From positions 1,457,309-1,521,308 of the forward strand of contig NZ_FOIK01000001.1 in assembly GCF_900111565.1 (NCBI RefSeq): 64,000 nt of DNA, given 5' to 3'. Positions within the stretch are counted from its first letter, which is position 1. Each line of letters starts with the position of its first letter. Origin of the DNA: Paenibacillus sp. NFR01 (GTDB lineage Bacteria > Bacillota > Bacilli > Paenibacillales > Paenibacillaceae). Both the position numbers and the translations under genes were made by a program. Shown here piece after piece: positions 1 through 64,000 of the stretch. The notes under the pieces are model-generated. The model was not told where the DNA came from. It did no database searches and saw nothing but the letters and a program-made list of their open reading frames with translations.

Positions 1-1529
1 GCGGCGTGCAGGTCGTCCCGGTCGAGCGGACGGGCCTTCAGGTGCTCATACCGGCTCACGATCAAGTGAGCCAGATGCACCGCCCCTTCCGCGATGACCG
101 GGGAGATCATAAAGCTCGGCAGCGTCCGGTATTCGAAGCCGCCATACGGCTGACGGCGGAAATCGCCGAGCACGCCGTACCGCGGACGCCGCGCCGCCGC
201 GCGGCCGTCCTCGAGCAGCATCAGCGGCAGCGCGAGGTAATTGTCGAGCGCGCGCAGGAGCGGTGCCGTCAGCACGGCGCCGCTGAAGTGCAGGTGGCCG
301 CCGAGCGGCCACCCCGGGAGCGGCATTCCCCCCGCGCGCCAGCCGAGGCTGCGGGGGGTGAGCCGGTCCGCCTCGGCCGCGGCGGACCGCAGCTGCGCCA
401 GCAGCGCGCGCGGCGTACGCCGCGGCGCCGGGCGCAGCTCGGCCACCGGGAACGCGCCGCGCGTTCCCGGCGGTCCGGCGTCGCAGCCGGCGACGCCGTC
501 CATGGGCAAGTACCGGGCCGCCGGCACGACGCGGCCCGTCTCCTCCCGGAGCAGCAGCAGCTCCGGGTCCATGCCGAGGAGCAGCCCGGGCCGACCCGGC
601 TGCTCTTCGGCCAGCGCCCGCGCCTGCGCCAGGGCGGCGGCGCGGTAAGGCTCCGGCGGCGGTGAGCCGTCCGCCGCCGGAAGCAGCGGCGTGACCGCCT
701 CCACGGCGTAACGCCGCTCCCCCAAGGCGGCGAGAATGACCTCGCCGCTGTCTAGTCCGAGGCTATACAGCGCTCGGACGGCGGTTTCCAGGCGCGTGCC
801 CCAGGCGCCGCGCCGGTCTCCGGGGTACAGCCGAGGGGGCCCGGCTGTCGGCCCCGCGCTAGCGGTTACAAGTCCGGTCGCCGATGCAGAGATAACGCCC
901 GGCAGACCCAAACCGGTCCCGAACCCCGGAAGGCCACCTCCTCCGCCCCCCTGAACCGCGATCCCAACGCCCGCGCCCAGCGGCACCATCTCCAGCACAG
1001 CAAGGTCGTAGACCCGGATCCGGTAACGCTGCCGGAACATGCCGGTCCGGTTCGCCCCTCCACCGGGATCAGCTGCCGAAGGTGCAGAACCAGCCGCCCC
1101 CTCCCCCTCTCCAACGACTCCCCGTTCACTCCGGCTTTGCTCCACAGCGGACGCCCCGTGCTCCGCCAACCTCCCCGTCCTCTCCGGCACACTCAAACCG
1201 GCTGCCCTCTCGCCCTTCTCCGTTCCTCTTCTCCCATCCAGCCCGGGTTCCACAGCGGACGCCCCGCGCTCTGCCATTCTCCCCGTCCTCTCCGGCACGC
1301 GCAAACCAGCCGCAGCCACGCCTTCCCCCGCGGCTCTTCCCGCTTTTCTCCGCCCCGCCAGGCTTGTCTCCGTCGGCGGCTTTCCTGCCCTTGTGTTTTC
1401 CGACCTTCCGCGCTCCGAAGCTTCGCCGAAGTCTTGCCCTTCCCTATGTACCTCCAACCCCGAACGTCGGAGCCGGGCAATGATCTGCGTGCGCGTCAAA
1501 CGGCTGTAACCGTCCCAGCCCTCATTCAT
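1..1529 (-). CDS. putative COOH-NH2 ligase (amidoligase) family protein, C-terminus outside window
   Basis: This frame stays open from an ATG at 1529 to the window edge (509 codons visible), with a strong AAAGGAGGCGG ribosome binding site just upstream. The C-terminal half resembles the phiEco32-like COOH-NH2 ligase type 2 family: GGHLHFSG at residues 410-417, then a YGVLGDFRRQPYGGFEYRTLP stretch around 447-468. By family analogy (ATP-grasp/GCS-like amidoligases) it would join a carboxylate to an amine; the substrate is unknown. Residues about 40-190 form a Gly/Arg/Glu-rich low-complexity linker with a 36-residue tandem repeat containing PERTGR and GASAVE. It lies directly downstream of cotE on the same strand, separated by a terminator-like hairpin, so a spore-envelope role is possible but inferred. 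Confidence 0.72.
   Translation of the reverse strand, partial: MNEGWDGYSRLTRTQIIARLRRSGLEVHREGQDFGEASERGRSENTRAGKPPTETSLAGRRKAGRAAGEGVAAAGLRVPERTGRMAERGASAVEPGLDGRRGTEKGERAAGLSVPERTGRLAEHGASAVEQSRSERGVVGEGEGAAGSAPSAADPGGGANRTGMFRQRYRIRVYDLAVLEMVPLGAGVGIAVQGGGGGGLPGFGTGLGLPGVISASATGLVTASAGPTAGPPRLYPGDRRGAWGTRLETAVRALYSLGLDSGEVILAALGERRYAVEAVTPLLPAADGSPPPEPYRAAALAQARALAEEQPGRPGLLLGMDPELLLLREETGRVVPAARYLPMDGVAGCDAGPPGTRGAFPVAELRPAPRRTPRALLAQLRSAAAEADRLTPRSLGWRAGGMPLPGWPLGGHLHFSGAVLTAPLLRALDNYLALPLMLLEDGRAAARRPRYGVLGDFRRQPYGGFEYRTLPSFMISPVIAEGAVHLAHLIVSRYEHLKARPLDRDDLHA
1143..1314. repeat. tandem in-frame repeat, 108-bp period
   Basis: Two near-identical blocks start at 1143 and 1251, 108 bp (36 codons) apart, sharing CACAGCGGACGCCCCG and CCCCGTCCTCTCCGGCAC. 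They encode the repeated PERTGR...GASAVE linker motif of the amidoligase-like protein on the minus strand. Confidence 0.8.
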
Positions 1530-1568
1530 TCCGAACCGCCTCCTTTGGGTAGCGCCCATTTTTCCTAT

Positions 1569-1597
1569 AAAAAAGAAAAAGGAGGGCATTCGCCCTC
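1569..1597 (-). terminator. terminator-like hairpin after cotE
   Basis: A GAGGGC/GCCCTC stem with a 4-base loop is followed on the minus strand by a T-rich tract (A-rich at 1569-1580 on the plus strand). It lies between the cotE stop and the amidoligase ribosome binding site. Confidence 0.55.
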
Positions 1598-1667
1598 TCG
1601 CCGCCGCCCTCGCCACATATAATGGATTATAACCTACTTGCCGGCGAGCGGCGGCGGCGACTCCCTC

Positions 1668-2225
1668 TTACAGCTCATCGTCCAGAGCGTCCGGGTCCAG
1701 ATCATCATAATCGAAGCTTTCCCCTTCGAAATCATAATCTTTGTCTTCCGGATCGTCGCCTTGGATGCTGACGTACACGCGAACCTTGGTTTCAGCCACC
1801 AGTTCCGCCTCGAATTCCCGTTCGACGCGCAGCGTGACGCTTCCGCCGCCCGGAGAGACACCGGCTTCCACACAGTTCGGCTCCTGCGTCGCCTCCGCAG
1901 TAACCTCCACCGTGGAAGCCCGGTGTCTCGGGTCCAGATACGACAGCGGGATCAGCTCGACATAGGAGACCGTTTCTTTGGCCACTTCCGTCTGCTTGTT
2001 TTTGTCGTACGAATACCAGATGTTCACATCGTAAGTACCGATGACTTCGATTCCGTTACCGGCGGCAACCGCTTCGTATTGGTGGTTAATGATCCATGCC
2101 CCCAGAATACTCGTCGGATGATGTGGCGGAGTCACGGTATGCGTCGCGGTGGAGAACTTACGGCCTTTGCCGCAAACGGCTTTCGTAATGATCTCCCTTG
2201 TTTGGCGTTTATGACTTAATGACAT
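1668..2225 (-). CDS. cotE: outer spore coat morphogenetic protein CotE
   Basis: 185 residues, close to the 181 of B. subtilis CotE. It carries the family's REIITKAVCGKGRKF start, SILGAWIINHQYEA, YDVNIWYSYDKNKQTEV and EREFEAELVAETKV segments, and the highly acidic C-terminal tail. CotE assembles around the forespore and recruits the outer coat. The ATG at 2225 follows GGAGGAGG by 7 bases; an upstream in-frame ATG at 2246 would place that site inside the gene. A CATACACT sequence 35 bases upstream fits a sigma-E -10 element, matching mother-cell expression. In B. subtilis cotE follows miaB-ymcA; here those genes are about 33 kb away. Confidence 0.95.
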   Translation of the reverse strand: MSLSHKRQTREIITKAVCGKGRKFSTATHTVTPPHHPTSILGAWIINHQYEAVAAGNGIEVIGTYDVNIWYSYDKNKQTEVAKETVSYVELIPLSYLDPRHRASTVEVTAEATQEPNCVEAGVSPGGGSVTLRVEREFEAELVAETKVRVYVSIQGDDPEDKDYDFEGESFDYDDLDPDALDDEL

Positions 2226-2259
2226 CTTTGAACCTCCTCCATACAATCATTCACTATCA

Positions 2260-2267
2260 AGTGTATG
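2260..2267 (-). promoter_or_regulatory. possible sigma-E -10 element of cotE
   Basis: The minus strand reads CATACACT about 35 bases before the cotE start, matching the sigma-E -10 consensus CATACANT. The -35 region is not clear, so this rests on one hexamer plus the known sigma-E control of cotE in Bacillus. Confidence 0.35.
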
Positions 2268-2408
2268 CAGGTTCTGGGCATTTGTTGATTGTTAGAGTAG
2301 AAATAAATTTGGGTAAGCCCTGAGGGTCCTGCTTCAGGCCCCGGCTCCCTGGAATGGGAATAGTACATATTTATGGCTGCCGCACCGCCGTTATGAGCGC
2401 ACGCCGAG

Positions 2409-2461
2409 AAAAAAGCACGCCCCCGCAAATCCCGGATAACATTCCGGATGCGGGGGCGTGC
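2409..2461 (-). terminator. strong terminator of the HD-GYP gene
   Basis: A 13-bp stem (GCACGCCCCCGCA at 2415 paired with TGCGGGGGCGTGC at 2449) with an inner CCGGA/TCCGG hairpin is followed on the minus strand by six T residues. It sits 25 bases after the HD-GYP stop. Confidence 0.9.
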
Positions 2462-2485
2462 CTGTCTTTGCATAAAACGCGCAGT

Positions 2486-3505
2486 CTATTGGGGCAGAAC
2501 TCTAACGATGCCGAGGCTCCGCTCGCGGCTAAGGTCGATAAATTCCTCGTCGATGTTCACGAGCGGACGCAGCGGGTCATGCGGCAGGACCATAATGATA
2601 TTGCCGGTGCGCCCGTCGGTCAGCTCCGCTTCGTTGCCGATCATGGACATCATCAGCTTGTGGATGAACACCGTGCAGATATACGGGTCCAGCTTGCCGA
2701 ACGCATAGTCGTCGAGCTGGCGGAGCACCTCGTATAAAGGCGAAGCCGAACGGTAAAACCGGTCGGAGGTCATCGCATGAAAAATATCCGCCACGGCCAC
2801 GATTTTGCTGAAGTCGGTAATGCGGTGGCCCTGGACGCCGAACGGATACCCGCTGCCGTCCATTCGTTCGTGATGCTGCAGCGCGACCAGCGCCTGCAGA
2901 TGGTTTGTTCCCACCGTGTCTCGGATCAGCTCGTAGCCGTAGGTCGTATGCTTTTTCATCAACGCCATTTCTTCTTCATCCAGCGGTCCGTCTTTGGTCA
3001 GCAGCTCCACCGGAATCATAACCTTTCCGATATCGTGCAGCGTGGCCGCTACGGTCAGCATGCCCAGCTCCTCCGGCTTCAGCTTCAGCCATTTGCCCAG
3101 CAGCGTGGACAGGATGCCGACGGCGACGTTGTGCCTGTATGTATAATCGTCTTTGGTCTGCAGCGCAGACATAATGCCGTAAAAATCGGCCCGTTCGCTG
3201 ACCTGCTGAATAAAAGGAAGAACTTCGTTGCGCAGCTCGATCATCGGCAGCCGTTTGCTTTTATTGTAACGGACGTCCTCGAAAATCCGTTCCATTGCGG
3301 CCGTGCATTCATCCACAGCGAGATGATAGAACGAGGCGTTGTCGACCTGAACGACGTCATGCGGCTCCAGTTCGATCTTGTGCTGGCCGATGAGCCGGAT
3401 GTGCTCCGAGCTGAGCAGCGTGTTCGCGGGAAGGACAAATACGCCATTGCGGTTAAAGAGGTTGGCTACGAGCTGTTTCCCGATATATTGATCATTGTTG
3501 TTCAT
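2486..3505 (-). CDS. HD-GYP domain protein, probable c-di-GMP phosphodiesterase
   Basis: 339 residues. The C-terminal two thirds form an HD-GYP domain: YRHN around residue 123, HDIGK at 157-161, and the signature HHERMDGSGYPFG at 211-223, followed by VAVADIFHAMTSDR. All metal-binding residues seem present, so hydrolysis of cyclic di-GMP is likely. The first 110 residues have no recognised domain; no receiver or membrane segment is visible, so it is cytoplasmic. ATG at 3505 follows AGGAGAGG. The gene is monocistronic, bounded by its own terminator and an AT-rich upstream region. Confidence 0.88.
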   Translation of the reverse strand: MNNNDQYIGKQLVANLFNRNGVFVLPANTLLSSEHIRLIGQHKIELEPHDVVQVDNASFYHLAVDECTAAMERIFEDVRYNKSKRLPMIELRNEVLPFIQQVSERADFYGIMSALQTKDDYTYRHNVAVGILSTLLGKWLKLKPEELGMLTVAATLHDIGKVMIPVELLTKDGPLDEEEMALMKKHTTYGYELIRDTVGTNHLQALVALQHHERMDGSGYPFGVQGHRITDFSKIVAVADIFHAMTSDRFYRSASPLYEVLRQLDDYAFGKLDPYICTVFIHKLMMSMIGNEAELTDGRTGNIIMVLPHDPLRPLVNIDEEFIDLSRERSLGIVRVLPQ

Positions 3506-3645
3506 AGTCCTCTCCTGCCTGGCAGCCGCTCATCGCATAGAAGGCGAACCGGCTGCTTGTTTTATTCAAAACCTTCCATGGTTCATACCTATCTTATCGT
3601 GATTTTAGTCAAATTTGTGAAGATCAATCAAATAATTGCGCTAAT

Positions 3646-4638
3646 TCACGAATCCCGGCGGCCCATCCGGAAGAGCTGCTTGTCCGCCTTGACCTGAACC
3701 GGAACCTTGTGGCGCTTGGCGATCTTGAGATACAGCGCGAGCTCGCGGCACAGCTGCAGAATCGCGGAGCGGACTTCGAATTCTTCGCGCGTCTGCGGCA
3801 GATCCATTTGGCTGAATTCGTTCTCTACCCCTTCGAGCAGCTTCTCCGTCCGGCCGGTATACGACTCGGCAAGCACGTCTTCGCTAAGCTGGTCGAACAG
3901 ATCGGCAACCATGTCGCCATGGGGCAGGTGCTGGTACACCTGCGATAGCAGCTGCATCATATTCTGGATTGATTCGAATTGCTCTTTGCGCATATAAAAA
4001 TAGACGTTCCACGCTTCATCGGGATGAATGACATGATTCTCCATCTCCCGGTTCGCCGCCGTCAAGCCGCGCTGGATAGTCGCACTGACGCCGATCAGCT
4101 CCTGCCCGTCCCATACATACCCCGGATCGCGCAGCGTATGGGCCATTTGCCGGAAAATGATCGAGAAGTAGCCGTCGACTTCCTTGCGGATCCCCGAGAT
4201 GAGCCCGCCGGTGCCCGGCATATAAATCAGGTTGACCAGTCCCGCCGAACCTAAGCCGATGATGAGCAGCAGTACCTGCTGGTACAGCGTGTGCAGGTGC
4301 AGGTTGCCTTGTCCGAAAATGCGGAACACCGACACCGAGCTGGTGACGTTGCCTTCCTTATAGCCCGATTTTACGATGAGCGGAAAGCCCAGAAGCACGA
4401 ACAGAGCCAGCACCGGATAATGAAAGCCCAAGAGGGCGAATAACGTGCAACCGACGAGGAGCCCCACGAGCGATGCCAAAAAGCGGGCGGTAATCGTTCG
4501 GAGACTCCTTTTACGCGTCGTTTCCACGCCGAGAATGGCGAGCAGGCCCGCGCTTTGCGCGCCTGAAATTTGTGCAGCGGAGGCGAGCAATACCGCCAGG
4601 AGCGTTGCCGCCGCCGTTTTGATAATCCGAAAACCCAT
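3646..4638 (-). CDS. aromatic acid exporter (ArAE_1/YqjA-like) family membrane protein
   Basis: 330 residues from the ATG at 4638 (MGFRIIKTAAATLLAV); an in-frame GTG at 4716 lacks a good ribosome binding site. The N-terminal 140 residues contain four or five hydrophobic helices including the IKT..A..LA..LA start, ILGVETTRKRSL and GYKEGNVTSSVSVFRIFGQG. The rest is a soluble helical C-terminal domain, as in the ArAE_1-C architecture found in Bacillus YqjA. The family is named after aromatic carboxylate efflux, but the substrate in Firmicutes is not established. No operon partner: the importer genes upstream end 93 bases away. Confidence 0.75.
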   Translation of the reverse strand: MGFRIIKTAAATLLAVLLASAAQISGAQSAGLLAILGVETTRKRSLRTITARFLASLVGLLVGCTLFALLGFHYPVLALFVLLGFPLIVKSGYKEGNVTSSVSVFRIFGQGNLHLHTLYQQVLLLIIGLGSAGLVNLIYMPGTGGLISGIRKEVDGYFSIIFRQMAHTLRDPGYVWDGQELIGVSATIQRGLTAANREMENHVIHPDEAWNVYFYMRKEQFESIQNMMQLLSQVYQHLPHGDMVADLFDQLSEDVLAESYTGRTEKLLEGVENEFSQMDLPQTREEFEVRSAILQLCRELALYLKIAKRHKVPVQVKADKQLFRMGRRDS

Positions 4639-4731
4639 GTCCGTACCCCGTTTCAAACGATTGTTCCTGTTTCTGAAAAAGCTATAAACATGGTACAGGA
4701 TTTTCCGGGTAGACACAATATGACATTATGC

Positions 4732-5568
4732 TCATCGCTTAGACAATATCAGCTTCTCCAGATAGACGACCAGCTGATACATCGCCGTCGCCACCACCGC
4801 GATAATAAGAAGGCTCGACATCACGAGCGTAAAATTGAAGACCTGGAAGCCGTAGATGATCAAATACCCGAGCCCCGTTTTGGCTACGAGAAATTCGCCG
4901 ACGATGACGCCGACCCAGGACATTCCGACATTGACCTTCAGCGTGGAGACGATTGCGGGAAAAGAAGCCGGCAAAATGACCTTGGCAAATTCCTGGCCTT
5001 TGGAGGCGCCGAACGACCGGACCACCTTCACCAGATTCGCGTCCACGCTGCGGAAGCTGTTGTAGACGACAAGCGTTGTAATAATGACCGTGATCGACAA
5101 GGTGGTCACAACGATGGCCGTAAATCCCGCACCGAACATTACGATGAAGATCGGGCCAAGCGCGACTTTCGGCATGCTGTTGAAGACGACCATATAGGGA
5201 TCGAGCACGGCGGACAAAAACGGCGACCACCAGATGAGGACGGCGAGCAGCGTGCCGAGCAGCGTGCCGAGCACGAAACCGACGGCCGTCTCGCCGACGG
5301 TCATTCCCAGATGCGGCCAGAGCCGGCCGCTGGCAATATCGCCGCCGATCTGCCGGAACACCTTGGTCGGGTAACTGAAGAGCAGCTCGTCAAACCAGCC
5401 CAGCCGGGCGCCGGCTTCCCACAGGATGAAGAACAGCAGCAGCAGGCTGCCCCGTACCGCCGCGACACGCAGGTGCCAGCGCTGCTGCTTTTTCCGGTAT
5501 TCGTGGTGTTTCTCTTTCAGCCAGGCTGTACGGGAGGCTGCCACATCCGCAGATTGCTCCGGTTTCAC
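4732..5568 (-). CDS. ABC importer permease, SsuC/TauC type
   Basis: 278 residues with about six membrane helices after a basic cytoplasmic N-terminus of 35 residues. The EAA-like loop that contacts the ATPase is visible in SFGASKGQEFAKVILPASFP near residues 185-205. The GTG start at 5568 overlaps the TGA of the upstream ATPase gene (GTGA), so the two are translationally coupled. The family transports sulfonates, nitrate, taurine or thiamine precursors; nothing here fixes the substrate. Last gene of the three-gene operon. Confidence 0.88.
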   Translation of the reverse strand: MKPEQSADVAASRTAWLKEKHHEYRKKQQRWHLRVAAVRGSLLLLFFILWEAGARLGWFDELLFSYPTKVFRQIGGDIASGRLWPHLGMTVGETAVGFVLGTLLGTLLAVLIWWSPFLSAVLDPYMVVFNSMPKVALGPIFIVMFGAGFTAIVVTTLSITVIITTLVVYNSFRSVDANLVKVVRSFGASKGQEFAKVILPASFPAIVSTLKVNVGMSWVGVIVGEFLVAKTGLGYLIIYGFQVFNFTLVMSSLLIIAVVATAMYQLVVYLEKLILSKR

Positions 5569-6344
5569 GCATCATCCCTCCCCGCAAGCTCCATTTCCTT
5601 CCACACTTCATGAAACAGTCCGGCAAAACCGGGCAGGTCGCGCGCATACAGCGGCGGCGTATCCCGGATTTCCGCAGGCACCTCGAAAATCTTGCGGATG
5701 CGGCCCGGGTTGCGCTGCAGCACGACCACCCTGCCGCTGACCGCGATCGCTTCGGAGAGATCATGGGTGACGAGAATCGCCGTTTTGCCGCGGCGGCGCA
5801 GCGTTTCGGCCACAAGATCCTCCAGCTGCAGCTTGATCTGGTAATCCAGCGCGGAGAACGGCTCATCCAGCAGCAGAAGGTCCGGATCGGTCGCGAGCGT
5901 GCGGACGAGCGCGACCCGCTGGCGCATGCCGCCGGATAACTGGGCCGGATACGCCTGCTCTTTTCCCGCCAGCCCCATGTCCTTCAGCAGCTCCAGCACG
6001 TTGTCCCGCGCTTCCGGTGTCAGCGCCCCCGTCAGCTCCAGCCCGAGGAGCGCATTATCCAGAATGGTCCGCCACGGAAACAGATAATCCTGCTGCAGCA
6101 TGTACCCCACTTCCGGCGACGGGCCCGAGATGATTTTGCCGTCCACGCGCACTTCCCCGCGGGAAGGCCGCAGCAGGCCGGCGATGATGGAGAGCAGCGT
6201 CGTTTTGCCGCAGCCGCTTGGCCCCACCAGACTGACGAATTCTCCCTGCCGGACCTCGAGGTTCAGATTTTCAATGGCCAAAGAGGCTTCGCGGTCGCCC
6301 AAATAGGCGTGCGTCACATCGCGCAGCTGTACGAGCGGCTCCAT
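5565..6344 (-). CDS. ABC importer ATP-binding protein, SsuB/TauB type
   Basis: 259 residues from the ATG at 6344, preceded by GGTGG; an in-frame GTG lies 9 bases upstream at 6353. Walker A GPSGCGKTT is at 41-49, Q-loop MLQQDYLFPW at 82-91, signature LSGGMRQR at 136-143, Walker B LLLLDEP at 156-162 and the switch histidine in LVTHDLSEA. It is a complete energising subunit. It begins 11 bases after the binding-protein gene and overlaps the permease gene by 4 bases. Confidence 0.92.
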   Translation of the reverse strand: MEPLVQLRDVTHAYLGDREASLAIENLNLEVRQGEFVSLVGPSGCGKTTLLSIIAGLLRPSRGEVRVDGKIISGPSPEVGYMLQQDYLFPWRTILDNALLGLELTGALTPEARDNVLELLKDMGLAGKEQAYPAQLSGGMRQRVALVRTLATDPDLLLLDEPFSALDYQIKLQLEDLVAETLRRRGKTAILVTHDLSEAIAVSGRVVVLQRNPGRIRKIFEVPAEIRDTPPLYARDLPGFAGLFHEVWKEMELAGRDDA

Positions 6345-6355
6345 GCCGGCCACCG

Positions 6356-7378
6356 CTATTTCGCGTCCGCGGACGTAATGCTACGCTCCGCTTTTTCCGC
6401 AAAGCTGTTGTTGACGATTTGGTCCGCAGGCACGCGCTGTTTCAATTCTCCGGCGTATTCGATCACGTCGAGCAGATTGTTCCATTCGCTGTCGTCCACG
6501 ACCGGATTCACGGCGTAAGCGTCCGCTTCCTTATAGCGTTTGATGGAGGAAGTCACGATTGCCGGGTCAATCTTCTCAAAATAGGGGAGTACGGCTTCCG
6601 TGATCTCTTCCGGTGAATGCTCCTTCACCCAGAGCTGCGCGCGCTGGATCGCATTGGTGAATTTTTGCACCGTGTCGCTGTTTTTATCGATGAAGCTGGA
6701 TTTTGACATGAAGACGGTATACGGCAGCAGTCCGCTTTCCTGTCCGAACGAGGCGACCACCTTGCCGCGGCCTTCGTTTTCGAAGATCGATGCCTGCGGC
6801 TCGAAGAGCTGTACGAAATCGCCCGTGCCGGAAGCGAAGGCGCCGGGAATGTTGGCAAAATCGATATTTTGAATCAGGGTCAGATCCTTTGCAGCATCAA
6901 TTCCCTTTTGCTCCAGCGTAAACGCGCCGGCCATCTGCGGCATTCCGCCCTTGCGCTGTCCGAGAAACGTCGAGCCTTTTACCTGATCCCAGGAAAAGCT
7001 GCCTTCCGGATGTCGCGCAAACAGGAATGTGCCGTCCCGCTGGGTCAACTGTGCAAAGTTGATGACCGGATCTTCCGTCCCCTGCTGGTATACATAAATC
7101 GAGGTTTCCGAGCCGACCAGCGCCACGTCGATCGCTCCGGAAAGCAGCGCGGTCATCGTTTTGTCGCCGCCCGGTATCGTCTGGAGCTCTACATCCAAGC
7201 CTTCATCCTTAAAGAAATTTTGCGACAACGCCACATATTCGGGCGCATAGAACACGGAACGGGTGACTTCGCCGATCTTAACCTTCACATTTTCCGATTT
7301 GCCGCCGCAGCCGGCAAGCACCGAAAAACACAAGGCGAACATCATGAAGCAGATTGCCAGCTTACTCCTTGCTTTCAT
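6356..7378 (-). CDS. ABC importer solute-binding lipoprotein, SsuA/NMT1 type
   Basis: 340 residues. A lipoprotein signal peptide (MKARSKLAIC..., lipobox LAGC with Cys24) anchors it outside the membrane. The mature part begins VKIGEVTRSVFYAPEYVALS and contains the family's F.DEGL.VEL...G and ALLSGAIDVALVG segments typical of NMT1/SsuA-like periplasmic-binding folds. The ATG at 7378 follows AAAGGAG by 9 bases; the frame extends 45 codons further upstream without a better start. First gene of the operon. No thiamine, guanidine or S-box riboswitch could be recognised in the upstream region, so the ligand is left open. Confidence 0.88.
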   Translation of the reverse strand: MKARSKLAICFMMFALCFSVLAGCGGKSENVKVKIGEVTRSVFYAPEYVALSQNFFKDEGLDVELQTIPGGDKTMTALLSGAIDVALVGSETSIYVYQQGTEDPVINFAQLTQRDGTFLFARHPEGSFSWDQVKGSTFLGQRKGGMPQMAGAFTLEQKGIDAAKDLTLIQNIDFANIPGAFASGTGDFVQLFEPQASIFENEGRGKVVASFGQESGLLPYTVFMSKSSFIDKNSDTVQKFTNAIQRAQLWVKEHSPEEITEAVLPYFEKIDPAIVTSSIKRYKEADAYAVNPVVDDSEWNNLLDVIEYAGELKQRVPADQIVNNSFAEKAERSITSADAK

Positions 7379-7756
7379 TGTCCATTCTCCTTTCTTACCG
7401 GGTTTTGGGTCCCTTGCATCAGCATATGCAAAAGCCCAGCCGATGGTTAATTCGCCCGGTTTACATCGTTTGCACGGAATTTCCGGAGGAGTATGGGCAA
7501 AATTGGCCGCCATTTCCGAAAATCAGTCCAGCATACCGTACACCATCATAATATTCGGCCATAAACCGGTGTAAACGGAAGCATTCAGTAGATTGATATT
7601 ACCAGAACTGCATAAATCATTGGATTTGACCAAATGAGCACCATAATGCGTTGTGCAAACGTTTTACCAAAGCGCGATAATCCACTAAGATAACAATAAA
7701 GCGCTTACCAAGTAGCTAAAGAAAACAACCACTTCATAAAGCGGAGGAATGGTTCC
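7379..7756. other. divergent intergenic region between importer and amylase
   Basis: 378 bases with no gene. It holds a TTGCAT/ATGCAA 6-bp inverted repeat at 7414-7431 in the leader of the importer operon, and two CcpA/LacI-like operator sequences on the amylase side (listed separately). I see no riboswitch consensus. Confidence 0.6.
7651..7709 (+). promoter_or_regulatory. two cre/LacI-type operator-like sites upstream of the amylase
   Basis: TTGTGCAAACGTTTTACCAA at 7651-7670 resembles a GCAAACGTTTGC LacI-family operator, and ATAAAGCGCTTACC at 7696-7709 resembles the CcpA cre consensus (AAAGCGCTT core). They sit 50-100 bases upstream of an amylase gene, where carbon-catabolite control would be expected. 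A possible -10 GATAAT lies at 7676-7681, between them. Confidence 0.45.
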
Positions 7757-9484
7757 ATGAATGCAAAACGATTACATACGGCCCGCCGGCTATCGCGTGC
7801 GATGCTGGCCGCAGGTCTGACGGCAGCGGTGCTTGCCGGCTGCTCCGGCGGCAAAGACGGCGACGCCGCGCCGTCAGCATCCCCGGCAGCGAATCAAAAC
7901 GCCGAGACATCAGCGACAGCATCCCCGGCACCGCCGCCCACCGGCGGGACGCAGACGGCCCAAAGCGCCGGCGCCGCCCAAGAGCAGCATGGCAATGTTT
8001 ATTATGAAATTTTCGTCCGTTCCTTCAATGATTCGGATGGCGACGGCATCGGCGATCTGCGCGGCGTTACGGAGAAACTCGATTATTTGAACGACGGCAA
8101 CCCGGCCACAACCGACGATCTGGGCGTCGAAGGAATCTGGCTGATGCCGGTTAACCCCTCGCCTAGTTATCACGGCTACGATGTGACGGACTACCGCAGC
8201 ATCAATCCGGATTACGGCACCCTGGAAGATATGCAGGAGCTGATCAATGAAGCGCATAAACGCGGCATCAAGGTGATTATGGATCTTGTCGTCAACCACA
8301 CTTCCAAAGCGCATCCGTGGTTTATCGATTCGGCTAAAAATCCGCAAGGCGAGCACCGGGACTGGTACATCTGGGCCGAGGACCAGAACCGGGCCCTAAG
8401 CGGAACCAGCGCCGCCGGCAGCGGCAGCCCGTGGCATTCCCTGCTCGGCAGCCATTATATGGGCATTTTCTGGGACGGCATGCCGGATCTCAACTTCGAC
8501 AATCCGGATGTCCGCGCGGAAATGAAGGATATCGGCAAATTCTGGCTGAAACAAGGCCTTGACGGCTTCCGCCTGGATGCGGCGAAGCATATTTACGAGG
8601 ATCTGCTGACGGACAAAAGCACCGAGACCACTACGAAAAACGTAACCTGGTGGCAGGAATTCCGTACAGCGATGAATGAGGTCAATCCGCAGGCGTATAT
8701 CGTAGGCGAAGTGTGGGAGAATTCGGCCGTTTCCGTCGGCGCCTATCTCGATCATGCGTTTAATTCGGGGTTCAACTTCGGGCTGGCCGAATCGCTGGTG
8801 AATTCCGCGAAGACGGAAAAAGACAGCGGCGTTGCGTTCACGCTGGAGCGCACATACAAGCTGTATTCGCAGGTCTCCGGCGGCAGCTTCTCGGATGCCA
8901 TCTTCCTAACCAACCATGACCAGAACCGCGTCATGAGCCAGCTGGAGGACAATCCCGACCATGCCGCCATGGCTGCGGCGATGCTGCTGACGCTGCCTGG
9001 CAATCCGTTCATCTACTATGGCGAAGAGATCGGGATGCTGGGCGTAAAGCCGGATGAAGGCATCCGCGAGCCGATGCGCTGGAGCGCAGACGCCAAAGCT
9101 GCCGGCCAGACGGCCTGGGAAGCGGATACCAACAACAAAAATAATGCCTCGGCAAACGTAGATAGCCAATTAAAGGATTCTGGCTCGTTATTGTCCAGGT
9201 ACCGCGAGCTGATCGCCTTGCGCGCCGGCTTGCCCGCGCTAAAAGACGGCGGAATCAAAGACTACGCGTCCGGCAACGCAGGCGTCATGTCCTACGAGCG
9301 GATGACTGCGGATAGCAAAGCGCTGGTGGTGCATAATTTGACCGGTACGGCGCAGACGGTCATGCTGCATGCCGGCGGCGACGGCTCCATGTACACCAAG
9401 CTGCTTGAGTCCGTACCATCCGGTGCAAAACTTGCAGGCACCAGCCTCACGTTGCCGCCGTACACCACGGCTATTCTGCAGTAA
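7757..9484 (+). CDS. extracellular lipoprotein alpha-amylase (GH13)
   Basis: 575 residues. Lipoprotein signal peptide with lipobox LAGC (Cys29), then a 45-residue Ala/Pro/Thr/Ser-rich linker. The catalytic barrel shows the GH13 regions: DLVVNH at 176-181, GFRLDAAKH with nucleophile Asp274, VGEVWE with acid/base Glu318, and FLTNHDQNR with Asp388. A C-terminal beta domain completes the usual length. It should cleave alpha-glucans at the cell surface. The ATG at 7757 follows GGAGG (7742-7746). It overlaps the convergent gene by 14 bases. Confidence 0.93.
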   Translation: MNAKRLHTARRLSRAMLAAGLTAAVLAGCSGGKDGDAAPSASPAANQNAETSATASPAPPPTGGTQTAQSAGAAQEQHGNVYYEIFVRSFNDSDGDGIGDLRGVTEKLDYLNDGNPATTDDLGVEGIWLMPVNPSPSYHGYDVTDYRSINPDYGTLEDMQELINEAHKRGIKVIMDLVVNHTSKAHPWFIDSAKNPQGEHRDWYIWAEDQNRALSGTSAAGSGSPWHSLLGSHYMGIFWDGMPDLNFDNPDVRAEMKDIGKFWLKQGLDGFRLDAAKHIYEDLLTDKSTETTTKNVTWWQEFRTAMNEVNPQAYIVGEVWENSAVSVGAYLDHAFNSGFNFGLAESLVNSAKTEKDSGVAFTLERTYKLYSQVSGGSFSDAIFLTNHDQNRVMSQLEDNPDHAAMAAAMLLTLPGNPFIYYGEEIGMLGVKPDEGIREPMRWSADAKAAGQTAWEADTNNKNNASANVDSQLKDSGSLLSRYRELIALRAGLPALKDGGIKDYASGNAGVMSYERMTADSKALVVHNLTGTAQTVMLHAGGDGSMYTKLLESVPSGAKLAGTSLTLPPYTTAILQ

Positions 9485-10142
9485 GCACCGGGGTATGGAA
9501 AGCGGTCCACGCATATAAAGCGGCGCACACATGCGGCTTCTCGGCAGGAATAGCGATCATCCAATCCTCCGCCGGGTTGCCGCTGATGCGCAGCAGCCAG
9601 CCGCCATTGCCGTTCTCGATATACGAAGCCCGGCTTGGCTCCCAGCCATTTTCTCCATAGCCGTAAAAATGCAGTTCGCCTCTGCAAGTCTGATATTTCA
9701 GCGCATTGGCCAAGTGGGCGGAGCTGACCAGATCGCCCGTTTCCGCACGCAGCTGCTCGGCCAGATATAGAAGCGTATGCTTGTGTGCGGCCGCTTCGAG
9801 CTCGGCAAAGCGGACTCTTGACAACAGCAGGCCTGCACCCGACGGCTTCGCCGGCACGGCATCTTCCTTACAGCCAAACAGCGTATAACAAGCCCGCTTC
9901 ACCGCTGCGGGATCTTTTAGTGTATATGTATACGGGTCAGAATCCAGCAGGCTGACAAGCCGCACATAATCCGTATGGATTTGCAGGCAAATATCGGTAT
10001 GCTCATTTCCTTCGCTGAATTTCAGCCGGCAGACGCGTTCGGCGTCCTCTGCAAGCCCAAGTTCGGCGAAACGCTTCGCACCGCTCCCCGCAGACTCCGG
10101 AAACAGTAATTGGGCCAGAGAAGGCCCGATTCTCTTTTTCAC
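9471..10142 (-). CDS. hypothetical protein, 223 aa
   Basis: I do not recognise a family. The protein starts at a GTG (10142) with AAAGGAA 6 bases upstream. It is soluble with no signal peptide and is moderately rich in Ala, Leu and Glu, with a His/Cys-containing middle part. The C-terminus (NGGWLLRISG.P.EDW.IAIP) suggests a beta-sheet domain. Its last 14 bases overlap the end of the convergent amylase gene, and no partner gene lies on the same strand nearby. Confidence 0.7.
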   Translation of the reverse strand: MKKRIGPSLAQLLFPESAGSGAKRFAELGLAEDAERVCRLKFSEGNEHTDICLQIHTDYVRLVSLLDSDPYTYTLKDPAAVKRACYTLFGCKEDAVPAKPSGAGLLLSRVRFAELEAAAHKHTLLYLAEQLRAETGDLVSSAHLANALKYQTCRGELHFYGYGENGWEPSRASYIENGNGGWLLRISGNPAEDWMIAIPAEKPHVCAALYAWTAFHTPVLTAE

Positions 10143-10258
10143 ATGCGTTCCTTTCCCGCATTCCGCCGAGGGCGAAACCGACCGGCTATTTTACGCGGCT
10201 CTCTTAATCTTTATGTTATTATAAGCTAATTTTAAGGTAAAATTAAGAAATGGAGGGT

Positions 10259-10285
10259 ATGATGAGTAACATGAATTACTTGTAG
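10259..10285 (+). CDS. possible leader mini-ORF
   Basis: A GGAGGG site is followed by ATGATGAGTAACATG..., coding for only 8 residues (MMSNMNYL) before a TAG. It ends 13 bases before the start of the next small gene. It could be a leader peptide, or the ribosome binding site could be fortuitous. Confidence 0.3.
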   Translation: MMSNMNYL

Positions 10286-10298
10286 CGAGGTGATTTCA

Positions 10299-10538
10299 AT
10301 GAGAATGCTCATTACGTTTCAGAACAAGCTTGTACCCGTGTACTTTACGACAGAAAATAAGCAACCTACGCAAAAGGTACTCCGACTCCTGAACAATACG
10401 CTGGATCTTAAAATCCAGAAGGGCAAAAGCGCCTTGCAAAAATGCCTCAATTCTCTGATCAGCATTGAAATCAAAGGTTCGGAAGCTATTTTGCACAGCT
10501 ATAGCGAAAACGATACATTGGCGTTATCCCTCTATTAA
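10299..10538 (+). CDS. small hypothetical protein, 79 aa
   Basis: The ATG at 10299 has GAGGTG 6 bases upstream. The product (MRMLITFQNKLVPVYFTTEN...) has a predicted short beta N-terminus followed by a helical, basic middle, and no signal or membrane segment. No family is recognised. A terminator overlaps its stop codon, which supports a real transcription unit. Confidence 0.6.
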   Translation: MRMLITFQNKLVPVYFTTENKQPTQKVLRLLNNTLDLKIQKGKSALQKCLNSLISIEIKGSEAILHSYSENDTLALSLY

Positions 10539-10556
10539 ACGGAGGGATATTTTTTT
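10525..10556 (+). terminator. terminator overlapping the stop codon
   Basis: TATCCCTC pairs with GAGGGATA (8 bp, 9-base loop) and is followed by seven T residues. Confidence 0.88.
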
Positions 10557-10583
10557 GCCCCTGGAAGTTGGCGAGACCTGGGA

Positions 10584-10754
10584 TTAACTGATCCGGTAGT
10601 TTTTGTTCGCTTCCTTCTCCGCTTTTTGAATCCGCAGCTTGAACAGCTTCAGCAGATTAATGCGCGTCCGCTCTTCTTGACAGTCGTCCAATTTCTTAAT
10701 AATAAACCGGTCAATGGACATGCCAATCGCTCCTTTTTTGAGTGAGGAAATCAT
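10584..10754 (-). CDS. small basic hypothetical protein, 56 aa
   Basis: Two good starts exist: ATG at 10754 with AAGGAGG 6 bases upstream (56 aa) and ATG at 10721 with AAAAAAGGAG 8 bases upstream (45 aa, MSIDRFIIKKL...). The product is lysine/arginine-rich and probably helical (RTRINLLKLFKLRIQKAEKEAN). It is not a family I can name. The double ribosome binding sites make translation credible. Confidence 0.55.
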   Translation of the reverse strand: MISSLKKGAIGMSIDRFIIKKLDDCQEERTRINLLKLFKLRIQKAEKEANKNYRIS

Positions 10755-11030
10755 TTCCTTCCTCCTTGGTACCACCTATATAACCGGGTCCATTCCCGTT
10801 TAAACGAATGCCAAATCCTGCCCGAATGATGGCAAAAAGCCCGTCATCACTACATCTTGAGACAAGCCCGAAAATCCTGCCCGGAAAATTGGACATGTGG
10901 TAGCCATGCAATTTCAAGCGTTTTTCTGTCGGTAAAACATTTATTTTCATCGACACTCATTTACAAACAAAAAACTAAGTGCTATATTATTTATAGTTAG
11001 TAAACAATATATACTTAAGGAGAAATCATA
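10722..11030. other. intergenic region with 12-bp direct repeats
   Basis: Between two divergent genes. The 12-mer AAATCCTGCCCG occurs at 10813-10824 and again at 10872-10883, and GCCCG recurs between them. The azoR promoter lies at the right end. The function of the repeats is unknown. Confidence 0.5.
10960..10988 (+). promoter_or_regulatory. sigma-A promoter of azoR
   Basis: TTTACA (10960-10965), a 17-base spacer and TATATT (10983-10988) precede azoR. The surrounding ACTAAGTGCTATA...TATAGTTAGT is a rough inverted repeat that could be a repressor site. Confidence 0.6.
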
Positions 11031-11657
11031 ATGTCGAACGTACTTTTTGTAAAAGCCAATAACCGCCCAGCTGAGCAAGCGGTCAGCGTGCAGCTGTATA
11101 ACGAATTCCTGAAAAGCTACAAGGAAACCCATCCGGAAGATACCATTACCGAGCTTGACCTGTTTGCCGAACAGCTTCCTTATTATGACAACACTTTGAT
11201 TACCGGCGTATACAAAGCCAACCAAGGCTTCGAAGCTACACCGGAAGAAGCTGCCGGCGCAGCGCTGGTCCGCAAATATCTGGATCAATTCGTAGCTGCG
11301 GACAAAGTGGTGTTCGGGTTCCCGTTGTGGAACATGACCGTTCCTGCGGTTCTGCACACCTATATTGACTACCTGAACCAAGCCGGTACTTCCTTCAAAT
11401 ACACCGCTGAGGGTCCGGTTGGCCTGTTGACCGGCAAAAAAGCCGCGATCCTGAACGCACGCGGCGGCGTTTATTCCGAAGGTCCTGCGGCAGCTGCCGA
11501 AATGGCCGTTAACTTCATCCAAGGCAACCTGAACTTCTGGGGCTTCCAGGAGACCGTTCAAGTTATCATCGAAGGCCATAACCAAAATCCGCAACAAGCC
11601 CAAGAAATTATCGCTAACGGTCTGGAGCTGGCCAAGAAAGCTGCCGCTTCGTTCTAA
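11031..11657 (+). CDS. azoR: FMN-dependent NADH-azoreductase
   Basis: 208 residues, the normal length of AzoR/AcpD flavodoxin-fold quinone/azo reductases. The phosphate-binding N-terminus (VLFVKANNRPAEQAVSVQLY), the FMN-contacting VFGFPLWNMTVPAVLHTYIDYLNQAGTSF segment and the NARGGVYSEGPAAAAEM loop are all present. It reduces quinones or azo compounds using NADH and often protects against electrophile stress. The start follows AAGGAG, and a sigma-A promoter and a strong downstream terminator define a single-gene transcript. In Bacillus such genes answer to quinone-sensing repressors; none is encoded beside it here. Confidence 0.93.
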   Translation: MSNVLFVKANNRPAEQAVSVQLYNEFLKSYKETHPEDTITELDLFAEQLPYYDNTLITGVYKANQGFEATPEEAAGAALVRKYLDQFVAADKVVFGFPLWNMTVPAVLHTYIDYLNQAGTSFKYTAEGPVGLLTGKKAAILNARGGVYSEGPAAAAEMAVNFIQGNLNFWGFQETVQVIIEGHNQNPQQAQEIIANGLELAKKAAASF

Positions 11658-11805
11658 ACCGTCCGCGTTAAAAGTCCGGTGAAGAGCCGTACCCGGCCAC
11701 GCACGAACTGATTTTGCCTGGCATTCTACTTTCCATAACATCTTTTCCGGACTTTTATTTATATAAAGCGCAACGGCGGCTTCTCGCACAAGCCGCCAGC
11801 GCAGC

Positions 11806-11851
11806 AAAAAGGACGTTCCCTCGCCGGCTTCGGCAGCGGAACGTCCTTTTT
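11806..11851. terminator. bidirectional terminator after azoR
   Basis: AAAAAGGACGTTCC pairs with GGAACGTCCTTTTT across an 17-base loop; T runs occur in both directions. A second perfect 8-bp hairpin, GGCGGCTT/AAGCCGCC, lies just upstream at 11775-11797. Confidence 0.9.
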
Positions 11852-11926
11852 TTGCAATATATTTGTATCTGAGGTATCTAATCCAATGCGAAGCTAATCC
11901 ACACTATGTTGGGCTGCTTGTCGGGG

Positions 11927-11990
11927 CCCCGTAAAGTACCTGAATCGGCTGCGAAGCTGCTCTCTCTCTTCACTTTGCGGGGATTTTTTT
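11927..11990 (+). terminator. plus-strand terminator-like hairpin without an obvious gene
   Basis: CCCCGTAAAGT (11927) pairs with ACTTTGCGGGG (11972) and is followed by ATTTTTTT. It points rightwards into the 3' end of rsgA, yet the nearest plus-strand gene, azoR, already has a strong terminator 75 bases upstream. Confidence 0.5.
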
Positions 11991-13077
11991 AGTATTCGTC
12001 CAGCTCGCGGTGCCAGCCGGACGCGCGCGGCTTGGCCGCGACGCTTCTGGAAGCGGCTGCCGCCTTGCGCTTCTGTTTCGCTTCTTTGCTGTTCTGGTAG
12101 CGCAGCTCCTTCTGTGTTTTGCGGTAGTTGAGCAGCCGCTTTTCTTCCAGTTCGCCATTCCTCACGGCGGCCAGTACGGCACAGCCTTCCTCCTGCTCAT
12201 GCCGGCAGTCGGCGAACCGGCACTCGGCGGCCAGGCTGCCGATGTCGCGGAAGGTCAGCTCCAGGCCGCTGTCATCGTCCCAGAGCTGGAGCTCCCGCAT
12301 TCCCGGGGTATCGATGACGATTCCCCCTTCCGGCAGCGCAAACAGCTCCCGGTGCGTGGTGGTATGCCGGCCCCGGCTGTCGTCCTCGCGCACCTCCTGC
12401 GTCAGCTGCAGCTGTTCCCCGCTCAGCCAGTTGACCATCGTCGATTTACCGCAGCCCGACGATCCCGTCAGGGCTACCGTCTTGCCGTGGCCGATGTACG
12501 GCAGCAGCTGCTCCCGGCCTTCGCCCCTCAGCGCGCTGACCGCAAACACCGGAACGCCAGGCGCGGCCTGCTCCATCTCGGCGATTTTTTGCGGTGCGTC
12601 CTGGCATAAATCCGCTTTGGTCAGCAGGATGACCGGGTTCGCGCCGCTGTTCCACGCCATGATCAGATAACGTTCCATCCGGCGCACGTTAAAGTCGCCG
12701 TTCAAGGCGCAGACCAGGAACAACGTGTCCACATTGGCGGACACGATCTGCTCTTCCTGGGTTTTTCCCGCCACTTTGCGGGAAATCACGCTGCGGCGCG
12801 GCAGCACGCCATGGATCATGCCATGTTCGCCGCCGTCCTGCATCGACAGCTGTACCCAGTCGCCGATGGCCGGGTACTCACCGGAATCCGCGAGCGAGTG
12901 CCGCAGTTTCCCGGCCAGCTCGCCCCAAGCCTCTCCTTCCGCGGTCATCACGCGGTATTTGCTGCCGAAGTCGCCGACGATGCGGCCCGGCGTCCGTTCC
13001 TTTTCCTTGCCGGCGGCCTGCGCCGCCTGCCATTTCATGGCCCAATGTTCATTCCAGCCGTATTGTTCGAGATTCAT
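11989..13077 (-). CDS. rsgA: ribosome small subunit-dependent GTPase A
   Basis: 362 residues with the circularly permuted GTPase order of RsgA/YloQ: an N-terminal OB-fold (about 30-110), G4 TKAD at 153-156, G1 GSSGCGKS at 205-212, switch region HTTTHREL, G3 DTPG at 256-259, and a C-terminal zinc finger (Cys286, Cys291, His293, Cys299). It checks 30S subunit maturation. A basic C-terminal tail (KQKRKAAAASRSVAAKPRASG) may bind rRNA. The ATG follows TTTGGAGGAAAC. It lies outside the usual prpC-prkC-rsgA cluster, so it may be a second copy in this genome. Confidence 0.93.
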   Translation of the reverse strand: MNLEQYGWNEHWAMKWQAAQAAGKEKERTPGRIVGDFGSKYRVMTAEGEAWGELAGKLRHSLADSGEYPAIGDWVQLSMQDGGEHGMIHGVLPRRSVISRKVAGKTQEEQIVSANVDTLFLVCALNGDFNVRRMERYLIMAWNSGANPVILLTKADLCQDAPQKIAEMEQAAPGVPVFAVSALRGEGREQLLPYIGHGKTVALTGSSGCGKSTMVNWLSGEQLQLTQEVREDDSRGRHTTTHRELFALPEGGIVIDTPGMRELQLWDDDSGLELTFRDIGSLAAECRFADCRHEQEEGCAVLAAVRNGELEEKRLLNYRKTQKELRYQNSKEAKQKRKAAAASRSVAAKPRASGWHRELDEY

Positions 13078-13163
13078 TTGTTTCCTCCAAAGTTTGTTTT
13101 TATCGTTGATAAGCCTTCATCTTGATTTTTCAGCCTTTTCCCTTCGCAGCTTTCGAAAACAGC

Positions 13164-13194
13164 AAAAAACCGCCGGGAACCTTTGTCCCGGCGG
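13164..13194 (-). terminator. terminator upstream of rsgA
   Basis: CCGCCGGGA pairs with TCCCGGCGG (9 bp) and is followed on the minus strand by six T residues. It is the second of two terminators between the 26-codon gene and rsgA. Confidence 0.82.
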
Positions 13195-13251
13195 CTGGAA
13201 AGATGCGCGAAAATATACCGGGGCATCCATCCCCAGCCTGAAAAATCGCGC

Positions 13252-13288
13252 AAAAAAGCCGCCGGAACACGATACGGTTCCAGGCGGC
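13252..13288 (-). terminator. terminator of the 26-codon peptide gene
   Basis: GCCGCCTGGAAC pairs with GTTCCGGCGGC (one bulge) and is followed on the minus strand by six T residues, 52 bases after the peptide stop codon. Confidence 0.85.
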
Positions 13289-13339
13289 TGATAGTAGGCA
13301 AATAAAAACTACCCGCTAATACTGCAATGCTTGACTAAT

Positions 13340-13420
13340 CTAGCATGCAGCAGCTGTTTCCGGAAGACGCGTATCGACAACCATTACAATTGCAGCAAAA
13401 ACAGAGCTATGGACTGTCAT
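13340..13420 (-). CDS. 26-residue peptide gene
   Basis: An ATG at 13420 follows AAAGGAGACGAGG and opens a 26-codon frame ending in TAG at 13340. The peptide begins MTVHSSVFAAIVMVV and ends DTRLPETAAAC, so it has a hydrophobic amphipathic N-terminal half and a single C-terminal cysteine. A consensus-like promoter (TTGACA, 18 bases, TATGAT) lies about 90 bases upstream and a strong terminator 52 bases downstream, giving a predicted transcript of about 250 bases. I recognise no family. It could be a signalling peptide, a small membrane-associated peptide or a leader for rsgA. Confidence 0.6.
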   Translation of the reverse strand: MTVHSSVFAAIVMVVDTRLPETAAAC

Positions 13421-13506
13421 AATTACCTCGTCTCCTTTCGGAAATACAGAATTGGGTGTCATACGAAATTTTCTTGAAATACCAGGAAAATCATATAACC
13501 GATATC

Positions 13507-13536
13507 ATCATAAAGGGCTTCGCAGCCATCTGTCAA
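13507..13536 (-). promoter_or_regulatory. sigma-A promoter of the 26-codon peptide gene
   Basis: On the minus strand TTGACA (13536-13531), an 18-base spacer and TATGAT (13512-13507). It lies between the HAD gene stop and the peptide gene. Confidence 0.68.
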
Positions 13537-13559
13537 CCCCGCGGCCGAAAAAATATAAC

Positions 13560-14231
13560 CTAGATCAAACCCGTCAGCTCATCTAACTCACGGATCGTCT
13601 TCCAGGGCGTTACATCCAGCTTGGGGTCCCAGGCATGGTTCCGCTTCAGCCATATCGTTTGCATTCCCGCTTTCGCCGCGCCCCAAATGTCGTTTACGGG
13701 ATGATCCCCGATAAACAGCGTTTCCGTTGCCGCAGCGCCGAGCCGTTCCAGCGCAAGGCGGTAAATATCCGGATCGGGCTTGCTGATGCCGACCTCACCC
13801 GAGATGACAATGTCCGTAAAATACGGACGAATGCCGAGCAGGTCGATTTTTCGATATTGAAGCTCCGTCTTGCCGTTCGTAACAAGGCCCATCGTGTAGC
13901 CGCGTCCTCGGCAATAGTCGAGAATCTCCTTGGCGTGCCGCATCGGCGCACCATGGCCGAAATAATTCAAGTCATAATAAGCCCTGATCTGGGCTGCGCT
14001 TACTGGCTCGTTCCAAGGCAGCACCTCGCTCAGCTCGGCAAAATAACCGTCTTTGTCCCGGTAGCCGTCCGCGTCGCGCACGATCATCTCTTCCAGAGCT
14101 TGCTCAGCCGCTTCCTGCGGCAAATGGCTCAATAACTCTTTTACAAATTGGCTGGCAAAGCTGCGGAACGTCGCATCCCGGTCCATCAGCGTATTGTCCA
14201 GGTCAAACAACAGACAACGTGTTTCATTCAT
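13560..14231 (-). CDS. HAD-superfamily hydrolase (YjjG/YfnB-like)
   Basis: 223 residues from the ATG at 14231, which has AAGGAG 9 bases upstream; an in-frame ATG at 14252 includes that site and is unlikely. HAD motif I is FDLDNTLMDRD (nucleophile Asp10, acid Asp12), motif II VTNG, motif III lysine in GISKPDPDIY, motif IV IGDHPVNDI. The helical cap lies between residues 20 and 90. This pattern is typical of YjjG-type nucleotidases and other small phosphomonoesterases; the substrate is not deducible. Monocistronic. Confidence 0.88.
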   Translation of the reverse strand: MNETRCLLFDLDNTLMDRDATFRSFASQFVKELLSHLPQEAAEQALEEMIVRDADGYRDKDGYFAELSEVLPWNEPVSAAQIRAYYDLNYFGHGAPMRHAKEILDYCRGRGYTMGLVTNGKTELQYRKIDLLGIRPYFTDIVISGEVGISKPDPDIYRLALERLGAAATETLFIGDHPVNDIWGAAKAGMQTIWLKRNHAWDPKLDVTPWKTIRELDELTGLI

Positions 14232-14330
14232 TGCAGGCCTCTCCTTGTACATTCGGGTCCATTGACCGCAAAATCAATTAAACCCCATTGTACTATGCGC
14301 GGCCCGTGAAAAGGAAGACCTCTTGGTTGC

Positions 14331-14786
14331 TCAGTTAAAATGCTCCGGCCGATGCGTCAGCATCATTTCCTCCTCCGTGATATACAGCGGGAATGGAGGC
14401 GTCTCCTTCAAATAACGTTCGGTGGCGAGCAGCCGGTAATGCACCTCGGGCAGCCAAGCATCTTCGATGAGCGGAAGCTTTCCGGTATCGTTTACATAAT
14501 TGTCTACCGCCGACTGAACCAGATCCAGATAATACGGAACCAGCTTGTCGGCTTCTTCGAAAATTTCAAACGTTTCACGCGACATATAGAACTTCTGTTC
14601 AGGCACGCCGCCAAGATACCGCTTGAGCCGGCTGAGATCGATGCTCTTGTCCTCCCGGATCAATACCGTGCGGGTAATCTTTGCTGGCATATCCTGTTCA
14701 AATTGCCGGATCGCCTGCTTGACCTGCTGCAACGTGACCGAAGGAGGAACAGATGAAGCCGCACTTTTGTTTCGCTTGAAAATCAT
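14331..14786 (-). CDS. DUF3939 family protein
   Basis: 151 residues. It carries what I recall as the Bacillales DUF3939 layout: a basic N-terminus (MIFKRNKSA), V.QAI..FE.D.P..I..TVL...D.SIDL..L..YLGG, then FYMSRETFEIFEE and the C-terminal YLKETPPFPLYITEEEMMLTHR. No signal peptide or catalytic motif is visible and the function is unknown. ATG follows AAAGGAG. The upstream region has a TATAAT-like -10. Confidence 0.68.
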   Translation of the reverse strand: MIFKRNKSAASSVPPSVTLQQVKQAIRQFEQDMPAKITRTVLIREDKSIDLSRLKRYLGGVPEQKFYMSRETFEIFEEADKLVPYYLDLVQSAVDNYVNDTGKLPLIEDAWLPEVHYRLLATERYLKETPPFPLYITEEEMMLTHRPEHFN

Positions 14787-14906
14787 GCTGATAATCTCCT
14801 TTCTAGGATATGTCAGATAACGCTTACATTATAATGATATTCCTTTTTTGGACATTTAAACAGCATAAGTAACAATTGTCACAAAAGATTTTGATTTGTT
14901 CGACGT

Positions 14907-15503
14907 TTATTTGACGTTTTCCCAATGTGTCCACATTTCCCGCGGGTTCAGCTCATATTTCCCGTTATCCCGGTACATGAATTGGTGCATAATGAACTCG
15001 CGGCGGATGGTCGCAAAGTCTTCATGGAACGTTTTGATGAACTCATTGATTTCTTTCTCCGTATACATCACGCCCTGCTCCAGCTTCTCCACCATATATT
15101 CGAGCGCAATCAGCTTTTTCTTATACTGGGCCGGAATCTGCCGCAGCCGCCCGTCTTTGGCGAAAAAGTTGCGCAGCACCGATTCCCGCAGGTTTTTCTC
15201 GGCCGATAGTTCTTCCATTTCCTCCACCCCCTTATCGAAGATAAATTTTAGCGATCCTTCCGCGCCGGAACGGATAAATTCGCGGTTCAATGAAAAATAG
15301 ACCGTGTTCTTCTCCCTGCGCTCATGGATCAGCGAGGCCTCCCGCAGCTTGGCGGCATGATGCGTCACCGTCGGCTGCGATAAATTCAGCTTCTCGGCCA
15401 GCGCCTGCCCGTGGACCTCTCCTTTCGAGAGCAGCAGCAGCATACGCATCCGCGTCGGATCGGCCAGCGCTTTATGGTAATTCACGATTTTCTCCAGTTG
15501 CAT
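14907..15503 (-). CDS. ArsR-family transcriptional regulator with DUF2087 domain
   Basis: 198 residues. The N-terminal 85 residues form a winged helix of ArsR type (ALADPTRMRMLLLL, LNLSQPTVTHHAAKLREASLI, NTVYFSLN). The C-terminal part has the DUF2087 signature FFAKDGRLRQIPAQYKKKLIALEYM..., then YTEKEINEFI...HEDFATIRREFI. No metal-binding cysteine pair is seen, so the inducer is unlikely to be a classical ArsR metal. It is divergent from ypdA, and a perfect 20-bp palindrome lies 25 bases upstream of its start, consistent with autoregulation. Confidence 0.9.
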   Translation of the reverse strand: MQLEKIVNYHKALADPTRMRMLLLLSKGEVHGQALAEKLNLSQPTVTHHAAKLREASLIHERREKNTVYFSLNREFIRSGAEGSLKFIFDKGVEEMEELSAEKNLRESVLRNFFAKDGRLRQIPAQYKKKLIALEYMVEKLEQGVMYTEKEINEFIKTFHEDFATIRREFIMHQFMYRDNGKYELNPREMWTHWENVK

Positions 15504-15527
15504 GCGATCATTCCCTTCGCCTTCCTG

Positions 15528-15547
15528 AATTAGATATATATCTAATT
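15528..15547. promoter_or_regulatory. perfect 20-bp palindrome, likely ArsR operator
   Basis: AATTAGATATATATCTAATT is a perfect inverted repeat between the ArsR-DUF2087 gene and ypdA. ArsR-family regulators commonly bind AT-rich dyads of this kind in their own promoters, so it may control both divergent genes. Confidence 0.72.
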
Positions 15548-15639
15548 ATACATTCGTTTATTTGGATTGCAACCCGGTCATTGGCGCATTTTCGTTTTTT
15601 GGGGTACCATTTAGAAGAACTACATAACCTAGGGAGGTC

Positions 15640-16626
15640 ATGAACCGCGTGTTAGACGTCATTATTATCGGAGCAGGACCATGCGGACTGTCCGCCGCCA
15701 TTGAATGCCGGCGCAAAGGGCTGTCTTGCCTGATCGTCGAAAAACATTTTATCGTTCACTCTATCTTTTTGTATCCGACCGGCATGCAATTTTTCAGTAC
15801 CGCACAGCTGCTGGAGATCGGCGAAGTGCCTTTCACCTCGCCTTACGACAAACCTTACCGCCACGAGGCGCTGGTCTATTATCGCCGGGCTGCGGAGCAG
15901 CATAAGCTGGATATTGCCCCTTACGAGGAAGCGCTGGCCGTCGAGCGGCTGGAAGGCGGCGGCTTCGCCGTTCACACCCGCAACAAACGCGGAGACGAGC
16001 TGCGCCGCGAGGCCGCCCATGTCGTTATTGCCACCGGCTATTTCGACCAGCCGAACCTGATCGGCATTCCCGGCGAGGAATTGCCCAAGGTGACACATTA
16101 TTTTGGCGAAGCCCATCCATATACCGGGATGAAGGTCGCCGTCATCGGCGGCAGCAATTCCGCGGTGGATGCGGCGCTGGAGCTCCTCCGCGTCGGCGCT
16201 TCGGTGGACATGGTTTACCGGGGTGCGAGCATTTCGGACAATATCAAGCCATGGGTGCGGCCGATCTTCGAAAGCATGGTTCAGAAGGGTCTCATAACGC
16301 TGCATTTGGAATCGCGGGTAACGGAAATTGCCGAAGACAAGGTCATCGTGACCAGTGCTAATGGCGGAGTGCTGGAACTGGATAACGACTTCGTGCTCGC
16401 CCTCACCGGCTTCCGCCCCAGCCGCAAGCTGCTGGTCTCGGCGGGCGTGGAGATGGATGACGAAATGGAAAAGCCGAAATTCGATCCCGCCACGATGCAA
16501 AGCAACATTCCCGGCCTCTACGTCGCGGGGGTCATCGCCTCCGGCCGTAACGCCAATGAGGTCTTTATCGATACCGGCCGGGGCCACGGCAAATTGATTG
16601 CCGAACATATCTGCAGCTCGAAATAA
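15640..16626 (+). CDS. ypdA: YpdA family bacillithiol disulfide reductase
   Basis: 328 residues, the usual length of YpdA. The FAD-binding motif [12 protein letters not shown] is at residues 9-20, the NADPH motif [15 protein letters not shown] around 168-182, and the C-terminal [26 protein letters not shown] completes the flavoprotein. It reduces bacillithiol disulfide with NADPH, keeping the low-molecular-weight thiol pool reduced. The start is ambiguous: ATG at 15640 lies 2 bases from GGGAGG, while GTG at 15649 is 11 bases away. Its divergent ArsR neighbour shares the operator region. Confidence 0.9.
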
Positions 16627-16657
16627 CTTGCTTCTCTGCAAAGGAGGTCGCGGCGTC

Positions 16658-17101
16658 ATGGATGTAACTTCATTGCTGCTGCTCGGACTTGCGGCGCTGG
16701 GCGTGGTCAGCAGCAACTCCCCGATTACCATCGCCATGGTTTGCCTGCTGCTGCTCCGGGTAACCGGCGTACACCAGGCGTTTCCCTGGCTGGAGAAATA
16801 CGGCCTGACGGTCGGGATCGTGATTCTGACCATCGGGGTGATGACGCCGGTCGCCAGCGGGAAGCTGTCGCTTCAGACGCTCGGGGCTTCGTTTCTGAAC
16901 TGGAAGTCGCTGCTTGCCATCGGCGTCGGCATGCTCGTCGCCTATCTCGGCGGCCGCGGGGCGGCATTGATGGGCAGCCAGCCTACCGTCGTCGCCGGCC
17001 TGCTCGTCGGAACCGTGCTGGGCGTTGCCTTGTTCAAGGGCGTACCGGTCGGCCCGCTGATCGCCGCCGGCATTCTTTCGCTGCTCATCGGCAGAATGTG
17101 A
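16658..17101 (+). CDS. DUF441 family membrane protein
   Basis: 147 residues from the ATG at 16658, 10 bases after AAAGGAGG; the open frame begins earlier but without a ribosome binding site. About four hydrophobic segments are visible: [28 protein letters not shown], the motif [25 protein letters not shown], the [13 protein letters not shown] segment and the [19 protein letters not shown]-terminus. These are characteristic of the DUF441 (YeaL/YtwI) family. Function unknown. It follows ypdA by 31 bases and may be cotranscribed with it. Confidence 0.9.
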
Positions 17102-17105
17102 ACTG

Positions 17106-17147
17106 GCGCGGCGCGCCTATGTTGACATTTGCGCCGCGCAGTGTTTT
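17106..17147 (+). terminator. terminator after the DUF441 gene
   Basis: GCGCGGCGC pairs with GCGCCGCGC (9 bp) and is followed by AGTGTTTTTATATTTTT. Confidence 0.75.
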
Positions 17148-17207
17148 TATATTTTTAAAGTCAAATACTGCCTCGAGCACGGAAGCAAGAAATCCAGGAG
17201 GAAAACG

Positions 17208-17723
17208 ATGTCCAGACAATTTGTGACGGAGGCCGTCATGATGGCGATTTACGGCCAGCTTCTCGTCCCGCAAAGCCCTGTTGAATATATAGTTCCGTAT
17301 ACGACGGTCATGGAGTTATACGAGCTGCGGGACAGCAACGAACCGCTGATGAACCGCGAGGAAGACGACCGGCATGTGAAAATGAAGATCCGCGAGATGA
17401 TCGCCTACTTTGAAGAACCGCTCAATTCCAAAAAAATCAACCGTGCCCTGAACGTGCCTTGGGCGAAAAGCGCCGGCATCCTGCTCGGTGAACGGGCGCA
17501 GCTGACGGTGATCAACAGCGTCGATACGGCTGCTTACGGCGAGCAGTTCGATCCGATCGAAACCGAGCTGCTGCTGACTTCGCAGCGGGAGAAGGCGCCG
17601 ATCCTGACCGACCAGTTCGAGCTGATCCAGCGGATCATCGAGGGCGGCGTTCCGGTGCAAGTCTACGATATCGACGATTTCGATTTTGCCATGGAGGAAG
17701 AATCCTTCCGCAGTTCGCACTAA
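17208..17723 (+). CDS. conserved hypothetical protein, 171 aa
   Basis: A soluble acidic protein starting MSRQFVTEAVMMAIYGQLL, with ATG 8 bases after AGGAGG. I have an impression of related proteins in Paenibacillus but cannot name a domain with confidence. There is a helical middle (HVKMKIREMIAYFEEPLNSKKI) and an acidic C-terminus (YDIDDFDFAMEEES). No signal peptide, membrane segment or catalytic motif. It stands between two terminators as a single-gene unit. Confidence 0.75.
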   Translation: MSRQFVTEAVMMAIYGQLLVPQSPVEYIVPYTTVMELYELRDSNEPLMNREEDDRHVKMKIREMIAYFEEPLNSKKINRALNVPWAKSAGILLGERAQLTVINSVDTAAYGEQFDPIETELLLTSQREKAPILTDQFELIQRIIEGGVPVQVYDIDDFDFAMEEESFRSSH

Positions 17724-17760
17724 TGACGATATTTCCGGAGTCTCAGCAACAACAAAAAAG

Positions 17761-17807
17761 GGGTCTTCTCTGCGGCCGGAATCCGGTTGCAGGGAAGACC
17801 CTTTAAT
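17761..17807. terminator. bidirectional terminator
   Basis: GGGTCTTCTCTGC pairs with GCAGGGAAGACCC (one mismatch) and is flanked by A6 on the left and TTTAATTT on the right. It serves the 171-aa gene and the convergent HesB-like gene. Confidence 0.85.
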
Positions 17808-17841
17808 TTCATGCACATCTATTTGGATTGCAACATCCGCG

Positions 17842-18159
17842 CTATTTCTTCACGCTGTCCGCTTCCTGCGGGCGTTCATAGCCGTATTCGATATCATCCT
17901 CGGCATCGGAGTAGGTTATGGTTAGGTTATGCCCGTCCATGTACCATAAATCCTGCTCCTCCATAAAGAACAGTACCCCCTCCTGCTCGGTTTGGGCGCC
18001 TGCCGTTACCGGCCGGTCGCCGGCGATCCCGAGCGAAAAGCCGGGGTGAAGCCCCCCGCCGGAGCTGTAACGCGGGAATAAGCGAATCGTGTCGCCGGCC
18101 TTCAGCGACAGCTCGCGTTTATACCAGGATGCCGCTTCGGGGCTGATTTTGATCTCCAT
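17842..18159 (-). CDS. HesB/YneR-like protein lacking iron-sulfur cysteines
   Basis: 105 residues of the HesB/IscA-like fold, closest in pattern to Bacillus YneR: MEIKISPEAASWYKREL, GDTIRLFPRYSSGGGLHPGFSLGIA, then GVLFFMEEQDLWYMDGHNLTITY. The A-type carrier cysteines (CxC near the C-terminus and a central Cys) are absent; the protein has no cysteine at all. It therefore should not carry an iron-sulfur cluster as IscA does. Function unknown. Starts at ATG 18159 after a GGGAGACGG site; shares a terminator with the convergent gene. Confidence 0.85.
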   Translation of the reverse strand: MEIKISPEAASWYKRELSLKAGDTIRLFPRYSSGGGLHPGFSLGIAGDRPVTAGAQTEQEGVLFFMEEQDLWYMDGHNLTITYSDAEDDIEYGYERPQEADSVKK

Positions 18160-18242
18160 AATTCTATCCGTCTCCCTTCAGGCTAAACCGTTCTCTGTGA
18201 TTTCTATCATACTTCTTTTTCGGATTTTGTTCAAAATTTGAT

Positions 18243-18270
18243 TTGACATTTGTTTGGAGCGGATGATAAA
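18243..18270 (+). promoter_or_regulatory. sigma-A promoter of the exporter leader
   Basis: TTGACA at 18243-18248, a 16-base spacer and GATAAA at 18265-18270. It starts the leader peptide transcript that continues into yheI. Confidence 0.65.
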
Positions 18271-18329
18271 CTCTGAACATAACGAAGAACCTTCAAGTTA
18301 TTACCATTACTTTAAAGAAAGGGTGACCC

Positions 18330-18428
18330 ATGGTGATTAAGGTATACGATTATGCAAAGCCTCGCGCCTATGCCGATATCTACATACAACCAAATATCCT
18401 GGCAGCCCTTGTGATGGAGACTCCTTGA
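18330..18428 (+). CDS. BmrB-like leader peptide upstream of the YheI/YheH exporter
   Basis: An ATG at 18330, preceded by AAAGGGTG, opens a 32-codon frame (MVIKVYDYAKPRAYADIYIQ...ALVMETP) ending at TGA 18426-18428. It lies between a sigma-A promoter and a hairpin-T terminator, about 200 bases before yheI. In B. subtilis the orthologous exporter (bmrC-bmrD) is preceded by a translated leader, bmrB, which lets ribosome-stalling antibiotics relieve transcription termination. The same layout here suggests the same mechanism; this is inferred from arrangement, not proven by sequence identity. Confidence 0.68.
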   Translation: MVIKVYDYAKPRAYADIYIQPNILAALVMETP

Positions 18429-18478
18429 ACGGACGGCGTATACGCGTGACCCCGACCTTTCAATGAACTGGTTTCTTC

Positions 18479-18512
18479 CATGTTCGGTGCTGCTCCAAGC
18501 ACCGTGAACATG
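18479..18512 (+). promoter_or_regulatory. leader hairpin of the exporter attenuator
   Basis: CATGTTCGGTGCT pairs with AGCACCGTGAACATG (a 2-base bulge) between the leader peptide and the terminator. It is a candidate for the alternative structure in the attenuator. Confidence 0.5.
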
Positions 18513-18532
18513 ATAAGCTGCTGTAGATTACA

Positions 18533-18568
18533 GGCATATCATCCGTTTTTGGGTGGTATGCCTTTTTT
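18533..18568 (+). terminator. attenuator terminator in front of yheI
   Basis: GGCATATCATCC pairs with GGGTGGTATGCC (12 bp with two G-T pairs, loop GTTTTT) and is followed by six T residues. It ends 60 bases before the yheI start codon, so transcription must pass it to express the exporter. Confidence 0.8.
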
Positions 18569-18627
18569 GCATGCTGCCAACCCTATGCAAGAATGTTTTT
18601 ATTTCCATCATGAAAGGAAGGATTTCA

Positions 18628-20373
18628 TTGTTCTCTGTTCTCCGCGACCTCGGCTGGTTCTTCCGCCGGGAAAAAAGGCGCTATGTCATCGGCCTGTTCC
18701 TGCTCATTGCAGCAGGCATTCTCGAACTGCTTCCGCCGCGTCTGCTCGGCAACGCCATTGATGAAATTGTTCATGGCACAGTTACAGCCGCATCCCTGTT
18801 CAAGTATATCTCGCTCATCCTTCTTTTTCTGCTGACGATCTACTGGATTACGTACATATGGATGCACAAGCTCTTCGGCGGGTCCAACCTCGTCGAGCGC
18901 CTGCTGCGCTCGCGTTTCATGAATCATCTCATGACAATGACGCCGTCTTTTTTCGAGCGTAACCGCACAGGCGATTTGATGGCCCGGGCCACCAACGACA
19001 TCCGCGCCGTCTCCACCACCGTCGGCTTCGGGATGCTGACGCTGGTCGATTCGACCATCTTCCTCTCCGTCGTACTGCTGGCCATGGGTTTTCTCGTCAG
19101 CTGGAAGCTTACCCTGGCCGCCATTATTCCGCTCCCGCTGATCGCCATTGCGATGGTGTTCTACGGCAAAGCGATCCATGACCGCTACAGCCTGGCGCAA
19201 GACGCCTTCGGCGACATGAACGACCAGGTGCTGGAATCCGTATCCGGCGTCCGCGTGATCCGCGCTTACGTCCAGGAACGGCATGACGAGAAACGTTTTG
19301 CCGACATCACGGAAGATGTGTACCGTAAAAATATGGCGGTGGCCAAAGTCGATTCCTTCTTTGAACCGACGATCCGGCTCTGCGTAGGGCTCAGCTATAT
19401 CATTGCCCTGACCTATGGCATTTATCTGGTATTCCGTAATCAGATCACGCTCGGAGACCTCGTCTCCTTCAATATGTATCTCGGGATGGTCGTCTGGCCC
19501 ATGTTCGCCATCGGCGAGCTGATCAATCTGATGCAGCGCGGCGGCGCCTCCCTCGAACGGATCGACGAAACGCTGAATGCCAAGCCGGATGTGGCCGATG
19601 CGGCCCAGCCGGTAGCCGTTGCCGCGCCGACCTCGATCGAATTGAAGGATGTGACGTTCCGTTATCCTTCTTCTACGGTCGACAATCTGAGCGAGGTCAG
19701 CTTGTCGCTGCAGGCCGGACAGACGCTTGGCGTCGTAGGCCGCACCGGGGCTGGCAAATCAACGCTGCTGAAGCAGCTGCTCCATGAATATCCGACCGGC
19801 GACGGCGATATTCTGATCTCCGGCGTGCCGATCGAGCAGATTACGCTGGACCAGCTGCACAGCTGGATGGGTTATGTGCCGCAGGAACAAATCCTGTTCT
19901 CCAAGACTGTACGCGAGAACATCCAGTTCGGCTATGATGGCGCCAGCGACGAACGCATCATGGATGCGATCTCTGCGGCAGCCTTCCAGAACGACCTTGT
20001 CACACTGTCCGACGGACTCGATACGCTGGTCGGCGAACGCGGCGTCTCCCTTTCCGGCGGCCAGAAGCAGCGTGTCTCGATCTCCCGGGCGTTTATCGCG
20101 AATCCCGATGTCCTCCTGCTGGATGACGCGCTCTCGGCTGTCGACGCACGGACGGAAGCGCAAATTATCGAGAATATCCGCCGGGAGCGCGCCGGCAAAA
20201 CAACCATTATCTCCACCCACCGGCTGTCGGCCATCGAGCATGCCGATCTGATCGTCGTCCTCGACGACGGACGGATTACCGAACGCGGCACACATCAGGA
20301 GCTGCTGGAGCTGAACGGCTGGTACCGCGAACAATTCGAACGGCAGCAAGTGGAGAATAATCTATCCAACTAG
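18628..20373 (+). CDS. yheI: heterodimeric multidrug ABC exporter subunit YheI/BmrC-like
   Basis: 581 residues from a TTG at 18628 that lies 6 bases after AAAGGAAGG. This gives MFSVLRDLGWFF, the usual start of YheI; an upstream frame from 18553 would run through the attenuator. Six membrane helices are followed by a nucleotide-binding domain with Walker A GRTGAGKST, signature LSGGQKQR and Walker B VLLLDDALSAVD. The usual catalytic glutamate after Walker B is aspartate, the degenerate site typical of this half. It pairs with YheH to expel drugs. Expression appears to be under leader-peptide attenuation. Confidence 0.93.
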   Translation: MFSVLRDLGWFFRREKRRYVIGLFLLIAAGILELLPPRLLGNAIDEIVHGTVTAASLFKYISLILLFLLTIYWITYIWMHKLFGGSNLVERLLRSRFMNHLMTMTPSFFERNRTGDLMARATNDIRAVSTTVGFGMLTLVDSTIFLSVVLLAMGFLVSWKLTLAAIIPLPLIAIAMVFYGKAIHDRYSLAQDAFGDMNDQVLESVSGVRVIRAYVQERHDEKRFADITEDVYRKNMAVAKVDSFFEPTIRLCVGLSYIIALTYGIYLVFRNQITLGDLVSFNMYLGMVVWPMFAIGELINLMQRGGASLERIDETLNAKPDVADAAQPVAVAAPTSIELKDVTFRYPSSTVDNLSEVSLSLQAGQTLGVVGRTGAGKSTLLKQLLHEYPTGDGDILISGVPIEQITLDQLHSWMGYVPQEQILFSKTVRENIQFGYDGASDERIMDAISAAAFQNDLVTLSDGLDTLVGERGVSLSGGQKQRVSISRAFIANPDVLLLDDALSAVDARTEAQIIENIRRERAGKTTIISTHRLSAIEHADLIVVLDDGRITERGTHQELLELNGWYREQFERQQVENNLSN

Positions 20374-20384
20374 GGGGTGGCAAC

Positions 20385-22469
20385 GTGCCACAGAGTACAG
20401 GCAAACGCCTGCTGCAATACGCCTTAACCGCCAAAAAAACCTTTATCGCAGCCCTGCTGCTGCTTACAATCGGCGTCGCCGCCGAGCTTGCCGGCCCGTT
20501 CATCGCCAAAACGATGATCGACAATCATATGCTGGCCATTGAAAAACCTTACTTCGAAACCACATCCGCGGACGAGGCGGCGGAGTATCAGGGGCATTAT
20601 TACAAACGTTCCGACCGTTTCGCTGCGGATGAAGCCAAAGGCCAGGAGGTCCGCCTCCTGCAAGTGGGCAAAAGCTTTTATTTTGTCGACCAGGCCGTAG
20701 CAGCCACCGAGGGAGAACGGACCTTTACGGACGGCAGCGTCCATATCCGCAAAGGCGATCAGGAAACGGTCTATCCGGCGGAAAAGCTGGCCACAAATGA
20801 ATTGTTCGCCTTCTACAAGCCGGAGCTTCCGGGCATCTACCAGCTCGTCGGGCTGTACGCCTTGTTCCTGGTCGTTTCGATCTTCGCCGAATTCGGCAAA
20901 ACGTACTGGCTGCAGTCATCGGCCAACCAGGTCATCCGCAAGCTGCGTACCGACGTGTACGCGCATATTCAGCGGCTGCCGGTGTATTTCTTCGATAACC
21001 TGCCCGCCGGTAAAGTCGTTTCGCGCGTCACCAACGATACCGAGGCCATCAAGGACCTGTTCATCGCCGTGCTCGCCAACTTCAGCTCGGGGATCATCAA
21101 CGTGCTTGGCGTCTATGTGGCGCTCTTCCTGCTCGACGTCCGGCTCGGACTGGTCAGCTTGTTCATTATTCCGGTGATCGTGCTCTGGATCGTGCTGTAC
21201 CGCCGGATCGCTACCAAATACAATACGATTCTCCGTTCGCGGATCAGCGAAATCAACGCGATTATCAATGAATCCATCCAAGGGATGTCGATCATCCGCA
21301 TTTTCCGCCGCCAAAAGCAGAGCAAAGCGGAGTTCGAGCATCTCAACGACGACTATCTAAAATACCAGAACAAGATGCTGAACCTGAACGCGCTGACCTC
21401 CCACAACCTGGTCGGAGTGCTGCGGAACCTCTCCTTCGCGATGGTGCTGTGGTATTTCGGCTTCGGCAGCCTGGGCGGCTCGACCTTTGTCTCGCTCGGC
21501 GTGCTGTACGCCTTCGTCGACGTGCTCGGCCGGATTTTCCACCCGATCAACGGGATGGTCAACCAGCTCGCCAACCTCGATACCTCGATGGTATCGGCCG
21601 GACGCCTGTTCAAGCTGATGGACGAACCGGGGGAACCGGTCACGGATGGCTCGATGCCGCGTTACAAAGGCAATGTAGTGTTCAAGGACGTATCTTTTGC
21701 TTATAAAAAAGACTTCGTCCTGAAAAACATCTCCTTTGAAGCGCGTCCAGGCGAAACCGTCGCCCTCGTCGGCCACACCGGTTCGGGTAAAAGCTCGATC
21801 ATTAACCTGCTCTTCCGGTTCTACGATCCGCAGAAGGGCAGCATTACGATCGACGGCCAGGAAGTCACCTCCTTGCCGAAGCAGTGGCTGCGCAGCCATA
21901 TGGGCATCGTGCTGCAGGACCCGTACCTCTTTACGGGGACCATCGCCTCCAACGTCAGCCTCGGGGATGAACGCATCTCCCGCGAACGCGTAGAGCGCGC
22001 GCTCCGCGAAGTCGGCGCCGACAAGCTGCTGGCCCATCTGCCGCAAGGCTTCGACGAGCCGGTTGTCGAGAAGGGCAGTACCTTGTCGGCCGGTCAACGT
22101 CAGCTGATCTCGTTTGCCCGGGCGCTGTCTTTTGACCCGGCGATCCTGATTCTCGATGAAGCAACCTCCAACATCGATACCGAAACGGAGAGCATCATCC
22201 AGGAGGCGCTCGAGGTGCTGAAAAAGGGCCGTACGACCTTCATCATCGCCCACCGGCTCTCCACCATCCGCAGCGCCGACCAGATTCTCGTGCTGCACCG
22301 CGGCGAGATCGTCGAGCGAGGCAGCCACGACGAGTTGATGGCGCTGGGCGGACGTTACTACCGGATGTACCAGCTCCAGCTCGGCGCAGGCGCAAGTCCG
22401 GAAGCAGCGGCTCCGCAGCCATCATCCGGAGCCGGCAGCGTTTTGCAGCCGGCGGTCAGACCTCAATAA
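20385..22469 (+). CDS. yheH: heterodimeric multidrug ABC exporter subunit YheH/BmrD-like
   Basis: 694 residues from GTG at 20385, 5 bases after GGGGGTGG and 11 bases after yheI. The membrane domain carries the family's roughly 100-residue extracytoplasmic insertion between helices 1 and 2 (residues about 50-140). The nucleotide domain has Walker A GHTGSGKSS, Walker B ILILDEATSNID with the catalytic glutamate, and a degenerate signature LSAGQRQL. Canonical Walker B here plus canonical signature in YheI make one competent ATP site. An Ala/Pro-rich 30-residue C-terminal tail is extra. A strong terminator follows. Confidence 0.93.
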   Translation: MPQSTGKRLLQYALTAKKTFIAALLLLTIGVAAELAGPFIAKTMIDNHMLAIEKPYFETTSADEAAEYQGHYYKRSDRFAADEAKGQEVRLLQVGKSFYFVDQAVAATEGERTFTDGSVHIRKGDQETVYPAEKLATNELFAFYKPELPGIYQLVGLYALFLVVSIFAEFGKTYWLQSSANQVIRKLRTDVYAHIQRLPVYFFDNLPAGKVVSRVTNDTEAIKDLFIAVLANFSSGIINVLGVYVALFLLDVRLGLVSLFIIPVIVLWIVLYRRIATKYNTILRSRISEINAIINESIQGMSIIRIFRRQKQSKAEFEHLNDDYLKYQNKMLNLNALTSHNLVGVLRNLSFAMVLWYFGFGSLGGSTFVSLGVLYAFVDVLGRIFHPINGMVNQLANLDTSMVSAGRLFKLMDEPGEPVTDGSMPRYKGNVVFKDVSFAYKKDFVLKNISFEARPGETVALVGHTGSGKSSIINLLFRFYDPQKGSITIDGQEVTSLPKQWLRSHMGIVLQDPYLFTGTIASNVSLGDERISRERVERALREVGADKLLAHLPQGFDEPVVEKGSTLSAGQRQLISFARALSFDPAILILDEATSNIDTETESIIQEALEVLKKGRTTFIIAHRLSTIRSADQILVLHRGEIVERGSHDELMALGGRYYRMYQLQLGAGASPEAAAPQPSSGAGSVLQPAVRPQ

Positions 22470-22476
22470 TTGAAGC

Positions 22477-22514
22477 AAAAGAGCCCCGCCGTGGGTTAAC
22501 GGCGGGGCTCTTTT
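22477..22514. terminator. bidirectional terminator after yheH
   Basis: AAAAGAGCCCCGCCG pairs perfectly with CGGCGGGGCTCTTTT over an 8-base loop. Confidence 0.93.
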
Positions 22515-22569
22515 GTTACAGTATGGTTCGCAAAACCTCTAAGCCCCGTAATAGAGCGCGGTATACCGC

Positions 22570-23034
22570 TTACTGCTCCATCCGTTCCTCCAGCTCCAGC
22601 TTGGCGTAAAGCTCGTTGCAATACGCCTGCAGACGCAGCTCCAGCCTGGCGGCTTTATTCTTGAAGCGCTTCAGCTCCCGGATCATGTGCGCGCGCCCGG
22701 CCGGTGTGAACGTTTCCTGAATGCGTTTTTTGAAATAGTCATGGACAATATGGTTGCGCTGCTTCCATACGGCCTGCAGCTCCTTCGTCTCCGTTTCGGA
22801 GAAGGAAAAATGATGCTGAATCTCCTTGATGAGCTGGCCAAACGAGTTGCCAAGCTTACGCTGATAAAGCTCGGCCAGATCTTCGTCGGTCAGCGTCTGT
22901 CCGTTCGACAGCTTGGTGAGCAGCAGAAGATTGGTCAACTGTTGCTCCAGCGCCTGACAATAGTAGACGGCCAATCCGAAATAAGCGAATAACTCTTTGG
23001 ATTGTTCACTCTCCGGTACTTTAGTATCCTTCAT
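22570..23034 (-). CDS. HEPN-like hypothetical protein
   Basis: 154 residues, almost entirely helical by composition. Residues 93-98 read RNHIVH, fitting the R-x4-H motif (with N after R) of HEPN-superfamily RNases, and the flanking VWKQRNHIVHDYF resembles such helices. No nucleotidyltransferase antitoxin gene is adjacent, so it is not an obvious HEPN-MNT pair. ATG follows AAGGAGG. Whether it cuts RNA is unknown; the motif alone is weak evidence. Confidence 0.72.
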   Translation of the reverse strand: MKDTKVPESEQSKELFAYFGLAVYYCQALEQQLTNLLLLTKLSNGQTLTDEDLAELYQRKLGNSFGQLIKEIQHHFSFSETETKELQAVWKQRNHIVHDYFKKRIQETFTPAGRAHMIRELKRFKNKAARLELRLQAYCNELYAKLELEERMEQ

Positions 23035-23186
23035 CGTTCCTCCTTGTTGAAGATGCCATCTATGTATAACGGAACCGGGCGGACGTGCCCTCCCGCAATC
23101 TGCACCATGCGATAATTCTTTTGATCTCCATCATAACTAATTCGCCGGACAAACCCAAATCTCCTTGGCCAAAAATAAAATAGGAC

Positions 23187-23227
23187 AAAAAACCGGATCC
23201 TCTTCGGAAGGCCCGAAGTGAATCCGG
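23187..23227 (-). terminator. terminator of the copper-storage gene
   Basis: CCGGAT/ATCCGG stem with an inner CTTCGG/CCGAAG hairpin is followed on the minus strand by six T residues, 39 bases after the stop. Confidence 0.78.
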
Positions 23228-23265
23228 CTGTTAATGCGCGGGGGCTGTTGCCCACGCTAGATTGA

Positions 23266-23613
23266 TTATGCGTATACTTCAACCGCACCGCTGACCAAAC
23301 GGCAAGCCATCGCCGCGTTGCGGCAGGCCTCGATGCACTCCCGGCAATGCGTTTGCGGATGTTTGGCGCTCTCATCGGCGCAGCGTTCGCAAATCTCGGC
23401 GCACAGCCGCAAGATATCCACCACGAACGGGCTTTGGCGGGTCATAGCTGAAACGGCGAAAGAACAGATCTCCGCGCACTCGCGGTCCAGCTGAATGCTC
23501 TCGCGCAGCGATGCAAGATCATATTCTTTCAGGCTGGCGACATAGCTGTAGTTACAGGCGTTCATAGTCTTAATGCAAGCGTCGATGCACTCCTGATATT
23601 GAATTCGGGTCAT
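23266..23613 (-). CDS. cysteine-rich four-helix-bundle copper-binding protein (DUF326/Csp)
   Basis: 115 residues with 12 cysteines (9, 13, 20, 46, 50, 71, 75, 78, 90, 93, 97, 104), spaced as CxxxC along helices. This is the pattern of the DUF326/YhjQ and cytosolic copper storage proteins, which hold many Cu(I) ions inside a four-helix bundle. No signal peptide, so it acts in the cytoplasm. ATG follows GCAGGAGG. A CobW-type GTPase gene lies 83 bases upstream on the same strand, suggesting shared metal handling. Confidence 0.9.
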   Translation of the reverse strand: MTRIQYQECIDACIKTMNACNYSYVASLKEYDLASLRESIQLDRECAEICSFAVSAMTRQSPFVVDILRLCAEICERCADESAKHPQTHCRECIEACRNAAMACRLVSGAVEVYA

Positions 23614-23696
23614 AGCCTTTAACCTCCTGCGGGTATGAGTATAGGGTATGCCTATGTATTAACCTGCAAGTCCGGGAACGAACCAAAGCGGCCGGG

Positions 23697-24770
23697 CTAC
23701 AGGCTTCGTTTGATTTTTCCGGGCAGGGTACGCCCCAGCCCTTCCAATTGCAGCAGCTGGTTGCGGAGCTGGCGGGAGGAAAAATGCTCACCGATGAATA
23801 CGGCCACATCCGGCACTTCGCCCTGCGGCGTAATTTTCATGAAATCCGCTTCCCGGTAAGCATATTGGAACAGAAACCGGCTGGACGTGTCGCTGAAGCT
23901 GACGATCCCTTTTGCCCGGTAAACGTCTCTCGGCAGGTCTTTCACAAACTGCTCAAACTGTACGCTGTCGACCGGATGGGTAAAATAATGCGTATAGGCC
24001 ATCACGTGGTCATGGGAGGAAGAAAAAGCGTTCCCGCCATGATGGGAATCAGCTGCTGCCGCATCATTCTCCTCCGCTGCTCCGTCTTCTTGCAGGTCTG
24101 TGGCTAAGTCCGCCGGCTCCGTTTCTCCGGCCCCCCCTATCTCCGCTCCGGCATGAATGCCTCCAAGGTTGTCCAGCAGCCCGGCTGGCTCAACCTCGCA
24201 GCGCACCGATGGAATGATCTCGGCATAAGCATTCCATTTACGCAGCAGCGCGGTCAGCTCCTCCGCCTCTTCCGGGGTTACGCGGTCGGTTTTGTTCAGC
24301 AGCAGCACCGACGCGCAGCGGATTTGCTCCTGCATCAGCCGGTATGTCGCCCCCTGCTGGGAACGATACAGCTCCAGCAAATGGGCGGCGTCCACGACGG
24401 TGATCAGCCCTTTCAGCTCCAGATGCTGATACAGCGACGTTTCCGTGACGCCGTCGATGATCTCCAGCGGATTCGCCGCCCCTGTCGCTTCGATGACGAC
24501 GACATCCGGCGACTCTTTTTTCACCAGCGTTGCCAGTTCCGTGCTGAGATCCCCGCGGATCGAGCAGCAAATACAGCCGCCCAGCATCTCCGCCATCGGC
24601 ACCGACTGCTCCACCAGCAGTCCGTCAAGGTTCACCTCGCCCAGCTCGTTCATCACGACCGCCGGCTTCAGGCCAAGCCCCTTCCAGTGGTCGAGCAGCC
24701 GCTGCAGCAGCGTTGTTTTGCCGCTTCCCAGAAACCCCGACAAAATGTATACCGGCAATGCTTGTTTCAA
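23697..24770 (-). CDS. CobW/COG0523 GTPase, putative metallochaperone
   Basis: 357 residues from a TTG at 24770 (GGGAGAG 7 bases upstream). Walker A GFLGSGKTT is at 12-20, the family's CxCC metal motif GGCICC at 63-68, EATGAANP and NKTD complete the G domain. Between residues 210 and 260 an acidic insert ends in a histidine-rich stretch (DSHHGGNAFSSSHDHV) likely to bind zinc. The C-terminal CobW_C domain follows. COG0523 proteins load zinc or other metals onto client enzymes. No Zur-like box was recognised upstream. Confidence 0.9.
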   Translation of the reverse strand: MKQALPVYILSGFLGSGKTTLLQRLLDHWKGLGLKPAVVMNELGEVNLDGLLVEQSVPMAEMLGGCICCSIRGDLSTELATLVKKESPDVVVIEATGAANPLEIIDGVTETSLYQHLELKGLITVVDAAHLLELYRSQQGATYRLMQEQIRCASVLLLNKTDRVTPEEAEELTALLRKWNAYAEIIPSVRCEVEPAGLLDNLGGIHAGAEIGGAGETEPADLATDLQEDGAAEENDAAAADSHHGGNAFSSSHDHVMAYTHYFTHPVDSVQFEQFVKDLPRDVYRAKGIVSFSDTSSRFLFQYAYREADFMKITPQGEVPDVAVFIGEHFSSRQLRNQLLQLEGLGRTLPGKIKRSL

Positions 24771-24927
24771 CTTCCATCTCTCCCTGCATTTTTCGTTATG
24801 GTAGCGAGTGTACTACAACGCAGCCCGGCCCGCAAGAAGCAGCCTTCCTCCGGCGGCTTGTCTTTGGAACGTGCATCGCCTATGATGGGAAAAAGAACGG
24901 ATATTCTCAGCCAAGGAGTTGATTTGG

Positions 24928-25446
24928 ATGCGATCGGTCGATGAACACCGGCGTGAAGCGCCCTCCACTGTCAAATGTTATATCATTACCGTTTCGGATA
25001 CCCGGACGATGGACACCGATACCGGCGGGGCCCTGATCCAGCAGCTGCTGGAAGAAGCCGGCTATGAAGTCAGCGGCCGGACGATCGTTAAGGACGATTA
25101 TGAAGACCTGCGCGAGCTGATTTATAAAAGCTCCCTCCATTCCGGCATCGAAGCCGTGCTCCTGACGGGGGGCACGGGCATTTCGCCCCGGGACACCACA
25201 TACGAAGCTGTCGCCTCGCTGCTCGACAAAACACTGCCGGGCTTTGGCGAAATTTTCCGCCTGCTCAGCTTTACCGAAGATATCGGCTCCGCCGCGATTC
25301 TGAGCCGGGCCATTGCCGGCACGATCGGCAATACCGCTATCTTCTCCATGCCGGGTTCCACTGGCGCGATCAAGCTGGCGATGGAGCGGCTGATCCTGCC
25401 GGAGCTTCGCCATGTCATGCGGGAGATTTACAAGCGGGAAGGATAA
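24928..25446 (+). CDS. moaB: molybdenum cofactor biosynthesis protein B
   Basis: 172 residues from the ATG at 24928, 9 bases after AAGGAG; an in-frame TTG at 24919 is too close to that site. The MoCF-binding fold is shown by ITVSDTRTMDTDTGG, TGGTGISPRDTT, and the C-terminal FSMPGSTGAIKLAMERLILPEL. It matches MoaB/MogA proteins that adenylylate molybdopterin before metal insertion. No other moa or mob gene is nearby, which is common for moaB in Firmicutes. Ends at a strong bidirectional terminator. Confidence 0.92.
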   Translation: MRSVDEHRREAPSTVKCYIITVSDTRTMDTDTGGALIQQLLEEAGYEVSGRTIVKDDYEDLRELIYKSSLHSGIEAVLLTGGTGISPRDTTYEAVASLLDKTLPGFGEIFRLLSFTEDIGSAAILSRAIAGTIGNTAIFSMPGSTGAIKLAMERLILPELRHVMREIYKREG

Positions 25447-25472
25447 CTGAAGAAAATACGCTAAAAATAACA

Positions 25473-25510
25473 AATCCCCCAAACCCGCTGATTAGCGGGT
25501 TTGGGGGATT
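25473..25510. terminator. bidirectional terminator between moaB and the MFS gene
   Basis: AATCCCCCAAACCCGC pairs perfectly with GCGGGTTTGGGGGATT over a 6-base loop. Confidence 0.92.
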
Positions 25511-25515
25511 GCTGG

Positions 25516-26712
25516 TTAGGACGCTTTAGAAGCCGCGGAATGCATTAAACGGTTGATTTTTTCCGAACAAAGCACCATCACGAGAACGTAGCCGATCAAA
25601 ACCGGCGGCACAATCATGAACGTGGTCCGGGCGGCAACCCAGCCGAGCAGCGGCGGAAGAATGGCACTGCCGGTATAGGCCAGGGCCATCTGGTAGCCCA
25701 TGATTTTCTGCGAATTCGCTTTGCCGAAACGAACCGGCGTCTCATGCAGCATACACGGGAAAATCGGGGCACAGCCAAGGCCGACGAGAATAAAGCCCAC
25801 AAGCGCGAACATGTCCGGCAGCGGCAAGGCGAGCACCACTCCCCCGAGAAGCGAGATGAGCAGTCCGGCGCGGATCAGCGCCTTGTTGGTGAAGCGGAAT
25901 GTTACGAACCCGGTGATGAACCGGCCGGCGGTGATGCCGCCGTAATAGAGTGAAACCCAACCGGCAGCGGCGGCGGTGGACATATCTTTGACGTTGACCA
26001 GATAACTGCTGCCCCAGAGGCCCAGCGTTGTCTCCACGCCGCAGTAGAACAGAAACGTCAGCAGCGCCAGCTTGACGCCTTTGATCTTCATCACATTGTC
26101 TGCCGGAGGAATGAGGGCGGCCGCTTCGGGATGCGCCTCATGCGCAGTCGTCAGCGTGTTCTTCTCCGCCCGCTTCCACAGCGGCAGCGACAGGAACAGC
26201 ACAACGACCAAAGCGAACTGAATCAGGCTCACCGTCAAAAAGCCTTTGCGCCATGACTCCCCGGCGGAAATAAAGCCGGACATAATGATCGGTCCCGTCA
26301 TTGCACCGATGCCCCAAAAACAGTGCAGCCAGCTCATATGATGCGCTTTATAATGCGTCGCCACGTAATTGTTCAGGCCGGCATCGATCGAGCCGGCACC
26401 AAGGCCGAGCGGCAGCGCCAAGGCGCCGAGCAGGATAAGCGAATGCGTATACGAGAACCCGAGCAGCGAAATCGCTGTAACCGCTACACTGATAAACGTG
26501 ACCCGTCCAGTCCCCAGCCGCTTCAGCACCGCGGTGCTGGCCAGACTGGAGATGATGGTGCCGACAACGACAATGATGGAGATATAGCCGGCCGCATCGA
26601 CCGGGGCGCCGAAATCAAGTCGCATGTTCGGCCAGGTAGCCCCCAGCAGCGAGTCCGGCAGTCCTAAACTGATAAATGCCAAATAAATAATAATCAATAA
26701 TATGGTAGCCAT
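25516..26712 (-). CDS. MFS transporter, FucP/GlcP-like sugar permease family
   Basis: 398 residues with 12 hydrophobic segments. Features seen: the ISLGLPDSLLGATWPNM start, GLGAGSIDAGLNNYVATHY and LHCFWGIGAMTGPIIMSG in the N-terminal half, and GLGCAPIFPCMLHETP in the C-terminal half. These resemble the FucP/glucose permease branch of the major facilitator superfamily. It lies 14 bases after a ROK regulator gene on the same strand, so a sugar substrate controlled by that regulator is likely but not shown. Confidence 0.88.
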   Translation of the reverse strand: MATILLIIIYLAFISLGLPDSLLGATWPNMRLDFGAPVDAAGYISIIVVVGTIISSLASTAVLKRLGTGRVTFISVAVTAISLLGFSYTHSLILLGALALPLGLGAGSIDAGLNNYVATHYKAHHMSWLHCFWGIGAMTGPIIMSGFISAGESWRKGFLTVSLIQFALVVVLFLSLPLWKRAEKNTLTTAHEAHPEAAALIPPADNVMKIKGVKLALLTFLFYCGVETTLGLWGSSYLVNVKDMSTAAAAGWVSLYYGGITAGRFITGFVTFRFTNKALIRAGLLISLLGGVVLALPLPDMFALVGFILVGLGCAPIFPCMLHETPVRFGKANSQKIMGYQMALAYTGSAILPPLLGWVAARTTFMIVPPVLIGYVLVMVLCSEKINRLMHSAASKAS

Positions 26713-26726
26713 GAAGTCAACCCTGC

Positions 26727-27752
26727 CTATCCGTCAATTTTTGTCAGCTGCCAATGAGGCTCCAGCTTTGCCAGCGTCAGCTTGATCATTCCTGCGAGAT
26801 AATCGGCAATAAGATCGGGACTGAGCCGGATTTCCGGCACCGTGCCGTCCGGCAGCCATTCCCCGCAGCGTTTCTCGATTTCCTTAACATGCTCTGCCTG
26901 CAAAAAACTCCCGCACAATACGACCTGTTGCGGGTTCAGTACCCCGGCCAGCGAAACGGTCAGCTTCGCGATCGCCTCCGTCAGCGGCTCGAACGAGGCA
27001 TTCAGCGCTTCTCCCCACGGGATGCCGAGGGGAATGTTGCTGACCTCTCCGGCAAACCCGCGGCTGCCGCGGTACAGTTTCCCGTCCAGGACGATGCCGG
27101 CACCCGGCGGAAACCGGTCAGGGAAAAACACATACACAACGGATGCGGAATCTGCATGCGGCAAACGGCTGCAGTAGCCGATGACCGCCGCGTTTACATC
27201 GTTTTCGATGATGACCGGCAGTCGGTAGCGCTGCTTGAAATGCTCGGTCACCGGCAGCCCCAGCAGCGCCCGGTAGTCAGAGACGACCATTGCGCCGTTC
27301 ACTTCCGCCCCCGGCAGGCCGAACCCGATCGCCCGGATGGCAGCGAACCGCTCCAGCATACCGTCGATGACATGCTCAAAGCCTTCGAGATCGACCTGGT
27401 CGACATCCACGGCCGTATCCACCAGCCTGCGCCCGGTCTGCGTAACGACATAGGTATGCAGCCGGCTTCTTCCTTCATGTTCCAGCGGGAACAAAATGAG
27501 CGCCAGCGCATATTCGTCGTTGTACGCGTACTGCTGCGCCGGTCTGCCGCCCATCGAGGACACCATTCCGGCCTCGCTCACTTCACCTTGTGCTACCAGC
27601 TGCTGCAGCACCGTCGCTGCGGTCACGAGACTTAGCCCCGTCGCTTCGGCCAGCTCCCGTTTGGTTGCTTTGCCGCGTTCCTTGAGCGCCTGCCGCACCA
27701 GGTTGACATTGATCTCCCGTATGACAATGGCGTTGCCGCCGATTTTATCCAT
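26727..27752 (-). CDS. ROK-family transcriptional regulator (NagC/XylR type)
   Basis: 341 residues from the ATG at 27752 (GGGGTG upstream). The N-terminal winged helix is VNLVRQALKERGKATKRELAEATGLSLVTAATVLQQLV. The ROK domain follows, with GFGLPG, IIENDVNAAVIGY and the C-terminal LAGVLNPQQVVLCGSFL. The CxCGxxGC zinc motif of sugar-kinase ROK proteins is not seen; the equivalent region reads GSRGFAGEVSNIPLG. It is thus a repressor rather than a kinase. Operon with the MFS permease, divergent from the PfkB pseudogene. Confidence 0.9.
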   Translation of the reverse strand: MDKIGGNAIVIREINVNLVRQALKERGKATKRELAEATGLSLVTAATVLQQLVAQGEVSEAGMVSSMGGRPAQQYAYNDEYALALILFPLEHEGRSRLHTYVVTQTGRRLVDTAVDVDQVDLEGFEHVIDGMLERFAAIRAIGFGLPGAEVNGAMVVSDYRALLGLPVTEHFKQRYRLPVIIENDVNAAVIGYCSRLPHADSASVVYVFFPDRFPPGAGIVLDGKLYRGSRGFAGEVSNIPLGIPWGEALNASFEPLTEAIAKLTVSLAGVLNPQQVVLCGSFLQAEHVKEIEKRCGEWLPDGTVPEIRLSPDLIADYLAGMIKLTLAKLEPHWQLTKIDG

Positions 27753-27826
27753 CGTCTTCACCCCATTTCATAATACTTTATAAAAGTGTTTTAATAAATA
27801 CCTTTTTTAAGAGTGAATGATAGAGA

Positions 27827-28168
27827 TGAGTCGTTTCCTAGTCATCGGCGGCGTTTCCTATGATACCATCATTCAAATGGATGCTTTTCCGCAGCCAGCC
27901 TCCGCAAATCTGTACGCCGCTGGCGCCATGTTGAATTCATCTATGAGCGCGATCCGCGCGGAACCGAGCGGCATGTCAATCTGATGGCTCCGGACGGCGG
28001 ACGGATTTCGATTTAAGCCGAAGTCATCATCGCTGCGTTACCCGATACATAAAGCGCTGCGCGTAGGCACCATCGCCTCCGGCCTGTGCAGTGCTACGCC
28101 GGAATTGACCGCTGTGGACCTCAGTTTTCAGAAGGTGAAAGAATACCTGCACATTACGGCGAGGATTT
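27827..28168 (+). pseudogene. PfkB-family carbohydrate kinase remnant
   Basis: Three fragments of a PfkB-type sugar kinase can be read in more than one frame. The N-terminus is MSRFLVIGGVSYDTIIQMDA (27827 on). A second frame near 27935-28016 gives EFIYERDPRGTERHVNLMAP, the substrate-lid part, ending in a stop. The third, near 28050-28140, gives ALRVGTIASGLCSATPELTA from the C-terminus. The nucleotide-binding GAGD region is missing. This is an intact kinase reduced by internal deletions and frameshifts; it neighbours a sugar permease and its ROK regulator. Confidence 0.8.
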
Positions 28169-28172
28169 ATAG

Positions 28173-28223
28173 AAAAAAGACCGGCAGCGCGCATGGAGGT
28201 TACTCCACGGCGTCTACCGGTCT
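28173..28223 (-). terminator. terminator of the oxidoreductase operon
   Basis: AGACCGG/CCGGTCT outer stem plus inner TGGAG/CTCCA is followed on the minus strand by TTTTTTC, 36 bases after the operon's last stop. Confidence 0.78.
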
Positions 28224-28258
28224 CTTTATGCCGCCATCGCTGACGGGTGGCTTATTTC

Positions 28259-30565
28259 TTACAGGTCTGGATGCTCATGTTTAGCTTTGAGGCGGCTCCA
28301 GCGGCGTTCCACTTCTTCTTCGAAGCTGTGCAGCGCAGGCTCGTTCTCCGGCTTGAGCAGATGGCGCGTTTTGCCCATCGTCTTCAGCCAGTTGCCCACC
28401 GGTACGCGTTTTTCCTTCAGCTCCGGATTATAGGTCAGGTTCGTGATGCCATGCTCCACTTCATACAGCGGGAAGAAGCAGGACTCGACGGCGAGGGAGA
28501 CGATATTCGTGCCTTCCTTGTCGTCGCTCATCCAGTTCAGCGGGCAGGCGATCAGGATTTTACCGTAGACCAGACCTTCGTTTTGCGCATAATATTGGGC
28601 TTTGGCAGCTTTTTTCAGCAGATCCTGCGGATAAGCTTCGCAGCCGGTGAACGCATAAGGAATGTTCGTGGCGGCCATGATTTGCACCGTGTCCTTATGC
28701 TGGGTCGATTTCCCTTGTTGGGTTTTGCCGATGCTGGACGTCGAGGTGCGATGTCCGAGCGGCGTGGAATACGATTGTTGGGCACCGGTGTTCATGTAGC
28801 CTTCGTTATCGTATTCGACAATGATCATCTTGTGTCCGCGCAGTGCAGCGCCGATGGCCGGTCCCATGCCGATGTCCATGCCGCCGTCGCCGGTAACCAT
28901 GACGAACGTAAAATCATCTTTCAATCCGAGATGATCCAGCTCGCCGCGGCGTTTGCGCTCCCAGAACATTTCCACGACGCCGGACAGCGTAGCGGCACCG
29001 TTCTGGAACAGGTTATGGATGAAGGTCGATTTATGGGCGGAATACGGATACCCGGTCGTCGTTACCATTGCGCAGCCTGTATGATACAAAGCGACGATAT
29101 CGCCCTCGATGCCGCGGAAGAACAGCTCCAGGCCGGAGAAAATACCGCAGCCCGGGCATGCGCCATGTCCCGGAGACAACCGTCTTGGTTTCTTCATCAG
29201 ACTGCGTACCGGCGGAACCTTCACGCTCAGCTTGCCAGTCGTTTCGTCTTTGTTGACCGTGATCAGGCCGGTCTTCAGCGATTCGAAGTCCATCGGCTTC
29301 AGCAGGCGTTTTGGCGCTTTGTCCGGTTCGCCCGGGTTGTGGCCGTAGTAATCGAACGGAACCTCCACCTTGCCCGCGACAACGGCGTCCATCGCCAGCT
29401 GGAAGAAATGATGGCCGTCTTCGGCGTAGAAATCCTTGCCGCCCAGACCGTAAATCCGGCTGATTACCTTAGTCGTGGTATTGCCGTGAGTGAACAATGC
29501 GGCTTTGATTTCGTTCACCATGTTGCCGCCATGTCCGCCGACGGAATCGGCGCGGTCACCGACCGTGATGGCTTTGACATTCTTGAGCGCTTCAGCGATT
29601 TGCTTTTGCGGGAACGGACGGATCATATTCGGCGAAATCGCGCCGGCTTTGACGCCTTGCAGGCGGAGCTGGTCGACGACGTCCTTGATGATCTCCGAAG
29701 CGGAATTCATCAGGAATACGGCCACGTCGGCATCTTCCATCCGGTAGCTTTCGATCAGTGGATAATGGCGGCCGGTCAGTTCGGCGTATTCCTTGGCGAT
29801 TTCTTCAAATACCTCGCCGGCATTGTACATCGCCACGGATTGCTGATACCGGTTGTTGATATAGTCCGGTTCGTTCATATAAGGGCCGACCGTTACCGGA
29901 TTGTTACGGTCCAGCGTGTCAGTGAAGCCTGCCGGCGGCTGTTCGCCGACGAACTTTTGCACGTCCGCACGGTTCGCGAAAGCCTGCACACGGCGTTTTT
30001 GGTGCGACGTAAAGTAACCGTCGGATGCGACCATGACCGGAAGGCGGACTTTGGCATGCTCGGCCAGCTTCAGCGCCATCAAATTCATATCGTACACCGA
30101 TTGCGGATCGCGGCACATCAGGATCGGCCAGCCGGTGTTCAGGGCAAAATACAAGTCCGAGTGGTCGCCGTGAATGTTCAGCGGGCCGGAGATCGAACGG
30201 CAGATCAGGTTCATGACCATCGGCATCCGCGTACCTGCTTGTACAGGCAATTGCTCGAGCATGAACATGTAGCCCTGCGCGCTTGTTGCGTTGAATACGC
30301 GGCCGCCCGCAGTGGAGGCGCCGTAACAGATCCCGGCGGAGCTATGCTCGCCGTCGGAAGGAATCAGCATGATATCATGCTGGCCGTTCGCTTTCATCGT
30401 GTCGAGGAACTGCGCAACTTCCGTCGACGGGGAGATCGGGAAATACCCCATGACATGGTAGTTGATCTGGTGCGCGGCATAAGCCGCCATTTCGTTGCCG
30501 GATTCATATAGAAATTTCTGCTCCACTTTGGCGGAGCCTAGTTCTTTTTCATAATCGATAGCCAC
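28259..30565 (-). CDS. 2-oxoacid:ferredoxin oxidoreductase, fused alpha and beta subunits
   Basis: 768 residues. Residues 1 to about 420 are the alpha subunit (INYHVMGYFPISPSTEVAQFL, NATSAQGYMFM). The rest is the TPP-binding beta subunit, with cluster-ligating GACPGCG near 480 and the diphosphate motif GDGGMDIGMG...EYDNEGYMNTG. It oxidatively decarboxylates pyruvate or another 2-oxoacid to an acyl-CoA, reducing ferredoxin. Start is GTG at 30565 with AAGGTGG 9 bases upstream; a 28-base gap separates it from the gamma-delta gene. The 2-oxoacid cannot be named from sequence alone. Oxygen sensitivity is typical of the class. Confidence 0.9.
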   Translation of the reverse strand: MAIDYEKELGSAKVEQKFLYESGNEMAAYAAHQINYHVMGYFPISPSTEVAQFLDTMKANGQHDIMLIPSDGEHSSAGICYGASTAGGRVFNATSAQGYMFMLEQLPVQAGTRMPMVMNLICRSISGPLNIHGDHSDLYFALNTGWPILMCRDPQSVYDMNLMALKLAEHAKVRLPVMVASDGYFTSHQKRRVQAFANRADVQKFVGEQPPAGFTDTLDRNNPVTVGPYMNEPDYINNRYQQSVAMYNAGEVFEEIAKEYAELTGRHYPLIESYRMEDADVAVFLMNSASEIIKDVVDQLRLQGVKAGAISPNMIRPFPQKQIAEALKNVKAITVGDRADSVGGHGGNMVNEIKAALFTHGNTTTKVISRIYGLGGKDFYAEDGHHFFQLAMDAVVAGKVEVPFDYYGHNPGEPDKAPKRLLKPMDFESLKTGLITVNKDETTGKLSVKVPPVRSLMKKPRRLSPGHGACPGCGIFSGLELFFRGIEGDIVALYHTGCAMVTTTGYPYSAHKSTFIHNLFQNGAATLSGVVEMFWERKRRGELDHLGLKDDFTFVMVTGDGGMDIGMGPAIGAALRGHKMIIVEYDNEGYMNTGAQQSYSTPLGHRTSTSSIGKTQQGKSTQHKDTVQIMAATNIPYAFTGCEAYPQDLLKKAAKAQYYAQNEGLVYGKILIACPLNWMSDDKEGTNIVSLAVESCFFPLYEVEHGITNLTYNPELKEKRVPVGNWLKTMGKTRHLLKPENEPALHSFEEEVERRWSRLKAKHEHPDL

Positions 30566-30593
30566 TTATTCATTCCACCTTTCTTCCGGATCG

Positions 30594-31604
30594 TTACAGC
30601 TGGGCGATCAGATCAAATTTATGATGTACCGTATGGCTGTCGGCATAACCTTCCTGCTCCCGGGCACTGTCCAGCGCGGAAGTCGGGCATGCGCCTACGC
30701 ATTTGAGGCAGCCCTTGCAGTATTGGTAATCGATGCCGAGCAGGAACATTTGCGGACGGCCCTTGCGGTCTACCCGCTCTTCCCATACAAAGCATTGATC
30801 CGGACAAACGGTATCGCAGGCTGCACAGTGGATGCAGGCTTCGATGTCATACGTAGGCAGCATTCCCGAGCGGGAAATGCTCAGGTTCTTCAGCATCGTG
30901 CTGCCGGCATTGATGATGGTGCCGCCCATGGTTTGCGTTTCGTATCCGAGCGGAGAAATGTCGGAACGGACATATTCCGGCATGCTTTCGCCGGCCGGCA
31001 GATCAAAGTGCAAAAACGTAACTTCATTATAGCCGCGTTCGAACGTCGTAATGGCGGATTGAACGGCTTGCGGGTATTTTTTACCGAGCGACTTCTCGAT
31101 AACGCCCTTCATCGTTTCGGTGTCTAGGAACGGACAGAGCCGGAACAATGCGCCAAGCATCGCCATGTTTACCCGGTTCTTCTCCTTGAGGGCAATGCTG
31201 GTCGCATCGATCACAGCGATGGTCCCGGCTTTCAGCTTAAGCAGCTCTTTCAGTTCCTCCGGAGTTTTGGCCGAGTTCACCAGCACGGTGCTGTCCTCGA
31301 GAATTCCGCTTGTAACATTGACGGTTTTGGCCAGCGCTTCATGAAAAATGCCGACGACATGCGGATGTTCGACCGGCGACGTATCGCGGATCGGCGTATC
31401 CAGGTCGCAGAAACGGATATGCGCCTTAACCGGCGAGCCCTTTTTCTCCGAACCGTAAGACGAGAAGCTGACGCCGCCCAAATTCGCACCGATAACCCCT
31501 GCTTCGGCAAGCATCTTTCCGGCAAGGTTTGCGCCGAGACCTCCGATCGATTCGAGACGGATCTCGAAAAATCCAAGGTCATTTACTTTTGGCAGTTGTA
31601 CCAC
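30594..31604 (-). CDS. 2-oxoacid:ferredoxin oxidoreductase, fused gamma and delta subunits
   Basis: 336 residues from GTG at 31604, 8 bases after AAAGGGG. Residues 1-190 form the gamma domain (EIRLESIGGLGANLAGKMLAE, VSFSSYGSEKKGSPVKA). After about residue 255 come two 4Fe-4S motifs, CIHCAACDTVCP and CKGCLKCVGACP, the ferredoxin-like delta part. It passes electrons from the alpha-beta partner to ferredoxin. First gene of a two-gene operon; the long AT-rich leader region upstream probably carries its control sites. Confidence 0.9.
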   Translation of the reverse strand: MVQLPKVNDLGFFEIRLESIGGLGANLAGKMLAEAGVIGANLGGVSFSSYGSEKKGSPVKAHIRFCDLDTPIRDTSPVEHPHVVGIFHEALAKTVNVTSGILEDSTVLVNSAKTPEELKELLKLKAGTIAVIDATSIALKEKNRVNMAMLGALFRLCPFLDTETMKGVIEKSLGKKYPQAVQSAITTFERGYNEVTFLHFDLPAGESMPEYVRSDISPLGYETQTMGGTIINAGSTMLKNLSISRSGMLPTYDIEACIHCAACDTVCPDQCFVWEERVDRKGRPQMFLLGIDYQYCKGCLKCVGACPTSALDSAREQEGYADSHTVHHKFDLIAQL

Positions 31605-32064
31605 CGACAGTACCCCTTTCTAGTGTCAAGTAGAATAACATCCTTTTGACTTTTTTGAAAATTGTAACTTGATTTTCGCTGCCGCGAAGTGATAAATCTT
31701 TCATTTTCCACGTCCGGGAAATCACATTAATTTATGGATTTCAATTGTATTTTTTATACGCGACAGCACTGCGTTACTTCAATAGAAGATAACCTATCAC
31801 TAAAATGGCAAATTGTGAATAAATTGTGTAAACCCGCGTGATCGCCGATGGTCCGTGGAAACGAGTTCAACCTTAATTTAGCAATAAAATTAAAAATTAA
31901 GATGTTAAATTTATCACATTAAACATGACAAAAATCACACGAAGCGAAATGTCTGTGCCTGTTTCCCCGGGTGTTTTTTCCATGAATTCAAGACCCTATA
32001 AAAAAAGGTATCCATCGCTTACCCGCGATAGATACCCTCATATTCTCAATAGATTCTCCGACGG
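31605..32064. other. AT-rich control region upstream of the oxidoreductase operon
   Basis: About 390 bases without a gene between the gamma-delta start and the pncB terminator. TCACA/TGTGA half-sites recur: AAATCACATTAAT (31721), AAATTGTGAATAAATTGTG (31808), TTATCACATTAAAC (31911) and AAATCACACG (31932). They resemble halves of Fnr/Crp-type or Rex operators but I find no complete palindrome. Confidence 0.4.
32000..32036 (-). terminator. terminator of the pncB operon
   Basis: GGTATC plus TATCGC pair with GCGATG plus GATACC (one mismatch), followed on the minus strand by seven T residues. Confidence 0.85.
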
Positions 32065-33531
32065 CTACTCTTCATCGTGCAGCGCTTCATCCGGCAGCAT
32101 ATGCTCGGCGTAGAGCTGCTGCTTGCGGTTCCATACCTCTTCGCTGATATTGATCCGGTAGACTTCCGGGTTCAGTTTGCGCAGGTACTCCGGCCAATAC
32201 AGCTCGAGCTGTTCCTGGTTGTACAGGCGAATATCGTCGAGCTCCGGCAGCCGGTAGACCTGCAAGCCGTTCTGGAAGACCGGCTCCAGCATCTGGACCG
32301 CCTGATAACCGCGCACATATTTCTTCATATAAGGATGCAGCGGGTTGAACAGCTTCAGCTTCTTGCCGCTGCGCGGCTCCTCCTCTTCCGGAAAGCAGAT
32401 GTAGTCGGCCAGCGCCTTGCCGTTCGCGCCGATGATGCGGAACACATCCTTTTTGCCCGGCGTGGACACCTTCTCCGGATTGGACGAGATTTTGATGGTC
32501 GGAACCATCTTGCCCTGGGCGTTCTCGATCTCCACCAGCTTATAAACCCCGCCTAGCGACGGCTGATCCGCCGCGGTAATCAGCTGCGTACCGACGCCCC
32601 AGATATCGACAGCCGCTCCTTGCAGCTTCAAGTCCATAATTGTATTCTCGTCGAGGTCGTTGGAAGCCACGATTTTGACATAGTCGAGTCCTGCTTCATC
32701 CAGCATCTTGCGCGCCTGCCGAGACAGATAGGCAAGGTCGCCGCTGTCCAGCCGGATGCCGTTCATCCGCTTGCCTTCGGCCTCCATCTTTTTCGCCGTA
32801 ACAATCGCATGCGGCACACCGCTGCGCAGCGTATCAAAGGTGTCGACTAGCAGCGTTACACCATCCGGCATGACTTTGGCATAAGCGTCGAAGGCCTCCT
32901 GCTCGCTGGCAAAGCTCTGCACCCAGGAATGGGCATGCGTGCCCTTCGTGGGAATGCCGAACATTTTGCCGGCCAGCATGTTGGAAGTGGCATGGAAGCC
33001 GCCGATGTAAGCCGCACGGGCGCCCCATACCGCCGCATCGCCCTCCTGGGCCCGGCGCGTACCGAATTCCAGCAAAACATCGTTTGGAGCCACCTGCTTG
33101 ATTCTGGCGGCCTTGGTGGCGATCAGCGTCTGGTAATTCATAAAGTTGAGGATCGCCGTCTCGACGAGCTGGGCTTCCATGATTGTGCCTTCCACGCGGA
33201 TCAGCGGTTCATCCGGAAACACCAGCGCCCCTTCCTTCATGGAGTGGATATTGCCTTTGAAATGGAACTGCAGCAATTCTTCCAGAAAAGCCGGCGCATA
33301 GTTCTCCTCCTGCTCGGAGAGATAGCGGATATCCTCCTCGGTAAAGCGCAGGTCGCTGATATAATTGACGATCCGCTCCAGCCCGGCGAAGACGGCAAAG
33401 CCGTTGCCGAACGGCAGCTTGCGGAAATAGGCCTCGAACACGGCGCGCCGCTTGTGCGTTCCGTTCACCCAATGAGCATACATCATATTGATCTGATATT
33501 TGTCCGTATGTAAAGCAAGTTCTCTTCTCAT
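32065..33531 (-). CDS. pncB: nicotinate phosphoribosyltransferase
   Basis: 488 residues from ATG at 33531, with GAAGGAGATG upstream; the frame continues 27 codons further but that overlaps pncA. N-terminal LHTDKYQINMMYAHW, FEFGTRRAQEG-type motif (LLEFGTRRAQEGDAAVWGA), GTHAHSWVQSF, and the PRPP-binding IRLDSGDLAYLSR and IVASNDLDE segments are those of the Firmicute NAPRTase. It makes nicotinate mononucleotide in NAD salvage. It lies downstream of pncA, whose product is its substrate, and of a NUDIX/NrtR-like gene, forming a salvage operon. Confidence 0.94.
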   Translation of the reverse strand: MRRELALHTDKYQINMMYAHWVNGTHKRRAVFEAYFRKLPFGNGFAVFAGLERIVNYISDLRFTEEDIRYLSEQEENYAPAFLEELLQFHFKGNIHSMKEGALVFPDEPLIRVEGTIMEAQLVETAILNFMNYQTLIATKAARIKQVAPNDVLLEFGTRRAQEGDAAVWGARAAYIGGFHATSNMLAGKMFGIPTKGTHAHSWVQSFASEQEAFDAYAKVMPDGVTLLVDTFDTLRSGVPHAIVTAKKMEAEGKRMNGIRLDSGDLAYLSRQARKMLDEAGLDYVKIVASNDLDENTIMDLKLQGAAVDIWGVGTQLITAADQPSLGGVYKLVEIENAQGKMVPTIKISSNPEKVSTPGKKDVFRIIGANGKALADYICFPEEEEPRSGKKLKLFNPLHPYMKKYVRGYQAVQMLEPVFQNGLQVYRLPELDDIRLYNQEQLELYWPEYLRKLNPEVYRINISEEVWNRKQQLYAEHMLPDEALHDEE

Positions 33532-33583
33532 GAGCCCATCTCCTTCAGCGCCGAAAAACGCGACATCGTCTTCTACGTAGTTG

Positions 33584-34126
33584 TTATTTCCCGGAAACGA
33601 CGCTGGCGCCAAGATTTCCCGCGAAATGCCCCAGTGCCCATTCGTGGCCGGCGGGGTTAAAGCTCGCTACCGCATCTTCATGTATTATAAGTTCAAATCC
33701 TCTGTTATACGCATCGACGGCGGTATGCAGCACGCAAATATCGGTGCACACCCCGATCAGGTGCAGCTCGGTGATGCCGTGCGCCCGCAGTTTCAGTTCC
33801 AGATCGGTTCCGGCAAAAGCGCTGTACCGCGTTTTATCCATCCAGTAGATGGCATCCTTATTGGCCTCATATACCTTGGCCAGCTCGCCATACAGCTCGC
33901 GTCCCCTGCTGCCCCGCAGATTATGCGGCGGAAACAGTTTCGTCTCCGGATGATACGGATCGTCTCCATCATGCAGATCAACCGCCATGACGACATAATC
34001 GCCGCTGTCCACAAACGCTTGAACCAGCTCGCCCACCCGCGGGGCGATGTCGATGCCGGGCTGGCCGACAGGCAGGCTTCCGTCAATAAAATCATTCGTG
34101 AAATCAATCACAATCAGTGCTTTCAT
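33584..34126 (-). CDS. pncA: nicotinamidase / isochorismatase-family hydrolase
   Basis: 180 residues from ATG at 34126 (GGAGG 11 bases upstream; an ATG at 34144 overlaps that site). The catalytic triad of nicotinamidases is visible: Asp in ALIVIDFTNDF, Lys in YWMDKTRYSAFAGT, and Cys in IGVCTDICVLHTA. The metal-site DLHDGDDPYHPE segment is present. It deamidates nicotinamide to nicotinate, the substrate of the following pncB. The NUDIX gene ends 18 bases upstream. Confidence 0.88.
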   Translation of the reverse strand: MKALIVIDFTNDFIDGSLPVGQPGIDIAPRVGELVQAFVDSGDYVVMAVDLHDGDDPYHPETKLFPPHNLRGSRGRELYGELAKVYEANKDAIYWMDKTRYSAFAGTDLELKLRAHGITELHLIGVCTDICVLHTAVDAYNRGFELIIHEDAVASFNPAGHEWALGHFAGNLGASVVSGK

Positions 34127-34144
34127 CGAAGATTCAACCTCCAA

Positions 34145-34915
34145 TCAGGTATAGATTGACAATAAGGGCTCGTGGTCGGTGAACATGTAGAGCTGGGCCG
34201 GCCGCTGCGAATATTGATTCGAACTGACCGGATTGCCCGCTTCGTCGCGGACTTCTTTCAGAATGCCCTGGCGGCTGCGGGTGGACGTGATTTTGCGGAT
34301 AAAATTCGGTTCCTTGAATTCCGGCACGACCGTCTGGATCACCTGATACAGCTCGCTCAGTGTAAAGTGGCGGGGCAGGAACTGCCGGGCAATCGTCGTC
34401 TGCAGCATCTGCTGCTGAATCCGCAGGTAAGCATCGGTAATGATATCGCGGTGGTCAAAGGCCAACTCCAGCTCTTCCAGCGCTTCCTGCAAAGTGAACA
34501 GCCCGACCTCGCCGGCATCGTCGGAGGCCTGCCGGTGCTCCAGCATCCACTCCTCTACCAGCGCAAAAAACGCATGGCTGATAATCCAGCCGCGCGGGTC
34601 GCGGCCCGGCGTGCTGTACACGCCCAAATATTCCAGATGGCCGCCGTCGACGCCCGTCTCTTCCTTGAGCTCGCGGGTGGCCGCATCGTAAATCGATTCA
34701 TCCTCCTGGCAAAAGCCGCCCGGCAGCGCCCACATGCCTGCGCAAGGCCATTTTTTGCGGCGGATCAGCATCACCTTGAGCTCGCGCAGCGGCAGCGTTT
34801 TGGTGACGGTTTTACGCTCTCGTTTCGTCAGGGTAAACATAACAATGTCGGCCGGAACGCCGTCCGGAGTACGGTACTTTTTCGGGTTGTAGTTCTGTTC
34901 CACGTTCTCGTTCAC
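34145..34915 (-). CDS. NUDIX hydrolase with NrtR-like C-terminal winged helix
   Basis: 256 residues from GTG at 34915 (AAAGGATGA 6-9 bases upstream; TTG at 34921 is too close). The NUDIX box GFCQEDESIYDAATRELKEE plus TGV matches G-x5-E-x7-REUxEExGU completely, so ADP-ribose-type hydrolysis is possible. The last 90 residues (LPRHFTLSELYQVIQTVVPEFKEPNFIRKI) resemble the winged helix of NrtR regulators of NAD metabolism. It heads the pncA-pncB operon, so it may sense ADP-ribose and control salvage, recycle NAD breakdown products, or both. Confidence 0.85.
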   Translation of the reverse strand: MNENVEQNYNPKKYRTPDGVPADIVMFTLTKRERKTVTKTLPLRELKVMLIRRKKWPCAGMWALPGGFCQEDESIYDAATRELKEETGVDGGHLEYLGVYSTPGRDPRGWIISHAFFALVEEWMLEHRQASDDAGEVGLFTLQEALEELELAFDHRDIITDAYLRIQQQMLQTTIARQFLPRHFTLSELYQVIQTVVPEFKEPNFIRKITSTRSRQGILKEVRDEAGNPVSSNQYSQRPAQLYMFTDHEPLLSIYT

Positions 34916-35019
34916 TATCAATCATCCTTTGCCGCAACGTTAATAAACCTGTTCGTATCTTTTAATGTATCAGACCTTTCCTTGCAAAATCAATAAGGTT
35001 CCGCGCTGCGGCTCATAAA

Positions 35020-35057
35020 CATGCAGGGGACGGATCACGATCCGCCCCCAGGCATGC
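35020..35057 (-). terminator. hairpin after ricA
   Basis: CATGCCTGGGGGCGGATC pairs with GATCCGTCCCCTGCATG (one bulge and mismatch), loop of two bases, followed by only TTTATG. A strong stem with a weak T tract, so termination may be partial. Confidence 0.5.
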
Positions 35058-35058
35058 A

Positions 35059-35511
35059 TTAGTCTCCGCAGGTGGACGGCGGCGCGTCGGTGCCGGCCTC
35101 CACATTGATTTTCTCCGAAACGGTGTCGCGGATCACCGAAACAACCAGCTGCAGCAGGTAGTTGATATCGCTTTGGCTCTGCTGGAACTCGGTTACAATC
35201 GGGATGCCGTCGATCTCGTCCTGGAGCGCCTCGATTTCCGCTTCGATCTTGGCAACCATCGTTTTGTTCCCGAAGCTTTCGAAGGCGACAATCTCCTTCT
35301 GCTTCTTCTTGATCGTAGCGATCAGCGATTGCACCCGCTCATGGCCCTGGATCTTCTGCTCCGCCTGCTGGAAATGACGGACTTCCTCGCTGGTCGAAAT
35401 GAGCGAAGCCAGCTCCTTCGCTTTGTGCATAATATCCTCCCGTACGATCAAATCACGGGAATTATGGGTCAACATGCCGTATTCGTTCACACGCGGTTGT
35501 TCCTGACTCAC
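35059..35511 (-). CDS. ricA: RicA/YmcA (YlbF-domain) protein
   Basis: 150 residues from GTG at 35511, with AAGGGGCG upstream. The Com_YlbF helical domain spans about 20-130: REDIMHKAKELASLISTSEEVRHFQQAEQKI...ALQDEIDGIPIVTEFQQSQSDIN. In Bacillus RicA works with RicF and RicT as an iron-sulfur complex that steers RNase Y and biofilm and competence development. The C-terminal tail ends in STCGD and holds the protein's only cysteine, fewer than the iron-sulfur cysteines described for Bacillus. It follows miaB by 30 bases, as ymcA follows ymcB in B. subtilis. Confidence 0.9.
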   Translation of the reverse strand: MSQEQPRVNEYGMLTHNSRDLIVREDIMHKAKELASLISTSEEVRHFQQAEQKIQGHERVQSLIATIKKKQKEIVAFESFGNKTMVAKIEAEIEALQDEIDGIPIVTEFQQSQSDINYLLQLVVSVIRDTVSEKINVEAGTDAPPSTCGD

Positions 35512-35541
35512 TCTTATCGCCCCTTTTTCGCTAAGATTTAA

Positions 35542-37125
35542 TTAACTTACGGCAGCGGCTTCCGCCACGGCGTCTCCTTTGATATACCAGGTTTTGGTCT
35601 CGGTAATCTCGACCTGCACGAATGTGCCGATCAGCTCCTTCGGCCCTTCGAAATGCACCAGTTTGTTGGAACGGGTACGGCCAGAAAGAACATTCTCATT
35701 GTTTTTACTTTCGCCTTCCACCAGCACTTCCACCCGCTCGCCGAGCATATTGTCGTTGCCGATCCGGCTCTGCTCGGCGACCAGCGCGTTCAGGCGCTTG
35801 AGGCGTTCGCTTTTGACCGCTTGCGGAACATTGTCCTCCATGCCGGCCGCCGGCGTGCCTTCGCGCGGAGAATAAATGAAGGTATAGGCCATATCGTAGC
35901 CGACCTCGCGCACCAGCGACATCGTCTCCTCGAACTGCTCCTCCGTCTCGCCCGGGAAGCCGACGATGATGTCGGTGGTCAGCACGGCGTTCGGAATGGC
36001 GGCTTTGATCTTACCCGCCAGCTCCAGATAAGATTCGCGTGTGTATTTGCGGCTCATTCGTTTAAGCACTTCCGTGCTGCCCGACTGGACCGGCAGGTGG
36101 ATATGCTCGGCTAGGTTGCCTCCTTTGGCGAGCACTTCAATCAATCTATCGTCAAAATCGCGGGGATGCGACGTCATGAAACGGATACGCGGAATGTCGA
36201 TGCTCCGCATGTCGTCCATCAGATCCCCGAATGTGTAGTCGATATCGGTAAAATCCTTGCCGTATGCATTGACGTTCTGCCCAAGCAGCGTCACTTCCTT
36301 GAAGCCCTGGCGGGCCAGCTCGCGCACCTCGGCAATGACGTCCTCCGGACGGCGGCTGCGCTCCTTGCCGCGGGTGTACGGCACGATGCAGTACGTGCAG
36401 AACTTGTCGCAGCCATACATAATATTAACCCAGGCCCGCATACCTTCCCGTTTCTTCGGCAGGTTCTCGATGATGTCGCCTTCCTTGGACCAAACCTCGA
36501 CGACCAGCTCCTTGCTGTAGACCGCTTCCTGGATCAGCTGCGGCAGGCGGTGGATATTATGCGTGCCAAAGATCATATCGACAAAGCTGTAGGTGGACAT
36601 GATCCGGTTGACGACGCCTTCTTCCTGCGACATGCAACCGCACACGCCGAGCAGCAAGCCCGGCTTCTCCAGCTTGAGGGTCTTGAGGTGCCCCAGTTCC
36701 CCGAACACCTTGTCTTCGGCATTCTCGCGAATCGCGCAGGTGTTCAGCAGGATGATATCCGCCTCGCTCCGCTCCTCGGCTGCGGTATAGCCCATTTGCT
36801 CCAGCAGGCCTTTCATTGTTTCGGTGTCATGCTCGTTCATCTGGCAGCCGTAGGTCGTCAAATGATAGGTTTTGCCTTGCCCGAATTCCTGCATCTCCAC
36901 GGGAATCATAAAGCCGTAATCCACTTCGATTTCGGCTTTGCCGCGGCGCTTGCCTTCTTTATAGTTCGGCTGGCTGTTGACTTGAATATTTCTTCCTTTA
37001 ATGCGGTAGGTAGTTTTGCCATCCTCTTCGGACAACACTTTGGCATCCGAAAAGTCAAAATATTTGGAGTAATCCTTGCCCTTGGCGGATTTTAAGTCCG
37101 CTGAGTTTTGGTTCTCCTTCGTCAT
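35542..37125 (-). CDS. miaB: tRNA-2-methylthio-N6-dimethylallyladenosine synthase MiaB
   Basis: 527 residues from ATG at 37125 (AAGGAAG 8 bases upstream; a GTG 9 bases earlier lies in that site). N-terminal UPF0004 domain supplies the first cluster cysteines ([32 protein letters not shown]). The radical-SAM motif is [18 protein letters not shown]. The C-terminal TRAM domain follows ([21 protein letters not shown]). It adds methylthio to i6A37 of tRNA. A 90-residue N-terminal extension is usual in Bacillales. Operon with ricA. Confidence 0.95.
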
Positions 37126-37435
37126 GAAATCCACTTCCTTAACTATACTCTGTATACGCAGTCATTTTAAAATTATAGCATTATTAAACTATTTTAGCAT
37201 CCCTGAGCCGCTGCACAACGGCAAGCGTCAGCCGCCCGATATCGCCGGCGCTTCAACGGTAAGCCGAGGTTTCTTTGCGTGCGGCCGAACCCTGCCCCTT
37301 CGGCAGCAGATCGGCGATATGCAGATCCAGGAGCAGCGCAAGCAACCCTCATTTTGTCAATAAAAAAACCGCCACCCCTTCAGGGGGATGACGGTTGCCG
37401 TCCTTTAACGAGCGGCTTGTCGTACAACAGCCTGC
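37126..37435. other. intergenic region between miaB and gndA
   Basis: 310 bases. The right part holds the gndA terminator. On the minus strand about 37200-37352 one frame reads LLALLLDLHIADLLPKGQGS, then a TGA, then AGDIGRLTLAVVQRLRDA in the same frame. It has coding-like base use but no start, so it may be a decayed gene of unknown origin. Confidence 0.4.
37362..37396 (-). terminator. terminator of gndA
   Basis: AACCGTCATCCCC pairs with GGGGTGGCGGTT (one mismatch) and is followed on the minus strand by seven T residues. Confidence 0.82.
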
Positions 37436-38329
37436 TTATTTCGTTTCGACCGCGTGGCCGCCGAATTCATTGCGCAGCGCTGCAACGACTTTGCCCGTGA
37501 ACGTATCGGTCTCCAGCGACCGGTAACGCATTAGCAGCGACATCGCAATGACCGGCGTAGCGGCCTGCAGGTCGAACGCCGTTTCGAGCGTCCAGCGCCC
37601 TTCGCCCGAGGAATGCATGACGCCCTTGATCTCTTCCAGCTTCGCATCTTTGGAGAAGGCGCGTTCCACCAGCTCCATCAGCCAGGAACGGATAACCGAA
37701 CCGTTGTTCCAGACGCGCGCCACCTGCTCGAAGTTGTAATCGAAGCCGCTTTTTTCCAGCACCTCGAAGCCTTCGCCGATCGCCGCCATCATGCCGTATT
37801 CGATCCCGTTGTGGACCATTTTAAGAAAATGGCCGCTGCCGGCTTTGCCCGCAAACAAGTAGCCGTTCTCCACGGAGGTATCGCGGAACAGCGGTTCGAC
37901 GATCTCCCAGCTCTCCGGATCGCCGCCGACCATGTAACACGCGCCGTAACGCGCTCCTTCCATCCCGCCGGACGTGCCGGCGTCAAGGAAGTAAATGCCC
38001 TGCTGAGCCAATTCTTCGTGGCGGCGGATCGATTCCTTGTAATGCGAATTGCCCGCTTCTATGATGATGTCGCCCGCCGAAAGCAGCGGTGCCAGCTCGG
38101 CAATCACCGAATCGACAAACGAATGCGGAACCATGATCCAGGCGATCTTCCGACCGTCCAGCTTGGCGGTCAACTCAGCCAGACTCGATGCGCTTTCCGC
38201 GCCTTTGGCCGCGACTTCCGCCACCGCCGCGGCGTTAACGTCGTATGCGACGACCTCATGGCCGTGTTCCAGCAAATTTTGCGCAAGATTAAAACCCATT
38301 TTTCCCAGACCGATTAATCCGACTTTCAT
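37436..38329 (-). CDS. gndA: 6-phosphogluconate dehydrogenase, decarboxylating (short, GndA type)
   Basis: 297 residues, the length of the short NAD-preferring 6PGDH class rather than the 470-residue enzyme. N-terminal dinucleotide motif GLIGLGKMGFNLA, substrate-site DAGTSGGMEGARYG, and catalytic-lysine segment HFLKMVHNGIEYGMM are present. It converts 6-phosphogluconate to ribulose 5-phosphate. ATG follows GGGGGGAT. The zwf gene lies 67 bases upstream on the same strand, so the two pentose phosphate steps are probably cotranscribed; no 6-phosphogluconolactonase gene is present. Confidence 0.93.
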   Translation of the reverse strand: MKVGLIGLGKMGFNLAQNLLEHGHEVVAYDVNAAAVAEVAAKGAESASSLAELTAKLDGRKIAWIMVPHSFVDSVIAELAPLLSAGDIIIEAGNSHYKESIRRHEELAQQGIYFLDAGTSGGMEGARYGACYMVGGDPESWEIVEPLFRDTSVENGYLFAGKAGSGHFLKMVHNGIEYGMMAAIGEGFEVLEKSGFDYNFEQVARVWNNGSVIRSWLMELVERAFSKDAKLEEIKGVMHSSGEGRWTLETAFDLQAATPVIAMSLLMRYRSLETDTFTGKVVAALRNEFGGHAVETK

Positions 38330-38396
38330 GAATATCCCCCCGAATGTAATGAATCATGCCCGACTCTAAGGTCAATTTCTGCTGCGATTAGCGGAA

Positions 38397-39935
38397 TTAC
38401 GCCCCCGGCCGGATGGCCCGCGCCTGTTCCTCCGCACTGTGTTCTGCGTGTTCGCTGAGGGTCTGTCCGTTCTTGTCGGCGTCGAGCCACCAGTGATGTC
38501 CGCCCAAAAGCTCGTTCGCCGCCGCAGGGCCGTTGGAGCCCGCAGCATAAAGATGAAGCGGCAGCGTGCCTTCAGCCGATGCTTCGATTATAGGCTGTAC
38601 CCATTGCCAGGACAACTCCACTTCGTCCCAATGGGCAAAAAATGTCGCGTCGCCCAGCACGGCGTCAAAGATCAGATTCTCGTAAGCTTCAGGCAGATCG
38701 GGATTTCCCGCCTCGTGCACGATGTTCACCGGCTCCAGCTCGCCGTGGCGGCGCGGATTTTTGGCGTTGATCTGCAGCGAGAGGCCTTCAGTCGGTCCGA
38801 TGTCGATAACAAGCAGATTCGGATCGAGATTCTTGCGGTTTTTATTATTTACGTCATTGAACGGTTCCTTGAATTCGATTACTATGCGCGTTGACTTCTC
38901 TGCCATTCGTTTACCCGTACGGATATAGAACGGCACATCGCTCCAGAGCGGATCGTCGATCCACAGCCGGGCAGCGATATAGGTTTCGTTCTGTGAATCC
39001 GCGGGAATGCCCGGCTCGGCCGTATATGCCGGAACCGGCATGCCGCGCAGCTCGCCGGCTGCATACTGCCCGCGCACGACACTGCTGGCGAGTTCCTCCT
39101 TGATCAGCGGCCGCACCGAGCGGATGACATGCCGTTTCTTGCTGCGGACATCCTCCGGCGTGCTGCCTTGCGGCAGTTGCATAGCCATCATCATCAGAAT
39201 TTGCAGCATATGATTCTGGAACATATCACGCAGCGCGCCGGACTTGTCATAATAACCGGCCCGTTCCTCGACACCTACCGTTTCGCTGGCCGTAATCTGC
39301 ACATTTGAAATGTAGCGGTTCTGCCACAACGCGCGCAGCACGGGGTTGGTCGCCTTCAGCACTTCAAGGTTCTGCACCATCCGCTTGCCGAGGAAATGGT
39401 CGATCCGGTATATTTCCTCTTCGGCAAACGCGGCGCTCAGGCTGGCATTCAGCTCGCGCGCGGTTTGCAGATCGGTGCCGAACGGTTTTTCGATGATGAG
39501 CCGTTTCCAGCCCGTCGTATCGCCCAGGCCGCTGGCCTGAATATTACCCGCGATGGTCCCGAAAAATTCGGGTCCTACAGACAAATAAAACATCCGGTTC
39601 TGCTTCAGGCCAAGCTCGGCTTCGCGCTGGGACACATGCTCCAGCAGCTTGACGTAATCTTCGGGATGCCCGACATCCAGCGGACTATATTCAAAAAATT
39701 GCAGGAAAGACTGAAGCTCCTGCGAATCCGTTACCTTGCGGCGTGAAAACGTGCGGAGCGAATCAAGTACCTGTCTCCGGAAGGTTTCATTGCTGAGCGA
39801 TCTTCTGCCAAGGCCGATCACCGAGAGGGGACCGGAAAGCTTGCCGTCTGCAAACAGATTATAAAGAGCAGGATATATTTTTCGTTTTGCCAAATCCCCG
39901 GTTGCGCCGAACAGCACAAAAGTTAATGATTCCAC
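38397..39935 (-). CDS. zwf: glucose-6-phosphate 1-dehydrogenase
   Basis: 512 residues from GTG at 39935, 7 bases after GGGAGG; an ATG at 39941 is only one base from that site. NADP motif LFGATGDLAKRK, IIEKPFGTDL and active-site RIDHFLGKRMVQNL are intact, followed by the large beta domain (RAGYYDKSGALRDMFQNHMLQ). It oxidises glucose 6-phosphate and feeds NADPH. Divergent from an HxlR regulator, with a shared AT-rich region of about 200 bases between them. Confidence 0.95.
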   Translation of the reverse strand: MESLTFVLFGATGDLAKRKIYPALYNLFADGKLSGPLSVIGLGRRSLSNETFRRQVLDSLRTFSRRKVTDSQELQSFLQFFEYSPLDVGHPEDYVKLLEHVSQREAELGLKQNRMFYLSVGPEFFGTIAGNIQASGLGDTTGWKRLIIEKPFGTDLQTARELNASLSAAFAEEEIYRIDHFLGKRMVQNLEVLKATNPVLRALWQNRYISNVQITASETVGVEERAGYYDKSGALRDMFQNHMLQILMMMAMQLPQGSTPEDVRSKKRHVIRSVRPLIKEELASSVVRGQYAAGELRGMPVPAYTAEPGIPADSQNETYIAARLWIDDPLWSDVPFYIRTGKRMAEKSTRIVIEFKEPFNDVNNKNRKNLDPNLLVIDIGPTEGLSLQINAKNPRRHGELEPVNIVHEAGNPDLPEAYENLIFDAVLGDATFFAHWDEVELSWQWVQPIIEASAEGTLPLHLYAAGSNGPAAANELLGGHHWWLDADKNGQTLSEHAEHSAEEQARAIRPGA

Positions 39936-40145
39936 TTCCATTCCTCCCGTTGTTAAATAATATTTATCTGGTTACTTTTCCTTACCACCAAACTTTTTCT
40001 TCATCCATCTTACGACTGTAACTGTCCTTTCGTCAACCTCATTTCGACAATTACAAAAAGTTATTATTTTCACGAACTTTTCACCATTTTCACACTGTGT
40101 TATAGTAAGCAGAATATTAAAAATAACCTTGAAGGGATGATCGTG

Positions 40146-40478
40146 ATGGCGCAAGCACAGACACAGCCGCAGGAACCGAAGCCGCTGCTGGCCAAGGTCG
40201 AAGAAGTTCATCATTTGATCGGGAAAAAATGGGTCAATCTGATTATTCATGTGCTGATGGAGGGGCCGAAACGCTTCAGCGAGCTGCATCCGATCATTCC
40301 CGATCTGAGCAAGCGGATGCTGAACGAACGGCTGAAGGAGCTGGAGACCTGGGAGCTGCTTCGCCGCTCGGTAATTCCCGAACGTCCGGTACGCACCGTT
40401 TATGCCCTGACCGACAAAGGCCGCGAGTTGGGCGCTGCACTGGGGGCGGTTGAAACGTGGGCGATGAAATGGCTGTAA
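40146..40478 (+). CDS. HxlR-family winged-helix regulator
   Basis: 110 residues from ATG at 40146, 8 bases after GAAGGG; an ATG at 40137 touches that site. The HxlR/DUF24 winged helix is seen in LIGKKWVNLIIHVLMEGPKRFSELHPIIPDLSKRMLNERLKELE, with the wing VRTVYALTDKGREL. It lacks the N-terminal cysteine used by redox-sensing relatives such as HypR or YodB; there is no cysteine in the protein. It is transcribed away from zwf and may act on the shared region. Confidence 0.88.
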   Translation: MAQAQTQPQEPKPLLAKVEEVHHLIGKKWVNLIIHVLMEGPKRFSELHPIIPDLSKRMLNERLKELETWELLRRSVIPERPVRTVYALTDKGRELGAALGAVETWAMKWL

Positions 40479-40541
40479 GGATATGAAAAGCCGTTTGCGG
40501 CATGGTATTCTGTTAGGTGTACGTACAGGAGGTCGATCCCG

Positions 40542-41291
40542 CTGATCTATTTCATCAAATTCGTCTACGGCTTTATTCTCCCGCCCGGATTGTTCATCCT
40601 GCTGCTTGCAGGCATGACGGTATGGCTGTGGCGGCGCAGCCGCCGTCCGGCGCTGACCCTGCTAGGCATTACGCTGCTGCTCTACCTGTCCATGACCGGA
40701 CTGGTCAGCGACCGGCTGATCGGCAGACTCGAACGCGCCTATGAGCAGCCTGCAACGGTAAAGGGTGATGTTATCGTCATCCTGGGCGCTGGAGCCACCT
40801 CCGGTACGCCCGACCTGAACGGAGAAGGCAATCTGCTGGGACCGGCCGCGAACCGGCTTTTGACCGGGCTGAGGCTGCACCGGCTGACCGGACTGCCGAT
40901 CCTGTTCTCCGGCGGGCAAGTCTTCAAAGACAGCGGCAACGAAGCCGATATCGCGGTCCGCCAGCTTCAAGCGCTGGGCGTGCCGGCCGACCAGACCCTT
41001 GCGGAGAACCGCTCGCTGAACACCGAGCAGAACGCCGTTTATACGGCGGAACAACTGAATGAGCACGGATGGCGGCATCCGATTCTCGTCACCTCGGCGT
41101 TCCATATGGCCCGGGCGATGACAGAATTCCGGAACGCCGGGCTGGACCCGCTCGCTTTTCCCACCGACTATACCGTGAGCCGCGAAACCCGCTTTCAGGC
41201 CGGCAAGCTGGTCCCCTCTCCGAACGATATGTCCAAAACGGGAATCGCCATAAAAGAATACGCCGGATGGCTCGCGGCCAAGCTGCATTAA
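40542..41291 (+). CDS. YdcF/DUF218 family protein with apparent CTG start
   Basis: 249 residues if initiated at CTG 40542, which lies 9 bases after AGGAGG. This gives the family-like N-terminal helix (M)IYFIKFVYGFILPPGLFILL. The first ordinary start in frame, TTG at 40590, would cut into that helix and has no ribosome binding site. Two membrane helices precede the DUF218 domain (VIVILGAG, LLTGLRLHRLTGLPILFSGG, ENRSLNTEQNA, VTSAFHMARAM). The YdcF family is linked to envelope metabolism and vancomycin-related SanA-like proteins; the reaction is unknown. Confidence 0.8.
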   Translation: MIYFIKFVYGFILPPGLFILLLAGMTVWLWRRSRRPALTLLGITLLLYLSMTGLVSDRLIGRLERAYEQPATVKGDVIVILGAGATSGTPDLNGEGNLLGPAANRLLTGLRLHRLTGLPILFSGGQVFKDSGNEADIAVRQLQALGVPADQTLAENRSLNTEQNAVYTAEQLNEHGWRHPILVTSAFHMARAMTEFRNAGLDPLAFPTDYTVSRETRFQAGKLVPSPNDMSKTGIAIKEYAGWLAAKLH

Positions 41292-41295
41292 CGCC

Positions 41296-41345
41296 AAAAA
41301 ACCTGAACCGCACGGATAGACTCTCCGCGCAGGTTCAGGTTTTTT
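41296..41345. terminator. bidirectional terminator
   Basis: AAAAAACCTGAACC pairs perfectly with GGTTCAGGTTTTTT. It serves the YdcF-like gene and the convergent ybaK. Confidence 0.92.
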
Positions 41346-41357
41346 AGATTTCTAACC

Positions 41358-41834
41358 CTATTCTTTAATCAGGTCGACAAATTGAGCTCCGGTAATCTCC
41401 GCGAGCGGCTCCGGCGCCAGCTCCATTTGCATGCCGATTTTGCCGGCGCTGACCGCCATTAACGGCAGCAGTACGGCATCCTCGTGAATAAAGGTCGGGT
41501 ACAGCTTTTTCATGCCCACCGGAGAGCAGCCGCCGCGGACATACCCGGTCCACTTCAGCAGTTCCTTCATCGGCAGCATTTCGACTTTTTTCTCTCCGGC
41601 GGCTTTGGCCGCCTTTTTCAAATCCAGCTCCTCGCCCACCGGAATGACAAAGACGTACAGATTGTTCCCGCTATGGGCCACCAGGGTCTTGAAGACCTGC
41701 TCCGCCGGACGCCCTACCTTCTCCGCAACCGCCGTTCCGTGAACCTGGCCGTCTTCGTTGTCGTAAAGGAGAACTTCGTATCCGATGTTGCGGGTTTCGA
41801 GCAGCCGCAGGGCATTGGTTTTGCTGACTTGCAT
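41358..41834 (-). CDS. ybaK: Cys-tRNA(Pro)/Cys-tRNA(Cys) deacylase YbaK
   Basis: 158 residues from ATG at 41834; an in-frame TTG at 41846 is an alternative, and the ribosome binding site (AAAGG) does not decide. The YbaK/EbsC editing fold is shown by KTNALRLLE, GTAVAEKVGRPAEQVFKTLVA, the catalytic-pocket lysine region, and the substrate loop YVRGGCSPVGMKK near residue 100. It removes cysteine wrongly attached to tRNA-Pro. Monocistronic or read from the small membrane gene upstream. Confidence 0.92.
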   Translation of the reverse strand: MQVSKTNALRLLETRNIGYEVLLYDNEDGQVHGTAVAEKVGRPAEQVFKTLVAHSGNNLYVFVIPVGEELDLKKAAKAAGEKKVEMLPMKELLKWTGYVRGGCSPVGMKKLYPTFIHEDAVLLPLMAVSAGKIGMQMELAPEPLAEITGAQFVDLIKE

Positions 41835-41864
41835 CTTTCTTCTCAACTGCCTTTCAACTTGGCG

Positions 41865-41996
41865 TTACTGCGGATTTCTGCGGATGTTGTTACAGACAAG
41901 CGCCGCTAGCTGCACCGCAAATATCAATAAAAAGTGCATGATGATCCAGCCCATTATGATCAGCCCGGTGACCGGCAGGGGCGTTTCTCCCGGCAT
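41865..41996 (-). CDS. 43-residue membrane protein coupled to the stalk-domain gene
   Basis: An ATG at 41996 overlaps the TAA of the preceding gene by one base (TAATG), the classic arrangement for translational coupling. The 43 residues start MPGETPLPVTG and then form one long hydrophobic helix (LIIMGWIIMHFLLIFAVQLA) before a polar NNIRRNPQ end. It is a single-pass membrane peptide with no family I recognise. It may anchor or partner the secreted stalk-domain protein encoded just before it. Confidence 0.62.
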   Translation of the reverse strand: MPGETPLPVTGLIIMGWIIMHFLLIFAVQLAALVCNNIRRNPQ

Positions 41997-43087
41997 TATT
42001 CGCCGCTTCCCAGCAGCTTAACCCGTACCCGCTCATCGGCCAGCCGATCCAGCGGATCTTTGGCGTCCAGAACAAGATGATCTGAAATAATGATCAACCC
42101 TTGCCGGTAATACATTTGTTTGCCGAACAGCTCCATTGCCGTCCGCAGCGCAACGTAGGTCCGCCCGTTCCGGGTTAAGGCGGCCGGAATCACTTTCTTT
42201 TGTTTATTGTAGGATACTGTAACCTGTTTGGTTGCCGCATTCCACGACACCGCCGCCCCGAAGCGCTCGGCGACGAATTTCAGGGGGACGAGCGTCCGGC
42301 CGTTCCGAACAAGCGGCGTAATGGTGGAATTGGCGGCATCGATCGAAACCCGGCTGCCTTTCACCAGCGCCTGCGGATAACCGACAGACAGCACCACGGA
42401 ATCCTTAATGATGTCACCCGCAAGCAGAGCAGCCTCGGTTTGTTCGGCGCCGTTCTGGCAAGAGTAGTCCTTGTACAAAGCCATATAATCGGTAATGATG
42501 TCGACCGCTTCCTGCCGCATATCCTTCGTTAACGTGGCATCCGCCAATACCAGTCCGGTAAGCGCCCAGCTGCAGTCCATGTTGACCTGCGAGGCGGCCA
42601 GCGCTTGGATAAGCGCAGCGGTAAGGCTGCCGGGCAGCTCCTTCGCTGCCTCCGTAATCAGACTGATGTCCGGCTCCAGGTAATGATCCAGCACCTGCAG
42701 GTACCCGATGACAAACAGCTCCGCCGGCGCAAGCGCGGACTTGTCCAGCGCACTTACGTTTTTGCCGTACGCCAGCCGTGCGTATTCATTGGCTTGATCG
42801 CGCTCCGACCAGCCGATGTCCGACGCGTACAGGGCGTTGACCGCCGCTGCCTTCTGATCGAGCGGAGTGTCCTTGGATTTCAGGAAATCGACCACGCCGG
42901 AGGTCAGACCGTTGTCAGCCGCCTCCGCCACCTGCTGCACATCCAGATATGCAGCGTAAAACGCCGTTGACGTAACCGGCGAATCGGCATGCACGACGGC
43001 GGCTGTCCCTCCCGTGAGCCATCCGGCCGCGATCAGGACCACGCCCAGCAGCATCTTTGCAAAACGTGATTTCAGCAAATAAGTCAT
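41996..43087 (-). CDS. secreted copper-amine-oxidase-N (stalk) domain protein
   Basis: 363 residues from ATG at 43087 (GGGGGAGGAG upstream). A signal peptide (FAKMLLGVVLIAAGWLTGGTAAVVHA) is followed by a helical N-terminal region of about 190 residues without a known domain. The C-terminal 130 residues are a stalk domain: ISIDAANSTITPLVRNGRTLVPLKFVAERFGAAVSWNAATKQVTV. Such domains are common in Paenibacillus exported proteins and are thought to serve binding or cell-wall attachment. Two cysteines (CSW, YSCQ) may bond. It is coupled to the 43-residue membrane protein. Confidence 0.85.
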   Translation of the reverse strand: MTYLLKSRFAKMLLGVVLIAAGWLTGGTAAVVHADSPVTSTAFYAAYLDVQQVAEAADNGLTSGVVDFLKSKDTPLDQKAAAVNALYASDIGWSERDQANEYARLAYGKNVSALDKSALAPAELFVIGYLQVLDHYLEPDISLITEAAKELPGSLTAALIQALAASQVNMDCSWALTGLVLADATLTKDMRQEAVDIITDYMALYKDYSCQNGAEQTEAALLAGDIIKDSVVLSVGYPQALVKGSRVSIDAANSTITPLVRNGRTLVPLKFVAERFGAAVSWNAATKQVTVSYNKQKKVIPAALTRNGRTYVALRTAMELFGKQMYYRQGLIIISDHLVLDAKDPLDRLADERVRVKLLGSGE

Positions 43088-43174
43088 ATACGCTCCTCCC
43101 CCAAAACGATATAGGTTGCTAAAAATACATACTCCTGACAGCGGCAAACGTTTCGTCGCCAAGGCGGTAATTTT

Positions 43175-43729
43175 CTAATTTATGCCATAGTAAATGATCA
43201 TCCCCAGGACGGCCGTCTCCTCCCCGGGATTGACGTATTGATGCCGCGTATTCGACTTGAAGCGGATGGAATCCCCGGCCGCCAGCTCGTAATCCGTGTC
43301 GCCGATTCTCAGGTTCAGACGGCCGGAATACAGCGTGATATACTCCTCCGTCCCCGGCAAATGCGCCTCCGAGGCACGGCTGCCCCCCGGCAAAATTTCG
43401 ATGTGGTAAGTTTCAAAACGCCGCTCTTCCTCATACGTGAACACCGGATAATTCATGAACCGTCCTTCATCTTCAAGCAGCGGCCGGATGTCGGTTTGGC
43501 GCGTCACCTCCACGTCTCCGCCTTTGCGGTCGAGCAGGGAAGTGAAGGACACCTTGAGCCCATTCGCGATTTTCCAAAGCACGGTAATCGTCGGGTTGAC
43601 CTCGCCGCGTTCAATTTGGCCCAGCATGCTTTTACTGACGCCGGTTAACTTCGCCACCTGATCAAGGCTAAGCTTCTTACGCTCCCTTGCCAGCTTCAAA
43701 TTCTGGGCAACGATTTCATTCACGTCCAT
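43175..43729 (-). CDS. XRE-family regulator with C-terminal cupin
   Basis: 184 residues from ATG at 43729 (MDVNEIVAQNLKLARERK). The helix-turn-helix is KKLSLDQVAKLTGVSKSMLGQIERGEVNPTITVLWKIANGL; a cupin barrel follows (YHIEILPGGSRASEAHLPGTEEYITLYSGRL...GDSIRFKSNTRHQYVNPG). Cupin-bearing XRE proteins respond to small molecules bound in the barrel. It is divergent from a LysE-type exporter gene, and the region between holds repeated GTGCA half-sites, so it likely controls that exporter. Confidence 0.9.
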   Translation of the reverse strand: MDVNEIVAQNLKLARERKKLSLDQVAKLTGVSKSMLGQIERGEVNPTITVLWKIANGLKVSFTSLLDRKGGDVEVTRQTDIRPLLEDEGRFMNYPVFTYEEERRFETYHIEILPGGSRASEAHLPGTEEYITLYSGRLNLRIGDTDYELAAGDSIRFKSNTRHQYVNPGEETAVLGMIIYYGIN

Positions 43730-43761
43730 ATCCAAACCCCCAAAAAAGAGATTGACTAATA

Positions 43762-43826
43762 TACTGCACGAATATATCATGATAGTGCACAAACGAAACA
43801 CTGCACAACTTGTGCGATATAGTGCC
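43762..43826. promoter_or_regulatory. clustered GTGCA half-sites, likely operator of the XRE-cupin regulator
   Basis: ACTGCAC (43762), AGTGCAC (43784), ACTGCAC (43800), TTGTGCG (43810) and AGTGC (43821) are packed into 65 bases between the divergent regulator and exporter genes. The regular repetition suggests cooperative repressor binding. Confidence 0.55.
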
Positions 43827-43854
43827 TATTATACATGTTTTGGGGGAGATTACC

Positions 43855-44439
43855 ATGTTCAATGTACAGGCATTTTTGGCGTACATCTTTATCACGGCCT
43901 ATACGCCCGGTCCGAACAACATTATGTCCATGTCCCATTCCGGCAAATACGGCCTGCGCCGCGCCATCCTGTTCAATCTGGGCATTCTGGCCGGTTTTTC
44001 GGTAATGATGTGCCTGTGCACGCTATTCTCAGCCACCCTGCTAATGGTTCTCCCCGCGCTTAAGCCCGTCATGCTGGTCATTGGCGCCGGATACATCGTA
44101 CGGATGGCCTGGAAAACGCTGCGCAGCGGCTCTCTGGTCGACCCTGGCACAGACAATGGAGCCCCCGCCTTCGGATCTGGCATGGCCCTGCAGTTCGTCA
44201 ATCCGAAAACGATCCTTTACGGGATCACTTCCATGTCCTCTTACATTCTACCCCATTTCGCTTCCATTCCCGTGGTGCTTGCGTTTGCGCTGCTGCTCGC
44301 CTTTATCGGCTTTACCGGTTCGCTGTGCTGGGCCTTCTTCGGCGCTGCATTCCGTAACCTTTTCAACCGATACGCCTCCGCCGTCAACGCGGTGATGGCC
44401 GTCATGCTGCTGTATTGCGCGGCGTCGCTTTTCCTGTAA
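43855..44439 (+). CDS. LysE/RhtB-family exporter
   Basis: 194 residues from ATG at 43855, with GGGGGAGA upstream. Six hydrophobic segments and the family's N-terminal motif ITAYTPGPNNIMSMSHSGKYGLRRA are present, as is the GSGMALQFVNPKTILYGI loop. LysE-type proteins export amino acids or related metabolites. The divergent XRE-cupin regulator and the operator-like repeats make a substrate-induced efflux module likely; the substrate is not evident. Confidence 0.9.
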   Translation: MFNVQAFLAYIFITAYTPGPNNIMSMSHSGKYGLRRAILFNLGILAGFSVMMCLCTLFSATLLMVLPALKPVMLVIGAGYIVRMAWKTLRSGSLVDPGTDNGAPAFGSGMALQFVNPKTILYGITSMSSYILPHFASIPVVLAFALLLAFIGFTGSLCWAFFGAAFRNLFNRYASAVNAVMAVMLLYCAASLFL

Positions 44440-44441
44440 TC

Positions 44442-44465
44442 AAAAAAGCCGGCTGATCAGCCGGC
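44442..44465 (-). terminator. terminator overlapping the exporter stop codon
   Basis: GCCGGCT/AGCCGGC stem with a 4-base loop that contains the TGA of the minus-strand ABC gene, followed by six T residues on the minus strand. Confidence 0.85.
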
Positions 44466-46196
44466 ATCAAATTGGCTGTTATACAGCCGGGCGTAATATC
44501 CGCCGCGTTTCAGCAGCTCTTCATGCGTGCCGTTCTCCACGATATCCCCGTCTTTCATGAACAGGATGAGATCGGCTCCCCGGATCGTCGACAGGCGGTG
44601 GGCAATGACAAAGCTCGTGCGGCCGGCGATCATCGCCAGGAATGCTTTCTGGATACGGATTTCGGTCAAAGTATCGATGCTGCTGGTCGCTTCATCCAGA
44701 ATCAGCATCGGCGGATCGACCAGCATCACGCGGGCAATCGTCAGCAGCTGCCGCTGGCCCTGGGACAGGTTGTCGCCCGCACCGGCAATCACCGTGTCAT
44801 AGCCTTCCGGCAGCCGTTTGATGAAGCTGTGCGCGTTGGCCGCTTTGGCGGCGGCAATCACCTCTTCCTCCGTGGCATCCGGCTTGCCGTAGGCGATATT
44901 GTCGCGGATCGTCCCCCCGAACAGCCAGGTCTCCTGGAGCACCATGCCGAAGCTGCGGCGCAGGCTGTCGCGGGTCATGTCCTTGATGTTCACCCCATGG
45001 ATGCGGATCTCTCCGCTGTCCACGTCGTAGAACCGCATAAGCAGGTTGACCAGCGTCGTTTTGCCCGCCCCGGTCTGGCCGACGATGGCCACCCGGGTTC
45101 CCGGCTTCACTTCCAAGCTGAAATTCCGGATCAGCGGCCGCTCCGGCGTATAAGCGAAGCTTACCTTATCGAACACCACGGTGCCCTGCTCCAAGCCGAG
45201 CACGTGAGCATCCGGCGCATCCGGCGTTTCCTCGGGCAGGTCGAGGATCGCGAAGATCCGCTGCCCCGATGCAGTCGCCGACTGCAGCTGCGTAAGCACG
45301 CCGGTAATTTCGTTGAACGGTTTGGCGAACAGATTGGCGAAGATCAGAAAGCTGGACAGATCGCCGACGGAAAAATGTCCCCCGATAACCAGCGCGCTCC
45401 CGATGACCGCAATGACGGAGAAGGTGATGTTGTTCACCAGGCGGGTCGTCGGATTCGCCAGCGAACCGTAAAACTGCGATTTCATCCCCGTGCGGTAGAG
45501 TGTATCGTTATGCGCCTGAAATTCGGCGAAAGCCCGCTCTTCGTACAGGAAGGCCTGCACGATCCGCTGCCCGCCGATCATTTCTTCGGCATACCCGTTC
45601 AAGCCGCCCAGCACTTTTGCCTGCTCGCGGAAGGTCTGCTGGGAACGTGTCGTAATAAACCGCGCCACATAATAAGCCGCCGGCGCGGACAGCAGTACGA
45701 CCAGCGTCATTGCCGGACTGATGTACAACATCAGGACGATTGCGCCGGCTATCGTGACTACGCCGGTCAGCAGCGTATTGAAGCCCTGCAACAGGCCGTC
45801 GGATACGGCGTCCATGTCGTTGACGAAGCGGCTGATGCTGTCGCCCTGCGAATGGTTGTCGTGGTATTTCAGCGGCAGGCGGTCCAGCTTGCCGAACAAC
45901 GATTCGCGCAGCGAAAAGACCGTTTTGTAGGCGATCTGGTTGGTGTAATACGTCAGCAGCCAGCCGAACAGGCTGCCCACGGCATACACCGCCCCAAGGA
46001 TCAGCAGCAGCGTCCACAACGTATCGAAGTCGACGCGCCCCGCGCCCACCATCTGGTCGATGCCTTTCCCGATCAGCAGCGGACCCGCGAGGCTCGCGGC
46101 TACGCTAAGCAGCGCGGCGACCGCCGCCGTCCAGGCCAACTTCCGGTACCGCTTGGCAAAGCCGAGAATCCGGCTCCAGGTTTGAGTTGTACTCAT
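44457..46196 (-). CDS. heterodimeric ABC exporter, subunit B
   Basis: 579 residues from ATG at 46196, 6 bases after GAGGAGGTG. Six membrane helices with the YHDNHSQGDSISRFVNDMDAVSDGL coupling segment precede the ATPase: Walker A GQTGAGKTT, signature LSQGQRQL, Walker B MLILDEATSSID with the catalytic glutamate. The start overlaps the stop of the upstream exporter gene by 4 bases (ATGA). Together the two form a TmrAB/BmrCD-like heterodimer; the substrate (drug, peptide or lipid) is unknown. Confidence 0.92.
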   Translation of the reverse strand: MSTTQTWSRILGFAKRYRKLAWTAAVAALLSVAASLAGPLLIGKGIDQMVGAGRVDFDTLWTLLLILGAVYAVGSLFGWLLTYYTNQIAYKTVFSLRESLFGKLDRLPLKYHDNHSQGDSISRFVNDMDAVSDGLLQGFNTLLTGVVTIAGAIVLMLYISPAMTLVVLLSAPAAYYVARFITTRSQQTFREQAKVLGGLNGYAEEMIGGQRIVQAFLYEERAFAEFQAHNDTLYRTGMKSQFYGSLANPTTRLVNNITFSVIAVIGSALVIGGHFSVGDLSSFLIFANLFAKPFNEITGVLTQLQSATASGQRIFAILDLPEETPDAPDAHVLGLEQGTVVFDKVSFAYTPERPLIRNFSLEVKPGTRVAIVGQTGAGKTTLVNLLMRFYDVDSGEIRIHGVNIKDMTRDSLRRSFGMVLQETWLFGGTIRDNIAYGKPDATEEEVIAAAKAANAHSFIKRLPEGYDTVIAGAGDNLSQGQRQLLTIARVMLVDPPMLILDEATSSIDTLTEIRIQKAFLAMIAGRTSFVIAHRLSTIRGADLILFMKDGDIVENGTHEELLKRGGYYARLYNSQFDAG

Positions 46197-47959
46197 CGCT
46201 GCACCTCCTCTAAGGGCAGCTGGGACTCGCAAATGTCCCGGTAGGCCTGGCAATCCCGCAGCAGCTCATCATGGCTGCCGATCCCGGCCATCCGGCCATC
46301 GTCCATGACGATGATCCGGTCGGCCTGCCGCACGGTGCTGACCCGCTGCGAGACTAGCAGCACGGTCAGCTCGCGGCTGTAGTCGCGCAGCGCCTTGCGC
46401 AGGGCGGCATCGGTGGCGAAGTCGAGCGCGCTCGAGGCGTCGTCCAGGATGAGGATCGGCGGGCGCAGCGCCAGCGCGCGGGCGATGGTCAGGCGCTGCT
46501 TCTGGCCGCCGGACAGATTCTGCCCGCCCCGTGCCACCGGCGTCGCCAAGCCTTCCGGCAGCTTGGCGATAAATTCCGCCGCCTGTGCCGCTTCGGCGGC
46601 GGCGGCAATCTCTTCGTCCGTCGCCTCCGGCCGGCCGAAGCGGATGTTGTCGGCGATGCTGCCGGTGAACAGCAGCGCTTTCTGCGGCACGACGCCGATC
46701 TTGCGCCGCAGCTCCTCCAGGCGCAAGTCCCTGACGTCTACGCCGTCCACCTCGACGCTGCCCTCCGTGGCATCGTAGAAGCGCGGGATCAGATTGGCAA
46801 ACGTCGTTTTGCCCGATCCGGTGCTGCCGATGACGCCGACGGTTTCCCCGCGGCGGATGGAGACCGACACATCCTGCAGCGCCAGCTCGCCGGTTGCACT
46901 GTATCCGAAGGAGACATGCTTGAAGGCGATAACCGGAACATCGGCGCTGCCCGCCTGCGCCTGCACATTTACACGGCAGTCCGCCGCGCCGGCTGCTCCG
47001 GTTGAATCCGTAATCGAGGATTCCACAGTTAGCAGCTCATTGACCCGCGAAGCCGACGAGGACGCTTTGGTAAAAATAATGACCAGATTGGAGACCACGA
47101 TCAGCGCAAGCAGAATCTGTGTCACGTAATTGATGAAGGCGATGATCTCGCCCTGCGACAAATGCCCTTGGTCGATACGGATGCCGCCCGCCCACAGAAT
47201 GGCGATAATCGCCGCGTTGACGACCAGCGTAGTCAGCGGGCCGAGCAGCGCGGAGATCCGGCCGACGCGGATGGCGGTAACCGTCAGATCATCCGACGCT
47301 TCGCGGAAGCGGCGCTGCTCCCTGCGGCTTTCGGCAAAGGCGCGAATGACGCGCAGGCCGGATAAATTTTCGCTCAGCACCTTGCCGAGGCGGTCCAGCT
47401 TCCGCTGATAGCTACGGTAAAGCGGGGCGCTTTTCACGATAATCAAGTACAAAATAATGCCGAACACCGGCGTGGCCGCCAGCAGGATCAGCGCCAGCCG
47501 GAAGTCGAGAATGAGCGACATGATGATTGCGCCGATGCAAATGAACGGCGCGCGGATCACGAGGCGAATCAGCATCGCGACGGCAAGCTGAAGCTGGTTG
47601 ACGTCGTTCGTCAGCCGGTTGACCAGGGAAGGCGTGCCGAACGTATCGACCTCGGCGTAGGACAACCCGGAAATATGCCGGAACAGCTTGTTGCGCAGCA
47701 GCGTGCCGAAGCCCTGTGACGCGCGGGCGGCGTAATACTGGCAAACCATCGAGGCGCCGAAGCCAAGCAGCGACATGAGGATCATCAGCCCGCCCATGCG
47801 GTACACGTATCCGCTGTCGCGTTCACCGATGCCGTGGTTAACGATCAGCGCGACGATGGTCGGCAGCAGCAGCTCCAGAATTGCCTCCAGCAGTTTGAAG
47901 ATCGGCCCGAGAATGACCTCTTTTTTGTAGGGCCTTAAGTAAACGGCAAGTTTAAACAC
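46193..47959 (-). CDS. heterodimeric ABC exporter, subunit A
   Basis: 588 residues from GTG at 47959, 9 bases after AAGGTGA; a TTG at 47965 is too close to that site. Starts (M)FKLAVYLRPYKKEVILGPIFKL, typical of this half. Walker A GSTGSGKTT, signature LSGGQKQR and Walker B ILILDDASSALD, where the catalytic glutamate is replaced by aspartate, and H-loop position reads LVSQRVST with Gln instead of His. These are marks of the degenerate ATP site. A Cys/Ala/Gly-rich insert lies between the domains. The divergent LysR gene may be its regulator. Confidence 0.92.
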   Translation of the reverse strand: MFKLAVYLRPYKKEVILGPIFKLLEAILELLLPTIVALIVNHGIGERDSGYVYRMGGLMILMSLLGFGASMVCQYYAARASQGFGTLLRNKLFRHISGLSYAEVDTFGTPSLVNRLTNDVNQLQLAVAMLIRLVIRAPFICIGAIIMSLILDFRLALILLAATPVFGIILYLIIVKSAPLYRSYQRKLDRLGKVLSENLSGLRVIRAFAESRREQRRFREASDDLTVTAIRVGRISALLGPLTTLVVNAAIIAILWAGGIRIDQGHLSQGEIIAFINYVTQILLALIVVSNLVIIFTKASSSASRVNELLTVESSITDSTGAAGAADCRVNVQAQAGSADVPVIAFKHVSFGYSATGELALQDVSVSIRRGETVGVIGSTGSGKTTFANLIPRFYDATEGSVEVDGVDVRDLRLEELRRKIGVVPQKALLFTGSIADNIRFGRPEATDEEIAAAAEAAQAAEFIAKLPEGLATPVARGGQNLSGGQKQRLTIARALALRPPILILDDASSALDFATDAALRKALRDYSRELTVLLVSQRVSTVRQADRIIVMDDGRMAGIGSHDELLRDCQAYRDICESQLPLEEVQR

Positions 47960-48106
47960 AATCAAATCACCTTACCTCTGGAAGAATGGTTCACCGTTCT
48001 TGAATTAAACCCGCTTTGATTATGTCATATCTGTTATCATATTAATAATATTGGTTTCATATCCGTTCCATACGAGATGGATATATCAAATCAGGAGGAT
48101 CATCGA

Positions 48107-48988
48107 ATGGACATTCGCCAGTTAAAATATTTTTTGGCCATTGCCGAGGAAGGCCAGATCACCTCGGCGGCGCGTAGGCTGCAGATGGCCCAGCCGCCGC
48201 TTAGCCAGCAGCTAAAGCTGCTGGAGGAGGAGCTTGGCGTCAAGCTTGTCGAGCGCGGCCCGCGCAGCATCCAGCTGACGGAAGCCGGCATGCTGCTCCG
48301 CGAAAGAGCGGAGCAGATCGTCGAGCTGACGGATTCCACCGCCCGCGAGCTCGGCGATTACGCGCGCGGGGTGCAGGGCACGCTTGCCATCGGCACCGTC
48401 TCGTCGTCGGCTGCTGCCCTTCTGCAGGACCGGCTGACGCTGTTTCACCAGCTGCATGCCGGCGTCAAATTCGAGCTGCATGAAGGCAACACCTTCCGCG
48501 TCATCGACCTGCTCCGCAAGGGCATCGTTGAAATCGGCATCATCCGCACGCCCTTCAGCGGCGCCAGCCTGGAATGCGTGTACACGCCCGCCGAGCCGAT
48601 GGTTGCCGCCATGACGGCGGAAGACGACTGGACCGGCGGCGGGGACTCCATAGACCTCAGCGAGCTGCAAGGCAAACCGCTGATCCTCTACCGCCGCTTC
48701 GAGCAGCTCGTCCGCGAGACCTGCCTGGAGCACGGCTTCGAGCCGGACGTCTTCTGCATGAACGACGATGCCCGCACGACCCTGCTCTGGGCCAACGCGG
48801 GCCTGGGCATCGGCATCCTGCCGAAATCGGCTTTCGGCCTGATGCGCAGCGACAATCTGCGCTGCAAAGAAATCCGGGCCGAATCGCTGCGCACCCGGGT
48901 CGCCGCCGTCTGGATGAAGGATAAATATTTGTCCGCGCTGGCGCAGAAATTCATCGAATGCTTCCGGGGCGAATCCTCCCGGGTGTAG
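48107..48988 (+). CDS. LysR-family transcriptional regulator
   Basis: 293 residues from ATG at 48107, with AGGAGG upstream. The helix-turn-helix is MDIRQLKYFLAIAEEGQITSAARRLQMAQPPLSQQLKLLEEELGVKLVER, and the effector domain shows FRVIDLLRKGIVEIGIIRTPF and WANAGLGIGILPKSA. The helix region resembles regulators of aromatic acid or small-molecule stress genes, but the effector is unknown. It is divergent from the ABC exporter pair, whose promoter lies in the 150-base gap. Confidence 0.92.
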   Translation: MDIRQLKYFLAIAEEGQITSAARRLQMAQPPLSQQLKLLEEELGVKLVERGPRSIQLTEAGMLLRERAEQIVELTDSTARELGDYARGVQGTLAIGTVSSSAAALLQDRLTLFHQLHAGVKFELHEGNTFRVIDLLRKGIVEIGIIRTPFSGASLECVYTPAEPMVAAMTAEDDWTGGGDSIDLSELQGKPLILYRRFEQLVRETCLEHGFEPDVFCMNDDARTTLLWANAGLGIGILPKSAFGLMRSDNLRCKEIRAESLRTRVAAVWMKDKYLSALAQKFIECFRGESSRV

Positions 48989-49040
48989 GCACCAGTCCCC
49001 GCTCTCCCGCATACACAGGTTATAAAGGGGGCGGGGATCC

Positions 49041-49901
49041 ATGGGCATCGACAACGCCGCTGACCGGCGTGCCATCTATCTTGCGGCGGTCTGTTCGCAG
49101 ACTTATGCGCAATACGCCGATCCGGACGGCCAATTTGTCGTTCCGCAAGGTTTTTCGGCAAGGCATGTCATTGAGGCCCGCTCCGCCGCCAACGTTCCGG
49201 AGCGGTTTGGCTTTGTGCTCGAATCCCCGCTGGAGGTGATCGTCGCTTTCCGGGGAACCGTTTCGGCCAACGACTGGCTCTCCGATATGATCGCTTCGCA
49301 GAAGCGTTTTAAATATGTCCGCGAGCCGGTGCTGACTCATCGCGGGTTCACGGATATATACAGCACGGCGCGGGAAGGCATCCTGGCCGCGGTCCGTAAG
49401 TTGCCGCCGGATAAAACGCTGTACGTCACCGGCCACAGCCTCGGGGCGGCGCTGGCGACGCTGTGCGCAGCCGATCTCGCGGAGCACACGGATTTTGCCC
49501 GCATCGTCGTGTATACCTTCGGATCGCCCCGGGTCGGCGACGATGCCTTTGCCAAATGGTTTGCCCGCTCGATTCCCGACAGCCGCCGCTATGCCAATCC
49601 GTTCGACATCGTCACCTTTGCCCCGCCCGCCGTTTACAAGCTGCCCAAACGGGACAAAACCTATTATTACAGGCATGTTAGAGCACTGGACTCTTTGCCG
49701 TTTCAGAACGGCGCCGTGGGCCTGAACCATGTCATCAGCAGCTATTTCGCCGCGCTTGCCAAGCTGGAGCCGGAGTATGCGGCGGCGCTGTGCCGGGATA
49801 ACCCCGGCTTTTGCCCGCTTCCCGCCGCATCGCCCTCCTACGAACCGCCGCCCGTGCAGACGGCCACCCGAATCTCTGTCCGGTTCGCGCCATATCCATA
49901 A
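49041..49901 (+). CDS. class 3 lipase-family protein
   Basis: 286 residues from ATG at 49041, with AAAGGGGGCGG upstream. The alpha/beta-hydrolase catalytic triad is Ser133 in GHSLGAALA, Asp189 in FDIVTFAPP, and His230 in LNHVISSYF. VAFRGTVSANDWLSDM and HRGFTDIY are the usual class 3 lipase landmarks. There is no signal peptide, so it is probably cytoplasmic or released by another route. A Pro-rich C-terminal tail follows the domain. Terminates at a bidirectional hairpin. Confidence 0.9.
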   Translation: MGIDNAADRRAIYLAAVCSQTYAQYADPDGQFVVPQGFSARHVIEARSAANVPERFGFVLESPLEVIVAFRGTVSANDWLSDMIASQKRFKYVREPVLTHRGFTDIYSTAREGILAAVRKLPPDKTLYVTGHSLGAALATLCAADLAEHTDFARIVVYTFGSPRVGDDAFAKWFARSIPDSRRYANPFDIVTFAPPAVYKLPKRDKTYYYRHVRALDSLPFQNGAVGLNHVISSYFAALAKLEPEYAAALCRDNPGFCPLPAASPSYEPPPVQTATRISVRFAPYP

Positions 49902-49910
49902 ATCCATGAC

Positions 49911-49948
49911 AAAAAGGCGCTGACCGATCGCTCTCGGACCAGCGCCTT
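49911..49948. terminator. bidirectional terminator
   Basis: AAGGCGCTG pairs with CAGCGCCTT with a further GGTCC-type inner pairing; A5 lies on the left. It separates the lipase and MOSC genes. Confidence 0.85.
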
Positions 49949-49976
49949 GCATTTTACCTCAACCATTCATGTCACG

Positions 49977-50708
49977 CTAATCCACGAGCACGACTTCGTC
50001 CCCGAGCGAGATTTGCCCTGTTTGAACAACCGAGGCGTATACGCCGAACTTGAGGTTCATTTCCTTGTTGACGATTTTGAGCACAGCCGGATCTTTGCGG
50101 GTCGTCTCCGGGTCCATGGTCGTCATCACGCACCGTTCGCAGAATTCGTCCACCTGCAGCTCCACCTCCCCGATCCGCAGCCTGCGGCCGATCCAGTCGC
50201 CTTCGAACAAGGCCGGGTCCGACAGGGCGACGACAAAGTTGCCGCGAAACCGCCGCTGATCCACCTCATTCCCCCAAAGCTCCGCCAAACGGTTCAGACT
50301 GGCATCGGTCACGAGTAAAATGCTTGCGCCGTCCACCGATAACAGCTGAGGATGCTCGGGATGCGGGTCCTTCGGCTTCGACATCGTAATCGGCACCCGG
50401 CTTAACGTTTGGATCTCCGCGTGCAAGGATTCGTCCCATCCAAACATCCGCCCGTCCTCCGCCGTCACTTCGATCTTCCCGTCCATGTAGCGGGCATGAT
50501 AGGTCAGCATCTTCGGAATATTGCGGGCGGTAATATAACGCCACCAGCCTTCTTTGCTCTCATCGTAAAAAGTGCAAAACCGGTCGCCTTCCAGCCCGTA
50601 TGGTTCGATCCGGCATGTCTCCAGCCGCTCGCCTCCAAACGATTTGACCGGATACCGGTTGATTTCACGGATAACGCCGACACTTAACGTCACTGACTCT
50701 TCCCCCAT
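49977..50708 (-). CDS. MOSC domain-containing protein
   Basis: 243 residues with an N-terminal beta-barrel (MOSC_N, INRYPVKSFGGERLETCRIEPYGLEGDR) and a C-terminal MOSC domain (RFRGNFVVAL, QVDEFCERCVMTTMDPET). The conserved cysteine pair in FCERCVMTT is where such proteins bind the sulfur or molybdenum cofactor. Related mARC/YcbX proteins reduce N-hydroxylated compounds using Moco, so it may use cofactor made with the MoaB encoded elsewhere in the window. An in-frame GTG at 50693 with GGGGGAAG upstream is an alternative start. Confidence 0.88.
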   Translation of the reverse strand: MGEESVTLSVGVIREINRYPVKSFGGERLETCRIEPYGLEGDRFCTFYDESKEGWWRYITARNIPKMLTYHARYMDGKIEVTAEDGRMFGWDESLHAEIQTLSRVPITMSKPKDPHPEHPQLLSVDGASILLVTDASLNRLAELWGNEVDQRRFRGNFVVALSDPALFEGDWIGRRLRIGEVELQVDEFCERCVMTTMDPETTRKDPAVLKIVNKEMNLKFGVYASVVQTGQISLGDEVVLVD

Positions 50709-50765
50709 CTGTCCTCATCTTAAGCACAGATTTTATTGTAACCGATTCTGACCGGTTTGGTACCC

Positions 50766-51221
50766 TTACCTGATAATATATTGCCAATTCGGGGGAAGCT
50801 TGTAATCTTCCAAATGCTTATAATCGGTTGCCGTCACTTTGCCGAGATTGGAAATATGGAATGTCATGCGGTCTTTGCCCACGCTGTTATGCGGACCGAC
50901 ATACGGAATGACCGTTACCGTAACGTCAATGCCCGAGGGCTGGTATTTCACACGCTCCACCGAACTTCCGATAAACGGATCAAAGGTCGGAATGACCGTC
51001 AGCTTCTTGCTGTAATACTTGTCGATCTGTTGGCGGATGGCCGGACTAAGCAGCGTCAGGACAAGCCGGTTATTTTGCGCGGTTTTGTCCTCGTTATACC
51101 AACATCCACCTTGGGACGTCTTGATTCTCCCTCCTGCTGCCGCGGCGTCAGCTGTCCCCACGCTCCATACCAGCAGCACCGACAACACGATCAGAATCCA
51201 TGCTCCCCGCCGTTTGCGCAT
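50766..51221 (-). CDS. secreted DUF3888 family protein
   Basis: 151 residues. A signal peptide (MRKRRGAWILIVLSVLLVWSVGTADAAAAG) precedes a mature region with LVLTLLSPAIRQQIDKYYSK, VIPTFDPFIGSSVERVKYQ, and DRMTFHISNLGKVTATDYKHLEDYKLP, the recurring segments of DUF3888. Function unknown; the family is confined to Bacillales. The ATG follows a GGGGGAAGCG site. Stands alone between the MOSC gene and the divergent MarR operon. Confidence 0.85.
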   Translation of the reverse strand: MRKRRGAWILIVLSVLLVWSVGTADAAAAGGRIKTSQGGCWYNEDKTAQNNRLVLTLLSPAIRQQIDKYYSKKLTVIPTFDPFIGSSVERVKYQPSGIDVTVTVIPYVGPHNSVGKDRMTFHISNLGKVTATDYKHLEDYKLPPNWQYIIR

Positions 51222-51307
51222 ATACGCTTCCCCCCTGCTTTTTAATGGAATGGTATTTCTAGTATTTCCTGTGCCCCCGGGATGATGTGCCGGTTCGTTA
51301 AAAAAGA

Positions 51308-51355
51308 TTGACGAAAGGGCAACCGGTTACGTATTATTTAGGTAACTAGTTACCT
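51308..51355 (+). promoter_or_regulatory. marR promoter with perfect 16-bp operator
   Basis: TTGACG (51308-51313), an 18-base spacer and TATTAT (51332-51337) form a sigma-A promoter. AGGTAACTAGTTACCT at 51340-51355 is a perfect palindrome covering the start site, the expected place for MarR autorepression. Confidence 0.72.
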
Positions 51356-51380
51356 TTATAGGCCGAAAGGAGTTTTAGCT

Positions 51381-51857
51381 TTGGAAAAAGCAATGGGGAT
51401 GCCGGAACAGCAGGCGTTTATTCTCGGCGGAATGCTGACGCTGGCCAACCGGCTGCAGGTGCTCGGCGACAAACTGGATGAACACATGACGATGAAGCAG
51501 TGGCTGCTCATTGCGGTTATTCTGAAAAGCGGCTCTCCCGCTCCGGCATTAAGCGATCTGGCCGCCTTGTTCGGCAGCTCCCGGCAAAACGTGAAAAAGA
51601 TGCTTCAGCTGCTTGAAAACCGCGGATTTGTCGCGCTGGCCAAAGACCCGCAGGATGCCCGGGTGCTGCGCGTACGGCTGACGGAGCATTGCCACCGTTA
51701 TTTTTTGGCAAGACAAACGCTGGAGGAACACTTCATGGAGGCGCTGTTCAAGGATTTCGATGCAGAGCTTACCGGAGCACTGTACCGTGGATTGCACAAG
51801 CTTACCGGAAATGTCGCGCAGATGGAGCATGACAACCTGCCTGAAGGAGAGGAGTAA
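51381..51857 (+). CDS. MarR-family transcriptional regulator
   Basis: 158 residues from TTG at 51381, 8 bases after AAAGGAG. The winged helix reads LAALFGSSRQNVKKMLQLLENRGFVALAKDPQDARVLRVRLTEH, with flanking dimerisation helices. It probably binds the palindrome in its own promoter. It ends 4 bases before the DUF6544 gene, with which it forms a two-gene operon, so the ligand may relate to that product. Confidence 0.9.
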   Translation: MEKAMGMPEQQAFILGGMLTLANRLQVLGDKLDEHMTMKQWLLIAVILKSGSPAPALSDLAALFGSSRQNVKKMLQLLENRGFVALAKDPQDARVLRVRLTEHCHRYFLARQTLEEHFMEALFKDFDAELTGALYRGLHKLTGNVAQMEHDNLPEGEE

Positions 51858-51861
51858 TCCG

Positions 51862-52632
51862 ATGCTGATTCAGTTGAAAAAGGATTTCCGCAAGCTGGCC
51901 GAACCGCTTCACCGTTCGCAGGAGGCTGGCATGGATGTATTTACCGAAGCCGATTGGGCGCCGCTGCCTCCGCCGGTCCGCCGTTATTACGTAACCGCAG
52001 GTTTCACGGGGCAACCCAAAATGGCTTCCATGCAGGCGGTCTTCCGCAACGTGCCATTTATTCTGGCGCCGAAAAAAAACGTCCTGCGCATTGACTATAC
52101 CCAGGTCAACTCCGTCCGTCAGCCGGACCGGATCGCCTTGATCGATTCCAGGCTGTACGGCATTCCGTTTCAGGGACTCGATACGTACCTTGATGGCCGG
52201 GGCAGCATGCGGGGCGTGTTCGGCAAAATCTTCACGGTGCTGAACGAACAGGGCAATGCGCTGGATCAAGCCTGCCTGGTCACTTTTTTATCGGAAACGA
52301 TGCTGCTCCCCGCCGCCGCGCTGCAAAGCTATATCACCTGGGAACCCATCGACGATCTCCACGCCAAAGCGTCCATAACGTTTCACGGCATTTCGGCCTG
52401 CGGCATATTCTCCTTTGATCCGGACGGCACCTGCCGCTCTTTTTCGACGGATGACCGGATTGCCGTGGGCATGGACGGTACGCGACAGCAGGTTCGCTGG
52501 TCCGCGCAGATGGGAGATTATCAGCTTGCAGCCGGTATCCGGCAGCCGAAGCATTTGCAGGCGGTCTGGCATTACGGCAGCGGGGATGTTGTTTATTTTG
52601 ACGGACGGGACGTTCAGATTGAATATCGTTAG
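51862..52632 (+). CDS. DUF6544 family protein
   Basis: 256 residues from ATG at 51862, with GAGAGGAG upstream. The start of the domain, LPPPVRRYYVTAGFTGQPKM, and the middle and end segments (YGIPFQGLDTYLDGRGSMRGVFGKIFTV, ITFHGISACGIFSFDPDG, YFDGRDVQIEYR) match what I recall of DUF6544. The fold seems mostly beta; no membrane helix, no catalytic motif known. Its C-terminus overlaps the convergent GNAT gene by 4 bases. Second gene of the MarR operon. Confidence 0.8.
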   Translation: MLIQLKKDFRKLAEPLHRSQEAGMDVFTEADWAPLPPPVRRYYVTAGFTGQPKMASMQAVFRNVPFILAPKKNVLRIDYTQVNSVRQPDRIALIDSRLYGIPFQGLDTYLDGRGSMRGVFGKIFTVLNEQGNALDQACLVTFLSETMLLPAAALQSYITWEPIDDLHAKASITFHGISACGIFSFDPDGTCRSFSTDDRIAVGMDGTRQQVRWSAQMGDYQLAAGIRQPKHLQAVWHYGSGDVVYFDGRDVQIEYR

Positions 52633-53192
52633 TCGCACTGCCGGTTAGCGGACGCATAATCCGCCACATAACATAACCAGATCATATGCGGGGACTCCGG
52701 TCCCCAGAAATCCTCTGCAATTGTATAAGGCGTACCGAATTTGCGCAGCCAGCGCTTCTGCGCCCGTTTGTAGCCGCTGTCGAGGCAAAACCGCCCAATC
52801 CCTCTGGTGTGCAAGGCATCCGCCATCGCCCGGATGAGGCCCGACCCGATTCCCTGCCCTTGATGCTCCGGCAAAATATACAAGCTGCCAAGCTCCCCAA
52901 CTTCATCCAGCGCATGTCCGGTAATTTCGCGGATCTCCTGGCCGCAGGGGCCGAACGAAATCGTGCCTGCCACCTGCCCCTCCACTTTTGCCACCAGAAA
53001 AAACACATTTGCTTCAGCTTCGAGTGCCTGCCGGGCCAAGGCTGACTTTGCAGCAATTTCCTGCCGGCAGTCGGCGACCAGCTCGCTGATTCCTTCTTGG
53101 ATAAACGCATCGGTAATCGCCGCTTCGAACACGCGGTCCGCTCCCTGAAGATCATCTGGCGTAAATTCGGTTATGGTGTAGGAGGTGATCAT
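52629..53192 (-). CDS. GNAT-family N-acetyltransferase
   Basis: 187 residues from ATG at 53192, 8 bases after AAAGGAG; the open frame extends upstream but without a site. The acetyl-CoA binding motif A is clear: ELGSLYILPEHQGQGIGSGLIRAMADAL. The N-terminal beta strands and the C-terminal FCLDSGYKRAQKRWLRKFG complete the fold. The acceptor is unknown. It marks the edge of the GC-rich region; sequence to the right is AT-rich. Confidence 0.88.
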   Translation of the reverse strand: MITSYTITEFTPDDLQGADRVFEAAITDAFIQEGISELVADCRQEIAAKSALARQALEAEANVFFLVAKVEGQVAGTISFGPCGQEIREITGHALDEVGELGSLYILPEHQGQGIGSGLIRAMADALHTRGIGRFCLDSGYKRAQKRWLRKFGTPYTIAEDFWGPESPHMIWLCYVADYASANRQCD

Positions 53193-53496
53193 TGTGGGGT
53201 CTCCTTTGTTTTCAGCTGCACAGGAATATCTCTGCTTGAGAGTAATTTCCATTCCACTCAGATTTATAATACGTGACCTCTTGTTTTTCTTTGAAATGAG
53301 GTATTTGTTCATAGATATACTGAGGTATTCAACATTCATTTTTCAGTCTTATTTCTTGATCTTTCTCATATCTATCGAGAAATTCCCAATATTCAATAAA
53401 CAATCATCTTCATGTATAAACTCCATCCACCCATCTACAATCATACGGAAGTTACTCTCATTGGCTGACTTACTCTTTATCATTAAAATGTAAAGC
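53193..53496. other. AT-rich intergenic stretch
   Basis: 304 bases of markedly lower GC than the flanks. The only open frame here (plus strand) lacks a ribosome binding site and is almost all Ile, Phe and Leu, so I do not call it. Nothing else is recognisable. Confidence 0.5.
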
Positions 53497-53820
53497 TTAG
53501 ATTACATTTGGGTTGTTGGCCGAAAATAAATTAATGTATGGAAACTCCACAGACTCAAATTTGAAGTAAACTTGGTCATCTCCCCAATCTTCCCAACCAA
53601 CTGTTTCAGAGTGCGGAACAACTGAAACATAATACCGCAAATCATATCGTTTAATCCGCTGTTTTATATAACTTAAAACGTCATGTAGGTTGTTTGAGTC
53701 AACAGTCAATTTATTACTACCATTAAAAAGTTTCTTTCGAAGCGATGACGAAATACTCATTTCATATACAATATCAACCAGATATTTCTTATGGAGTTTC
53801 TTTCTAACTCTCTTTTTCAT
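53497..53820 (-). CDS. hypothetical basic protein on AT-rich DNA
   Basis: 107 residues from ATG at 53820, 7 bases after GAGGAG. It begins MKKRVRKKLHKKYLVDIVYEM, then SLRKKLFNGSNKLTVDSNNLHDVLSYIKQRIKRYDLRYYVSV, and ends in a more acidic EDWGDDQVYFKFESVEFP. The K/R-rich start recalls small proteins found near toxin or ribosome-binding genes, but I cannot name a family. Codon use is AT-rich, unlike the neighbours, which suggests transfer. Confidence 0.62.
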   Translation of the reverse strand: MKKRVRKKLHKKYLVDIVYEMSISSSLRKKLFNGSNKLTVDSNNLHDVLSYIKQRIKRYDLRYYVSVVPHSETVGWEDWGDDQVYFKFESVEFPYINLFSANNPNVI

Positions 53821-53953
53821 TCCATTTCTCCTCAACAAACGCAAAAATGATGTAAATCTTCGCCCACTTCTAACACCATATCAGACCCACAATCCTTCTT
53901 TAAACAACTAATTAATTGCACGAGCATTCCGCTCCAGTCGAAATTTTTACTTT

Positions 53954-54409
53954 TTATTTATTCCCGAGCTCTTCCGCCAACCCGACTAGCAGTCCTTCGG
54001 TTCCACGAATATAGCAGAGTCGGTACGAGTTCTCGTACTGAACCACCTCCCCAACGAGCTGAGCCCCATGCTTAGTGATGAGTCTGGATACCATTTCGTC
54101 AATGTCTTTAACGGCGAACATCACGCGCAGATAGCCGAGCGCGTTTACCGGAGCAGTCCGGTGATCTGATATCGTAGGCGGATCAACAAACTGCGAAAGT
54201 TCTAGCCGGCTGTGGCCATCCGGGGTAACCATCATCGCAATTTCTACGTACTGAGAACTCAGTCCGGTTACGCGCCCTGCCCATTCACCTTCGACAGTGG
54301 CCCGCCCTTCGAGCTTTAGGCCAATCTCCTCAAAAAAAACGATTGCGTTATCAAGGGATTCTACAACGATGCCCACATTGTCCATTCTTAGTAATTTGTT
54401 TTCGGCCAT
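53954..54409 (-). CDS. VOC-family (glyoxalase/dioxygenase-like) protein
   Basis: 151 residues with two betaalphabetabetabeta modules: MDNVGIVVESLDNAIVFFEEIGLKLEGRA and LRVMFAVKDIDEMVSRLITKHGAQLVGEVVQYENSYRLCYIRGTEGLLVGLAEEL. The second part carries the metal-ligand glutamate of the fold (ENSYR or EGLLV positions are candidates). Such proteins range from glyoxalases to antibiotic-resistance thiol transferases. The specific reaction cannot be told. ATG follows AAGGAG. Confidence 0.85.
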   Translation of the reverse strand: MAENKLLRMDNVGIVVESLDNAIVFFEEIGLKLEGRATVEGEWAGRVTGLSSQYVEIAMMVTPDGHSRLELSQFVDPPTISDHRTAPVNALGYLRVMFAVKDIDEMVSRLITKHGAQLVGEVVQYENSYRLCYIRGTEGLLVGLAEELGNK

Positions 54410-54517
54410 AATTTTTATCTCCTTATTTGTACTTTATATTTTTACAATTCGGAGTTTCGATATGATCTCCTGCTTATTCCGAAGTACCAAAAATGGGTCC
54501 GCTTGATAATATGATTA

Positions 54518-54533
54518 GTATGAAATATCATAC
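54518..54533. promoter_or_regulatory. near-perfect palindrome upstream of the AbrB-UbiB pair
   Basis: GTATGAAATATCATAC is a 16-bp inverted repeat with one mismatched pair, 34 bases before the abrB-like start. It could be an operator of that gene or of another regulator. Confidence 0.45.
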
Positions 54534-54566
54534 GATTATACGCATAGTTTATCAAAGGAGAGATCG

Positions 54567-54905
54567 ATGATGCATCAAAAAAAAGAAAGCAGCCATGGAT
54601 TCGGGCATGGCAAAGTGCTGGGAACAACCTCAATGGGCGAAAGAGGACAAATCGTGATTCCCAGAGAAGCCAGGGAAGAACTTGATATCAAGCCGGGCGA
54701 GAAATTCATCGTTTTCGGGAATAAGCGCAAGGGAGCCGTAATCCTGGTCAAAGCAGAAATGTTCAACCGGTTTGCGGATTTCTTTATGAGCGCTTCGAAA
54801 AAGTTTGAAAGCATGGCCCAAGCCATTTTTGATAAAAGCAGCCCTGTTTCTGAAGAGGATGAGAATGAACCCGAGGTAAAACCTGCGGTAGCTGAAAAAG
54901 AATGA
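54567..54905 (+). CDS. AbrB/MazE/SpoVT-type DNA-binding protein
   Basis: 112 residues. The swapped-hairpin AbrB domain is at about 18-60: LGTTSMGERGQIVIPREAREELDIKPGEKFIVFGNKRKGAVILV. An acidic tail follows (EEDENEPEVKPAVAEKE). ATG follows AAAGGAGAG. Its stop overlaps the start of the UbiB gene by 4 bases (ATGA), so the two proteins are made together, and the pair seems a conserved unit in Firmicutes. No toxin gene partner is present, so MazE-type antitoxin function is unlikely. Confidence 0.88.
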   Translation: MMHQKKESSHGFGHGKVLGTTSMGERGQIVIPREAREELDIKPGEKFIVFGNKRKGAVILVKAEMFNRFADFFMSASKKFESMAQAIFDKSSPVSEEDENEPEVKPAVAEKE

Positions 54906-56617
54906 GCGAATTCCTCCAACTCATGAAGGATGTCCGCTTCAGAAGAACCATGCGCATGATTTTTAAGTTCGCCTGGAATCTCTGGTGGCTGGGCAGGCAA
55001 AAGTATTTTATTCCGGAACGGCGCCTTGCAGCGAAACGAAAAGCATTATACCGAAAACTGGCAGCGTATTTTACGCAGACCGCAATGGATATGGGCGGAT
55101 TAATCATCAAACTTGGTCAGCACGTCAGTGCGCAGGTGGATGTTTTGCCGAAGGAAGTCATCGATGAATTATCAAAGCTGCAGGACTCCGTAGCTCCGGT
55201 GGATTTTTCCGATATTCAACATAAGGTTGAAAGTGAACTCGGAGCATCCATTCACGAGATTTTTGCCGAGTTTGGTACAACGCCTATCGCAGCGGCTTCT
55301 TTAGGACAGGTACATCGGGCGACATTGCCGACAGGAGAAGAAGTCGCGGTGAAAGTGATGCGTCCCGGGGTCGAAGCCATCATTGAAATTGACTGGAAAT
55401 CCATTCAAGTTGCGATTTCATTATTAAAGCGCCGGACTCAAATTGCAGCTTTCATGGACCTCGATGCAATGTATGATGAGTTTTATGACACCGTTATGGA
55501 CGAGCTTGATTATCAAAAAGAGGGACAAAACGCAGAACAGTTTCAGCTGCAGTTTATCCACCGGGAGGATATCGTTGTTCCAGGCATTCATTGGCCCTAT
55601 ACCACTTCAAAGGTGTTAACCATGGAGTTTCTGGAGGGCGTCAAAATCAACAATTTTGCCCAGCTTGACGCCTGGGGTGTGGATCGGACAAATTTAGCGA
55701 AGTCATTGCTGGAAATATTCATCGAACAGATTCTTTTAGAAGGTTTCTTTCACGCGGACCCCCATCCGGGAAATGTTCTCGTGCAGCCTGACGGCACCAT
55801 CGCCTTAATCGATTTTGGAATGGTCGGACGCATTGCAGAGGATATGAAAGCGCAAATGATCGCGCTTGTCATGGCTGTGTATTTAAAAGATGCCCACGGC
55901 GCAATCGATGCCCTGAATCGTTTGAAATTTTTAAGACGGAATGCAGATTTAGAGGTGTTTGCTAGGAATCTTACGTTATTGTTTGAACAAATCAACGGCG
56001 ATACGTTTGACCTGGACTTTGTGACGTCAGGCGACAATGTTGAAGAGTTACGGGATTTTCTCTATTCCCAGCCCTTTCAGCTACCGGCAAACACAACATT
56101 TTTGGGAAAGGCACTGGGTACGGTTTATGGCCTTTGTTTAGGCTTGGACCCTGAATTTGATTTGATCCGGACCGCTAAGCCTTATGTCGAAGAGGTAATG
56201 CGCGGCGATCTGCGGGGAAGCGCCATTTCCAAAGTGGTCAATGAAGGCAAAAACCTTCTGAAAGGAATCATCCCTACGACAAAGAAATTCATTTCTGCAG
56301 TCGATAAAATGGATAGCGGAAATCTACGGGTAAAGTTATCGAGTTCCTTTGAGAAAAAACTGATCACTACGCAAAACAAAAATACACAGCGGATCATTGC
56401 GACCATCATTGGCGCGGTATTTTTTCTGACGGCTGCAAACCTGTGGAATGAAGTGAATCACATCGTTTCTTATGTGTTCGGCGTTTTGGGGCTGCTCATC
56501 ATGCTCGGCCAGCTCAGAACGCGGGGAAACCGCCGTGAAGTAAGACATGCAAGGCAGATGCAGGCCATGCGTGAACAGAGTAAATTGGAGAAGTCGAAGT
56601 TTAAATCCCGTAAATAA
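54902..56617 (+). CDS. ABC1/AarF/UbiB-family atypical kinase
   Basis: 571 residues. The UbiB-type kinase-like fold shows the KxGQ motif (GGLIIKLGQHVSAQ), the A-rich loop AAASLGQVHRA, VAVKVMRPG with the catalytic lysine, FHADPHPGNVLV and IALIDFGMVG. Two hydrophobic helices close to the C-terminus (ATIIGAVFFLTAANLW, VSYVFGVLGLLIMLGQL) anchor it. In other bacteria the family supports quinone biosynthesis; here menaquinone is the likely context. Its codon use is AT-richer than most of the window. Coupled to the AbrB-like gene upstream. Confidence 0.92.
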   Translation: MSEFLQLMKDVRFRRTMRMIFKFAWNLWWLGRQKYFIPERRLAAKRKALYRKLAAYFTQTAMDMGGLIIKLGQHVSAQVDVLPKEVIDELSKLQDSVAPVDFSDIQHKVESELGASIHEIFAEFGTTPIAAASLGQVHRATLPTGEEVAVKVMRPGVEAIIEIDWKSIQVAISLLKRRTQIAAFMDLDAMYDEFYDTVMDELDYQKEGQNAEQFQLQFIHREDIVVPGIHWPYTTSKVLTMEFLEGVKINNFAQLDAWGVDRTNLAKSLLEIFIEQILLEGFFHADPHPGNVLVQPDGTIALIDFGMVGRIAEDMKAQMIALVMAVYLKDAHGAIDALNRLKFLRRNADLEVFARNLTLLFEQINGDTFDLDFVTSGDNVEELRDFLYSQPFQLPANTTFLGKALGTVYGLCLGLDPEFDLIRTAKPYVEEVMRGDLRGSAISKVVNEGKNLLKGIIPTTKKFISAVDKMDSGNLRVKLSSSFEKKLITTQNKNTQRIIATIIGAVFFLTAANLWNEVNHIVSYVFGVLGLLIMLGQLRTRGNRREVRHARQMQAMREQSKLEKSKFKSRK

Positions 56618-56623
56618 CGGCAT

Positions 56624-56659
56624 GGAGAAGGAGGAGGCTAACCGCCCTCTCCTTTTTTT
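56624..56659 (+). terminator. terminator after the UbiB gene
   Basis: GGAGAAGGAGG pairs partly with GCCCTCTCC and is followed by seven T residues, 7 bases after the stop. Confidence 0.75.
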
Positions 56660-56735
56660 CATGGTAGAAAAAATCAAAACGCCGCAAGCCCTCTCTTATA
56701 TGCTGATGAATATCCCCCTTACAGGAGTTGAGTTC

Positions 56736-57290
56736 ATGGTTGAGGTACGCATCGAATCCAAACCCGCCTTTACGGTCATCGGCCGCAACATTTGGGTCTC
56801 GCAAAATAATGAACTGTTCGGACAGTTCTGGGAAACATGCCGCGCAGACGGCTTATTGGAGCAGTTCAGGGCGATTCATGCCTTGCATCCGCAGAGCGTA
56901 ACCGGCAGTCATGCCATTGGCGTGTCACGGGTCGAGAAAAACCCGGATGACCGCAGCTTCTATTTCTACATCGCTACCGAAAGCGAAACAATTCCCGCAG
57001 ACTTGGAAAACGAATTGGAGCGCTTTACGGTGCCCGCCGCCGATTGGGCTATCTTCCGCAATTGCGGCGAGATCCCGGAAGCTTTGATTCAGGCGGAGAT
57101 GTACGCCTTCGGGCAGTGGCTGCCCGGTTCGCCTTATGTGCATGCCCCGCTGCCGGAGATCGAAGCGTATCCGCCGGGTGATGGCACTACGTCCGGAACG
57201 TTGTGCGAGTTTTGGTTGCCGGTTGTCCATAAGCATAGTATAACGGAGGCACACCCTTCCGATGAGGTGCATTCCCATGAATTATTATGA
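56736..57290 (+). CDS. GyrI-like effector-binding domain protein
   Basis: 184 residues from ATG at 56736, 9 bases after AGGAG; the open frame starting at 56547 runs through the upstream terminator. The GyrI-like/AraC effector-binding fold reads VRIESKPAFTVIGRNIWVSQN, FYFYIATESETIPADLENELERFTVPAADWAIFRNCG, GTLCEFWLPVV. It ends with an HTSEAH-type His-rich tail. Stand-alone GyrI proteins bind small molecules. Its last 14 bases overlap the AraC gene, which carries a similar C-terminal domain, so the two arose by local duplication or work together. Confidence 0.85.
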   Translation: MVEVRIESKPAFTVIGRNIWVSQNNELFGQFWETCRADGLLEQFRAIHALHPQSVTGSHAIGVSRVEKNPDDRSFYFYIATESETIPADLENELERFTVPAADWAIFRNCGEIPEALIQAEMYAFGQWLPGSPYVHAPLPEIEAYPPGDGTTSGTLCEFWLPVVHKHSITEAHPSDEVHSHELL

Positions 57291-58128
57291 GCGAATCCAG
57301 CAATCCATTGACTATATTGAGCGGCATCTCCGGGATGAAGCCTTACAAATCCGGGATATTGCCGGGCAGGCGTTTTTTTCGTTGACGCATTTTTACCGGA
57401 TTTTTCAGGCGATGACCGGTGTGACGGTAAAAGAATATATTCGCAAACGCAGGCTGAGCGAGGCCGCAAGCGAGCTGTTGACTACCGGGAACCGAATTAT
57501 CGACATTGCCTTTGACTACGGTTTCGATTCCCAGGAAAGCTTCACCCGTGCATGCTCACGCCAATTCGGTGCCACCCCCGGCGATATCCGCAGGCGTACA
57601 CGCTATATCCCGTTGTTTGAAAAAGCTGACCTCCTGTGCTCGCGCATCGATCCCGCGGATGACTCGCTCCTGCCGCCCCGGATCGTACTTGACCGAACAT
57701 TCCATGTCACCGGTATCGCACAGACAGTCAAGCCCGGATCGCCGGCTATTGCTGAACTGTGGTCGGCGTTTCATGCGTGCAAAGGCGGGATAAGCATACC
57801 TCTTCAGCCCGACGTATGGCTGGGCATCTGCGAATATATGCCGGAGCTGACGGATGAAGATGCATTTACATACTTAACCTGCATGGAGACGACGGAGCAT
57901 GCCCCGATCCCGGCAGGAATGATTTCCGCAACCATCCCCAGTGCCAAATATGCGGTGTTTACCCACCAAGGTTCGATCAGTAAGCTCAAGCATACTTACG
58001 CCCACATCTACGGCACCTGGCTTCCGCGATCCGGCTATGAGCTGGCGGAGCAGGATACGATTGAAGTGTACGGCACTCACTCTGACGCTCCGGAGCCGGC
58101 GTTTGATATTTATTTGCCGGTGTTGTAG
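57277..58128 (+). CDS. AraC-family regulator with GyrI-like C-terminal domain
   Basis: 283 residues from ATG at 57277, 7 bases after GAGGTG. Two helix-turn-helix units are at the N-terminus: LQIRDIAGQAFFSLTHFYRIFQAMTGVTVKEYIRKRRLSEAA and NRIIDIAFDYGFDSQESFTRACSRQFGATPGDIRR. Residues 125-283 form an effector-binding domain (IVLDRTFHVTGIAQTV, IPAGMISATIPSAKYAVFTHQGSI, FDIYLPVL). This order is that of BmrR/MarA-like multi-ligand sensors. It overlaps the GyrI-like gene by 14 bases. Confidence 0.9.
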   Translation: MNYYERIQQSIDYIERHLRDEALQIRDIAGQAFFSLTHFYRIFQAMTGVTVKEYIRKRRLSEAASELLTTGNRIIDIAFDYGFDSQESFTRACSRQFGATPGDIRRRTRYIPLFEKADLLCSRIDPADDSLLPPRIVLDRTFHVTGIAQTVKPGSPAIAELWSAFHACKGGISIPLQPDVWLGICEYMPELTDEDAFTYLTCMETTEHAPIPAGMISATIPSAKYAVFTHQGSISKLKHTYAHIYGTWLPRSGYELAEQDTIEVYGTHSDAPEPAFDIYLPVL

Positions 58129-58148
58129 GTAAAGGCTTATAAACGTGA

Positions 58149-58499
58149 TCCGAACCCGGCTACAGTCCTGGCGAGCAAATAGGCGTGAAAGACGCAGGGC
58201 TGCTCGACTCGGCAGTCTCTCGGCCCCAATCCTCCGCTTTTGGAGATGAGGCTTACCCTACTATTTTTGAAAAAGCAGCCGCATTGTTTGAATCGTTAGG
58301 CCAAAACCATCCATTTTACAATGCGAATAAGCGGACTGCGTTTACGGCGCTTGTTCTTTTCTTAAAGTTCAATGATTTAAGCTTTGAGATGGATGCGAAA
58401 AAAGCTGCAGATTTTACGGTAGATATGGTTAATCATAAATTTGAATTTACACAACTAGCCTATATTATTGAGGTACATTGTGTCTCGGACAAGGCATAA
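58149..58499 (+). pseudogene. Doc/Fic-type death-on-curing toxin, N-terminally truncated
   Basis: The frame has no start: an in-frame TGA lies at 58146. Reading on, YSPGEQIGVKDAGLLDSAVSRPQSSAFGDEAYPTIFEKAAALFESLGQNHPFYNANKRTAFTAL is the conserved Doc core, including the Fic-like HPFYNANKRT motif. About 20 N-terminal residues are missing, and only a GTG at 58185 without a ribosome binding site could start a product. No Phd/antitoxin gene is adjacent. It looks like the relic of a toxin-antitoxin module; partial activity cannot be excluded. Confidence 0.75.
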
Positions 58500-58502
58500 A
58501 TC

Positions 58503-58529
58503 AAAAGCGACCTTTAGGGGTCGCTTTTT
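58503..58529 (+). terminator. terminator after the Doc relic
   Basis: AAAAGCGACC pairs with GGTCGCTTTTT over a short loop. Confidence 0.85.
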
Positions 58530-58607
58530 CAACACTTGAAATTAGGCGTGTCATCAAAAAATCTCTCGGCGCTATTTCTTTTATAGCATCGCGGAACCCT
58601 AGTACGG

Positions 58608-59174
58608 CTACTTCTCCACCTCGTACCGGGCCGCAATAATGCCCGACTGGAGCGTGCGGCTGGACAGCAGCTTGAGCTTGATTTTCTCACTGCCGTCGAA
58701 TGCCGATTTGCCGTCGCCCAGGACGACCGGACAAATGGTAAGCCAGAATTCGTCGATCAGGCCGAGCTCCAGCAGCGTCTTTGCTGCTCCGGGGCTGCCG
58801 AAGATCACAAGATCTTTGCCTGGCTGCTCCTTGAGTGCATGAATTTCCTCAGCGATATTGTCTTTGATCAGCACCGCATTGTTCCACTCCGCTTTGTCCA
58901 TCGTTGCGGAAATGACGACTTTCTTAACCTCCTGGAGCCATTGGGCATGCTCAATATCATGCTTCGACGCCTTCGGATCGTCCAGCATCGTGGGCCAATA
59001 GCTCTCCATCATCCGATACGTCGTACGCCCATACACAGGTACACCGACCTCGGATACGACTTCCTCGGCATATTTCTCTAACTCTTCGTTATATGGAATC
59101 CAATCAAGTCCTCCATTCGAATCCGACGCATACCCGTCCAGCGACACATGCATAAACAAAACGAGCTTTCTCAT
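58608..59174 (-). CDS. RibD C-terminal/dihydrofolate reductase-like protein
   Basis: 188 residues from ATG at 59174, 8 bases after GGGGGAG; an upstream in-frame start would overlap the htpG terminator. The fold is shown by MRKLVLFMHVSLDGYASDSNGGLDW, VPVYGRTTYRMMESYWP, IFGSPGAAKTLLELGLIDEFWLTICPVVLGDGKSAF. These match the YyaP/RibD_C group found widely in Bacillales. Substrate unknown; NADPH-dependent reduction is inferred from the fold. htpG lies directly upstream with a terminator between. Confidence 0.9.
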   Translation of the reverse strand: MRKLVLFMHVSLDGYASDSNGGLDWIPYNEELEKYAEEVVSEVGVPVYGRTTYRMMESYWPTMLDDPKASKHDIEHAQWLQEVKKVVISATMDKAEWNNAVLIKDNIAEEIHALKEQPGKDLVIFGSPGAAKTLLELGLIDEFWLTICPVVLGDGKSAFDGSEKIKLKLLSSRTLQSGIIAARYEVEK

Positions 59175-59212
59175 GTCCGTTTCTCCCCCGATTTCGAATT
59201 TTTGTGATTCGA

Positions 59213-59246
59213 TAAAAAGGATGCCCATCCCCGATGAGCATCCTTC
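59213..59246 (-). terminator. terminator of htpG
   Basis: AAGGATGC/GCATCCTT stem followed by TTTTT on the minus strand, 12 bases after the htpG stop. Confidence 0.85.
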
Positions 59247-59257
59247 TCCTAACCTAT

Positions 59258-61135
59258 TTACACCATAATCTTGCAAATATCGTTCGTGAACTGCACCGGA
59301 TCGCTGACTTGCAGCCCTTCGATCAGCAGCGCCTGATTGTACAGCAGGTTGGTATACAGCGCCAGCTTCTCTTGGTCGCCGGAAGCGGCTTTAAGCGATT
59401 TGAACACGTCGTGGTTGACGTTGATCTCCAGCACTTTATCCGCCTGCACGTCCTGGCTGTTCGGCATTGCCTTCAGAATTTTTTCCATCTCGATGGTCAG
59501 CTCGCCTTCCGTGGAGAGGCAGACCGGATGGGATTTGAGGCGTTTGGACGCTTTGACCGTCTTCACTTTGCCGGACAAGATGCCCTGCATCGCTTCGAAT
59601 AGGCCTTTATTTTCGTTCTCTTCGGCTTCCGAAGGTTTCTCGGACTCGTCGGCTTCGATACCGAGGTCCCCGCTGGAGACGTTTTTGAACTCTTTTTCCT
59701 TATAGGACATGATCATCTTGATCGCAAACTCGTCGATGTCGTCCGTGAAATAGAGAATTTCGTACCCCTTGTCGGCTACCAGCTCGGTTTGCGGCAGCTT
59801 CTCGAGACGTTCGACGGATTCCCCTGCGGCGTAGTAGATGTACTTTTGGCCTTCCGGCATCCGCTCCACGTATTCGGCCAGCGTCACCAGCTTCTTCTCT
59901 TTGGAAGAATAGAACATCAGAAGGTCCTGCAGAGTGTCTTTTTCCATGCCGTAATCGTTGTACACGCCGAACTTTAGCTGACGGCCAAAAGCGTTGTAGA
60001 ACTTCTCGTATTTGTCGCGTTCGTCCTTCAGCAGGCTGAGGAGCTGGCTTTTGATTTTGCTCTTGATGTTCTTCGCAATCAGGGTCAGCTGGCGGTCATG
60101 CTGCAGCAGCTCGCGGGAGATGTTGAGCGACAGGTCCTCGGAATCGACCATCCCTTTGACGAAGCTGAAATAATCCGGCAGCAGGTCGCCGCATTTGTTC
60201 ATGATCAGCACGCCGTTGGAGTAAAGCTCCAGGCCTTTTTCATATTCCTTGGTGTAGTAGTCGAACGGAGTGTTCTCCGGAATGAACAGGATCGCGTTGT
60301 ACACCACCGCGCCGTCTGCGCTGATGTGGATATGCTTAAGCGGCTTGTCGAAGCCGTAGCGTTTCTCTGCGTAAAAATTATCGTAGTCCTCGCTGGTCAG
60401 CTCGTTTTTGTTCTTGCGCCAGATCGGAACCATGCTGTTGACCGTTTGTTCTTCCACGACACTTTCGTATTCGCTTTCCGTGCCTTCCTTGAGCTTCGAG
60501 CTGGTGACGTCCATCTTGATCGGGAAGCGGATGAAGTCGGAATATTTCTTGACGATGGATTTGAGGCGGTACTCTTCCAGGAATTCATCGTAGCTGTCCT
60601 CTTCGGTGTTGGCTTTGATCTTCAAAATAATATCCGTGCCGACCGAATCCTTCTCCCAAGGATCGATGGTGTAGCCGTCCGCGCCTTGTGATTCCCATTT
60701 GAAAGCCTGGTCGCTGCCCAGCGCCTTACTGATGACGGTTACATCGTCCGCCACCATAAACGCGGAATAGAAACCAACTCCGAACTGCCCAATGATGTTG
60801 TGGCCGTCCTTGGCTTCGTTGTCCTTCTTGAACGCAAAAGAGCCGCTGTTCGCGATAATCCCCAGATTGTTCTCCAGTTCCTCCTGGGTCATCCCGATAC
60901 CGGTATCGGAGATCGTCAGGGTACGCGCATCCTTGTCGGCGGTGATTTTAATGAAATAATCCTCTTTATTGAACACCAGACTGTCGTCGGCGAGCGCTTT
61001 GTAATAGATTTTATCGATGGCATCGCTGGCGTTGGAGATCAATTCGCGCAGAAAAATCTCCCGCTGGGTGTAAATCGAGTTGATCATCATTTCTAGCAAC
61101 CGTTTCGACTCGGCTTTGAACTCTTTTTTAGCCAT
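59258..61135 (-). CDS. htpG: molecular chaperone HtpG (Hsp90)
   Basis: 625 residues, the normal Hsp90 length. The GHKL ATPase motifs are intact: [43 protein letters not shown]. The middle domain ([19 protein letters not shown]) and C-terminal dimerisation region follow. It remodels client proteins under heat and other stress. A perfect CIRCE element sits 50 bases upstream, so HrcA is expected to repress it. In B. subtilis htpG is not HrcA-controlled. ATG follows AAAGGAG. Confidence 0.96.
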
Positions 61136-61185
61136 GAGTATGTAAATCTCCTTTCAAATATAGCGTTCGATGTTGTTGCGGAAGA

Positions 61186-61212
61186 TTAGCACTCCACAAG
61201 CCCGAGTGCTAA
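61186..61212. promoter_or_regulatory. CIRCE element (HrcA operator) upstream of htpG
   Basis: TTAGCACTC, nine bases, GAGTGCTAA: a perfect 9-bp inverted repeat identical to the CIRCE consensus. It lies in the htpG leader, between htpG and the DUF1796 gene. Confidence 0.95.
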
Positions 61213-61248
61213 CACTTCCTTTTATATACCATATCCGCGAATTTGATG

Positions 61249-61887
61249 TCAATATCTTGCTGAAACCGAAAAGCCCTCCAGCAGTTTTTTCCATAAATGA
61301 TCGTTATCGTGAAACTCATCTGGTACCAACGGGATTTGCAGAGCGCAAACATTCGGAAAAGGCCAGGGGGTTTCTACAATGCCGCTGACGGGAGCATGAT
61401 TGATCACCAGCACATTAAATTCACCGGCCACCAGCGAACGAAGCACCTCCAGCAGTTCAGCCGTTTCGTGGATCGTTGCTTCGGTACGAATAAACAAAAT
61501 CCGGTTGGCGCTTCTAAGCGTTGCCAGAAAGCGGGGGACACGCCGGGCGATCTTCGCTCTAAGCTCCGGGTAGCTCAGCAGCTGGTCCGGAGCGTTCTCC
61601 TGCAGCGGGAAATCATGGTGAGAAAAGATATGGTACGCGGCATCCCTCACAATATAGCAGCCGGCATGTTCATTAATGCCCGTAATCGCCAAATTCGCAA
61701 ATTCCATATAATGCGCAAACTCATTCCGCAAAAGCTGGCTCACCCCGGACAAGGCCGGCGATTCCACCCAGTCCAGAACGCCCCCGATGGTTCTCAGCAT
61801 ATGACGCGACAATTGGTCCGCCGCCAGACAATTTTTCCCTAAACTAAAAATGACGTCATAGGTTCCTTTGATCTGATTGAACTCCAT
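61249..61887 (-). CDS. DUF1796 papain-like cysteine peptidase-family protein
   Basis: 212 residues. YDVIFSLGKNCLAADQLSRHMLRTIGGVLDWVESP carries the proposed catalytic cysteine (NC motif) of DUF1796; the histidine is probably in HIFSHHDFP or VINHAP. The family is predicted papain-like and its activity is unproven. ATG at 61887. It is followed on the same strand by htpG, but the CIRCE promoter sits between them. Members often lie near glycosyltransferases, as is seen here in the divergent gene. Confidence 0.85.
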   Translation of the reverse strand: MEFNQIKGTYDVIFSLGKNCLAADQLSRHMLRTIGGVLDWVESPALSGVSQLLRNEFAHYMEFANLAITGINEHAGCYIVRDAAYHIFSHHDFPLQENAPDQLLSYPELRAKIARRVPRFLATLRSANRILFIRTEATIHETAELLEVLRSLVAGEFNVLVINHAPVSGIVETPWPFPNVCALQIPLVPDEFHDNDHLWKKLLEGFSVSARY

Positions 61888-62045
61888 GTCCCATTCCCCC
61901 TCTTCCCTTTATCTCTATTTAATTATTTCAATAAGGAAAGGGTTTGGACGATCCGGACAATATACAAGACACTGGTCTCTTATTCAGGTCAAACCGCAGG
62001 ATTCCCGCGTAGCATAAATGCAGAAACAGTAAGGCGGTGACAAAC

Positions 62046-62930
62046 TTGGTTAAAATATCAGTTCTTATGCCGGTTTATAATATGGCTGCGTATGTTGAAG
62101 AGGCGATCTGCAGTATTTTGACGCAAACCTATTCCGATTTCGAGTTACTGATTCTGGACGACGGCTCCACAGACGGAACCTTGGATATTGTCCGTAAATT
62201 CGATGATAGACGAATCAGAGTCATCGCGCATTCGGTCAACCATGGATTGATCGAGACTTTGAATCAAGGGATTGATCTATCCAGCGGGGAATATATTGCC
62301 CGAATGGACGGGGACGATATTGCTTTGCCCCACCGGTTTGAACGCCAGGTAGCCTTTATGGACGTCCACCAGCACTGCGGCGTTTGCGGTTCTCAAGCTT
62401 ATTTGCTGGGTAAAGGCGGCGTAACTACAAAACCCATGGGCCATGAGGCCATCCGGTGCTGGCAGCTCTTCCACTGCACCCTTGTGCATCCAACGGTGAT
62501 GATCCGCAAATCGGTATTGGAGCAGCACGGCATCCGGTATCTCTATTATTTCCATGCGGAGGATTATGAAATATGGAACCGGCTGTCCGCCGTTACCCAA
62601 GTGGTGAATTTGCCTGAGGTACTGCTCATGTACAGACAACATCCAAACCAAATATCCAGCACAAAGCAAGATGTACAGGAGGTCCAATCGGAAAACATCC
62701 GCAGAGATCAGCTGCGCCTGCTTGGCATCGAAGCTACTGCAGAGGAATACCGGACGCACCTGGATTTTTGCTATTTCCGAATCAGGGTCAATGAACCGGA
62801 TCACTATACCCGATGTTTGGCATGGGCCCACAAAATCCTGGAGGGCAATCTGCGGCAGCAACGATACGACCATCAAACCTTAAACGCGGTATTATCGCAA
62901 TGTTTCAGCGTATCCGAAGCTCTGTCTTGA
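62046..62930 (+). CDS. family 2 glycosyltransferase
   Basis: 294 residues from TTG at 62046 (GGCGGTG 5-8 bases upstream), giving MVKISVLMPVYN; a GTG at 62037 is an alternative but lies within the site. The GT-A fold motifs are SVLMPVYNMAAYVEEAI, DDGSTDGTLDI and the metal-binding RMDGDD; the acceptor loop shows AEDYEIWNRL. There is no membrane helix. The donor sugar and acceptor are unknown; surface polysaccharide or lipid glycosylation is likely. Divergent from DUF1796. Confidence 0.9.
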   Translation: MVKISVLMPVYNMAAYVEEAICSILTQTYSDFELLILDDGSTDGTLDIVRKFDDRRIRVIAHSVNHGLIETLNQGIDLSSGEYIARMDGDDIALPHRFERQVAFMDVHQHCGVCGSQAYLLGKGGVTTKPMGHEAIRCWQLFHCTLVHPTVMIRKSVLEQHGIRYLYYFHAEDYEIWNRLSAVTQVVNLPEVLLMYRQHPNQISSTKQDVQEVQSENIRRDQLRLLGIEATAEEYRTHLDFCYFRIRVNEPDHYTRCLAWAHKILEGNLRQQRYDHQTLNAVLSQCFSVSEALS

Positions 62931-62956
62931 ATACCCTATCCCTGTTCCCTACTCCT

Positions 62957-63853
62957 TCAAAGTCCGATCGCCTTCGCCTCGGCATCCGTCATCAGCATTT
63001 GGATCAGCGATTGCAGCGGCAGCGACTTCCACTTCTTGGGGTGAATGAGCAGCTGCAGGTCAAAGTGAATATCCGGATGCGAAAAAGAAAGCTCGGTCAG
63101 CGTGCCGCGCTCGATCTCTTCTTCGGCAACGATTTTGGGCAGCAGCGCGATGCCTAGGCCGTTGCGGACACAGCGTTTGATCGCCTCCAGGTTGGACAGC
63201 TCAAAACCGATGCGGAACACGATGCCATGCTCGCGGAGCAGGTTCTCGAACATGCTGCGGTAAATGCAGCTTTCTTCGGAAACAATCAGCTCGCAGTTGT
63301 TGAGGTCCTGTAGCGTCACCCGCGTAAGCTTAGCCAGCGGATGGTTCGCGGGGGCCACCAGGACGAGCGGCTCATCGCGGATGATGGTACGCTGCAGGTT
63401 GTTGTCCGCGCCTTCGCGGTCGAGCATGAGGCCGATGTCTACCTCGCCGTCACGGATTTTGGCGACCAGATTGGCCTCCTGCTCGGTTTGCAGATGGATA
63501 TTGAGCCCCGGAAAACGCGTACGCAGCTGCTGGAGAAACGGAGGCAAATAAAACGCGGCCAGCGAGTCGATGGTCCCGATCGTCAATGTACCGCCGATCT
63601 GCTGGGCGATTGTTTCCTTGGAGCGATCGTACAGATCAAGGATCTCCGCAAACATCTTCAGCAGCTCCTCGCCCGGAGGCGTAAGGCGCAGCGCCCGCCC
63701 GTGCCGTTCGATGAGCGGAACGCCGTATTCTTTTTCAATCTTCTGAATCTGCATCGTCACGCTGGACTGCGCATAGCCCAGCTCTTCGGCCGCCCGCGTA
63801 AAGCTCTGGCGCTTCGCGACCTCGCGAAACGTCCGCATATAGGTTAAGTCCAT
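62957..63853 (-). CDS. LysR-family transcriptional regulator
   Basis: 298 residues. The helix-turn-helix reads MDLTYMRTFREVAKRQSFTRAAEELGYAQSSVTMQIQKIEKEYGVPLIER, and the effector domain shows LTIGTIDSLAAFYLPPFL, IRDGEVDIGLML and CVRNGLGIALLPKIV. The target is unknown. The regulated gene may lie to the right of the window edge, divergent from it; the end of the window holds an AAAAAGCGCTT cre-like sequence at about 63984-63996. Confidence 0.92.
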   Translation of the reverse strand: MDLTYMRTFREVAKRQSFTRAAEELGYAQSSVTMQIQKIEKEYGVPLIERHGRALRLTPPGEELLKMFAEILDLYDRSKETIAQQIGGTLTIGTIDSLAAFYLPPFLQQLRTRFPGLNIHLQTEQEANLVAKIRDGEVDIGLMLDREGADNNLQRTIIRDEPLVLVAPANHPLAKLTRVTLQDLNNCELIVSEESCIYRSMFENLLREHGIVFRIGFELSNLEAIKRCVRNGLGIALLPKIVAEEEIERGTLTELSFSHPDIHFDLQLLIHPKKWKSLPLQSLIQMLMTDAEAKAIGL

Positions 63854-64000
63854 GATCGCACCCCGCTATATTCAGGAATCGGTGATTCAAGGAATCTGCC
63901 GTTTGCCTCAACATCAATATTATTGATGATACATATCATTTATTATAGCTAACGCCGATGCATGTTTCCATGGTAAAGTAAATAAAAAGCGCTTCAACAT
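63854..64000. other. control region at the right edge
   Basis: 147 bases upstream of the LysR gene with the AT-rich dyad-like TATTATTGATGATACATATCATT and a weak cre-like AAAAAGCGCTTCAA. It probably serves both the LysR gene and an unseen gene to the right. Confidence 0.35.

Follow-up and report, generated by a model that had tools for sequence, protein, structure and literature searches.

Relation to known leader-controlled genes

The leader-peptide attenuators described so far mostly control resistance genes and biosynthetic operons, and ErmC is among those of the erm type. For leader 1 of ErmA, a published account gives IAVV as the stall motif (PMC12698558). The rli80 leader of Listeria monocytogenes hflXr (lmo0762) is reported as a ribosome-dependent attenuator of a second HflX, shown by mutation (PMC6310831). 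The element analysed here lies in the window, i.e., the whole 64,000-nucleotide stretch of Paenibacillus sp. NFR01 DNA that was studied, and it is likely to be the 5' leader of an RsgA paralogue and to act as a ribosome-mediated transcription attenuator.

The two systems are alike in that a duplicated ribosome-associated GTPase gene follows a short leader frame with a terminator and an antiterminator, and in possessing another copy of the gene, which in Listeria is uninvolved in resistance (PMC6310831). They differ in that rli80 serves the HflX family (ribosome splitting) and has a 14-codon frame with an RLR stall motif (PMC6310831), whereas the gene here is of the RsgA family, the antiterminator strand is part of the frame itself and can also pair with the Shine-Dalgarno sequence (SD), and two tandem terminators are usually found. 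RLR is absent from the window peptide and none was seen in the surveyed leader peptides, which places the present leader outside the RLR class. With the erm-type attenuators it shares mutually exclusive pairings that are set by a ribosome stall on the first codons of a short frame, the stall being predicted here; an I/V-rich stretch before the switch strand also recalls the IAVV of the ErmA leader, and we regard this as a lead (PMC12698558). It differs from the erm-type systems in serving an RsgA paralogue and in its recurrent motif (SIV, or VVD in the group of the window), and stalling is putative here.

Rfam gave no match at gathering score in 13 loci and only sub-threshold matches in the window (best E 0.29), and no attenuator of RsgA was found in full-text searches of open-access literature. 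In the main text of a structured-RNA survey of 26 genomes, a term search found neither rsgA nor Paenibacillus (PMC8632094).

The leader unit and the RsgA paralogue behind it

The unit is encoded on the minus strand (Table 1). The earlier note, made from the letters of this DNA, had listed a promoter, an AAAGGAG site, a 26-codon frame, a terminator and a second terminator ahead of rsgA, and each of these features is present; TTGACA also precedes the leader in relatives. A pattern scan of positions 12800-13900 returned the leader promoter as the sole promoter-like site, a number expected by chance (1 versus 0.9 in shuffles), and five terminator-like sites versus 1.5 expected.

Table 1. Features of the leader unit and its neighbours in the window.
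Feature	Position	Strand	Evidence
Sigma-A-type promoter of the leader, TTGACA-18-TATGAT	13507..13536	-	11/12 consensus match
SD of the leader frame, AAAGGAG, inside the 5' arm of hairpin 1	13432..13438	-	Sequence; pairing of SD with 3' part of frame in folds
26-codon leader frame MTVHSSVFAAIVMVVDTRLPETAAAC	13340..13420 including stop (codons 13420-13343, stop 13342-13340)	-	ORF translation, relatives
Motif M GATACGCGTCTTCCGG within the leader frame; alternative partners SD region or 5' arm/loop of terminator 1	13360..13375	-	Folds, alignments
Hairpin 1, which takes in the SD, the start codon and the greater part of the frame	13354..13449	-	Fold; similar hairpin in folded relatives
Hairpin 2, enclosing the stop codon	13320..13352	-	Fold
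Terminator 1, hairpin and T-run, presumed attenuator	about 13257..13289	-	Terminator pattern, fold
Terminator 2, second hairpin and T-run 5' of the gene	13168..13196	-	Terminator pattern
Divergent RsgA paralogue, 362 aa, presumed regulated gene	11989..13077	-	ORF; TIGR00157
Upstream neighbour, HAD hydrolase gene	13560-14252

The leader RNA, taken from 13460 to 13255, folds with a free energy of -72.3 kcal/mol versus -53.4 kcal/mol for shuffled sequences (z = -4.53), and none of 200 shuffles was as good. Along the RNA the fold consists of hairpin 1, hairpin 2 with the stop codon, a third small hairpin and terminator 1. In relatives, both arms of hairpin 2 have changed yet retain pairing, as judged by eye. 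Terminator 1 is among the most conserved stretches of the unit in the genus comparison, and by pattern it is an intrinsic terminator between leader frame and gene, as is typical of ribosome-mediated transcription attenuators. A terminator pattern search of the curated units found the second hairpin for most of them. Terminator 2 often duplicates much of the terminator 1 stem (in the group of the window, GCCGCCGGAAC...GTTCCGGCGGC), so that M could act on both terminators.

The gene behind the leader encodes a protein that scores 160.1 bits against TIGR00157, above the family cut-off of 100, while a canonical rsgA copy elsewhere in the same genome scores 254 bits. The two share 32% identity over query residues 59-326. 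The sequence of the paralogue presumably carries the GTPase motifs in permuted order together with C-x4-C-x-H-x5-C. The product resembles RsgA/YjeQ/YloQ (CpgA) in exceeding the TIGR00157 cut-off and in the permuted order of its GTPase motifs, and is unlike them in being a divergent second copy with a leader. Judging by its spacing to the preceding frame, canonical rsgA appears to have no such leader: at all 12 loci inspected, the match either overlaps the long frame in front of it or begins no more than about 150 nt beyond that frame, and the canonical rsgA of the same genome sits close behind its upstream gene. One RsgA-like match elsewhere (G008:C18:119151-119900) contains a single TAA, which may reflect a disrupted paralogue or a sequencing error.

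Conservation within Paenibacillus

Homologous DNA of the unit was detected by blastn in 23 of 60 genomes, its own included, all belonging to the same genus; the 23 genomes of other genera among the 60 gave no match. In an alignment of 32 units, the SD, the start codon, the stretch GATACG..TCTTCCGG and the terminator are nearly invariant, and the peptide of the relatives reads, with some variation, M-T-V-Y-T...V-V-D-T-C-L-P-G-T-A-A-A. The copy in the window deviates from this pattern. Its peptide has DTRLPE versus DTCLPG in nearly all aligned units (R for C, E for G), and none of the 31 remaining units shares its C-terminal Cys. In a comparison of 31 units, TTGACA lies 191-202 nt before the terminator loop in all 30 non-window units and 260 nt before the loop of terminator 1 in the window, i.e., about 60 extra bases. 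With these extra bases and the changes at nearly constant motif positions, the window unit appears to be a diverging copy.

The family search listed 43 genomes of the same genus, and a model built from the 32 units matches 36 of them; named carriers include P. jilunlii, P. typhae and P. rhizophilus. In two genomes (G101 and G116), the RNA model also matches weakly a second stretch just downstream. Scanning genome contigs with exact 18-mers gave 25 stretches, 22 of which are units adjoining rsgA, in records titled Paenibacillus apart from one titled Bacillus sp.; the other three (Labrenzia, Streptomyces and P. sacheonensis) are without rsgA and look like chance matches. RNAalifold alone missed most of the structure and showed no double-sided changes, and double-sided covariation of hairpin 1 is absent within the genus.

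As for the frame itself, the length from start to motif is 45 or 36 nt in all 34 distinct genus sequences. Synonymous changes exceed expectation in the frame (0.446 versus 0.301) and also in frame +2 (0.332 versus 0.167), and the substitution evidence for coding is therefore ambiguous.

Leaders before the paralogue in other genera

Outside the genus, the model gave nine weak matches (E 0.0007-0.009 per genome). Six lie upstream of the same RsgA-like gene, a few hundred bases 5' of it and with differing upstream neighbours; the remaining three (L076, L077 and L080) are not near rsgA and were discarded. In the survey of the paralogue, a match was found in 126 of 148 family genomes. From these and the weak-match loci, 61 out-of-genus loci were picked for genus spread, 59 of them with a locatable start; regions were selected, and the unit list curated, by the analyst. 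A leader unit was accepted by hand in 47 of the 59 regions, and 12 had no convincing leader-terminator pair (five in g22, three in g24, and one each in g21, g25, g26 and g35). The peptides differ among genera, e.g., MVNFTSIVSITEIAYASVSVES, MMNLSIVCAVHVSRPIRNAF and MVKVLEVRVNTVSLAGK, and the element stays with the RsgA-like gene while the upstream neighbour and the peptide change.

A strict mechanical search, requiring an SD, an ATG and a frame of 10-40 codons, detected a leader ahead of the paralogue in 52/79 regions (39/59 family, 13/20 class), compared with 5.0 expected in mononucleotide shuffles and 1 on reverse strands. It found none in the five g22 regions, and none in the five g23 regions because its SD list misses the SDs of g23. 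At class level, a match was obtained for 87 of 200 Bacilli genomes, including 17 from the same family, and some of the matches may represent another RsgA paralogue; from the 70 out-of-family genomes with a match, 20 regions were chosen, and a candidate leader was seen by eye in up to 18, with L224 doubtful and the strict count the safer one. A DNA pattern of SD...CGGTCTC, run over 119 genomes of the order, gave two matches, one an already known leader and one without an RsgA gene in the locus.

Among genus genomes that had no blastn match to the window unit, all five that were fetched show, by eye, another short frame at this place, in one case of only 10 codons. A 10-codon leader, MATTYMVVWS, precedes an RsgA paralogue at L197 (G004), L201 (G007) and L202 (G003); in G007 and G003 this paralogue is an additional copy besides one with a window-type leader. 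These three leaders were dropped from the tests as too short.

Promoter-like sites with at least 10 of 12 matches occur within 130 nt 5' of the leader in 37 of 45 out-of-genus units and between terminator 1 and the paralogue in none of the 45, the searched stretches averaging 120 nt before the leader versus 230 nt from terminator 1 to the gene.

A motif with two alternative partners

Across genera, the 3' motif of the frame is often CGGUCUC-nn-CGG, and it is complementary either to the leader SD (GAGGCUGAU:AUCGGUCUC) or to the 5' arm of terminator 1 (GAGACCG). For 37 representatives folded under a wide ribosome mask, we compared these pairings with those obtained after dinucleotide shuffling of the ORF end, and SD pairing reached p<=0.05 in 21 of them and terminator 1 (T1) pairing in 9. 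Fisher's method, applied to 10 groups with only the first unit of each, gave p values of 1.4e-4 (SD) and 6e-4 (T1); the pooled values (6e-15 and 1e-10) should not be taken at face value because the representatives were hand-chosen and the units within groups are related. In the window's own copy, SD pairing is clear, with 12.0 pairs versus 1.6 in shuffles (p=0.016), and the wide mask gives a weak antiterminator (6.6 versus 2.7 shuffled, p=0.16). A separate pairing test, in which terminator 2 was used for units whose terminator 1 was missed by the finder, reached p<=0.05 for SD in 58 of 83 units and for T1 in 36 of 81; SD pairing was not significant there in 4/6 g33, 3/3 g21 and 5/6 g24 units.

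The partners covary between groups. When partners were swapped, the motif paired better with its own SD in 9 of 10 groups (one-sided p 0.003) and with its own T1 arm in 8 of 10 (p 0.005), and swapping the ORF between groups gave p 0.014 (SD) and 0.001 (T1).

The motif core, found by pattern in 74 of 86 units (12 being without a core), is read in phase 0 in g18, g21, g23, g34 and most of g29, in phase 2 in g20 and most of g33, and in phase 1 in g1, the window-type group, where some rows are mis-anchored (e.g., L018); only the pattern by group was used from this comparison. The shifts are clearest within g29 and within g33, in each of which near-identical motif text occurs in two frames, which argues that the motif is kept as RNA rather than as peptide. 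At the peptide level, Ser-Ile-Val occurs in the peptide frame of 23 of 63 distinct peptides outside g1 versus 1.5 in shuffles, a count drawn from related and not independent peptides.

Ribosome position and the predicted switch

The RNA of 80 units, ending at the loop of the terminator, was folded with a ribosome of 30-nt footprint placed on chosen codons, and the antiterminator was scored as at least 8 expected pairs between the 3' part of the ORF and T1, with pairing across the ribosome either barred or allowed. In free RNA, SD:ORF pairing exceeds ORF:T1 pairing in 65 of the 80; the other 15 favour ORF:T1, so a ribosome-free off state is not predicted for them. Expected ORF:T1 pairs reach 8 in 20 units when no ribosome is present.

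With pairing across the ribosome barred, the antiterminator forms in 68, 78, 79, 74, 60, 50, 18 and 6 of the 80 units for a ribosome at codons 1, 4, 6, 8, 10, 12, 14 and 16, respectively; with such pairing allowed, the corresponding counts are 66, 57, 42, 26, 33, 28, 11 and 3. The predicted switch thus flips at about codons 12-14. When the ribosome is on the last codon and pairing is allowed, 4 units form the antiterminator and SD:ORF pairing is back to 11.0 on average; the barred value at this codon is zero by construction and was not used. The window copy gives 10.3 pairs at codon 4 and 0.1 at codon 8 with pairing allowed, and 11.9-13.2 pairs at codons 1-10 with pairing barred.

An initial model with wider masks yielded the antiterminator early in 78 of 80 units and fewer than 2 pairs at the stop in 77, but its masks (48 nt early, 54 nt at the stop) exceed what a ribosome covers and so favour the switch, and the 30-nt values supersede it. 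The terminator finder missed terminator 1 in the window, L028, L030, L031, L032, L152 and L159; the g1 units among these were rescued by pattern before the wide-mask folding, and L159 was left out. L152, whose first hairpin was missed, is without an antiterminator in that folding. Taken from folding and covariation, the antiterminator would exclude the terminator and its strand would be exposed according to ribosome position; for stalls at codons 6-8 this relies on barred pairing, and in the window copy the antiterminator is weak versus shuffles.

Proposed mechanism and alternative readings

The attenuator reading draws on the computed conservation, the tie to the paralogue, the three-way complementarity, the covariation and the lack of a second promoter; termination in vivo and translation of the leader are presumed. 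In the proposed mechanism, RNA polymerase would initiate at the leader promoter. If no ribosome loads, M would pair with the leader's own SD, terminator 1 and then terminator 2 would form, and the gene would be off. A ribosome that runs on would cover M in passage and, at the stop codon, would leave M covered or re-paired with the SD, so that the terminator would again form. A ribosome held on early codons, by contrast, would keep SD and M apart; the free M would pair with the emerging 5' arm and loop of terminator 1, and the polymerase would read into the RsgA paralogue. The signal is probably slowed or drug-arrested elongation, and the paralogue may help ribosomes recover under stress.

The same leader could respond to another signal, namely initiation or the supply of 30S subunits (or the activity of the RsgA paralogue), sensed through the dwell of a ribosome on the SD; the gene would then be under feedback from small-subunit assembly and would not be induced by drug-stalled elongation. 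We consider this rather unlikely. The SD is itself one of the switch partners, the product is a homologue of a small-subunit assembly GTPase, and a pause at codon 1 yields the antiterminator in 66/80 units even when pairing across the ribosome is allowed. An empty SD, however, gives SD:M pairing in 65/80 units, so that a plain lack of initiation would lower expression, and the Ser-Ile-Val that recurs in many peptides points to a role of elongation.

The earlier note had described an independent transcription unit for a 26-residue peptide ending in cysteine, and had suggested that it serves in signalling, acts on membranes or is a regulatory leader. Independence is not supported, given that the element stays with the RsgA paralogue and that the promoter search between terminator 1 and the gene was empty, and neither is an ending in cysteine as a mark of the peptide, the terminal Cys being private to the window among the aligned units; of the suggested roles, the regulatory leader is the one that the data favour. 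A small protein gene whose peptide is itself the product would account for the good SD and ATG, for MTVYT...DTCLPGTAAA being kept within part of the genus and for start-to-motif lengths that differ by only 9 nt, and in that respect the frame is conserved relative to its flanks; much of the conservation is nevertheless at the RNA level, and the substitution test is ambiguous. A peptide product is very unlikely: at this place, other genera and further members of the same genus have unrelated peptides, and the frame in which the conserved RNA motif is read varies. SpoVM, which also has 26 residues, was rejected as an identity, since neither sequence nor neighbourhood fits. It is likewise very improbable that the unit is a trans-acting or dual-function small RNA that stops at terminator 1 and uses M as an anti-SD seed on other messages: in relatives, a promoter and terminator of its own would indeed delimit a discrete RNA of about 190 nt, and M is complementary to an SD, but the element lies beside one gene across families and the ORF end covaries with the SD and the terminator of its unit. 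No Rfam match links it to known sRNA families.

Possible extension to other Bacilli

An attenuator that guards a duplicated small-subunit assembly GTPase, and that recurs across Bacilli, would show that cells can couple the assembly or rescue of small subunits directly to how their ribosomes are faring; a widespread paralogue that has so far carried only the RsgA family name would gain a suggested function in ribosome stress. A broader proposal, which we offer tentatively and hold to be possible rather than probable, is that across Bacilli the leader-controlled second RsgA forms a translation-stress response, induced by stalling drugs through transcription attenuation in Paenibacillaceae and in part through SD-sequestering translational attenuation elsewhere; the paralogue would then be what HflXr is, but for the small subunit, and would protect or rebuild ribosomes.

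Translational attenuation was assessed at eight non-Paenibacillaceae loci; it was not seen in six and is predicted only for L207 and L216, which belong to other Bacilli families. At these two loci, no terminator is evident, and the leader frame contains a GGAAUCCUCC-like sequence that is complementary both to the leader SD and to the SD of the paralogue, in an ermC-like layout.
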